Shown here piece by piece: positions 1-33,857 of a stretch of 33,857 nucleotides of DNA. How positions within the stretch are numbered: position 1 is the first letter of the stretch; each line of letters opens with the position of its first letter. This DNA comes from Candidatus Cloacimonetes bacterium ADurb.Bin211 (lineage in GTDB: Bacteria; Cloacimonadota; Cloacimonadia; Cloacimonadales; Cloacimonadaceae), in NCBI GenBank assembly GCA_002070045.1, contig MWCN01000071.1, positions 1 to 33,857 on the forward strand, given 5' to 3'. Below the pieces are notes generated by a model, which was not told the DNA's origin, ran no database searches, and saw only the letters and a program-made list of their open reading frames with translations. The position numbers and the translations under genes are program-made.

Positions 1-591
1 AGAGATATCAGGAAAAAGAGATTGAGGGCTAACAATGCGAAAATCCATACCCATCTTAGAACAGCCAATCATTAAAGCATTTGCCATATTGTTCCTTCCA
101 TCTCCTACATAGACAAAGACCATATCAGTGAAGGGTTTATGAAGATGTTCCTGAGCTGTAAGTAAATCTGCCAGAACTTGAGTTGGGTGGTCTTGATCGG
201 TTAAACCATTCCAAACTGGGACACCTGCATATTTTGCCAGCTCTTCAACTATTTCCTGACCAAAACCTCTATATTCTATCCCATCATACATTCTACCAAG
301 AACTCTGGCTGTATCAGCAATGGATTCTTTTTTCCCCATCTGACTTCCTGTTGGACCTAAATAAGTTACATTAGCTCCTTGATCATAAGCTGCTACTTCA
401 AAGGCACAACGAGTGCGAGTGCTGTCTTTCTCAAAAATAAGAGCAATATTTTTCCCCTTAAGACGAGGTTGTTCAGTACCAGCATACTTAGCTTTTTTTA
501 GCTGAAGTGCAAGGTCTAATAAAAACTCAATTTCCTGCGGAGTAAAGTCCATCAGCGAAAGAAAATGGCGATTCTTTAAATTTACTGGCAT
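1..591 (-). CDS. argF: Ornithine carbamoyltransferase (partial, N-terminal 197 residues)
   Basis: Transfers the carbamoyl group of carbamoyl phosphate to ornithine to give citrulline (cytoplasm, arginine biosynthesis; the same family also runs in reverse in arginine catabolism). The reading frame is open from the ATG at 591 to the window edge, so the C-terminal ornithine-binding part is missing. Visible signatures are the carbamoyl-phosphate loop STRT at residues 57-60 and HPTQ at 135-138, with the surrounding sequence close to the E. coli ArgI/ArgF type ([27 protein letters not shown]). The start is supported by a ribosome binding site AGGAG about 7 bases upstream. It is divergent from the efflux operon. 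Whether it is anabolic (ArgF) or catabolic (ArcB) cannot be told without its neighbours to the left. Confidence 0.93.
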
Positions 592-613
592 AATAATCTC
601 CTTTTTTAACTAC

Positions 614-639
614 ATTATATAACCAGCTTTTATAATCAA
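614..639 (-). promoter_or_regulatory. Candidate promoter for the ornithine carbamoyltransferase gene
   Basis: On the minus strand a perfect -10 box TATAAT (614-619) lies 23 bases upstream of the start codon. A possible -35 box TTGATT (634-639) is present with only 14 bases between the boxes, shorter than the usual 16-18. The -10 is convincing by sequence; the -35 is doubtful. Confidence 0.4.
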
Positions 640-667
640 CTTTTAAAGGCAAGAAGTTTTCCTTGTC

Positions 668-689
668 TATTTCTTAACTCACAGAAATA
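668..689. promoter_or_regulatory. Inverted repeat in the divergent argF / efflux intergenic region
   Basis: TATTTCT (668-674) and AGAAATA (683-689) form a perfect 7-bp inverted repeat with an 8-base centre, between two divergent genes. It could be an operator for a dimeric regulator of either transcription unit or a small RNA hairpin. No regulator gene is next to it in this window, so the role is open. The rest of this 223-base spacer shows no gene. Confidence 0.25.
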
Positions 690-814
690 AGGACTTTATT
701 AAATAGTTTGAAGAGAAAAATGAAGGAAACTGAAACATTACAGGTATGTAAAATATGGAGCATTTTTCTCTCTCTATATGAAAAATATCTTAGAACTAAG
801 GAAAAAATAGAATT

Positions 815-2065
815 ATGAAACGCATCATCTGGTTGCTCTTTTTGGTGCCCCTTGCCTTAATGGCTGAGCAATATACCCTGGACGAGCTAATAGATTACGG
901 ATTAAAAAATAGTCTTACAATGCAAAGCTCAGGTTTAACTTATGAATCTATTCGTTCAAACTTAACCTCTGCCAAACTCAATCTTTTGCCTGAAGTCAGT
1001 CTGGATTTAGGTGTCCGTAATGATTTTTACCATCCTGAAACGCCAACAGCCTCTAACATAACTAGTAGTGCTGGCTTCAGCATCAGTAAAAGCCTTAGCT
1101 TGAATGACACCTATTGGTATAACTATAAATATGCCCAGCTGGATGAGAAAAAGGGTGCCCTGGACTTACAGAGTAAAATCAGTTCCTACGCTTATAATGT
1201 ATTTACCGCCTATCTGAATGTGTTAAGCTCACAAAAACAACTGCTTTCGCTAAACAAAAACTTAGAGATTCAGACCAGAGTCTGGGAACAGACTAAAGTG
1301 CTAAATCAACTGGGGAAAAATACCAGTTTTGATGTAAAGGAAAGTGAGATTGCAGTAATGAATTCACGTATCTCTATAATGCAATTGGAAAACACCATCG
1401 CTACAATGAGAAGAGAACTATTCGGCTTAGTTAATATGGAAGATGAAGGATATGATTTAGCTGATTTAGAACCGGATAAAGAATTAACTATACCTGATTT
1501 TTCTCCTGAAACAAGCTATGCTATAAAAACTCTTCAAAATGAGTTAAGTCGTACTCAATTAAGCTTAAAACAAAATAAAACTGATTTTTTGCCCCAATTG
1601 AAGCTCACCTATAGTTTTGCCCGAAATGCTGGAGGCGAAGATTTCTCTTTTGAATCCTACAACACTGAACATACACTTTCTTTAGGAGTAAGCTATTCCA
1701 TCTGGAATCAATTTAAACAAAAGCAAACGGTAAAACGCTCCAATCTAAGTGTTAGAATGGTAGAATTGAATCTCCAGGACCAGCTGGATGCGATGGAACG
1801 CCAGTATGAGATATTAACTCGTGAACTGGAATATCTGAAGCGTCTGGATGAGCTATATCAGGAACAACTGGAACAAGCTAATAATCAAATCCAGATTGCT
1901 GAAGAACGATATCGTCTGGGCTTAATTGATTTACTGGCACTGGATAAGACTCGTGTGGATTTCATCAATTCAGAAATTTCTTATTATTCTAATCGCTATC
2001 AAATTTTAGCTAAACAAGAAGCTATAAATAATCTACTTTCATTAAAAATTATGGGAAAATGGTAA
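815..2065 (+). CDS. TolC-like outer membrane efflux protein
   Basis: A 416-residue outer membrane channel of the OEP/TolC family, the exit duct of a tripartite efflux pump. A signal peptide is visible (basic MKR, hydrophobic core to about residue 16, cleavage probably after LMA). The rest is rich in long helical, coiled-coil-like stretches with heptad-like Leu/Gln/Glu spacing (about residues 120-205 and 320-405), in two similar halves as expected of OEP repeats. The length is usual for the family. A weak ribosome binding site (AAGGA) lies rather far upstream. It is the first gene of a four-gene operon; 10 bases separate it from the adaptor gene, which supports a dedicated channel for this MacAB-type pump. 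Substrate unknown. Confidence 0.88.
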   Translation: MKRIIWLLFLVPLALMAEQYTLDELIDYGLKNSLTMQSSGLTYESIRSNLTSAKLNLLPEVSLDLGVRNDFYHPETPTASNITSSAGFSISKSLSLNDTYWYNYKYAQLDEKKGALDLQSKISSYAYNVFTAYLNVLSSQKQLLSLNKNLEIQTRVWEQTKVLNQLGKNTSFDVKESEIAVMNSRISIMQLENTIATMRRELFGLVNMEDEGYDLADLEPDKELTIPDFSPETSYAIKTLQNELSRTQLSLKQNKTDFLPQLKLTYSFARNAGGEDFSFESYNTEHTLSLGVSYSIWNQFKQKQTVKRSNLSVRMVELNLQDQLDAMERQYEILTRELEYLKRLDELYQEQLEQANNQIQIAEERYRLGLIDLLALDKTRVDFINSEISYYSNRYQILAKQEAINNLLSLKIMGKW

Positions 2066-2075
2066 AGAAGGACTT

Positions 2076-3341
2076 ATGAAAAAGAAATACCTCACTTACA
2101 TCATTATTGTCGCTGTAATCATCATAGCAATCGTAGTTTTCACACAAATCAAGAAAAAGAAAAATATGCCAGAATGGAGAACTGAAACTCCCTCAATAGG
2201 CACTATCCGTGAAGTAGTGACCGCAACTGGTTCATTAAATCCAACAATGCTGGTAGAAGTAGGAACAGAGGTGTCCGGGAAAATAGAAAAATTATATAAG
2301 GATTTCAATGACACCGTTAAAAAGGGTGATTTACTGGCAAAACTGGATACGGATATTTTAACTGCCAATCTTGAGTCCGCCAGAGCAGATGTGAATAAAG
2401 CTACCATCGTTCGTGATGATGCTAAGATGGAATATGAAACCAGTAAAACCCTTTATGAAAAAGGTATGGGATCTCAATATGAAATGGAAAAAAATCTTTA
2501 TGCCTATCAACAGGCAGAACAGAATCTGGCAAATGCTATCCTGAAACTTAAAACTGCACAAAAAAATCTCCAGAATGCCTCCATTACTTCCCCCATAAAT
2601 GGAGTGGTAGTCTCCAGAGAAGTTTCAGAAGGACAGACAGTTGCCGCCGCAATGAGTTCTCCTACACTATTCAAAATTGCAAATAACCTTGATCTGATGC
2701 AGATTACGGCTGTGGTAGATGAGGCAGATATAGGAAAAGTAAGAGTAGGTATGCCAGTAGAATTCACTGTTGATGCTTATCCTGAAGAGCAATTCTATGG
2801 CACGGTCAATCAAATCCGATTAAACTCTATTATTGAACAAAATGTAGTAAGTTATAATGTTATCATAGATACGGATAATCCAGAACATAAACTACTTCCA
2901 GGTATGACTACCAATGTTACTATAATTGTCCAATCCAAAGAAGATGTTATGTGTATACCTGTTACAGCTACCCGATTCCTACCCAGTAAAGAAGTGTGGG
3001 AACTATTTGGTTTAAAATGGGATGATAATCTAATAACCAAAGCTCGTAGAGCAGCTATGCAAGCAGCTACATCTTCTAAGAATTCCACAGCAGGAAGTAC
3101 CGAACATTCAGGATATAGTAATGCTTCTAACGGAAAAGCTAAATTTTCCACTATCTGGGTTCTCAAGGATAATATCCCGGAACTTACTGTGGTACAAACC
3201 GGAATTTCTGATGGCGCATATTTAGAAGTACTAAGCCAACTTGACCCTAAGGCAAAAATTATTACTGGAATCAACTACAAAGATGCCTCCCAAATAACAA
3301 GCAATAGTGCTTTAGGTGGTCCTATGGGAGGCAGATTCTAA
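2076..3341 (+). CDS. MacA-like periplasmic adaptor (HlyD/RND membrane fusion family)
   Basis: A 421-residue membrane fusion protein that bridges the inner-membrane ABC transporter and the TolC-like channel. Residues about 5-24 are one hydrophobic inner-membrane anchor. A first half-lipoyl segment follows (GTEVSGKIEKLY, about 65-90), then a helical hairpin (about 95-165), the second half-lipoyl segment (SPINGVVVSREVSEGQTV, about 172-190), a beta-barrel part and a membrane-proximal domain near the C-terminus. A low-complexity Ser/Ala/Asn-rich insert (about residues 325-352) sits before the last domain and is unusual. It lies 10 bases after the channel gene and 2 bases before the ATPase gene. 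Family assignment is firm; the pump's substrate is not deducible. Confidence 0.9.
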   Translation: MKKKYLTYIIIVAVIIIAIVVFTQIKKKKNMPEWRTETPSIGTIREVVTATGSLNPTMLVEVGTEVSGKIEKLYKDFNDTVKKGDLLAKLDTDILTANLESARADVNKATIVRDDAKMEYETSKTLYEKGMGSQYEMEKNLYAYQQAEQNLANAILKLKTAQKNLQNASITSPINGVVVSREVSEGQTVAAAMSSPTLFKIANNLDLMQITAVVDEADIGKVRVGMPVEFTVDAYPEEQFYGTVNQIRLNSIIEQNVVSYNVIIDTDNPEHKLLPGMTTNVTIIVQSKEDVMCIPVTATRFLPSKEVWELFGLKWDDNLITKARRAAMQAATSSKNSTAGSTEHSGYSNASNGKAKFSTIWVLKDNIPELTVVQTGISDGAYLEVLSQLDPKAKIITGINYKDASQITSNSALGGPMGGRF

Positions 3342-3343
3342 GT

Positions 3344-4105
3344 ATGAACAACAATGTTCTAATCAGCGTTAGAGGTTTAACCAAGACCTACCAAATGGGT
3401 GAAGTTTATGTCCATGCGCTTAGAGGAATAGACCTGGATATAGATAATGGTGAATTTGTTGCTATTATGGGAGCCAGCGGTTCAGGAAAGACTACATTTA
3501 TGAATCTATTAGGCTGTCTTGATAAACCAACTTCGGGCACTTATTTACTGGATAACATAAATGTTGCAGAAATGGATGATCAGGCTATAACGCAAGTGAG
3601 AAACCAGAAGATTGGATATGTGTTCCAGGCATTTTATCTTCTTCCAAGGACTACGGCGCTGGAAAATGTTGAGCTACCTTTGCTCTATTGCCGTAAAATG
3701 CACCCCAAAGAACGCAGAGAAAAAGCTTTGCATGCTCTGGAAGTAGTTGGATTAGCGGACCGCGCAAAACACTATCCCAATCAGCTTTCTGGAGGTCAAC
3801 AGCAAAGAGTGGCAATAGCTAGAGCCATAGTAAATGACCCCGTCTTTATCCTGGCTGATGAACCAACTGGAAATCTGGATACTCGCACCAGCGTGGAAGT
3901 AATGGAACTTTTCCAGCAGCTCCATTCTCAAGGTAAAACTATCGTTTTGGTAACTCATGAATTTGATATATCACGCTATACACTCAGAATTATAACCTTC
4001 CGTGATGGCAAAGTAATCTCGGATATACCCAATGAAGATGTGCACATTGCTTCTGAAGATTTGAAAAAATTGCCTCGTCTGGATATAGAGGAGGAGGTCT
4101 CATAA
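3344..4105 (+). CDS. MacB-type ABC transporter ATP-binding protein
   Basis: A 253-residue ABC ATPase of the LolD/MacB (MJ0796) class that powers the partner permease. All motifs are present: Walker A GASGSGKTT at 43-51, Q-loop Gln95, signature LSGGQ at 148-152, Walker B FILADE at 168-173 and switch His205. E. coli MacB is a fusion of ATPase and permease; here the two are separate genes, as in many Gram-negative and Gram-positive relatives. The stop codon is followed at once by the permease start codon, so translation is probably coupled. Likely forms a homodimer at the inner membrane. LolCDE-type lipoprotein release is an alternative family role, but the adjacent MacA and TolC genes favour efflux. 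Confidence 0.93.
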   Translation: MNNNVLISVRGLTKTYQMGEVYVHALRGIDLDIDNGEFVAIMGASGSGKTTFMNLLGCLDKPTSGTYLLDNINVAEMDDQAITQVRNQKIGYVFQAFYLLPRTTALENVELPLLYCRKMHPKERREKALHALEVVGLADRAKHYPNQLSGGQQQRVAIARAIVNDPVFILADEPTGNLDTRTSVEVMELFQQLHSQGKTIVLVTHEFDISRYTLRIITFRDGKVISDIPNEDVHIASEDLKKLPRLDIEEEVS

Positions 4106-5323
4106 ATGGATATTTTAAGCATTATGAGAATTGCCTTTAAATCCCTTGCTCGTAATAAGACCAGGACATTTCTAACTATGCTCGGCATAATTATCGGTGT
4201 GGGAGCAGTTATAACTATGATTGCTATTGGTCAAGGCGCCACTAAGGTAGTAAATGAACAAATTAGCAGTATGGGAACTAATGTCATCATTGTTATGTCC
4301 AATATGAGCAATAGCCAGAGCAGAGCAAGACAGGCTGCGGGTTCTGGGAATCTACTGGATGAAGGAGATGTAAAAGCTATACAGGAAAAGGTTGATGGGG
4401 TTCTCTATATCTCTCCAGTTTATAGCACCTTCGGACAATTAAAGTATGGTAGTAATAACTGGAGAGGTAGTATTACTGGCGTAGATGTTGACTACTTCCT
4501 TATTCGCGATCTATCATTGGAATCCGGACAATACTTTTATCCTTCAGAAGTGGAAAGTGGAGCTAAAGTCTGTGTTATAGGAAAAACTGTAGCTGATAAT
4601 CTCTTTGTGGGTGAAGACCCAGTAGGGAAAACAATGCGGATCCGTCATATCCCTTTCACTATCAAAGGAGTTCTTAAATCTAAGGGTGCAAGTTCTATGG
4701 GAATGGACCAGGATGATATTGTTATCGCTCCACATACTACTACAGTGAGTAGATTGATTGGACAGCGCTGGAAATTTATGACTATTATGGTCTCAGCTGT
4801 CTCTAAAGAAAGAATTCCTATGGTTCAAGAAGATATAATGAATCTGCTGCTTACCCGTCATAATGGAACCACTCGTGATGACTTTATAGTTCGTTCTCAA
4901 ACTGATATTGCCGAAGCCGCAAGCACCGTCTCCAATACTTTAACCGTTCTTCTGGCTAGTATTGCCGGGATATCTCTTTTGGTTGGTGGAATTGGTATAA
5001 TGAACATTATGCTGGTCTCAGTAACCGAACGTATCAAGGAAATTGGAATCCGAATGGCAGTAGGAGCAAGTAAACGAGATGTTCTTCTTCAATTCATTAT
5101 TGAAGCCATTACTATTAGCTTGATCGGTGGTTTAATTGGAATTATTATGGGATGGTCTCTTGCTGTAGTTCTTGGCCAAACTATGGATTGGAGTATATCT
5201 GTAACACCATGGTCTATCCTGCTGGCAGTAGGTTTCTCCTGTGCGGTAGGGATATTCTTTGGATGGTATCCTGCACGCAAAGCAGCTAATCTAAATCTGA
5301 TTGATGCCCTTAGATATGAATAA
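4106..5323 (+). CDS. MacB-type ABC transporter permease
   Basis: A 405-residue permease with the MacB/FtsX topology: one transmembrane helix near the N-terminus (about residues 22-42), a large periplasmic domain (about 45-275), then three transmembrane helices (about 278-305, 325-352 and 365-385). The conserved segment before the second helix group (GIMNIMLVSVTERIKEIGI and RMAVGA) is the usual coupling region. The start ATG directly follows the TAA of the ATPase gene, with GGAGG just upstream inside that gene as ribosome binding site. It transmits ATP-driven conformational change to the MacA-like adaptor rather than moving substrate through the membrane itself (known for MacB). Confidence 0.92.
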   Translation: MDILSIMRIAFKSLARNKTRTFLTMLGIIIGVGAVITMIAIGQGATKVVNEQISSMGTNVIIVMSNMSNSQSRARQAAGSGNLLDEGDVKAIQEKVDGVLYISPVYSTFGQLKYGSNNWRGSITGVDVDYFLIRDLSLESGQYFYPSEVESGAKVCVIGKTVADNLFVGEDPVGKTMRIRHIPFTIKGVLKSKGASSMGMDQDDIVIAPHTTTVSRLIGQRWKFMTIMVSAVSKERIPMVQEDIMNLLLTRHNGTTRDDFIVRSQTDIAEAASTVSNTLTVLLASIAGISLLVGGIGIMNIMLVSVTERIKEIGIRMAVGASKRDVLLQFIIEAITISLIGGLIGIIMGWSLAVVLGQTMDWSISVTPWSILLAVGFSCAVGIFFGWYPARKAANLNLIDALRYE

Positions 5324-5376
5324 GAAAAGAGAATTAAAATATATATTAGATAATTGACAGGTTCTATTGAATGAGG

Positions 5377-6873
5377 TTATTCGGGTTTCATCTGAGGAAA
5401 CAGGATAACCTCTTTGATAGAATCATTTTCCGTAAGGAGCATAACTAAACGGTCAATACCAATCCCTAAACCACCCATTGGAGGCATACCATATTCCAGA
5501 GCCTCCAGAAAGTCTTCATCTACCACAGCAGCTTCTTCATCACCCAACGCTCTTAGTGCAGCTTGTGCTTCAAGTCTAACTCTTTGTTCCAGGGGGTCAT
5601 TAAGTTCACTGAAAGCATTGGCAAGCTCATATCCGGCAACAACTAATTCAAAGCGATCAGCCCAGAAAGGATTATCTGGTTTAGCTTTTGCCAGAGGTGA
5701 GACCTCCTTGGGAAAATCAGTTACGAATGTGGGCTGAATAATTTTCTCTTCCACCATATTCTCATAGATTAAATATATTAGTTTGCCAGTTTTAGAACCA
5801 GGTGGAATCTCAATATCATACTGTTTACAAAAAGCCAGAGCCTGCTCATAATCATCTTCAGAAAGTTCCAAGCCAAGATATTCTTTTAATAGTTCCTGCA
5901 TTGAAGCTTTATGAAAAGGCCTGGATAAATCTATATCATATCCCCGAAATTTATAACCTGACTGATGAAGCACATCCATCGCCAAATATTGTAATAAAGA
6001 TTCGGTTAACTCCATCATACCTTCTAAATCGGAATAGGCTTCATAAAGTTCCAGCATAGTAAATTCTGGATTGTGGGTGCGGTCCATTCCTTCATTACGA
6101 AAATCTTTACCTAATTCATAAACTTTTTCAAAACCACCTACAATGAGTCTTTTCAAATATAGTTCCGTGGCAATTCTAAGATATAAATCAATATTTAAGG
6201 CATTATGATGGGTTACAAATGGGCGAGCATTTGCTCCTCCATAAAGAGGTTGAAGAATAGGAGTTTCCACTTCAATAAATTCTCGTTCATCCAGAAATAA
6301 ACGAATAGCTGAAATGATTTTTGCTCTCCGAATAAAAATATCCCGATGAGATGGGTTTAATAACAAGTCAAGGTAGCGTTTGCGATAACGAAGTTCCACA
6401 TCAGATAAGGCTGAATATCGCACTAATTTGCCATCTATGACTTTTTCTTTTATAGGAGGTAGCGGCCTAAGATTCTTGGCTAATAAACTTATTTGGTTAG
6501 CTTTAAGAGAATATTCTCCTGCCTGAGTAAAAAACAAAGTCCCTTTTGCCTGGATAAAGTCACCTGAATCACAAAGCTTGAAAAGTTCATAATTTTCTTC
6601 GCCCACCAGGTTTTGTGCCACATAAATCTGAATTTTTCCACTGGCATCTTCCAGGTCACCAAAACCAAGTTTGCCCTGACGACGCATTGCTACAAGTCTT
6701 CCAGCCAATATAACTTCTTGACCAGAAGTCGCCCATTCTTCTTTTCCGCTTAGAACTTCAATTATTTTATGAGTTCTATGTGATTTTATAGGATAAGGGT
6801 CAATTCCAGCAGTATGTAGCTTCTCCAGCTTTTGTTTACGAAGCTGAATAAATTGGTTCTCCCGGGATTGCAT
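5377..6873 (-). CDS. lysS: Lysyl-tRNA synthetase, class II
   Basis: Charges tRNA-Lys with lysine in the cytoplasm. The 498-residue length fits class II LysRS. The N-terminal OB-fold anticodon-binding domain spans about residues 55-145. In the catalytic domain, motif 2 is FRNEGMDRTHNPEFT and motif 3 is near the C-terminus (GLGIGIDRLVMLLT). The start ATG lies 2 bases after the stop codon of the upstream rpsA gene with no clear ribosome binding site of its own, so translation is probably coupled to rpsA. Convergent with the efflux operon; no strong terminator hairpin was seen in the 53-base gap. Confidence 0.96.
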   Translation of the reverse strand: MQSRENQFIQLRKQKLEKLHTAGIDPYPIKSHRTHKIIEVLSGKEEWATSGQEVILAGRLVAMRRQGKLGFGDLEDASGKIQIYVAQNLVGEENYELFKLCDSGDFIQAKGTLFFTQAGEYSLKANQISLLAKNLRPLPPIKEKVIDGKLVRYSALSDVELRYRKRYLDLLLNPSHRDIFIRRAKIISAIRLFLDEREFIEVETPILQPLYGGANARPFVTHHNALNIDLYLRIATELYLKRLIVGGFEKVYELGKDFRNEGMDRTHNPEFTMLELYEAYSDLEGMMELTESLLQYLAMDVLHQSGYKFRGYDIDLSRPFHKASMQELLKEYLGLELSEDDYEQALAFCKQYDIEIPPGSKTGKLIYLIYENMVEEKIIQPTFVTDFPKEVSPLAKAKPDNPFWADRFELVVAGYELANAFSELNDPLEQRVRLEAQAALRALGDEEAAVVDEDFLEALEYGMPPMGGLGIGIDRLVMLLTENDSIKEVILFPQMKPE

Positions 6874-6875
6874 TA

Positions 6876-8372
6876 TTATAAATCTTTAAAGGGATTATCG
6901 TCTGATGGATTGGTTTTTTGCACCGCATATCTACGCCATTCTTCATCACTACGGAATTTACTATTTCTCCGTGATGGTATAGAGCCATCTCGCTGACTGT
7001 AATGTTCATCAGTCTTTTTACGCTGATTCCTACTTTCTTCTGGTAAATGATCTGGATAATCAAGAGTCAAACGACGATTATCCCTATCTATTTCAGTAAC
7101 TACAAGATTGACTTCATCACCAGCTTTAAAAGAATCTTTCTCTCTCACACGAGAGCGAGGTAATAGACCTGTAATGCCATCTGCTACGGTGACAAACACA
7201 CCAAAATTGGTAGAGCTTTCTACTTTGCCCAGGAAGGGTATATCTATTTGCACAATCTCATCTATATTATCCCAGGGATCAGCTTGAAGTGCCCGCATTG
7301 AAAGTGATATCTTCTGGTTATCTGGATCTATTCTCAAAATTTGGGCTTCCACAAAATCACCTTCTTTTAATATTTCTTTCGGATGAGATATATTGCGTTT
7401 ATGACTTATTTCTGATATGGGAATAAGACCTTCAACTCCTGGTTTGAGTTCCACAAAAGCACCAAAATCAAGTAAACGAAGAACACGACAGTTGACTATA
7501 TCGCCTTCCTGATTTTCCTTAACAAATTGTTCAAAAGGATTATCTTGTAAAGCTCGCATAGAAAGAGCTATTTTATCTTCTTTTATATCCAATATCTTTA
7601 CTTCTATTTCCTGACCAACTTTTAGCACATCCTGAGGTCTGGCAACATGTTGCCAGGAAATCTCGGATACATGAAGTAGACCTTCTATATCTCCCAAATC
7701 CACAAAGGCTCCAAAATTCGTCATCCGCATAACTTTACCCTTTACTACATCTTGAGGATGAAGCTTTTCCAGGGCAGCCATTTTTTTGTCTTGTTCCTGA
7801 GCTTCAAGAACTTGACGATGAGATACTACTACTCTACGACAATTATCCGAACATTCTATAACCTGAAAATCCAATGTTTTGCCGATGTATTTTTCTTTAG
7901 GTTCAGCACCGTGAAGTGATATCTGGGATAATGGACAAAATGCTCTGGCACCAAGCACATCAACATTAAATCCACCCTTAGTGATTCCATAAACTTTTCC
8001 AGATACAGGGATTTTGCGTTCGTAAGCATCCATAAGGGCATTTTTATCTACATACTGACGAGTTAAACTCTTACCAATGACAAAACCTTGCTCATTAGAA
8101 TCAACAATATAGCCCTTTAGATTATCTCCGATAGAATAATTTAATTCGCCTTTTTCATTAGCATATTCACTTACATCGGCATAGGCATCATACTTGCCAC
8201 CAAGATTGACGATTATAAATTTATCGCTGATATCTATTATGGGAGCTTCAACAACATCTCCCTTTTTATATTCAGCAGTGTTCTGGAAGGATTCTTCCAG
8301 TAAGCGGTTATATTCTTCCCGCATAACTTTAATTGCAGTTTTACTGCGTGTTTCTTTTACTCTTTCTGACAT
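6876..8372 (-). CDS. rpsA: 30S ribosomal protein S1
   Basis: RNA-binding ribosomal protein that helps mRNA docking on the 30S subunit. The start chosen gives 498 residues beginning MSERVKE; an upstream in-frame ATG at 8405 is less likely because the ATG at 8372 has a strong ribosome binding site (GAGGAG, 7 bases away). Five S1/OB repeats are visible. The third and fourth are the most typical, with the patterns NFGAFVDL, DFGAFVEL and SMRAL. The C-terminus is charged and low-complexity (about residues 440-498). E. coli S1 has six repeats; five is within the range for other phyla. First gene of an rpsA-lysS translation operon. Confidence 0.93.
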   Translation of the reverse strand: MSERVKETRSKTAIKVMREEYNRLLEESFQNTAEYKKGDVVEAPIIDISDKFIIVNLGGKYDAYADVSEYANEKGELNYSIGDNLKGYIVDSNEQGFVIGKSLTRQYVDKNALMDAYERKIPVSGKVYGITKGGFNVDVLGARAFCPLSQISLHGAEPKEKYIGKTLDFQVIECSDNCRRVVVSHRQVLEAQEQDKKMAALEKLHPQDVVKGKVMRMTNFGAFVDLGDIEGLLHVSEISWQHVARPQDVLKVGQEIEVKILDIKEDKIALSMRALQDNPFEQFVKENQEGDIVNCRVLRLLDFGAFVELKPGVEGLIPISEISHKRNISHPKEILKEGDFVEAQILRIDPDNQKISLSMRALQADPWDNIDEIVQIDIPFLGKVESSTNFGVFVTVADGITGLLPRSRVREKDSFKAGDEVNLVVTEIDRDNRRLTLDYPDHLPEESRNQRKKTDEHYSQRDGSIPSRRNSKFRSDEEWRRYAVQKTNPSDDNPFKDL

Positions 8373-8526
8373 AATTGACTCCTCAGGACAATTCAAGTAT
8401 ATCAACTTTTCAGAAAGTCTTTTTTTGTAAAGGTTTTTTTATACTTCCCTGGCATATTCTTCCTCTCTAAGATGAATATTAGCGCTAAAACACTAGCTCT
8501 TACCTATATAAATTGCAAAAATCCGC

Positions 8527-8551
8527 TTGACTAAATGATTATTTATATAAA
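8527..8551 (+). promoter_or_regulatory. Candidate promoter of the glycerate kinase gene
   Basis: TTGACT (8527-8532) and TATAAA (8546-8551) with 13 bases between them, which is short. If correct, transcription would begin near 8558, after the ATG at 8535, which supports the TTG start at 8586. A perfect 10-bp palindrome TTAGCGCTAA (8479-8488) lies further upstream and could be an operator. Confidence 0.3.
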
Positions 8552-8585
8552 AAGGAATAAATTAATAAAATTCAGGAGCTTTAAT

Positions 8586-9809
8586 TTGGACTCTTTCCAC
8601 TTTACCATCTATCAGAACTATCTTAAAGTAATGCATAAGTTCTGTCAGTATCCTGAACTTGTTAAGCAACTGGAAAAGGGAAAGTTCAGTTCTAACACTA
8701 AAGTGCTGGCGATTGGGAAAACAGCCTGGAAGATGGCATCCCTTTGTGCCAAAATACTTGCTCAGAAAAATATCTCCTATGAGGGTTTTGTTTTAACAAA
8801 ATATGGCTTAACTTACGGTCCCATTTTAGGAATAACTGTTCTGGAAGCAGGGCATCCACTTCCTGATGTTAACAGTTTTTCCCATAGCAAGACCATTGTA
8901 AACTGGTTAAAAAACTCATCTCCGAAAGATGACCTTATAATATTACTTTCAGGTGGCACTTCTGCTTTGTTTGAAATTCCCGAAGAGGGAATCAGTGAGC
9001 AGAAACTAATTGAGACATATAAACAACTCTTAAAAAGCGGAAAAAACATAGAGGAAATTAATAAAGAAAGGTCAAAATATTCTCGGGTAAAAAATGGAAA
9101 GGCTCTTTCTTTTGTTCAGGCAAAGAAAATTAAAATCTTTGCGGTATCTGATGTTCCTGATAATAATCCTCACATTTTAGGTTCTGCACCTTTTACTCCA
9201 GATATGGTGGATATTAAGGTGAAAAATGGTTGGAACTATAAATATGAGAATAAGGATATCCGTTATCGTATCGTAGCTGATAATAATTCCTTCTGTACTA
9301 ATTTATCTGATGAATTTAAATCTGCTGGGTTTTATGTTTTTCAGGACTACCAATTTTATACCTATTCCATTAATAAAATGGTTAATATATTAACCAATAT
9401 ATTAGGTAGTTCATCTGAGCAAACTTTGAAAATACACCCTTTTATCTTTATTGCAGGTGGTGAGCTTTCTGTTAAAGTAACTGGTAATGGTTCAGGAGGT
9501 CGTTGCAGTCATCTGGTTTTAAATATGATTAATCCTTTATCCCGGTTCCCTAATTCTGCTCTATTTTGTTTTGCTACAGATGGTTGTGATAATGTGGTTG
9601 GAAGTGGAGGTGCCTGGGCAGATAGCTATACCCGGAAAGAAATTCTTGATGCTAAAATTTCTATCACCAGGACAAGAAAGGAATTTGATAGCTATACTGC
9701 CTTAAAATCCATAAATCATATACTTCCTGCCCCAATTTTAGCTACTAATGTGAATGATGTGTATGTTCTTTCTTGCGGTTATAGTATATCCCATCAAAAT
9801 GAAATCTAA
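8586..9809 (+). CDS. Glycerate kinase / MOFRL family protein (divergent), probable TTG start
   Basis: Resembles class II glycerate 2-kinases (GckA/TtuD with a MOFRL domain), which phosphorylate D-glycerate to 2-phosphoglycerate. Seen features are GKTAWKMA (the Lys of GKAA-type motifs), HPLPD, a glycine-rich LLSGGTSAL loop, GGELSVKVTGNGSGGR and ATDGCDN in the C-terminal domain, and a terminal TNVNDVYVL. Some usual residues differ: GRCSHL where GRNQE is typical, and LATNVND where TGTNVND is typical, so activity or substrate may have changed. An in-frame ATG exists at 8535 but lacks a ribosome binding site; TTG at 8586 has AGGAG at 8574-8578 with 7 bases of spacing, giving 407 residues. Stands alone between divergent rpsA and lptD. 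Confidence 0.75.
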   Translation: MDSFHFTIYQNYLKVMHKFCQYPELVKQLEKGKFSSNTKVLAIGKTAWKMASLCAKILAQKNISYEGFVLTKYGLTYGPILGITVLEAGHPLPDVNSFSHSKTIVNWLKNSSPKDDLIILLSGGTSALFEIPEEGISEQKLIETYKQLLKSGKNIEEINKERSKYSRVKNGKALSFVQAKKIKIFAVSDVPDNNPHILGSAPFTPDMVDIKVKNGWNYKYENKDIRYRIVADNNSFCTNLSDEFKSAGFYVFQDYQFYTYSINKMVNILTNILGSSSEQTLKIHPFIFIAGGELSVKVTGNGSGGRCSHLVLNMINPLSRFPNSALFCFATDGCDNVVGSGGAWADSYTRKEILDAKISITRTRKEFDSYTALKSINHILPAPILATNVNDVYVLSCGYSISHQNEI

Positions 9810-9853
9810 TCCCTACTAGTTACGGAAATGACGCTCACTATTTTTAGCTTCAA

Positions 9854-12256
9854 ATGAATAAATTCACACTCATCCTGTTAATGTTATCTTTATCTTTAGT
9901 GCTTCTGGCACAAAATGATAGAGATGATATATTATCAAAACTACCTGAAGCTATACCAGATACACTAACTCAGGCTATAATTAAAGTAGATTCTTTATTC
10001 TATGCTGCGGATAGCGTGTCCTATTATCAGAATCTGGAACAGATAAATCTCTTTGGTAATACAGAAGTAAGATATCAAGAATTCGTGATTAATAGTGATT
10101 CCATCACATTAAACCTGAAAACAAATCGTGCTTATAGTGCCGGAAACACCCTTATGAAAGATGGTGAGCAAATTCTGCTCGGTTCTAATGTAGCCTATGA
10201 TATAGAAACTCAAATAGGTATAATGGAGAACGGTATTAGCAGTATGGACAAGAGTTTTTATAGCGGAAAACAGGTGCGAAAGATAGATGTTGATACTTAT
10301 GATGTGGATGATTGCAATTTCACCACTTGCGAATATGCTGAGCCTGATTTCTGGTTCACGGCAAAAGAGGTGCGCATCTATAATAAAGATAAAATTGTAG
10401 GGAAAAATGTGGTGGCTTATGTAAATCATCTGCCTATTTTCTATTTCCCCTTCATAATCATCCCCTTGCAGAGAGGAAGACATCCCGGCTTTTTAATTCC
10501 AGTCCCCGGTTATAATGTGGTAGATGGTAAATTTCTCAAAGATATTGCCTGGTATTATCCTTATAAGGATTATGCAGATATCATTGTGAGTTTTGACCTT
10601 TATGAAAAAACGGGTTGGAAGGCGAATTTAAATTTGAATTATCTTAAGCGTTATATTTTAAATGGAAATCTGGATGCTGCTTTTCAAAAAAAGCTTACTG
10701 ATGTACAAACCTACAATGATTGGTCAGTTAGAGCGAATCATCATCAAGAGCTTGGAAACAAAGCTACTTTTGACTTAAATGTTGATTTTGTCAGCAATAA
10801 ACGTATCTGGGAAGGTAGCTCGGATATTAATGAAAGTCTTGCTCAAACTGTTACTTCTTCTATATCCTATCGTCAACCTTTACTGAGTTCCTATCTGAAT
10901 ATAGGTTCAACTTATACAGAAGATTTAATTAATGACCGTGCCAGCATTTCTCTCCCTTCAGCAACTTTTTCTTTACCTTCCAGACCTGTCTATGAAATCT
11001 TCTATCATCCCCAGAGAAGTCCCGATGCCTGGTGGAGTAATATCAGTTATAACTATAATGTTCGCCTGGACCATATAGGTATAATGAACGCACCTCACAG
11101 AGATTTTCAGGATTATATCTGGAATAATGAACCCGACCCCGAAAATCCAGATTCCTATCTAACTCAGCATAATGCAGGTATAAAGCATCAATTGGGTCTA
11201 TCTTACAACTGGAAAGCTTTAGGATGGTTAAATTTTCAGCACGGTTTATCCTATAATGAAGCCTGGTTTGACCGGGATAAAAATGGTAAAAACTGGGTAA
11301 GAGGTAATGATTATTATGCCTATACAAACACTAATTTCAATGTTTATGGTGTGCGAAACTTTCAGCAGGGATGGTTAAAATCTATCCGTCATTTGTTAAC
11401 ACCCTCTGCAGGTATCAGTCTAAGTCCTGATTTTACTAAAAATAATAAATTCTACAACTTTGGCGGTATCTATCTAAGCAATGCAAGTAAAGCTGCAAGT
11501 CTGAATCTATCTTTAGATCAGAGATGGCAAATTAAATATGGAAAAGATGACAAAAAGATTAATGATTTAATCGGCTTAAGAAGCAGTATTTCTGCTAATC
11601 TCGTGAAAAAAGACCAGCCTTTTGGAAATATATCTCACAGTGCATATTTCCGACCAGGGTCCATAAATCTAGGAACTATTCAAATGCCTTCAACAAAATA
11701 TAAACTGGATAAAATCTCTCTTGCTTATTCTGCTCAATATAGTCTCTATCATAATCCTTATCAGATGCACTTTCTGGATTGGCAACCTTCCAACCAGTAT
11801 TTTTCTCAAGCATTAACTCTCACGGGCTCTGCTCCTTATCAAAAATATTTTGACCGAGAAAAGAATAAAACCTTTGACCCCTATCAAACTCCAGATAGTC
11901 TTCAAGTATTTGCTGAAGAATTCTCTTCTTTAAGTGGACAGGAAAACTGGAAACTCTCCCTATCGCATGACCTTAGCGCTACTAAAAGTATGTCCAATCC
12001 AGTTTCACAGAATCTTAGATTGGATTCCTCTTTCAAAATTACCCAGAATTGGTCTATCAGTTATGGTAATTATATCAACCTCAAAACTGGCAAGATGCTC
12101 TCTCATACTTTGCATATAATCCGGGATTTACATTGCTGGAAGTTGGATTTAAGTTACAGCAAGAGAAATGAATACTGGGAATATCGCATAGCCTTATTCA
12201 ATGTGGTGTTTCCTGATGCTTTGAGATTTCAGACTCATGATAGCAGAAGAAGTTAA
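9854..12256 (+). CDS. lptD: LPS-assembly outer membrane protein LptD (OstA)
   Basis: Outer membrane translocon that places lipopolysaccharide in the outer leaflet. The 800-residue protein has a signal peptide (residues 1-19), a short OstA/LptA-like periplasmic domain with repeats such as NLFGNTEVRYQEFVINSDS (about 65-160), then a long beta-barrel domain rich in aromatic, alternating strands. The junction carries CNFTTC (Cys154, Cys159) followed by a FWFTAKEVRIY and FYFPFIIIPLQR...GFLIP segment, which matches the Cys-containing junction of E. coli LptD. A late Cys near the C-terminus, also seen here (LHCWKLDLSY), is part of disulfide-dependent maturation in E. coli; whether the same occurs here is inference. 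No clear ribosome binding site. Overlaps gmhB by 20 bases. Confidence 0.85.
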   Translation: MNKFTLILLMLSLSLVLLAQNDRDDILSKLPEAIPDTLTQAIIKVDSLFYAADSVSYYQNLEQINLFGNTEVRYQEFVINSDSITLNLKTNRAYSAGNTLMKDGEQILLGSNVAYDIETQIGIMENGISSMDKSFYSGKQVRKIDVDTYDVDDCNFTTCEYAEPDFWFTAKEVRIYNKDKIVGKNVVAYVNHLPIFYFPFIIIPLQRGRHPGFLIPVPGYNVVDGKFLKDIAWYYPYKDYADIIVSFDLYEKTGWKANLNLNYLKRYILNGNLDAAFQKKLTDVQTYNDWSVRANHHQELGNKATFDLNVDFVSNKRIWEGSSDINESLAQTVTSSISYRQPLLSSYLNIGSTYTEDLINDRASISLPSATFSLPSRPVYEIFYHPQRSPDAWWSNISYNYNVRLDHIGIMNAPHRDFQDYIWNNEPDPENPDSYLTQHNAGIKHQLGLSYNWKALGWLNFQHGLSYNEAWFDRDKNGKNWVRGNDYYAYTNTNFNVYGVRNFQQGWLKSIRHLLTPSAGISLSPDFTKNNKFYNFGGIYLSNASKAASLNLSLDQRWQIKYGKDDKKINDLIGLRSSISANLVKKDQPFGNISHSAYFRPGSINLGTIQMPSTKYKLDKISLAYSAQYSLYHNPYQMHFLDWQPSNQYFSQALTLTGSAPYQKYFDREKNKTFDPYQTPDSLQVFAEEFSSLSGQENWKLSLSHDLSATKSMSNPVSQNLRLDSSFKITQNWSISYGNYINLKTGKMLSHTLHIIRDLHCWKLDLSYSKRNEYWEYRIALFNVVFPDALRFQTHDSRRS

Positions 12257-12827
12257 AAAAGCAGTTTTTCTTGACCGGGATGGATGCATCAGTCCAGATA
12301 ATTTTGGAATAAGACCAGACCCAGAAAAATATCATCTTTATCCCTACACTATTGATGCGCTGAAGATTTTACAGGACTTAGGGTATATGTTAATCATCGT
12401 CACCAATCAAGCTGGAATTGCTAAAGGATATTTTGACCTGGAAACTTTAGAGAAGGTGCATACTAAACTGAGAGAATTGTTAACAAACGAAGGCATAATT
12501 CTCACGGATATATATTATTCTCCCTATCTGGAAACGGGAACCGTGCCTCCTTTCAATATTGCTCATAATGACCGTAAACCAGGGTTAGGTATGTTCTATA
12601 AAGCAAAAAGAGATCATCCTTTTGACCCAGGTAAATCCTGGATGCTGGGCGATAGAAAATCCGATGTTTACTTCGGCAAAAAAGCAGGATTAAAAACAGT
12701 CTTACTCCTTAGTGGTCACGGAAAAGAAGAACTTTTAACCGGATTTGAAGGCTGGGAATATAAACCTGATTTTATAGCAGAAAATTTACTCACTGCTGCT
12801 AAACTGATTCAAATGCTCACCATATGA
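12237..12827 (+). CDS. gmhB: HAD-family heptose bisphosphate phosphatase, GmhB-like
   Basis: HAD phosphatase of the HisB/GmhB type, expected to remove the 7-phosphate of D-glycero-manno-heptose 1,7-bisphosphate in LPS core heptose synthesis. 196 residues. Motif I FLDRDG gives the nucleophile Asp13 and acid/base Asp15, motif II is VTNQAG, and motif III/IV are NDRKPG and MLGDRKSDV. The zinc-binding loop of E. coli GmhB (pattern CPH ... CDCRKP) is replaced by YYSPYLETG ... AHNDRKPG, so the Cys ligands are absent. Start codon lies inside the end of lptD, and the stop overlaps the next start by 4 bases, so the four genes 9854-14461 look like one operon. The link to lptD supports an LPS role. Confidence 0.82.
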   Translation: MIAEEVKKAVFLDRDGCISPDNFGIRPDPEKYHLYPYTIDALKILQDLGYMLIIVTNQAGIAKGYFDLETLEKVHTKLRELLTNEGIILTDIYYSPYLETGTVPPFNIAHNDRKPGLGMFYKAKRDHPFDPGKSWMLGDRKSDVYFGKKAGLKTVLLLSGHGKEELLTGFEGWEYKPDFIAENLLTAAKLIQMLTI

Positions 12828-13642
12828 AAAATATAAATCATTATAGCCAAAGCAAATTTGCTTCTCTTTCCCCTGTCAAGCAGTTAAAAGCTCTGGATAG
12901 ACTGCTTTTTTCTCTGGAACACTCTATTTCTCAAAATGATAATTATACCAAATTAAAGAATCATATCATAGATTGTATTTCCTGGATGAAGCCACCTTTA
13001 CCAGAATATCTTTCCCAGCTTAGCAATGCTTTGGAAAAAGAAGAATCCTTAGAAAAAATCTATTATGCTATTGCTTACTATCAGCAGCAACGCGGTAAAT
13101 CCTTGAAAGATTACCAGATTGAAGTTAGGAAAGGCGATGGTTTGAGAGTGGTTCAACCAGAAACAGTAAATAAAGCTCAACAAATGATTTTGATACTGGA
13201 TAATCTTCGTTCTGCATTCAATATTGGTTCAATATTTCGCACTGCAGAATGCCTAAATCTTAAATCTATCTATCTTTGCGGAGTTTGTGCTACTCCCGAA
13301 AGTTCTTCTTTGAAAAAGACAGCTAGGGGAATTGAGGATAGAGTTTTATGGAAATATTTTCCCCACCCAGAAGATGCCATTCTTGCCGCTAAATCCGAAG
13401 GTTACTTTCTCTATGCGTTAGAAACTGTGGAAGCGGCAAAATCCGTGTTTGAGGTTAATTATAAATTTCCTCTGGCGTTAGTAGTTGGAAATGAAAGTAT
13501 GGGTATAAGTCAAAATGCTTTAAAACTATGTGATAGTTTTCTTGCTATTCCGGTTCAAGGTTGGAAAAATTCTCTCAATGTAGCTGTTGCCTGTGCTATT
13601 TGTGCCTATCAGATAGTTTTTGGCAATTCACCACACCAATGA
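12824..13642 (+). CDS. SpoU/TrmH-family RNA 2'-O-methyltransferase
   Basis: SPOUT-class methyltransferase using S-adenosylmethionine to methylate a ribose in tRNA or rRNA. 272 residues. An N-terminal helical extension (about 1-115) has no motif I recognise. The catalytic knot domain follows with motif 1 LDNLRSAFNIGSIFRTAE (catalytic Arg), motif 2 LVVGNESMGIS and motif 3 IPVQGWKNSLNVAVA. These are textbook TrmH/TrmL-type motifs; the exact target nucleotide cannot be assigned. The ATGA overlap with the gmhB-like gene indicates coupled translation. Confidence 0.88.
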   Translation: MKNINHYSQSKFASLSPVKQLKALDRLLFSLEHSISQNDNYTKLKNHIIDCISWMKPPLPEYLSQLSNALEKEESLEKIYYAIAYYQQQRGKSLKDYQIEVRKGDGLRVVQPETVNKAQQMILILDNLRSAFNIGSIFRTAECLNLKSIYLCGVCATPESSSLKKTARGIEDRVLWKYFPHPEDAILAAKSEGYFLYALETVEAAKSVFEVNYKFPLALVVGNESMGISQNALKLCDSFLAIPVQGWKNSLNVAVACAICAYQIVFGNSPHQ

Positions 13643-13654
13643 GGAAGGATAATT

Positions 13655-14461
13655 ATGTCCGAAAATAAAGAATATTACGCTATCTTAAATGAACTTATAT
13701 CTAAAAATCAAACTCTTTGGCAAGTCACTATCATTTCTTCAGAAGGTTCCACTCCTGCTAAACCAGGAATGAAGATGCTTATCCCTCTAGCAGGAAAAGT
13801 ATATGGCAATTTAGGAGGAGGTGAACTGGAACACCTGCTCATATCAAGAGTGCGAGAAGAACAACCTTCTTTACCAATTCTTGAAACTTATTTACTCAAT
13901 GATGATGGCGAAAAACCTGAACGAACAGAAGGTATTCAGTTATCAATGGTCTGTGGTGGTTCAGTTACAGTATTTATAGAACCACTTTTCTCCTCAAAAA
14001 TTCTCTATATCATCGGAGCAGGACACTGTGGAAAAGCTTTAGCGCATTTAGCTGGACTTTGTGATTTTCAGACCAGGCTTATTGATAACCGTCCTGAAGC
14101 TCTGCAAAATATCCCTCCAGAAATCTGTTCAGACCTCCATTTAAGTGATTATACCGACCTGGACAATCACATTAATTTCAATCAAAACGCTCTTATTGTA
14201 ATTATGACTCAGGGGCATACCTATGATGAACAGGTTCTGGAACAATGCCTGAATAAACCTTTTCGTTATTTGGGTATGATTGGGAGCAAGCGAAAAGCTG
14301 CGAAAACTTTTCAACTTTTAAAAGATAAAGGTTACTCAGAAAAGGAATTACAAAATATTCATTGCCCCGTAGGACTACCTATTGGCTCAAAAACTCCTTA
14401 CGAAATTGCCGTTTCTATTCTCGCTGAAATAATTCTGGAACTATCTCAAGATAAAATTTAA
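13655..14461 (+). CDS. XdhC/CoxI-family molybdenum cofactor maturation protein
   Basis: XdhC-like proteins bind molybdenum cofactor and help insert its sulfurated form into xanthine-dehydrogenase-type enzymes (known for Rhodobacter XdhC). 268 residues: an N-terminal XdhC/CoxI domain (SSEGSTPAKPGMKML, GNLGGGELE, SMVCGGSVTVFIEP) and a C-terminal Rossmann domain (LYIIGAGHCGKALA), ending with the family motif GLPIGSKTPYEIAVSILAEI. Good ribosome binding site GAGGAAGG 8 bases upstream. No molybdenum hydroxylase subunit gene is in the window, so its client lies elsewhere. It follows the RNA methyltransferase by 12 bases and ends the operon. Confidence 0.87.
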   Translation: MSENKEYYAILNELISKNQTLWQVTIISSEGSTPAKPGMKMLIPLAGKVYGNLGGGELEHLLISRVREEQPSLPILETYLLNDDGEKPERTEGIQLSMVCGGSVTVFIEPLFSSKILYIIGAGHCGKALAHLAGLCDFQTRLIDNRPEALQNIPPEICSDLHLSDYTDLDNHINFNQNALIVIMTQGHTYDEQVLEQCLNKPFRYLGMIGSKRKAAKTFQLLKDKGYSEKELQNIHCPVGLPIGSKTPYEIAVSILAEIILELSQDKI

Positions 14462-14780
14462 TCTACAGAATTATCCGACCAATCAAAACTGGTTATACTT
14501 TAATATCTATTCAGTTTAACTCTTTTTAATAACCCTTAATCTATAGATTAACTATCTTTTATCGTGTTTTCTTCGGGATTAATTATTATTTCTCAGTTCC
14601 TCACTACTGATGTGTTGCTTATGTCCAACTTATGTCCAACTTATGTCCAACTTATGTCCGAAATGGGACATCAATTGGAGATAAGTTCAACGAAAGTTTA
14701 ACTTCTAAGATCAAGATAAAAATTATCTGGAATCATTTCCCTGAAGATAAATAAATAGATTTCAGCTTATTAAAAAAGTA
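14462..14780. other. Convergent intergenic spacer with palindrome and repeat array
   Basis: No gene is seen between the XdhC-like gene and htrA, which converge here. The spacer contains a perfect 16-bp palindrome TTAATCTATAGATTAA (14536-14551) without the G/C-rich stem of a terminator, a tandem array described separately, and the htrA terminator at its right end. No obvious strong terminator for the plus-strand operon was found. Confidence 0.6.
14618..14671. repeat. 11-bp tandem repeat array ending in an inverted copy (copy 1)
   Basis: Three exact units CTTATGTCCAA (14618-14650) are followed by a fourth, CTTATGTCCG (14651-14660). The last unit's ATGTCC (14654-14659) pairs with GGACAT (14666-14671) across the 6-base centre GAAATG. 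The same architecture occurs at 31491-31548 with a one-base unit difference. The unit length equals about one helical turn. It lies in a non-coding convergent spacer. Function unknown. Confidence 0.95.
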
Positions 14781-14804
14781 AAGCTCCGTTTTTACACGGA
14801 GCTT
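14772..14804 (-). terminator. Rho-independent terminator of htrA
   Basis: Perfect 9-bp stem AAGCTCCGT (14781-14789) / ACGGAGCTT (14796-14804) with a 6-base loop. Read on the minus strand it is followed by a T-rich run (complement of 14772-14780). It starts 20 bases after the htrA stop codon, so it ends the htrA transcript. Confidence 0.85.
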
Positions 14805-14824
14805 ATACTTTCTCTATGTGTTAG

Positions 14825-16342
14825 TTAACTATTGAAACGCAGCACCACAAATTGTTCGTTTTTGCTACGGTCCTGCACATAAAGAACAATGGTATTACTG
14901 GATTTTTCTTTCATTGTCTTTATCGCATTATCCATAGCAGTATTGTATTCTTCCGGACTATTAACTTCGGTATTTCCTACTTTTAAAATGATATAACCAG
15001 GCTGGATTCCGGCACGAGCTGCTGGTGAATCCGGTGCTACGGCACTAACAATCACACCCTTATCCGCATTAATATTATTTTGTTTTGCATAGGCACTATC
15101 AATGGATACCACAGTTATTCCTGCAGTTGTATCAGCTTTGGTAGCTTTTTCTGCACTAGCCAATTTATCTTCTGGATAAGCATCCAGAGTTATTTGCAAT
15201 GTTAAAGTATCATTATTCCGAATCACTTTAACCGGAACCTTAACTCCAGGTTTGGAAGTGGCAACAGCAATACGGAATTTTGATACATTAGGAACTTTTT
15301 CGCCATTAAATTCAATTATCACATCACCAACCTGGATTCCTGCCTTATCTGCGGGAGAATCCTTTTCCACTTTAGCTACCAGAACACCAGAAACCTCAGA
15401 AAGGTTGAAAGCTTCCATTAAATCAGCAGTTATTTCCTGGGGTAATATTCCGATATAAGCACGAGTAACCTTTCCCGTAGCAACGAGGTCTTCCACCACA
15501 CGTTTGGCTAAATTAATAGGAATGGCAAAACCAATACCAATATTTCCACCACTGGTGCTGGTAATAGCAGAATTTATTCCTATCACTTCTCCCTTAATAT
15601 TCAAAAGAGGTCCGCCACTATTACCAGGATTAATCGCAGCATCCGTCTGAATATAATCTTGATATATAGGAGAACTGCTTCCGAAATTCAAATTTGACCT
15701 TCCTATAGCAGATATAACGCCCAGAGTCACTGTCCTATCCAGTCCCACATCTCCAAAAGGATTTCCAATAGCAATTGCCCATTCTCCAATCTCTAACTTA
15801 GAAGAGTCGCCTAAGGGTGCTATAGTAACTTTCTCCCCTTCTTTAACCTTAATTTTAATTACCGCCACATCAGTGCTAGGATCCAATCCTACAACCTCTG
15901 CAGTGTAACTAATCTTATCCGCAAGAGTGACCGTTATAGTCCCTTCCTTCCCTTTTTCTACAACATGATTATTGGTCATTATATAGGCTTCCCGCGTTTG
16001 AGGATTGTATTCATAGATAAAACCACTACCCATAGAAGTGATCTTCCTCTGCATTTCTCTCGGTATCTCCGGGAAGAAATATTTAAACAGAGGATCATCA
16101 AAGAAGGGATTGGTGATAGCAGGTATGCTAACCTTAGCTTCTACTTTAATCTGTACCACAGATTCCCTGACTTCACGCACTACTTTAACTACAGGATTAG
16201 TTCCATCCTCATCCTGAAACATTGAGATTTGACTTTTGGAAGTGGATAATGTAGGTGGCTCTGCTTTATCTGTCTTAGCAAAAATACCAGACACTAGCAT
16301 TACCATCAGGATTACTGGAATAAGCATCTTCCCGATTTTCAT
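14825..16342 (-). CDS. HtrA/Deg-family periplasmic serine protease
   Basis: Envelope quality-control protease and chaperone of the DegP/DegQ/DegS class. 505 residues with a signal peptide (1-22, cleavage near FAK). The trypsin-like domain has catalytic His126 (NNHVVEKG), Asp158 (STDVAVIKI) and Ser242 (INPGNSGGPLL). Two PDZ domains follow, at about 300-390 (AYIGILPQEI, DKAGIQVGDVIIEFNG) and about 405-500 (ARAGIQPGYIILKVG). Strong ribosome binding site AAGGAGA 7 bases before the ATG. Two PDZ domains favour DegP/DegQ over DegS. Single-gene transcript ending at the hairpin 14781-14804. Divergent from recG. Confidence 0.95.
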   Translation of the reverse strand: MKIGKMLIPVILMVMLVSGIFAKTDKAEPPTLSTSKSQISMFQDEDGTNPVVKVVREVRESVVQIKVEAKVSIPAITNPFFDDPLFKYFFPEIPREMQRKITSMGSGFIYEYNPQTREAYIMTNNHVVEKGKEGTITVTLADKISYTAEVVGLDPSTDVAVIKIKVKEGEKVTIAPLGDSSKLEIGEWAIAIGNPFGDVGLDRTVTLGVISAIGRSNLNFGSSSPIYQDYIQTDAAINPGNSGGPLLNIKGEVIGINSAITSTSGGNIGIGFAIPINLAKRVVEDLVATGKVTRAYIGILPQEITADLMEAFNLSEVSGVLVAKVEKDSPADKAGIQVGDVIIEFNGEKVPNVSKFRIAVATSKPGVKVPVKVIRNNDTLTLQITLDAYPEDKLASAEKATKADTTAGITVVSIDSAYAKQNNINADKGVIVSAVAPDSPAARAGIQPGYIILKVGNTEVNSPEEYNTAMDNAIKTMKEKSSNTIVLYVQDRSKNEQFVVLRFNS

Positions 16343-16526
16343 TATATTCTCCTTATATCTACGATAATAATATTATCTTTTCTATTTATCTAACTGACAT
16401 ATAGTTATAGGGTTATATGATTTTACCTCTCTATCTTTTGCAAGATTGAAGTCAAGAAAAAATTTAATCCGCTAAGATTATTCTATGTTTATCTATACTA
16501 ATATCCCTATTCATTTCCTGCAGATA

Positions 16527-16532
16527 TTGACA
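16527..16532 (+). promoter_or_regulatory. Candidate -35 element before recG
   Basis: A perfect TTGACA lies only 28 bases before the recG ATG. With a normal spacer the -10 would fall at about 16550-16555 (ATTGTG, a poor match) and the transcript would begin at or very near the start codon. The recG ATG has no ribosome binding site, which fits a leaderless mRNA, but the weak -10 leaves this uncertain. Confidence 0.35.
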
Positions 16533-16560
16533 AAAAATATCATTTCAACATTGTGTCTAT

Positions 16561-18663
16561 ATGGAAAAAAAGGACCTAAAGGCATATATAAAAGATACCT
16601 CTACTCCCGTTAAATTTATTAAGGGTGTGGGAGATGTACGTGCTAAACAGCTGGCTAAAATTGGTATTAATACGGTTATGGATTTGTTTGAATACTTTCC
16701 TCGTAATTATATCCATCGTAAAATTGAACCTGCTATTTTTGAACTTAATCCTGGAGATAGCATTGCAATGACCACTATGATATCCTGGGTCAATGAAAAA
16801 TCTACCAGAAATGGAAAATATATGCTTAATGTTGGTGTTAGCGATGGACATTCTACTTTAATCTGCACCTGGTTCAATTATCCTAAAGATTACAGCCAAA
16901 AATTCAAACCAGGAAATCTGCTCTGGGTCTCAGGAACTCTTTCCGAATATAATGGACAACTCCAGCTAATGCATCCCGAAATTGAATTTGTGGATGAGGA
17001 AGAAGAAAGTGACTTCTGGAAAAAGAGAGCTTACCTTCCGGTGTACCCTTTAACTGGCAATCTAACTCAAAAATTCTTCCGTCGTATCATCTATAATGCT
17101 TTTGAAGAATATGCGGATAAGATTGAAGAGAATCTGCCAGCATCTATCCTGGCTAAATATGGCTTTCTTCCCCGAAAAATTGCCTTGCAAAAGATGCATT
17201 TCTCCCTCCATCCAGAAGAACTTGATAGCATTCATAAAAGATTTGTCTATGAGGAATTCTTCTATTCCCAACTACTCTGGGCACGCCATAAACACTATCA
17301 CAAAGAAGAAGTTAAAGGCATCCGCTTTGAAAATAAAAGACAACTTACAGCTCAGCTTTATCATAAACTCCCCTTCAAACTGACCAAAGCTCAAATCCGT
17401 GTTATCAATGAGATTTTTTCCGATATGACTTCCGATAAACAGATGTCTCGTTTACTCCAGGGTGATGTCGGTTCGGGAAAAACTATTGTGACCCTTTTTG
17501 CTATGCTTCTGGCAGTAGAAAATGGTTATCAAGCTGTTCTTATGGCTCCCACAGAAATACTTGCTGACCAGCATTATAATAATATCACCAAATTATTGGA
17601 AGGTTTACCGGTAAAAGTGGCATTGCTAAAGGGTGGAACATATAAAGGTAAGGAACAAACCAAAACCGATATCCGGGAAGGAAATGCCGATATCATTATT
17701 GGCACTCACGCACTATTCCAGCGCGAAATATCTTTTGATAGATTAGGTTTTGCTGCTATTGATGAACAACATCGTTTTGGAGTTCAGCAAAGAGCTCGTT
17801 TAGCCAAAAAACATAAACATCCAGACCTCCTCTATCTAAGTGCTACTCCTATACCTCGTTCCCTTTCTCTTACTGTTTATGGAGATCTGGAAGTTAGCAT
17901 TATTGATGAACTTCCACCCAATCGCATCCCGGTCACTACCCTTATCCGTTCCAGTCATAAGATTGAGCTTGTCTACAAGGAAGTGGCAAAAGAGCTGGAA
18001 AAAGGAAGGCAGGTCTATATTGTCTGCCCCCTCATTGAAGAATCGGATAAAGTTGACCTTTTGGATGCTAAAAGAATGCAGCGTTATATCTCTACTAAAA
18101 TATTCCCTCAATACTCGTGCGTTCTCATCCACGGAAAAATGTCTTCTAAAGAAAAAGAAGATATAATGCGTCGTTTCAAAGCTGGAGATATAAAAATACT
18201 GGTCTCTACTACCGTTATTGAAGTGGGACTTGATATCCCCAATGCCACTGTGATGATTGTTGAACATGCAGAACGTTTTGGTTTAGCCCAATTGCATCAA
18301 CTCCGAGGAAGAGTTGGAAGAGGTAGCGATCAAGCCTATTGCTATCTTATAGAGCATCTACCTGCAACCAATATAGCTAAAGAAAGACTTGCCACTTTAG
18401 CCAGCACTACTGATGGCTTTCTCATCGCGGAAAAAGATTTGGAATTGCGCGGTCCCGGAGAAATATTTGGAACAGAACAATCCGGTATGCCTCATTTTAA
18501 ATTTGCCAATTTAGTTTCCGATCAACCAATACTTAACTTGGCTCGTAAGGATGCTTTCCAGATTATAGCTCAAGACCCAGAATTAAAGAATCCAGAAAAT
18601 AAACTTATTAAAAATACCTACTTCATCCAATTCGCTGAAAAAGAAAAACTTATCTTGTATTGA
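16561..18663 (+). CDS. recG: ATP-dependent DNA helicase RecG
   Basis: Branched-DNA translocase that regresses stalled replication forks and processes Holliday junctions. 700 residues, normal for RecG. The N-terminal wedge domain carries a helix-hairpin-like GVGDVRAKQLAKIGI (about 22-36) and an OB fold (about 65-145). The helicase core follows with Walker A GDVGSGKT at 301-308, the DEQH box at 401-404, SATPIP and, near the C-terminus, QLRGRVGRGSDQAYC and the RecG-typical GFLIAEKDLELRGPGEIFG. The start is set by protein alignment, not by a ribosome binding site, which is absent. Divergent from htrA, monocistronic. Confidence 0.96.
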   Translation: MEKKDLKAYIKDTSTPVKFIKGVGDVRAKQLAKIGINTVMDLFEYFPRNYIHRKIEPAIFELNPGDSIAMTTMISWVNEKSTRNGKYMLNVGVSDGHSTLICTWFNYPKDYSQKFKPGNLLWVSGTLSEYNGQLQLMHPEIEFVDEEEESDFWKKRAYLPVYPLTGNLTQKFFRRIIYNAFEEYADKIEENLPASILAKYGFLPRKIALQKMHFSLHPEELDSIHKRFVYEEFFYSQLLWARHKHYHKEEVKGIRFENKRQLTAQLYHKLPFKLTKAQIRVINEIFSDMTSDKQMSRLLQGDVGSGKTIVTLFAMLLAVENGYQAVLMAPTEILADQHYNNITKLLEGLPVKVALLKGGTYKGKEQTKTDIREGNADIIIGTHALFQREISFDRLGFAAIDEQHRFGVQQRARLAKKHKHPDLLYLSATPIPRSLSLTVYGDLEVSIIDELPPNRIPVTTLIRSSHKIELVYKEVAKELEKGRQVYIVCPLIEESDKVDLLDAKRMQRYISTKIFPQYSCVLIHGKMSSKEKEDIMRRFKAGDIKILVSTTVIEVGLDIPNATVMIVEHAERFGLAQLHQLRGRVGRGSDQAYCYLIEHLPATNIAKERLATLASTTDGFLIAEKDLELRGPGEIFGTEQSGMPHFKFANLVSDQPILNLARKDAFQIIAQDPELKNPENKLIKNTYFIQFAEKEKLILY

Positions 18664-18688
18664 TTAGCAGTTTAAAGAATTTTAAGGA

Positions 18689-18716
18689 TTGACTAAAAAG
18701 TCTGTTTTTATATAGA
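18689..18716 (+). promoter_or_regulatory. Candidate sigma-70-type promoter of the subtilase gene
   Basis: TTGACT (18689-18694), 16-base spacer, TATAGA (18711-18716), about 30 bases upstream of the start codon at 18747. Both boxes are close to consensus. Confidence 0.5.
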
Positions 18717-18746
18717 AGTCTTCAAGACCATTTTTCCGAGGTAAAA

Positions 18747-21700
18747 ATGAAAAAATTTATTATCATCATCTCTCTTATTGTGGCAATAACAGCTATCTTT
18801 GCCATAAAATTTGATCCTGATTATTTCGTCTCAAAATCTATCATAGTATGCTTTACTAAAACAGCTATAGGTAATGATACAGGCAAAATTGACTTTACCA
18901 AAAATGAAGGAATTGTTCAAACTGGTATCTCCTCCTTTGATAAGCTCGCTCTGGATTATAGCATAGTAAATATGGAACAGATGCACCCCTATGTTAAAGA
19001 CCCTACCTGGAATGACAACGGTTTATATCTTCAAAATACTTATCGCTTAACCTTAGCTTCCGATGATAATATAGATAAAGCAGTTGAAGCTTTGTCTAAG
19101 GATAAAAACCTGATTTATGCAGAATTGGAAGGTATCGTCCGCAGTAAGTTCGTCCCTGATGACCCTCTCGTAACCCAACAATATGTGCATGAGGTCATCA
19201 GCAGTTATGATGCCTGGGATTATATCCAGGGTTCACACAATGTAAAAGTTGCAATAACTGATTCTGGTGTTAAATGGAATCATCCTGACCTCCGGGGCAA
19301 TATCTGGATTAATCCTGATGAAGCTCCTGGTATGACTATAAATTGGGATGCTGGAACTATATCAGGTGGTGATGGTATTGATGCTGGAGAAGGTGGAAAT
19401 AAAATAGATGATTTGATGGGCTGGGATTTTTATACTGGAGATAATAACCCTATTCAGAATTTTGCAGACAATGATCATGGCACTCATGTAGCAGGCTGTG
19501 CTGGGGCAGTTGGAAATAATGCTATAGGAGTGGTTGGCACCTCACCAGTAGTTTCAATAATTATTTGTAAAGGTGCTCCCGATACATCTCCTTCGCAAGG
19601 CGTTTCTTTTGCTTATGACCAGGTTAAATATGCTGGAGAAGTTGGTGCTGATATCATCAATGCCAGCTGGGGTAGTGTCGGTAATGGTGCATATCCCAAT
19701 TCTATCGTTAATTATGTAACCAATCTTGGTGCTCTAGTCGTTACTGCCGCTGGAAATGAAAATATGGAACATAATAATTCCTATCAGGATTATCCTGCAG
19801 ATTGCACTAATGCCTTATGTGTAGCTTCAACCGGACGTAATGATATAAAATCCAGTTTTTCTGATTATGGTGAACCAATTGATATCTGTGCTCCTGGTGA
19901 AACCATTCTTTCTACTATCATAGCTAATAACGGTTATAGCTCCTATAATGGCACTTCTATGGCTTCACCTATTACCGCTGGTGTCTGTGCTCTGGTTAAA
20001 GCACTCAATCCTGAACTGACTCCTCAACAGCTAATGCAAAGAATAATGCATACTGCTGATTATATTTATGACATAAATCCTGATTATGTTGGAATGCTTG
20101 GTGCAGGAAGACTAAATGCCTTTGCCGCTACAATGTATGATAAGATTCCCAATATAACTATAGAAGATTATATGCTGGAAGAATTCCAGGGTGATGGAGA
20201 TGGAATTCCCAATCCTGGAGAGACTATAAAGTTAAAAATATCCCTGAATAACTATATAGACCCCTATACGGGACTTTCCTGGCTGCAAGCACAAGACCTC
20301 ACGGCTACTCTTTCTACTAACTATCCTGGGATTACAATTATAGAAGATACTGCCAATTATGGAACAATGATTGCCGGTAGCTCTATGTGGAATAATAACC
20401 AACCCTTCATATTCCAAACAGTTGCCTCTTTACCTTCTGAGCCTATACCTTTTGAACTTACGGTAACCGCCAACCAATCTTCTCCTTATCCCTATAACAG
20501 AGTCCTTCCCCTTAATATTACGCTCTCCTTGAATCAAGCAGGTTGGCCTATGAATGTAGGAGGTGCTTCCACTTCCAGTGCAATTATCTATAATTTGGAT
20601 TCAGATCTAGACAAAGAAATAATTATCTCAGAACCAGCGGGAATTGTCCATATCTTGAAACCTGATGGAACAACGGAACTGGATGGATTTCCTCTCAATT
20701 TAGGTTCTCCTATTGTTGGTTCAATAGCAATGGCAGATGTTGATTATGATGGTACTATGGAATTTGCAGCTTCTTTACAAAATAATAATATCGTACTTTT
20801 CAATCAGAATGGCACTATACTCTGGACCTATCCTGCTGGAGGAATGCTTCGTAATGGTACTGTTATAGCTTCTCTCGCTATGGATAATACTCAGCAAGTA
20901 ATTGCCATCACTCAAACAGGAAATTTAGTTGTTTTAAATCCAGATGGCACTGCTTATCCTAATTTTCCTGTTTCAGCTCTGGGTGTTTGTCTTGGACTTC
21001 CCGCTATTGGTGATTTAAATGGAGATGGACATCATGAAATAATTGTTGCCACTATGGCTGGCAATTTAAATGCCATCAATAGCACTAATGCTCAAAGTAT
21101 TCCTGGTTTTCCTGTTGCAATGCAAGGCGGTTCTCAAAATCCCATTACCATAGCTAATCTGGATGATGATAACTATCCTGAAATCATCGTTACGACCACT
21201 ACTACTGGTAATGTTATGGTTTATAATCACGATGGAACACTGCTTTTCCAGAAAAATGTAGGAGGACAGATTAAGACTGGTTCCGTAGTAGCTGATATGG
21301 ATAATAATGGGACAAAAGAAATAATTGTGATTAACACTGCAGGAGTGATAAATGTCCTCACAACTTCTGGAGATGATTATCCTAACACACCTCTTTCCAT
21401 TAATCAATCTGTAGAATGCACTCCTACCATTGCTCGTTTTGATGGAGAGAATTATGCAGGAATCATCTTTGGAGATGCCGATGGCTATCTTCATAGTGTG
21501 AGAGTTGATGGCACTGAATCTCCTAATTTCCCTATTCTACTTGGTGGTAATGTAAAAGTCTCTGCTGCTTTAAGTGATATAGATAGAGATAGCGATTTTG
21601 ATATTGTAATTCCTAACGATGAATCTATCTTTGTAATAGATGTGAAGCGTCCAGCTCAATCTTATGAATGGTATTGCTATATGGGAACCTGGAATCGTAG

Positions 21701-22028
21701 CGGAAATATCTATCAAGCAACTCCAAATAATGATAGCACCATACCTCAACTGGTTACTACTTTGTATGGCAATTACCCTAATCCTTTTAATCCTGAAACT
21801 ACCATAAGATTTGAATTAGCGAATGCTGGCTTTGTGACTATGGATATCTTCAATCAAAAGGGACAGCTGGTTAAAACTCTTTTAAACACTGAGTTACCAG
21901 CAGGTTTTCATCAGATTACCTGGAATGGAAAAGACCAGAATGGCTCTCCAGTCAGCAGTGGAATCTATTACTACCGTATGCGTTCTGGAAAATACTCTTC
22001 CACTCGTAAAATGATATTAATGAAATAG
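18747..22028 (+). CDS. Secreted subtilase (S8) with FG-GAP-like repeats and type IX sorting domain
   Basis: A 1093-residue extracellular or surface serine protease. Domains in order: signal peptide (1-19); a propeptide-like region (about 27-135); the S8 catalytic domain (about 150-455) with Asp172 (AITDSGV), His244 (NDHGTHVAG) and Ser404 (NGTSMASP); a C-terminal extension of the beta-sandwich type (about 465-590); five or more FG-GAP/VCBS-like blades with Asp-rich loops (NLDSDLDKEII, DVDYDGTMEF, DLNGDGHHEIIV, NLDDDNYPEIIV, DMDNNGTKEIIV, about 595-985); and a type IX/Por sorting domain (about 1008-1093) starting YPNPFNPETTI and ending in a short basic-hydrophobic tail (RKMILMK). Ribosome binding site GAGG 6 bases upstream. 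The triad is intact, so activity is expected; substrate unknown. Confidence 0.93.
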   Translation: MKKFIIIISLIVAITAIFAIKFDPDYFVSKSIIVCFTKTAIGNDTGKIDFTKNEGIVQTGISSFDKLALDYSIVNMEQMHPYVKDPTWNDNGLYLQNTYRLTLASDDNIDKAVEALSKDKNLIYAELEGIVRSKFVPDDPLVTQQYVHEVISSYDAWDYIQGSHNVKVAITDSGVKWNHPDLRGNIWINPDEAPGMTINWDAGTISGGDGIDAGEGGNKIDDLMGWDFYTGDNNPIQNFADNDHGTHVAGCAGAVGNNAIGVVGTSPVVSIIICKGAPDTSPSQGVSFAYDQVKYAGEVGADIINASWGSVGNGAYPNSIVNYVTNLGALVVTAAGNENMEHNNSYQDYPADCTNALCVASTGRNDIKSSFSDYGEPIDICAPGETILSTIIANNGYSSYNGTSMASPITAGVCALVKALNPELTPQQLMQRIMHTADYIYDINPDYVGMLGAGRLNAFAATMYDKIPNITIEDYMLEEFQGDGDGIPNPGETIKLKISLNNYIDPYTGLSWLQAQDLTATLSTNYPGITIIEDTANYGTMIAGSSMWNNNQPFIFQTVASLPSEPIPFELTVTANQSSPYPYNRVLPLNITLSLNQAGWPMNVGGASTSSAIIYNLDSDLDKEIIISEPAGIVHILKPDGTTELDGFPLNLGSPIVGSIAMADVDYDGTMEFAASLQNNNIVLFNQNGTILWTYPAGGMLRNGTVIASLAMDNTQQVIAITQTGNLVVLNPDGTAYPNFPVSALGVCLGLPAIGDLNGDGHHEIIVATMAGNLNAINSTNAQSIPGFPVAMQGGSQNPITIANLDDDNYPEIIVTTTTTGNVMVYNHDGTLLFQKNVGGQIKTGSVVADMDNNGTKEIIVINTAGVINVLTTSGDDYPNTPLSINQSVECTPTIARFDGENYAGIIFGDADGYLHSVRVDGTESPNFPILLGGNVKVSAALSDIDRDSDFDIVIPNDESIFVIDVKRPAQSYEWYCYMGTWNRSGNIYQATPNNDSTIPQLVTTLYGNYPNPFNPETTIRFELANAGFVTMDIFNQKGQLVKTLLNTELPAGFHQITWNGKDQNGSPVSSGIYYYRMRSGKYSSTRKMILMK

Positions 22029-22050
22029 TCATATCTATTTAAATAATAAT

Positions 22051-22103
22051 AAAGCATATTCTTTACGATAATTACAATAAAGTAAACGAAAAGAATATGC
22101 TTT
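22051..22103 (+). terminator. Terminator hairpin after the subtilase gene
   Basis: A perfect 14-bp stem AAAGCATATTCTTT (22051-22064) / AAAGAATATGCTTT (22090-22103) encloses a 25-base loop and is followed by TTATTTATTT. It begins 22 bases after the stop codon. The large loop is unusual for an intrinsic terminator but the stem and T-rich tail fit. From 22104 to about 22320 nothing further is recognised; a TTGACA at 22294-22299 has no matching -10. Confidence 0.7.
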
Positions 22104-22327
22104 ATTTATTTAAGTTAACTCTTTTTTACTTCCACCTTATCTCTTTCTTGTCTCTTTAGTTAAGAAAGTGTTGAGAAATAGTCAGATGTAATTTTATTTT
22201 TTCTTTTAACCGATTTTCTTATAACTGCTTATTTTTAGCTTTCAAAATACAGGTAACAACCAGAAAGAGGACTTGAATTCACCAGATTAGTCATTGACAT
22301 AAAACAAATTTAGAAAAACCTTGAACT

Positions 22328-22490
22328 CAGAATAGATGGTGCTACTTGATAGGTAAAAGGGAATCTCGTGAAAAGCGAGAGCGGAAACCGCCACTGTAAG
22401 CAGCAAAAATGGCTGAATCAGTCACTGTTTAATAATGGGAAGGCTGATTCCATATAGCCGCTGTAAGCCAGGAAACCTGCCACTAATTAC
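22328..22490 (+). ncRNA. Cobalamin riboswitch aptamer
   Basis: Conserved elements of the adenosylcobalamin/cobalamin riboswitch occur in order: GGTGC (22338-22342), AAAAGGGAA (22355-22363), a GTGAA segment with flanking stem CTCG/CGAG, the core GCGGAAACCGCCACTGTAA (22381-22399), a peripheral stem GGCTGAATCAG (22411-22421) with CTGATTC (22444-22450) and AGCC (22456-22459), and the B12 box AGCCAGGAAACCTGCC (22466-22481). It precedes the beta-propeller gene and normally represses expression when cobalamin is abundant. The exact outer boundary of the aptamer is approximate. Confidence 0.95.
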
Positions 22491-22565
22491 ATCTCTGTTA
22501 TACGGTTTCATTAACAGAATGGCAAAGTAGTTCATCCCTATTCAATATAATTAGAATAAGGTGAA
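22478..22565 (+). promoter_or_regulatory. Riboswitch expression platform sequestering the ribosome binding site
   Basis: Downstream of the B12 box, TCTGTTA (22494-22500) pairs with TAACAGA (22512-22518), and TGCCA of the B12 box end (22478-22482) can pair with TGGCA (22520-22524), competing with the aptamer. A second hairpin then forms: TTCATC (22531-22536) with GGTGAA (22560-22565) and TATTC (22539-22543) with GAATA (22554-22558). This buries the AAGG ribosome binding site. No T-run follows, so control is probably at translation initiation. Pairings were found by eye; energies were not computed. Confidence 0.6.
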
Positions 22566-22569
22566 CCAA

Positions 22570-23811
22570 ATGAAACAACTAAAAATCACTCTTTTGGCAG
22601 TATCTATCTGCCTTTTGCTTATTCCTTTAAAGGGGACAGAAATATATGTCTTAAATTCTGTCTCACGCACTCTTTCTCGTATAGATACAGAGACCGGAAT
22701 AGTTAATAATACCTTTGCTCAGTTAGGTCTAACTCCCAATCTTATGGATATGGATGATAATAATATCTATGTAGTATGTTCTGGAGATAATGCTATTCAG
22801 GTTATTTCTCGCTCAACTGGCACTCATTTAAATTTCCTACCAGTAGCAGCTTCCAGCAATCCTTATGATGTGCTTAAAGTGGGAGATTATCTTTATGTAA
22901 CGGGCTTATTTACCAATAAGCTTTATAAAATTAGTCTCTTAACTAACAATGTGGTCTCTTCCCTAACCGTTGGAGAAGCACCAGAAGGTATCTGTACTGA
23001 TGGTTCAAGACTTTATGTTTGCAACACGGGAGGGTACCAATACAATTATGCATATAGTTCTATATCTGTGATAGACCTTGATTCTTTCTCTGTGATAGAG
23101 ACCATACCTGTCTGGACTAATCCTCAGTTTGCCTGTATCTTTGGAAATTACTTGCATATAGCCTGCACGGGAAACTGGAATAATATATCCGGAAAAATAG
23201 ATATCATTAATCTGGAAGACCTATCTCTTACTCAACGACTTGATCTTGGAGGACATCCTGGAAATATCTGGATAAACAGTTTAGGAATTGCTTATGTTGG
23301 AGAAGGTATGAGTAATGCGCTATATAGTTATAATGCTCATACCTTTGAAATCTATCATAGTTATCAAAATCCTATGAACTATAATGCTTTTATGGTGGCT
23401 GGTAATCAAGATATACTAGCTTTATTGAATCAAGACTGGACTTCTAATTCTACGATTACAGTCTATGACTATGATTTTAATTTATTAAGCACTTATATGG
23501 TGGGAATTTCTTCTACTGACCTTATGGTATCACCTTCAGTATCATCGTTAGAAGATGAATGTAATATAGTTCCCCGGCTAAAGATTTATCCCAATCCATA
23601 TTCTTCTGGGAAAGAAATACATTTTTCAGCCAAAATTACCTCCTCCAGTCAGCTGTATCTTTATAATATAAGAGGACAGTTGGTCTATAAGACACAATTA
23701 AAAGAGACTTCCCCAATTATTCTACCTCAAACGCTTTCTCCCGGAATCTATCTTTATAGAATTATCCAGGAAACAAAGAATGATTATGGCAAATTGTTAA
23801 TTGAGAATTGA
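22570..23811 (+). CDS. Cobalamin-regulated secreted beta-propeller protein (YncE/YVTN-like) with type IX sorting domain
   Basis: A 413-residue protein: signal peptide (1-22 or so, ending near LKG), a seven-blade-sized YVTN/YncE-type propeller (about 25-320) with repeated patterns such as NNIYVVCSGDNAIQVI, DYLYVTGLFTNKLYKI and SRLYVCNTGG, then a C-terminal type IX sorting domain (about 335-413) starting IYPNPYSSG and ending YGKLLIEN. The ATG at 22570 is preferred over an in-frame GTG at 22561, because the ribosome binding site AAGG(TG) sits at 22558-22563 and overlaps the GTG. The cobalamin riboswitch directly upstream implies a role in B12 uptake. By analogy with Bacteroides BtuG, a surface propeller that binds B12 for BtuB, I infer a surface cobalamin-capture protein. 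No BtuB or transport gene is next to it. Confidence 0.85.
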   Translation: MKQLKITLLAVSICLLLIPLKGTEIYVLNSVSRTLSRIDTETGIVNNTFAQLGLTPNLMDMDDNNIYVVCSGDNAIQVISRSTGTHLNFLPVAASSNPYDVLKVGDYLYVTGLFTNKLYKISLLTNNVVSSLTVGEAPEGICTDGSRLYVCNTGGYQYNYAYSSISVIDLDSFSVIETIPVWTNPQFACIFGNYLHIACTGNWNNISGKIDIINLEDLSLTQRLDLGGHPGNIWINSLGIAYVGEGMSNALYSYNAHTFEIYHSYQNPMNYNAFMVAGNQDILALLNQDWTSNSTITVYDYDFNLLSTYMVGISSTDLMVSPSVSSLEDECNIVPRLKIYPNPYSSGKEIHFSAKITSSSQLYLYNIRGQLVYKTQLKETSPIILPQTLSPGIYLYRIIQETKNDYGKLLIEN

Positions 23812-23833
23812 TGATGTTCAAATTTTGCTTGAC

Positions 23834-23861
23834 TTGACGCTTTTTAAATAGAAAGTAGATT
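23834..23861 (+). promoter_or_regulatory. Candidate promoter of the acyl-CoA dehydrogenase gene
   Basis: TTGACG (23834-23839), 16-base spacer, TAGATT (23856-23861), 26 bases upstream of the start codon. An overlapping TTGACT (23829-23834) is placed too far from the same -10. This gives the gene its own promoter, separate from the riboswitch-controlled gene before it. Confidence 0.4.
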
Positions 23862-23887
23862 AATAAAAAATAGATAGGAGTTCTCAG

Positions 23888-25033
23888 ATGAATTATTTTC
23901 TAACCGAAGAACAATTAGAAATGCAAGAAATAGCACGAAGAATCGCTAATGAAAAGATGAAACCAGTCTCACAAAAATATGACGAGGAAGAAATTTTCCC
24001 CTGGGATATAATTGAAGTAATGCGTCAAAGTGACCTTTTTGCCATCCTGGTAGGAGAAGAATATGGTGGAATCAGCGGAAAAGTTATGGATTTAGCAATC
24101 GTAACAGAAGAACTTTGTGCTGTTGATATGGGCATATCTCTTGCTTTTGGAGCTACCGGTTTAGGTATGTATCCTATTTTGATAGCTGGCTCGGAAGAGC
24201 AAAAACAAAAATATTTAACTCAGATTGCAGCCGGAGAAAAGCTTGCTGCTTTTGCTCTCACGGAAGCTAATGCTGGTTCTGATGCTGGTGCAATAGAAAC
24301 CACTGCTAGAAAAGAAGGAGACCACTACATTCTTAATGGAACTAAACAATGGATTACCAATGGTGGTGAAGCTGATATCTATTGTGTGTTTGCTATGACT
24401 GATAAGACCAGAGGTGCTCGTGGTTGTTCCTGTTTTATCGTAGAAAAGGGGACTCCTGGTTTCAACTTTGGGAAAAAAGAAAATAAAATGGGAATTCGTG
24501 CTTCTGCCACCCGTGAACTTATCTTTGAAGATTGTGTGGTGCCTGCAGAAAACCTCATTGGAAGAGAAGGTATGGGTTTTATTATTGCAATGAAGGTCTT
24601 TGATAAATCCCGTCCTATGGTTGGAGCTCAAGCTGTTGGTGTTGCCAGAGGTGCTTTTGAAACCGCTATAACCTACTCCAAACAAAGACAACAATTTGGA
24701 AAACCCATCTCTTCTTTTCAAGCTATTCAATTTATGTTAGCTGATATGGCAACAGAGATTGAAGCAGCCAGAGCTTTAGTCTATCAGACTGCCCGATTAA
24801 TTGATAGCGGTGCCAAAGATTACAGCAAAGAATCTGCTATGTGTAAGTATTTTGCTTCGGATGTGGCTATGAAAGTAACTACTGATGCTGTTCAGATACT
24901 TGGTGGCTATGGTTATATGAAAGAATATCCTGTGGAAAAAATGATGCGAGATGCCAAAATCTTGCAGATATATGAAGGCACCAATCAGATTCAAAGAGGA
25001 ATCGTTGCTTCCGCTTTGCTTAAACAATATTAA
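23888..25033 (+). CDS. Acyl-CoA dehydrogenase (short-chain/butyryl-type)
   Basis: FAD-dependent alpha,beta-dehydrogenation of an acyl-CoA, in amino-acid or fatty-acid catabolism, passing electrons to ETF. 381 residues, the usual length. N-terminal helical domain, then the FAD-binding middle part (AFALTEANAGSDAGAIET and QWITNGGEADIYCVF), and the C-terminal four-helix domain with KQRQQFGKPI, ILGGYGYMKEYPVEKMMRDAK and the catalytic base Glu363 in IYEGTNQIQR. The Glu position is that of short/medium-chain enzymes rather than isovaleryl-CoA dehydrogenase. Good ribosome binding site TAGGAG 7 bases upstream. No etfAB next to it. Chain-length specificity cannot be set from sequence by eye. Confidence 0.93.
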   Translation: MNYFLTEEQLEMQEIARRIANEKMKPVSQKYDEEEIFPWDIIEVMRQSDLFAILVGEEYGGISGKVMDLAIVTEELCAVDMGISLAFGATGLGMYPILIAGSEEQKQKYLTQIAAGEKLAAFALTEANAGSDAGAIETTARKEGDHYILNGTKQWITNGGEADIYCVFAMTDKTRGARGCSCFIVEKGTPGFNFGKKENKMGIRASATRELIFEDCVVPAENLIGREGMGFIIAMKVFDKSRPMVGAQAVGVARGAFETAITYSKQRQQFGKPISSFQAIQFMLADMATEIEAARALVYQTARLIDSGAKDYSKESAMCKYFASDVAMKVTTDAVQILGGYGYMKEYPVEKMMRDAKILQIYEGTNQIQRGIVASALLKQY

Positions 25034-25057
25034 ATCCTTGCAACTTTGAAATAGGAT

Positions 25058-25615
25058 ATGGACTCTTTGTATATACCAGAGCATCTTTTATTGCATACCT
25101 GTTGTGCTCCCTGTCTGATAGCTCCTTATTACGAGCTAAAAGCTCAAGGTATTTCCTTCAGCTCTTTCTGGTATAATCCCAATGTCCATCCTGTAACGGA
25201 ATATAGAATGCGTCTTCAGACCTTACAATCCTTTGTCCAAAAGGAAGGCATATTCCTTGTCTTGAAAGACGATTATGGATTGAGGAATTTTGTTAAAGGA
25301 GTTGCTTCCAATATTGAAGAACGGTGCGAATATTGTTTTCGTTCCCGATTAGAAATGACGGCACAAACTGCATTAGAACAAGGATACGACGCTTTTACTA
25401 CCACTCTTTTATATAGCATATATCAGAAGCACGACCTGATAAAAGAAATTGGAGAAGAAATAGCAGAAGAAAAGCATATACCTTTTTTCTATAGGGACTG
25501 GAGACCTTTATGGTCAGTAGGAGTTCGCCTTTCTAAGGAAGCAGAATTGTATCGGCAAAAATATTGTGGCTGTATCTTCAGTGAAGAAGAACGCTACCTA
25601 AAAAGGAAAAAATGA
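25058..25615 (+). CDS. queH: Epoxyqueuosine reductase QueH
   Basis: Reduces epoxyqueuosine to queuosine in tRNA anticodons, the non-orthologous alternative to QueG. 185 residues with the QueH (DUF208) signature: HTCCAPC at 13-19 including the vicinal Cys15-Cys16 pair, FSSFWYNPNVHP, a CEYCFRSRL motif mid-protein, and CGC near the C-terminus (YRQKYCGCIF). These Cys bind the [4Fe-4S] cluster and a metal in characterised QueH. Ribosome binding site AGGA just upstream. It starts 24 bases after the acyl-CoA dehydrogenase and overlaps the next gene by 4 bases (ATGA). Confidence 0.93.
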   Translation: MDSLYIPEHLLLHTCCAPCLIAPYYELKAQGISFSSFWYNPNVHPVTEYRMRLQTLQSFVQKEGIFLVLKDDYGLRNFVKGVASNIEERCEYCFRSRLEMTAQTALEQGYDAFTTTLLYSIYQKHDLIKEIGEEIAEEKHIPFFYRDWRPLWSVGVRLSKEAELYRQKYCGCIFSEEERYLKRKK

Positions 25616-26529
25616 GCAGATACCAGGAAATAGACCTTTCTAAGATTCATTTTACTTCTATTCAGGATAGATTTAGTAAAGTAGATACTATCTCATTTGC
25701 CAAGGTTTCCGATAATATAATAGATAGTATGCCTGATATTCTCAAAGGTGCAGAGTTCAAAGAATTTATTCATCGTTGTCGTCTGGCACGAGATTCTGAT
25801 AAAACCTTTATTATCGGTTTAGGTGGACATATTATTAAATGTGGTTTAGCTCCATTACTGATAAAACTAATGGAAAAGGGAATTGTTAAGTGTTTTGCAG
25901 TCAATGGTTCAGTCACCATTCATGACTTTGAACTTGCCTTTTTTGGAAAAACCTCTGAGGATGTGAGTAAGGGACTGGCAGATGGCGCTTTCGGTATGGC
26001 AGATGAAACCATAAATACTATAAACCGGATTATTATCCGTGCTAGTGAAGAAAAGTTGGGCTATGGCGAATCCTTAGGAAAAGCAATCCTTGAACAAGCA
26101 CCAAATGCAGATTTTTCTCTTTTAGGACAAGCTTATAGGTATAATATTCCTGTTACTGTACATATTGCTTTAGGAACGGATATCACCCATCAATCACCTT
26201 ATGCAAATGGCAAAGCTATCGGAGATTGCAGCTTGAGGGACTTCCGTATTTTCTGCGAGCAGGTTAAGAATCTAAATGCTGGTGGAGTTTTCATTAATAT
26301 GGGTTCTGCCGTCCTTATTCCAGAAGTGTTTCTCAAGGCATTAACTATTGCTCGCAATGTTTATGGCACTATTCAAGATTTTACTACAGCGGTATTTGAT
26401 ATGAATCTACAGTATAGAGAACTGGAGAATATAGTGCGTCGCCCCGTAGAAAATGGAGGCAAAGGATATTACTTTATAGGTCATCACGAGATTATGATAC
26501 CTCTTTTAGTTCAGGAGCTATTGCGTTAA
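25612..26529 (+). CDS. Conserved protein of unknown function (Rossmann-like, possibly deoxyhypusine-synthase-like)
   Basis: 305 residues, no signal peptide or membrane segment. Striking conserved-looking blocks are IGLGGHIIKCGLAPLLIKLM (about 68-87), VNGSVTIHDFELAF (about 97-110) and SEDVSKGLADGAFGMADET (about 114-132), with VHIALGTDITHQSP and FINMGSAVLIPEVFLKAL later. Glycine-rich turns followed by helices suggest a nucleotide-binding Rossmann fold, and the overall feel recalls deoxyhypusine-synthase-like proteins of bacteria, but I see none of the diagnostic catalytic residues and do not assign a reaction. The ATGA overlap with queH points to co-translation. The stop lies 5 bases from the end of the convergent 65-residue gene. 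Confidence 0.8.
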   Translation: MSRYQEIDLSKIHFTSIQDRFSKVDTISFAKVSDNIIDSMPDILKGAEFKEFIHRCRLARDSDKTFIIGLGGHIIKCGLAPLLIKLMEKGIVKCFAVNGSVTIHDFELAFFGKTSEDVSKGLADGAFGMADETINTINRIIIRASEEKLGYGESLGKAILEQAPNADFSLLGQAYRYNIPVTVHIALGTDITHQSPYANGKAIGDCSLRDFRIFCEQVKNLNAGGVFINMGSAVLIPEVFLKALTIARNVYGTIQDFTTAVFDMNLQYRELENIVRRPVENGGKGYYFIGHHEIMIPLLVQELLR

Positions 26530-26534
26530 TTCTC

Positions 26535-26732
26535 TCAGGAATAAAAATTCTCTATAGCTTCAAGCATTTGCTGGATGGCAGCATTAGGGTCATCCACGGC
26601 TAAGGTTCTTTTATCTCCATTATCAAAAGTTATTACCACACTTCCTAAAACCTTGGATATCTCTCGTATCTTGGGAATCACTATATAGCTTTTTCCCAGA
26701 TGTTCATCGTCATATGTATAAATTGCTTTCAT
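26535..26732 (-). CDS. Small protein of unknown function (65 residues)
   Basis: An ORF of 65 codons, acidic in its second half, with beta-strand-like N-terminal part (YIVIPKIREISKVLGSVVITFDNG) and a C-terminal helix (AAIQQMLEAIENFY). A ribosome binding site AGGA lies about 10 bases upstream. It follows the M42 peptidase gene by 30 bases on the same strand and is probably the last gene of that operon. I do not recognise the family. Confidence 0.6.
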   Translation of the reverse strand: MKAIYTYDDEHLGKSYIVIPKIREISKVLGSVVITFDNGDKRTLAVDDPNAAIQQMLEAIENFYS

Positions 26733-26762
26733 AGCTTTATATCCTGAAATTAATCTATATTT

Positions 26763-27824
26763 TTATCGGGATAGGTCAAAATCATCATCCAGTGAAGTTA
26801 TAAAAGCAGTAATCAGCTGCACCGCTGTATCCAAATCCTTAAAAGAAATCACTTCATTAGGAGAATGCATATAACGGTTGGGAATACCGATAACTGCCAT
26901 AGCTGTGCCAGCTTTAATGTCTTGTATAACATCAGCATCCGTTCCTGTTCGTCCTGCAGCAATTTCAAGTTGATAAGGAAGATTGAGCTCTTTTGCCAAA
27001 GCGATTAGTTTATCATTAATAGCAGGATGCATTGCCGCACCAATAGTTATAGTAGGACCTTTACTTAAAGAGACATCGCCAAAGATACGTTTGTCTGCTC
27101 CAGGAATATCCGAAGTGAAAGTCACATCTACGGCGATAGCAATATCAGGTTCAATTTGCCAGGCACTGGTTCTTGCCCCTCGCATTGTGGTTTCTTCACC
27201 CACACTGGAAACTGCGTAATAATTTGCTTTTATAAATTTATCTTTTAGTTCTTTCATCACTGCTGCAGCTACATATACTCCACATTTATTATCGGTAGCC
27301 TTGGAGACAACCAGGTCATCAGAGAGCATTTCAAAATCGCTATGATAGGTTATAATATCTCCAATGGCAACTTTCTTTTCTGCTTCTTCTTTAGATAATG
27401 CTCCAATATCAATCCAGAGGTCTTCCAGTTTAAGTTTGGGAGGTTCTTCTGTGCCGCGTTGCATATGAATAGGTTTTTTACCTATTATCCCTCTTACAGG
27501 TTTCCCTTGATGATAAATATCTACTCTCAAACCAGGAAGCAGATTAACATCAAAACCACCAAGAGTGTGTACATAGACATAACCCTGGTCATCTATATGA
27601 TTAACAATAAAGCCAATTTCATCGGAATGTCCCACTACCATAACTTTTAGTTTTCCACTTCCCTTCTTTAAAGCTATCACATTACCATTTCGGTCCTTGT
27701 TTATATCATCCGCATAAGGCTTAAGAAAGTCCATTACCACTTGCTGAGCTGGTCCTTCAAAACCGGAAGGACTAGGAGCAGAGACGAGATTCTGGAAGAA
27801 TTGCTTATTCTCTTCAGTTAACAT
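26763..27824 (-). CDS. M42-family metallo-aminopeptidase
   Basis: Cytoplasmic dinuclear metal aminopeptidase of the FrvX/YsdC/TET (glutamyl aminopeptidase) family, trimming peptides. 353 residues, normal length. Metal ligands and catalytic residues are visible: His66 (VVGHSDEIGF) with Asp68, Asp178 (KATDNKCG), Glu210-Glu211 (SSVGEETTMRGA), Asp233 (AVDVTFT), and a final His in RYMHSPNEV near residue 317. Ribosome binding site AGGAG 8 bases upstream. It sits 9 bases after the cupin gene. Peptide or amino-acid use fits an amino-acid-fermenting lifestyle, which is inference. Confidence 0.93.
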   Translation of the reverse strand: MLTEENKQFFQNLVSAPSPSGFEGPAQQVVMDFLKPYADDINKDRNGNVIALKKGSGKLKVMVVGHSDEIGFIVNHIDDQGYVYVHTLGGFDVNLLPGLRVDIYHQGKPVRGIIGKKPIHMQRGTEEPPKLKLEDLWIDIGALSKEEAEKKVAIGDIITYHSDFEMLSDDLVVSKATDNKCGVYVAAAVMKELKDKFIKANYYAVSSVGEETTMRGARTSAWQIEPDIAIAVDVTFTSDIPGADKRIFGDVSLSKGPTITIGAAMHPAINDKLIALAKELNLPYQLEIAAGRTGTDADVIQDIKAGTAMAVIGIPNRYMHSPNEVISFKDLDTAVQLITAFITSLDDDFDLSR

Positions 27825-27833
27825 TATTTTCTC

Positions 27834-28229
27834 CTAACAATTATTAGCTATTTCTTCTGCAAAGGGATTGATAACCTTTTTCTGAACTGGATGTTCGTGA
27901 GGAATGACACACAAGAATTTCAGAACATCTTTTCCCGTGTTTTTAAAGGTATGTGTAATTCCCGGATCCACATAGATTGCATCTCCTTCAGCAAAGGGTA
28001 ATTCACCTTTATCAGTTTTCAAAACACCAGTGCCATTGAGCACGAAAACTTCATGTTCCCACTCATGAGTATGATAAGGAGTGTGTCCACCGGGTTGTAT
28101 TTCAAACATACGCATAGCAAAGTTCGGAGCTCCATCTTTTTGAGCTATAAGCCAGCGAATTTGTGCTCCTTTGGCACCTTCAGCATTTACAGGTTCCAGA
28201 GGCACCTGGTCAAATTGGATAATCTTCAT
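27834..28229 (-). CDS. Small cupin-domain protein
   Basis: 131-residue single cupin. Cupin motif 1 is GGHTPYHTHEWEHEVFVLNGTG with probable metal ligands His53, His55 and Glu59; motif 2 is DAIYVDPGITHTF with His93. Such small cupins range from isomerases to sugar or metal sensors, so no reaction is assigned. Strong ribosome binding site GGAGG. First gene of the operon cupin / M42 peptidase / 65-residue protein. Confidence 0.88.
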   Translation of the reverse strand: MKIIQFDQVPLEPVNAEGAKGAQIRWLIAQKDGAPNFAMRMFEIQPGGHTPYHTHEWEHEVFVLNGTGVLKTDKGELPFAEGDAIYVDPGITHTFKNTGKDVLKFLCVIPHEHPVQKKVINPFAEEIANNC

Positions 28230-28302
28230 TTATTCCTCCATTATTAAATTATAATAACTCATCTTTATAAAAATATGATAAACGGATAAAAAATAAAAGC
28301 TA

Positions 28303-29430
28303 TCAATAAACTGGATATCCGATAATGAACCAATCCTCACCTGTTTTTTTTAATAAAACATCCTTTAAATGAATAGCTGAATTGATATCGGGTAAATCCA
28401 ATTCATTTAATATGGCTTGATTGCCTCCCAGAATTTTAGGGGCGTAAAATATATAGCTTTTATCTATCAGCTTTTCGGAAAAAAATGAGGAAGCTAACTG
28501 ACTTCCACATTCCAGTAGAATCAGATAATTTCCTTGCTGATGAAGAATCCCTAAAACCTCTTTAAGACATAGAATCTTTCCTTTTGCCGTGACTGGATAT
28601 ATGTTTGCTCCAAGACTTAAAAGGGTTTCTGCATGCGGTGAATTTTCTCTGCTAGGGGCACAAAATATAGCGGTTCTATATTCTGTTAAGCTACGAACTA
28701 TCTGAGAATTTAGCGGAATTTCCAGATAGGGATCCAGAATAGCTCGCAAAGGTTGTTTGATAGGTTTTGGTAATCGTACATTAAGCATCGGGTCATCTTT
28801 TAAAACTGTGCCAATACCAGTTAAAATTACATCCGCTTCTTCTCTTAAATGATGAACAATTATGCGGGAAGATTCTTCGGTAATCCACCGAGAAGAACCA
28901 TCTTGAGCCGCATATTTACCATCCAGAGAAAGAGCAGCTTTCCATAGGACAAAAGGTCTTCCCTTCTGTATTCGGCAAAGATAATATTCCAGTTGTCGGT
29001 TTATTTCTTCTTCCATTATTCCAGAAGTAACCTCAATTCCAGCATCCAGAAGCTTTTTCACACCCTTACCATTGACCAGAGGATTGGGATCCAGGATTCC
29101 GATAAAAACTCTTTTTATTCCAGCTTTTATAATAGCATCAGCGCAAGGAGGAGTTTTACCATAATGAGCACAGGGTTCCAGAGTAACATACAAATCCGCA
29201 TCCCTGGCTGATTTTCCTGCCTTTTTTAAAGCTTGAATTTCCGCATGGTCTTCACCATATTTTTGCGTCCAGCCTTCTGATATGATTTTACCATTCTTCA
29301 CTATTACTGCACCAACAAAGGGATTGGGAGAACAGGTTCCTCTTGCTTTTTCAGCAAGTCGGATAGCTTGTTTCATAAAAAAGGAGGGGTCAGCTATTGT
29401 ATTTTTCAAGATTTTTCCTGGCTGGTTCAT
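28303..29430 (-). CDS. ribD: Riboflavin biosynthesis protein RibD (deaminase/reductase)
   Basis: Bifunctional enzyme of riboflavin synthesis: deaminates 2,5-diamino-6-ribosylamino-4-pyrimidinone 5'-phosphate and then reduces the ribosyl group. 375 residues. The N-terminal deaminase domain has zinc ligands and catalytic Glu in DHAEIQAL (His62, Glu64) and EPCAHYGKTPPC (Cys87, Cys96). The C-terminal reductase domain follows from about 155 (PFVLWKAALSLDGKYA, SRWIT). The start is uncertain: the ATG at 29430 overlaps the upstream gene by 41 bases and has no ribosome binding site; TTG at 29409 has AGGA about 6 bases upstream; ATG at 29376 would cut into the domain's first helix. Last gene of the nadE operon. 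Confidence 0.94.
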   Translation of the reverse strand: MNQPGKILKNTIADPSFFMKQAIRLAEKARGTCSPNPFVGAVIVKNGKIISEGWTQKYGEDHAEIQALKKAGKSARDADLYVTLEPCAHYGKTPPCADAIIKAGIKRVFIGILDPNPLVNGKGVKKLLDAGIEVTSGIMEEEINRQLEYYLCRIQKGRPFVLWKAALSLDGKYAAQDGSSRWITEESSRIIVHHLREEADVILTGIGTVLKDDPMLNVRLPKPIKQPLRAILDPYLEIPLNSQIVRSLTEYRTAIFCAPSRENSPHAETLLSLGANIYPVTAKGKILCLKEVLGILHQQGNYLILLECGSQLASSFFSEKLIDKSYIFYAPKILGGNQAILNELDLPDINSAIHLKDVLLKKTGEDWFIIGYPVY

Positions 29431-30571
29431 AATTTGGTGCTATTTGTCGGATTTGTTGCCACATATTTTTTGCCAGTTCAAGATTACCTAACCCAGCTTC
29501 ACAGGCAGCAAGATTATTCCAGGCATTAAGTTCATCCGGTTTTTCTTGATGGAGAAAATTTAGCAGTTCACGAGCTTTTTCTAATTCGGAATTATGCAGG
29601 TACAAAGTAGAGAGGGCAAATCCAGCAGCAAAGAAATGATTATCCAGAGCAAGAGCATTCCAGAAATCCTCTTTTGCTTTGTTAAGTTGTTTAGCCAGCT
29701 GCCAGTAAAGTGCACGATAGTAATAAAGATCGGCACAATCAGGAAATTTTGGCATATTGGTAGTTAAGAGATTCCAGGCTTCTTCTTCTTTTCCATTAGC
29801 AAGTGCTTCTGCCAGATTATGAAAAAGCTGATTTTGTTCGTAATAGAGATGAGGACCACCATTAAAGTTTTGCCGTATCTTCCATCTTCCAGTGGCAGAA
29901 GTAAGTAGAACCGCCCAGATAATTTTATTATTAAGCTCAAGAACTACCATTGCACTGATTCCATCATCAGCAGCCCCAGCATGGAGGATGGAATAGGATT
30001 TAGTTTTTTTCAATTCAGGGACTGCAGAGATAATTCCGGTGTAAAGTTCGGCAAATTGGTCAAAATCAACATCATTGACGGTAAAGGAGCGAAGTTTCTC
30101 CCATTCTTGCATTATAACTGCATCAAAAAAGGCAAAGGTAACCGTTTCAGGAGATTCCGGTTCTTCTATTTCTTCGTGTGGAATATTGAGTTTTTGCATT
30201 AAATAGGAGAGAGGAAAGTTTGCCGGGTACTTATATTGCTGAAGCCATTTCAACATTTTATCGCTATCTTGCCGAGCAAATTCAGCTGGACTTATACCAT
30301 CCAGTTCTGGTAAACTTTTATAGCACCAGTAATCCAGAAATTTTTGGGTAGTTTGCACAAACTCAGTATTAGAATCAGAACGAAAAGCAGGAAAGGGACT
30401 GGTGTGCGATTCATCAAATTGAGCAGCATAAGGACAGGAGGAAGGACAATGTAAATCTATTCTGAGATTCATACAGCATTTCCAACCAATCAGCTTATCT
30501 TTGAAACGAGGACATTTACGTACTGCCCTTTCTGAGTGACAACGAAAACAGCGTTCTTTGCTAAGTAGCAT
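29390..30571 (-). CDS. Cys-rich N-terminal, TPR-repeat protein of unknown function
   Basis: 393 residues. The first 48 residues hold seven Cys: Cys8, Cys11, Cys20, Cys32, Cys33, Cys42 and Cys46 (CFRC, KCP, KCC, HCPSSC), plausible zinc or iron-sulfur ligands. A central alpha/beta region (about 85-250) looks like a small SnoaL/NTF2-sized domain by its strand pattern, but this is weak. The C-terminal third (about 255-393) is TPR-like, with repeats such as ADLYYYRALYWQLAKQLNKA, ALALDNHFFAAGFALS and LNAWNNLAACEAGLGNLELA. No signal peptide. It sits 6 bases after nadE and overlaps ribD. Function unknown; a scaffold or metal-dependent regulator is possible. Confidence 0.8.
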   Translation of the reverse strand: MLLSKERCFRCHSERAVRKCPRFKDKLIGWKCCMNLRIDLHCPSSCPYAAQFDESHTSPFPAFRSDSNTEFVQTTQKFLDYWCYKSLPELDGISPAEFARQDSDKMLKWLQQYKYPANFPLSYLMQKLNIPHEEIEEPESPETVTFAFFDAVIMQEWEKLRSFTVNDVDFDQFAELYTGIISAVPELKKTKSYSILHAGAADDGISAMVVLELNNKIIWAVLLTSATGRWKIRQNFNGGPHLYYEQNQLFHNLAEALANGKEEEAWNLLTTNMPKFPDCADLYYYRALYWQLAKQLNKAKEDFWNALALDNHFFAAGFALSTLYLHNSELEKARELLNFLHQEKPDELNAWNNLAACEAGLGNLELAKNMWQQIRQIAPNYEPARKNLEKYNS

Positions 30572-30577
30572 CTTTCA

Positions 30578-31342
30578 TCACTCTAAAATAGGTGGCATTC
30601 TGCGTTTGAAAGCAGAGGATTGAATCATTCTTTCCACTTTTTGATAAAGTTCCACTGGATAGGATAAATTCTCTGTGGCGGAGATACTTAAATGAAGTTC
30701 TGTCAATTCATAGACTATCTCATCAAGCACAGGATAGGAAATACCTATTTCTTGTTCATCAGATTGACCGGGCCAAAGGTCTGCCGTAGGAGTCTTATTT
30801 ATTATTTTTTCGGGAATATTTAGAATCTTTGCCAGTTTCCAGACCTCTGTTTTGTAAAGATGACCGATAGGTTCAAAAGCACAAGCAGAATCACCAAATT
30901 GAGTAAAATAGCCTATCATAAGTTCTGTTCTATTACTGGTGCCCAGAACTAGTGCCTGCAATTTAGCACTAAAATCATAAAGAACACACATTCGGATACG
31001 AGCAAGCCAATTACCTATCCGTAGATGGTCTGCTTCAGGTGCATAATTTTCAAAGTATGCTTTTGTAACTGGAGTTATATCTATAATCTGGTAATCAATT
31101 CCGAGCTGTTTCGCTAATTCACTGGCATCTGCCACAGACTCGGAATTGCTGGTTTCATAGGGCATTATTAACGCTGTAACATTTGAACTTCCTATAGCTT
31201 CAACTGCAAGAGCAGTGCTTACAGCAGAATCTACACCTCCTGACAAACCTACCACTAATCTATCTCTTTCCGCATTTGATAAATAGTTGCGTATAAAATC
31301 TATTATTCTTACTTTTTCCTTATTCAAATCCAGATTCCGCAT
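30578..31342 (-). CDS. nadE: NAD+ synthase, ammonia-dependent type
   Basis: Last step of NAD synthesis: amidates nicotinic acid adenine dinucleotide using ATP. 254 residues, i.e. only the synthetase domain without the nitrilase-like glutaminase domain, so ammonia is the likely nitrogen donor. The PP-loop SGGVDSA lies at 34-40. Other family motifs are GTSNRTELMIGYFTQFGDSA, EPIGHLYKTEVWKLA and TPTADLWPGQSDEQEIG. Ribosome binding site AAGGAG 5-6 bases before ATG. First gene of nadE / Cys-rich TPR / ribD, which groups two cofactor pathways. Confidence 0.95.
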   Translation of the reverse strand: MRNLDLNKEKVRIIDFIRNYLSNAERDRLVVGLSGGVDSAVSTALAVEAIGSSNVTALIMPYETSNSESVADASELAKQLGIDYQIIDITPVTKAYFENYAPEADHLRIGNWLARIRMCVLYDFSAKLQALVLGTSNRTELMIGYFTQFGDSACAFEPIGHLYKTEVWKLAKILNIPEKIINKTPTADLWPGQSDEQEIGISYPVLDEIVYELTELHLSISATENLSYPVELYQKVERMIQSSAFKRRMPPILE

Positions 31343-31370
31343 TTTATCTCCTTATCTCATTTCTTTTCTT

Positions 31371-31399
31371 CTTAAAATTTCTTCTCTGATTTCAGTCAA
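31371..31399 (-). promoter_or_regulatory. Candidate promoter of the nadE operon
   Basis: On the minus strand, CTTGACT gives a -35 TTGACT (31394-31399), 17-base spacer and TTTAAG (31371-31376) as a weak -10, 28 bases before the nadE start. The -35 is good; the -10 is poor. Confidence 0.3.
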
Positions 31400-31490
31400 G
31401 GATAAATCAAGGACTCAATATATAATTAAAAATGGTTAGTTTATTGAAGCAAAAAAGCTAATTTTTTTTATTCTTATCCTGTTCCTCTGC

Positions 31491-31548
31491 TTTGATGTCC
31501 AGCTTATGTCCAGCTTATGTCCAGCTTATGTCCGAAATTGGACATAAG
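31491..31548. repeat. 11-bp tandem repeat array ending in an inverted copy (copy 2)
   Basis: A partial unit (ATGTCCAG, 31495-31502) is followed by CTTATGTCCAG twice (31503-31524) and CTTATGTCC G (31525-31534). The last unit CTTATGTCC (31525-31533) forms a perfect 9-bp inverted repeat with GGACATAAG (31540-31548) around GAAATT. Same layout as 14618-14671. It lies in the 270-base spacer between the nadE start and the beta-helix protein stop, both minus strand; nothing else recognisable is in that spacer except the nadE promoter candidate. Confidence 0.95.
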
Positions 31549-31612
31549 TTAAAGATAACCTTGATAATTATAGGATAAGAACATGCTAATGGAAGCATAA
31601 TCAACAAATTAA

Positions 31613-33178
31613 TCAGGGGTTACTCTCCGCACAGACTCTAAAATAGGCTTGCGAATGAGTTTCTGCATCTAAGATAAAAAAAGTATTGGAAGAAGAGCCG
31701 TGATATTCCCATATTCCACAGGGAGTTAATGCTTTATAGATATTATAAGAAATAGCAGAAATCGGAGTTCCATCCAGAGCTTGAGTGACAGGATCCCAGC
31801 TTAGATAAAAAGATTCAGAATTCTTTATAATTCTAACATTTTGCGGAATCTGAGGAATGCTCATATTTCTGTATTCATAAGCTCCAATATCAATGCCGTT
31901 TTCTAAAATGCGAGGATTACCAGAAAGATCATAAGGATAGAGAGAAACATCGGTTAATGGATTCCCTGCATTACGGCAAGGTGAATTCTGATTTAATCTC
32001 CAATCTGATGCTAAACCATCCGTATTTATGCTATTGCTAATAGACGGTTGAATAAATTCTGGACACCCGGTTATATTGTGTTCACCATATTGACTGTCGG
32101 ACCAGGGTTCTCCTTCCCAGCTAATATTAAAAGCTGCCAGACCATTTTCAATATCATTATATTCATAGAATTGGCTAGTTCCATTAACTCTAATTCCAAT
32201 TTGTCCCTGAGCACTACTGTTTCCCCAGATAATATTGTTATAACACCCGGCATATCCTCTAATATAAATACCTCCCGGTCCTTCATTGGGATAATTTATG
32301 TTCGCATTATTATTACAGATGGTGTTATTTATGATAAGATTGCCATAAGCATAAGATGAGGCATTAATTCCTCCACCTTGATGAGAAGTTCCGTTATTGA
32401 CGATAAGATTATTCAAGCAAAGATAGTGACAATTATTTTTGAAAGCAATCCCTCCTCCACCATTTCGTGCATAATTATTAGAAAATTTACTAGTTATAAG
32501 ATAATGATTTCCTCCGTTAAAAGCTATCCCACCTCCCATTTTTTCTGCATTATTAGCTTTAAAGGTGCAATTTTCTATATAAAGAGAAGTTTCATTGTTC
32601 AAATCGGGAAGAGAAGTAAAAATAGCACCTCCCTCATAGGTTGCTGAACAATTATGGAAAATACAATCCTTAATCCTAAAAGTGCTGTTTTTAGCATACA
32701 GAGCACCGCCACTATCCGCTGTAGCATAACTAAAACAACAATGTTCTATAAACAGCTTAGAACTATTTAAAACTCTGATTATACCTCCATTTTTGTTTTG
32801 AATATCCAGTTTTGCATCTCCCCTATTAAAAGCACAATAACGCAATATAGTAGAATCATTGGTTGCAGCAACATTCTGCATAAGAATTCCACGCCATTTT
32901 TGCTCACTGGATGTAGTGCTAAATTTAATACTATCAGAGGGAGTTCCTATTGCCTGCAATTTACCCTCAATTTTTAAGGTATAATATCCCTGAAATTGTA
33001 ATTCTACACCAGGATTAAGGGTTAAACTTTCTCCATCAGAAATAATTATATTACCATTAATCAAATAGGGTGAATCCTCAACATTCCATATACCACTAAC
33101 ATATCCTCCGGGAACAATGGTTGCTGCAGCTAGAAAACAAGATAAGAGGATTAAAAAAACACAGAATAGATACCGCAT
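31613..33178 (-). CDS. Secreted right-handed parallel beta-helix protein with C-terminal Fn3-like domain
   Basis: 521 residues, signal peptide 1-19 (hydrophobic, cleavage near LAA). Residues about 20-60 are a cap typical of these surface proteins (SPYLINGNIIISDGESLTLNPG). The central beta-helix (about 60-350) carries Pmp-like GGA/GGG turns (SGGALYAKNSTF, EGGAIFTS, GGGIAFNGGNH, GGGIAFKNNCHY, QGGGINASSY) and Asn ladders. The C-terminal about 90 residues resemble a fibronectin type III module (PQNVRIIKNSESFYLSWDPV). No type IX sorting domain follows the Fn3, unlike the subtilase and propeller proteins in this window. Ribosome binding site GAGGAG 8 bases upstream. Probably an exported surface or adhesion protein; ligand unknown. 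Confidence 0.85.
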   Translation of the reverse strand: MRYLFCVFLILLSCFLAAATIVPGGYVSGIWNVEDSPYLINGNIIISDGESLTLNPGVELQFQGYYTLKIEGKLQAIGTPSDSIKFSTTSSEQKWRGILMQNVAATNDSTILRYCAFNRGDAKLDIQNKNGGIIRVLNSSKLFIEHCCFSYATADSGGALYAKNSTFRIKDCIFHNCSATYEGGAIFTSLPDLNNETSLYIENCTFKANNAEKMGGGIAFNGGNHYLITSKFSNNYARNGGGGIAFKNNCHYLCLNNLIVNNGTSHQGGGINASSYAYGNLIINNTICNNNANINYPNEGPGGIYIRGYAGCYNNIIWGNSSAQGQIGIRVNGTSQFYEYNDIENGLAAFNISWEGEPWSDSQYGEHNITGCPEFIQPSISNSINTDGLASDWRLNQNSPCRNAGNPLTDVSLYPYDLSGNPRILENGIDIGAYEYRNMSIPQIPQNVRIIKNSESFYLSWDPVTQALDGTPISAISYNIYKALTPCGIWEYHGSSSNTFFILDAETHSQAYFRVCAESNP

Positions 33179-33233
33179 AATAGTGCTCCTCTAACTAAAT
33201 TTATGCTAATCATTAATTGTATATTTGTATTAT

Positions 33234-33239
33234 TGTCAA
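33234..33239 (-). promoter_or_regulatory. Candidate -35 element of the beta-helix gene
   Basis: A perfect TTGACA on the minus strand 55 bases before the start codon at 33178. The matching -10 is unclear: TTAATG is at a 17-base spacing and TACAAT is only 12 bases away. Confidence 0.35.
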
Positions 33240-33635
33240 CTAAATTTTATCATTTTAGAACATACATCTCCCCTTTTTTAAGATATAAGGAATAAGTAAT
33301 TGTTGAGATTTGCACCAGAGACCTTCATAAGGGATGTCTTTGCCTTTTTATAAAATTAGCTAATTTTTCTTTAAGAATGTTATACATTCCATAATAGATA
33401 AAACCATTTAATTTTTTTTATAATCTAGTTTTAAAATGTATCCTAATTATAGATTAAAAAACTAAAGTTTAATATTCCTGAACACACATATAATAACTCC
33501 GCATAAAAACAATATATTGCAAAAGGAATTAGGGTTATCATCTATTTTTTAGCTGTTTTCTTATTTATAACACTAATATAGTTAATTATATTGCTAAGTG
33601 GGTAAACCATAAAAGATTTATAATAATATATAACT
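33240..33635. other. AT-rich spacer without recognisable gene
   Basis: About 400 bases between the beta-helix gene and the partial methyltransferase gene, both minus strand. No open frame with a ribosome binding site, tRNA or rRNA was seen. A short imperfect hairpin (CCTT/AAGG around 33320-33335 followed by a T-rich run) could be a terminator remnant. Some A/T runs only. Confidence 0.5.
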
Positions 33636-33857
33636 TTATTCTGTAACTTCTTTCCTCATAATAATCAAATATTTAAAACCTCTAAGGTAAAAGTTATATT
33701 TAATGGCTTTATCTCGCCAAAAAGGTGTATTTGAAGTTTGATTATGTCTGGCTACAGCAACTATGTCTATTGGATAAAAATATTGTTCCAAAATTGAATA
33801 TATTTTAAATCCTACAGGTATAAAACCACTTTTTTTTCGCCAATGATCTCCAATTAA
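33636..33857 (-). CDS. DNA methyltransferase, C-terminal fragment (partial at window edge)
   Basis: A minus-strand frame is open from the window edge to a stop at 33636-33638, giving the last 73 residues of a larger protein. The segments GDHWRKKSGFIPVGF, ARHNQTSNTPFW and KYNFYLRGFKYLIIMRK resemble the C-terminal end of site-specific N4/N6 DNA modification methylases, where a GF.P.GF turn, a HN.....W block and a final strand with ..YL...RK occur. The catalytic (D/N/S)PP(Y/F) motif and the AdoMet motif would lie beyond the window. Recognition is from memory of the family pattern, so moderate certainty. Confidence 0.55.
   Translation of the reverse strand, partial: LIGDHWRKKSGFIPVGFKIYSILEQYFYPIDIVAVARHNQTSNTPFWRDKAIKYNFYLRGFKYLIIMRKEVTE

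Follow-up and report, generated by a model that had tools for sequence, protein, structure and literature searches.

We analysed a 33,857-nt stretch of DNA (hereafter the window) from a 1.4 Mb, 72%-complete genome bin of the Cloacimonadota, an almost uncultivated phylum that is common in anaerobic digesters and anoxic waters. The nearest named relative of this genome is Candidatus Syntrophosphaera thermopropionivorans, at 84% protein identity. The locus under study, which is read on the forward (+) strand throughout, consists of a cobalamin riboswitch, a leader and a single open reading frame, here called the btuG-like gene. Directly upstream of the riboswitch, at 18747-22028, the window encodes an S8 subtilase that contains FG-GAP repeats and whose C-terminal domain is type IX/FlgD-like. 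The locus was compared with a family sample of 50 genomes and a phylum sample of 125 Cloacimonadota genomes, 71 of them good; the survey for the propeller, the riboswitch and the gene arrays thus had Cloacimonadota as its scope.

The riboswitch aptamer is complete and occupies 22320-22498 (+ strand), where cmscan matched RF00174 with 83.2 bits (E=2.8e-19, against a gathering score of 31.5) and covered all of model positions 1-189, as expected from the original prediction of a canonical cobalamin riboswitch. No other RF00174 match was found in the 72%-complete window genome. At least one cobalamin riboswitch is present in 41 of the 50 family genomes and in 101 of the 125 phylum genomes. Between the aptamer end and the ATG of the btuG-like gene there are 71 nt, and within them a hairpin (GTTCATC...GGTGAAC, 22530-22566, + strand) is predicted to pair over the Shine-Dalgarno sequence AGGTGA at about 22559-22564. 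The predicted pairing probability of the Shine-Dalgarno sequence is 0.98 in the window leader and at least 0.75 in 26 of 27 leaders; the position of the hairpin is kept across genera in the alignment, and one pair is altered on both sides in two sequences. The pairing in the window leader was not significant when compared with shuffles, as 73 of 500 shuffled sequences pair the Shine-Dalgarno sequence equally well, and RNAalifold gave no net consensus energy on the aligned leaders. Judged from the leader sequences, a hairpin that hides the Shine-Dalgarno sequence is likely, and it would be compatible with translational shut-off upon B12 binding.

The btuG-like gene extends from 22570 to 23811 (+ strand, stop included) and encodes 413 amino acids; it starts with ATG at 22570, or alternatively with GTG at 22561, and its stop codon ends at 23811. 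Sequence and orthologue comparison indicate a Sec signal peptide of about residues 1-21 (22570-22632), with cleavage predicted near residue 21. This signal peptide has no lipobox, and the lipobox cysteine is absent from all 39 family orthologues and all 29 distant orthologues compared. The following part, residues 22-325 (22633-23544), is a seven-bladed propeller of the YVTN/YncE type, in which YVTN repeats were matched by TIGR02276 (E=6e-12). An AlphaFold2 model, calculated with 39 orthologues as input, has a mean pLDDT of 92 and displays seven blades of four strands each, with the first strand at residue 23. A linker (residues 327-333) with pLDDT below 50 joins the propeller to a type A C-terminal sorting domain of the type IX system at residues 338-413 (23581-23808), which scored 33.4 bits with PF18962 (cut-off 27) and 42.9 bits with TIGR04183 (cut-off 23). 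The type A domain is present in 39/39 family and 32/33 phylum-wide propeller sequences. The domain order claimed for this single gene, namely signal peptide, YVTN propeller and type IX sorting domain, is confirmed.

Relation of the propeller to BtuG

When the AlphaFold2 model was compared with the PDB by Foldseek, the closest solved full-length folds were BtuG1, BtuG2 and BtuG3 of Bacteroides thetaiotaomicron, the chains of which took ranks 2-17 with an rmsd of about 3 Å, E-values from 1.9e-16 to 1.3e-14 and TM scores (target) mostly of 0.74-0.80. The next propellers followed from 3.5e-12 with poorer superposition. Sequence identity between the propeller and BtuG is about 17%, and when the single protein was used as query against the PDB, its matches to BtuG were only partial and of uncertain register. 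This doubt was settled by the phylum-wide profile, built from 33 propeller orthologues, which aligned residues 24-331 with BtuG1 60-387 in register along the full propeller (E=1.4e-24). A structural comparison had been named as the check on the original prediction, and by the Foldseek ranks and the in-register BtuG1 match the similarity to BtuG exceeds that of a generic propeller fold. The loci examined contained no unrelated YVTN propeller against which the fold search could be controlled, and a search of plasmids gave weak generic propellers and nothing more.

In both PDB searches (sequence profile and Foldseek, where it took rank 1), the top E-value went to the archaeal S-layer protein 1l0q, which is likewise a YVTN repeat propeller; its structural superposition is poor overall (rmsd 14 Å) and its profile match covers part of the protein. 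We know of no B12 context for 1l0q.

Within the family, the B-C and D-A loops are more conserved than the loops of the opposite face (0.70 vs 0.52, p=7e-6), and from the loop positions named for BtuG (PMC10404256) this conserved face would correspond to its B12-binding face. Two of the loops on this predicted ligand face stand out by conservation. The blade-4 B-C loop, TGGYQYNYAYS (residues 153-163, 23026-23058), is conserved, and in the alignment BtuG1 also has a long blade-4 loop (NTGGY.. vs SNSGGLDY.., SNSGGLDYSGPGVDTT). The blade-5 B-C loop, CTGNWNNISG (residues 199-208, 23164-23193), has invariant G201, W203 and G208. Agreement with BtuG2 at the level of single residues is less complete. 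The counterpart of its blade-1 'pliers' loop (Asn54-Thr64) is shorter in the Cloacimonadota propeller. For its contacts Trp194, Trp272, Tyr316 and Tyr239, the predicted ligand face carries conserved aromatic loops of uncertain residue equivalence, and those aromatics that narrow its pocket (Trp194, Trp272 and Tyr316) are without assured one-to-one counterparts. In addition, the negative ligand face of BtuG2 is not reproduced by a simple charge count, which gave -3 for the predicted ligand-face loops vs -9 for the other face.

YVTN propellers are widespread and their superfamily is broad. The protein might then be a B12-regulated surface propeller with another ligand or role (an adhesin, an S-layer part or a protein for another cofactor) that is grouped with B12 genes on other grounds. 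Such a role would agree with the S-layer protein as top-scoring PDB entry, with BtuG2 contacts that are not conserved one-for-one, with a ligand face that is not strongly negative and with the wide occurrence of YVTN propellers. But BtuG is the nearest full-length fold, and the gene is linked throughout the phylum to btuF, btuC, btuD and a BtuB-like receptor under a cobalamin riboswitch (see below), and we consider this alternative quite improbable. Still less credible is an extracellular corrinoid-processing enzyme, that is, a lactonase-like propeller and not a binder. Lactonase-type propeller families, among them L-NosZ and PQQ_ABC_repeats, were matched, but these matches are weak, all far below the curated cut-offs, and the match to BtuG is stronger over the full length. 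Overall, the fold, the full-length profile and the phylum-wide membership in B12 uptake arrays support the prediction that this propeller is BtuG-like, as far as sequence and model can tell.

The B12 uptake array in Cloacimonadota

Orthologues of the propeller were found in 45/50 family genomes, 103/125 phylum genomes and 67/71 good Cloacimonadota genomes, with one copy each at E<=1e-30 in the phylum genomes. Of the 52 riboswitches in the 50 family genomes, 51 are followed at a distance of 68-196 nt by either a propeller gene (36) or a TonB-dependent receptor gene (15), and this association exceeds chance. The sole family riboswitch placed otherwise (G024, contig C163, locus L002) precedes an anaerobic ribonucleoside triphosphate reductase gene, which could be a B12-independent backup enzyme or could belong to a contaminant contig. 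Another observation is a 121-bit cobalamin riboswitch in G050 (contig C51, L239:2520-4817) before a gene for a fused, succinyl-CoA ligase-like CoA-ligase. Five Cloacimonas-type genomes (G001, G003, G004, G006 and G009; loci L046-L050) have kept the propeller with no riboswitch before it, even at a permissive threshold, and a degenerate riboswitch was looked for at these propellers and none was found.

Outside the family, all 30 riboswitches on propeller-bearing contigs lie upstream of the propeller and share its strand, mostly at a distance of 7-9 kb, because the btuF, btuC, nifU/nifS/rrf2-like, btuD and receptor genes intervene. The array in many other families has the order riboswitch-btuF-btuC-btuD-TonB receptor-propeller, with the propeller last. 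In many Cloacimonadota families, btuC and btuD flank a cluster of nifU/nifS/rrf2-like genes that is read from the opposite strand (e.g., L134:3080-8375; loci L220-L236). One family has a shorter array of riboswitch-btuD-receptor-propeller.

The array is broken up in the family of the window. Two genomes of genus g7 have riboswitch-receptor-propeller and several genomes of genus g8 have riboswitch-receptor-riboswitch-propeller, whereas the genus of the window has the riboswitch and propeller alone, its receptor lying at a separate locus without a riboswitch. In the window genome, btuD and the receptor gene are on contig C58, where they still adjoin the nifU/nifS/rrf2-like genes, and btuF-btuC are on contig C142. 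Since arrays of btuF-btuC-btuD-receptor-propeller occur across the phylum and are dispersed in this family, the isolated position of the propeller is a derived state, left when a B12 uptake array broke up, and not an ancestral unlinked design. The original prediction of a stand-alone gene without btuB is accordingly correct for the locus in this genus but does not extend to the genome, in which btuB, btuD, btuF and btuC lie elsewhere; similarly, the suggestion of an unlinked surface component describes the isolated locus of the window genus but not the ancestrally linked design.

The partner proteins that were to be sought in the rest of the genome were found (btuB, btuF, btuC and btuD, together with type IX parts). 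In a PDB search with its family profile, the receptor of the window genome was closest to BtuB1, BtuB2 and BtuB3, followed by E. coli BtuB and then by other receptors, and Foldseek placed BtuB1/2/3 of B. thetaiotaomicron at ranks 1-6. TIGR01779 is the best family for this receptor, with a score below its cut-off. The best matches of the BtuF-like protein are solved vitamin B12-binding proteins, and a single permease of the window genome, nearest to BtuC, scores above the FecCD family cut-off. CbiC, a marker of de novo corrin synthesis, is absent from 7/7 sampled genomes, and B12-binding enzyme domains are present in the same proportion (7/7). With CbiC as a single marker, this is suggestive of a phylum that appears unable to make corrinoids yet carries B12-dependent enzymes.

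In G030 and G029 (loci L104 and L105), which belong to one genus, both the receptor and the propeller are closer to those of other genera than to those of congeners; the BtuC of G030 is closest to congeners, and in G029 no BtuC was found. The pair may have been replaced jointly, which would fit a partnership of receptor and propeller, but the two neighbouring genes could also have travelled together by chance, and we do not take this as strong evidence.

Export, tethering and comparison with known systems

Cloacimonadota figure among the phyla for which type IX systems are considered possible (PMC11285876). SprA was found in 7/7 genomes, including that of the window (G000), which also has a PorV homologue; PorU was not located in the search of the genome for type IX translocon genes. 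The absence of a lipobox in the orthologues, the sorting-domain scores above cut-offs, SprA and the PorV homologue all agree with the proposal that the protein is probably exported by the type IX system instead of the lipoprotein route. Next to btuF-btuC, the window genome (L169:3381-9740, contig C142) encodes a homologue of PorV, a type IX cargo and a protein of 1024 aa that has no Pfam match; this neighbourhood recurs in G016 and G027 and, in part, in G001.

In BtuG2, the N-terminal lipid and linker make a hinge on BtuB (PMC10404256). The Cloacimonadota propeller has practically no N-terminal linker, so if it acts as a lid, it would be tethered by the opposite terminus, or else it would have to be brought to the receptor or set free close to it. 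Release following C-terminal cleavage is known for some type IX cargoes (PMC11285876). The propeller may likewise bind corrinoids but be released after type IX processing, as a diffusible, haemophore-like B12 scavenger and not a receptor lid, which is a variant of surface capture and compatible with corrinoid capture. The missing N-terminal lipid anchor and linker, and a gene unlinked from the receptor in the window genus, would all suit a released protein. We nevertheless regard release as unlikely, considering that the propeller gene directly follows the receptor gene with gaps of 17-57 nt in G013, G029 and G030, and that the structural relatives are membrane-anchored caps.

Taking together the observed riboswitch, domain order, BtuG-like fold, phylum-wide array membership, BtuB, BtuF, BtuC and BtuD and the type IX parts, our assessment (probability roughly 0.87) is that the propeller is a riboswitch-controlled, type IX-exported surface corrinoid-capture protein of the BtuG type, which passes corrinoids to a BtuB-like receptor. 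We infer cobalamin binding, receptor contact, B12-dependent expression and a mode of anchoring for the propeller as follows. When cobalamin is scarce, the riboswitch would leave the Shine-Dalgarno sequence free and the btuG-like gene would be translated. The protein would be exported by the Sec pathway, after which the type IX system would read its C-terminal domain and carry the propeller across the outer membrane; on the outer side, it would remain attached to the cell or close by. There, the propeller would bind corrinoids on its B-C/D-A loop face and pass them to the BtuB-like TonB-dependent receptor, and BtuF and BtuCD would then import them.

BtuG has been described as exclusive to Bacteroidetes, and BlastP at the settings of that 2018 paper found no homologues outside this group (PMC6143338); similarly, lipoprotein-capped TonB transporters are seemingly exclusive to Bacteroidetes (PMC10404256). 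We found no prior report on BtuG with type IX secretion, or on cobalamin in Cloacimonadota, in a search of mainly open-access literature. What is new relative to this literature is a BtuG-type cap outside Bacteroidota, in the Cloacimonadota genomes surveyed, in which a C-terminal type IX signal replaces the N-terminal lipid. We lean towards the view that lid-assisted, TonB-dependent B12 uptake extends beyond the lipoprotein-bearing Bacteroidota, and that Cloacimonadota use for it a propeller which is secreted by the type IX system and held by a C-terminal tether. If this is true, the tether of the 'pedal bin' would have the opposite polarity here or its cap would be delivered from outside, and capping as a strategy would need no lipid anchor and would be older, or more mobile, than previously assumed. 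In terms of metabolic dependence, B12 supply could limit Cloacimonadota, given their apparent inability to make corrinoids.

Among known systems, BtuG binds cobalamin very tightly, with sub-picomolar affinity. The Cloacimonadota propeller resembles BtuG1/2/3 in being a seven-bladed YncE/YVTN propeller that is surface-directed, under cobalamin riboswitch control and encoded with a BtuB-like TonB receptor and BtuFCD. It differs from them in its host (Cloacimonadota and not Bacteroidota) and in its anchoring features: BtuG is a surface lipoprotein that carries its lipid and its hinge at the N-terminus and also has an export signal, whereas the propeller has neither lipobox nor N-terminal linker but a C-terminal type IX domain. 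The strict published definition of BtuG excludes it, since the lipoprotein feature was tested and is absent; in most of the other tested features, it behaves like BtuG. Other exported B12 scavengers, the DUF4465 proteins BtuH and BtuJ, are encoded near B12 transport genes in several bacterial clades (PMC13398666, PMC8941943), but they have an unrelated fold that is not a propeller. The 'pedal bin' transporters formed by BtuB1/2/3 and BtuG are nearest to the receptor of the window genome in both sequence profile and structure, with the difference that receptor and propeller are at separate loci in the window genus, where a complex of the two is putative. Finally, B. thetaiotaomicron has three parallel loci, whereas the Cloacimonadota system is simpler, with one propeller and one B12 receptor per genome.
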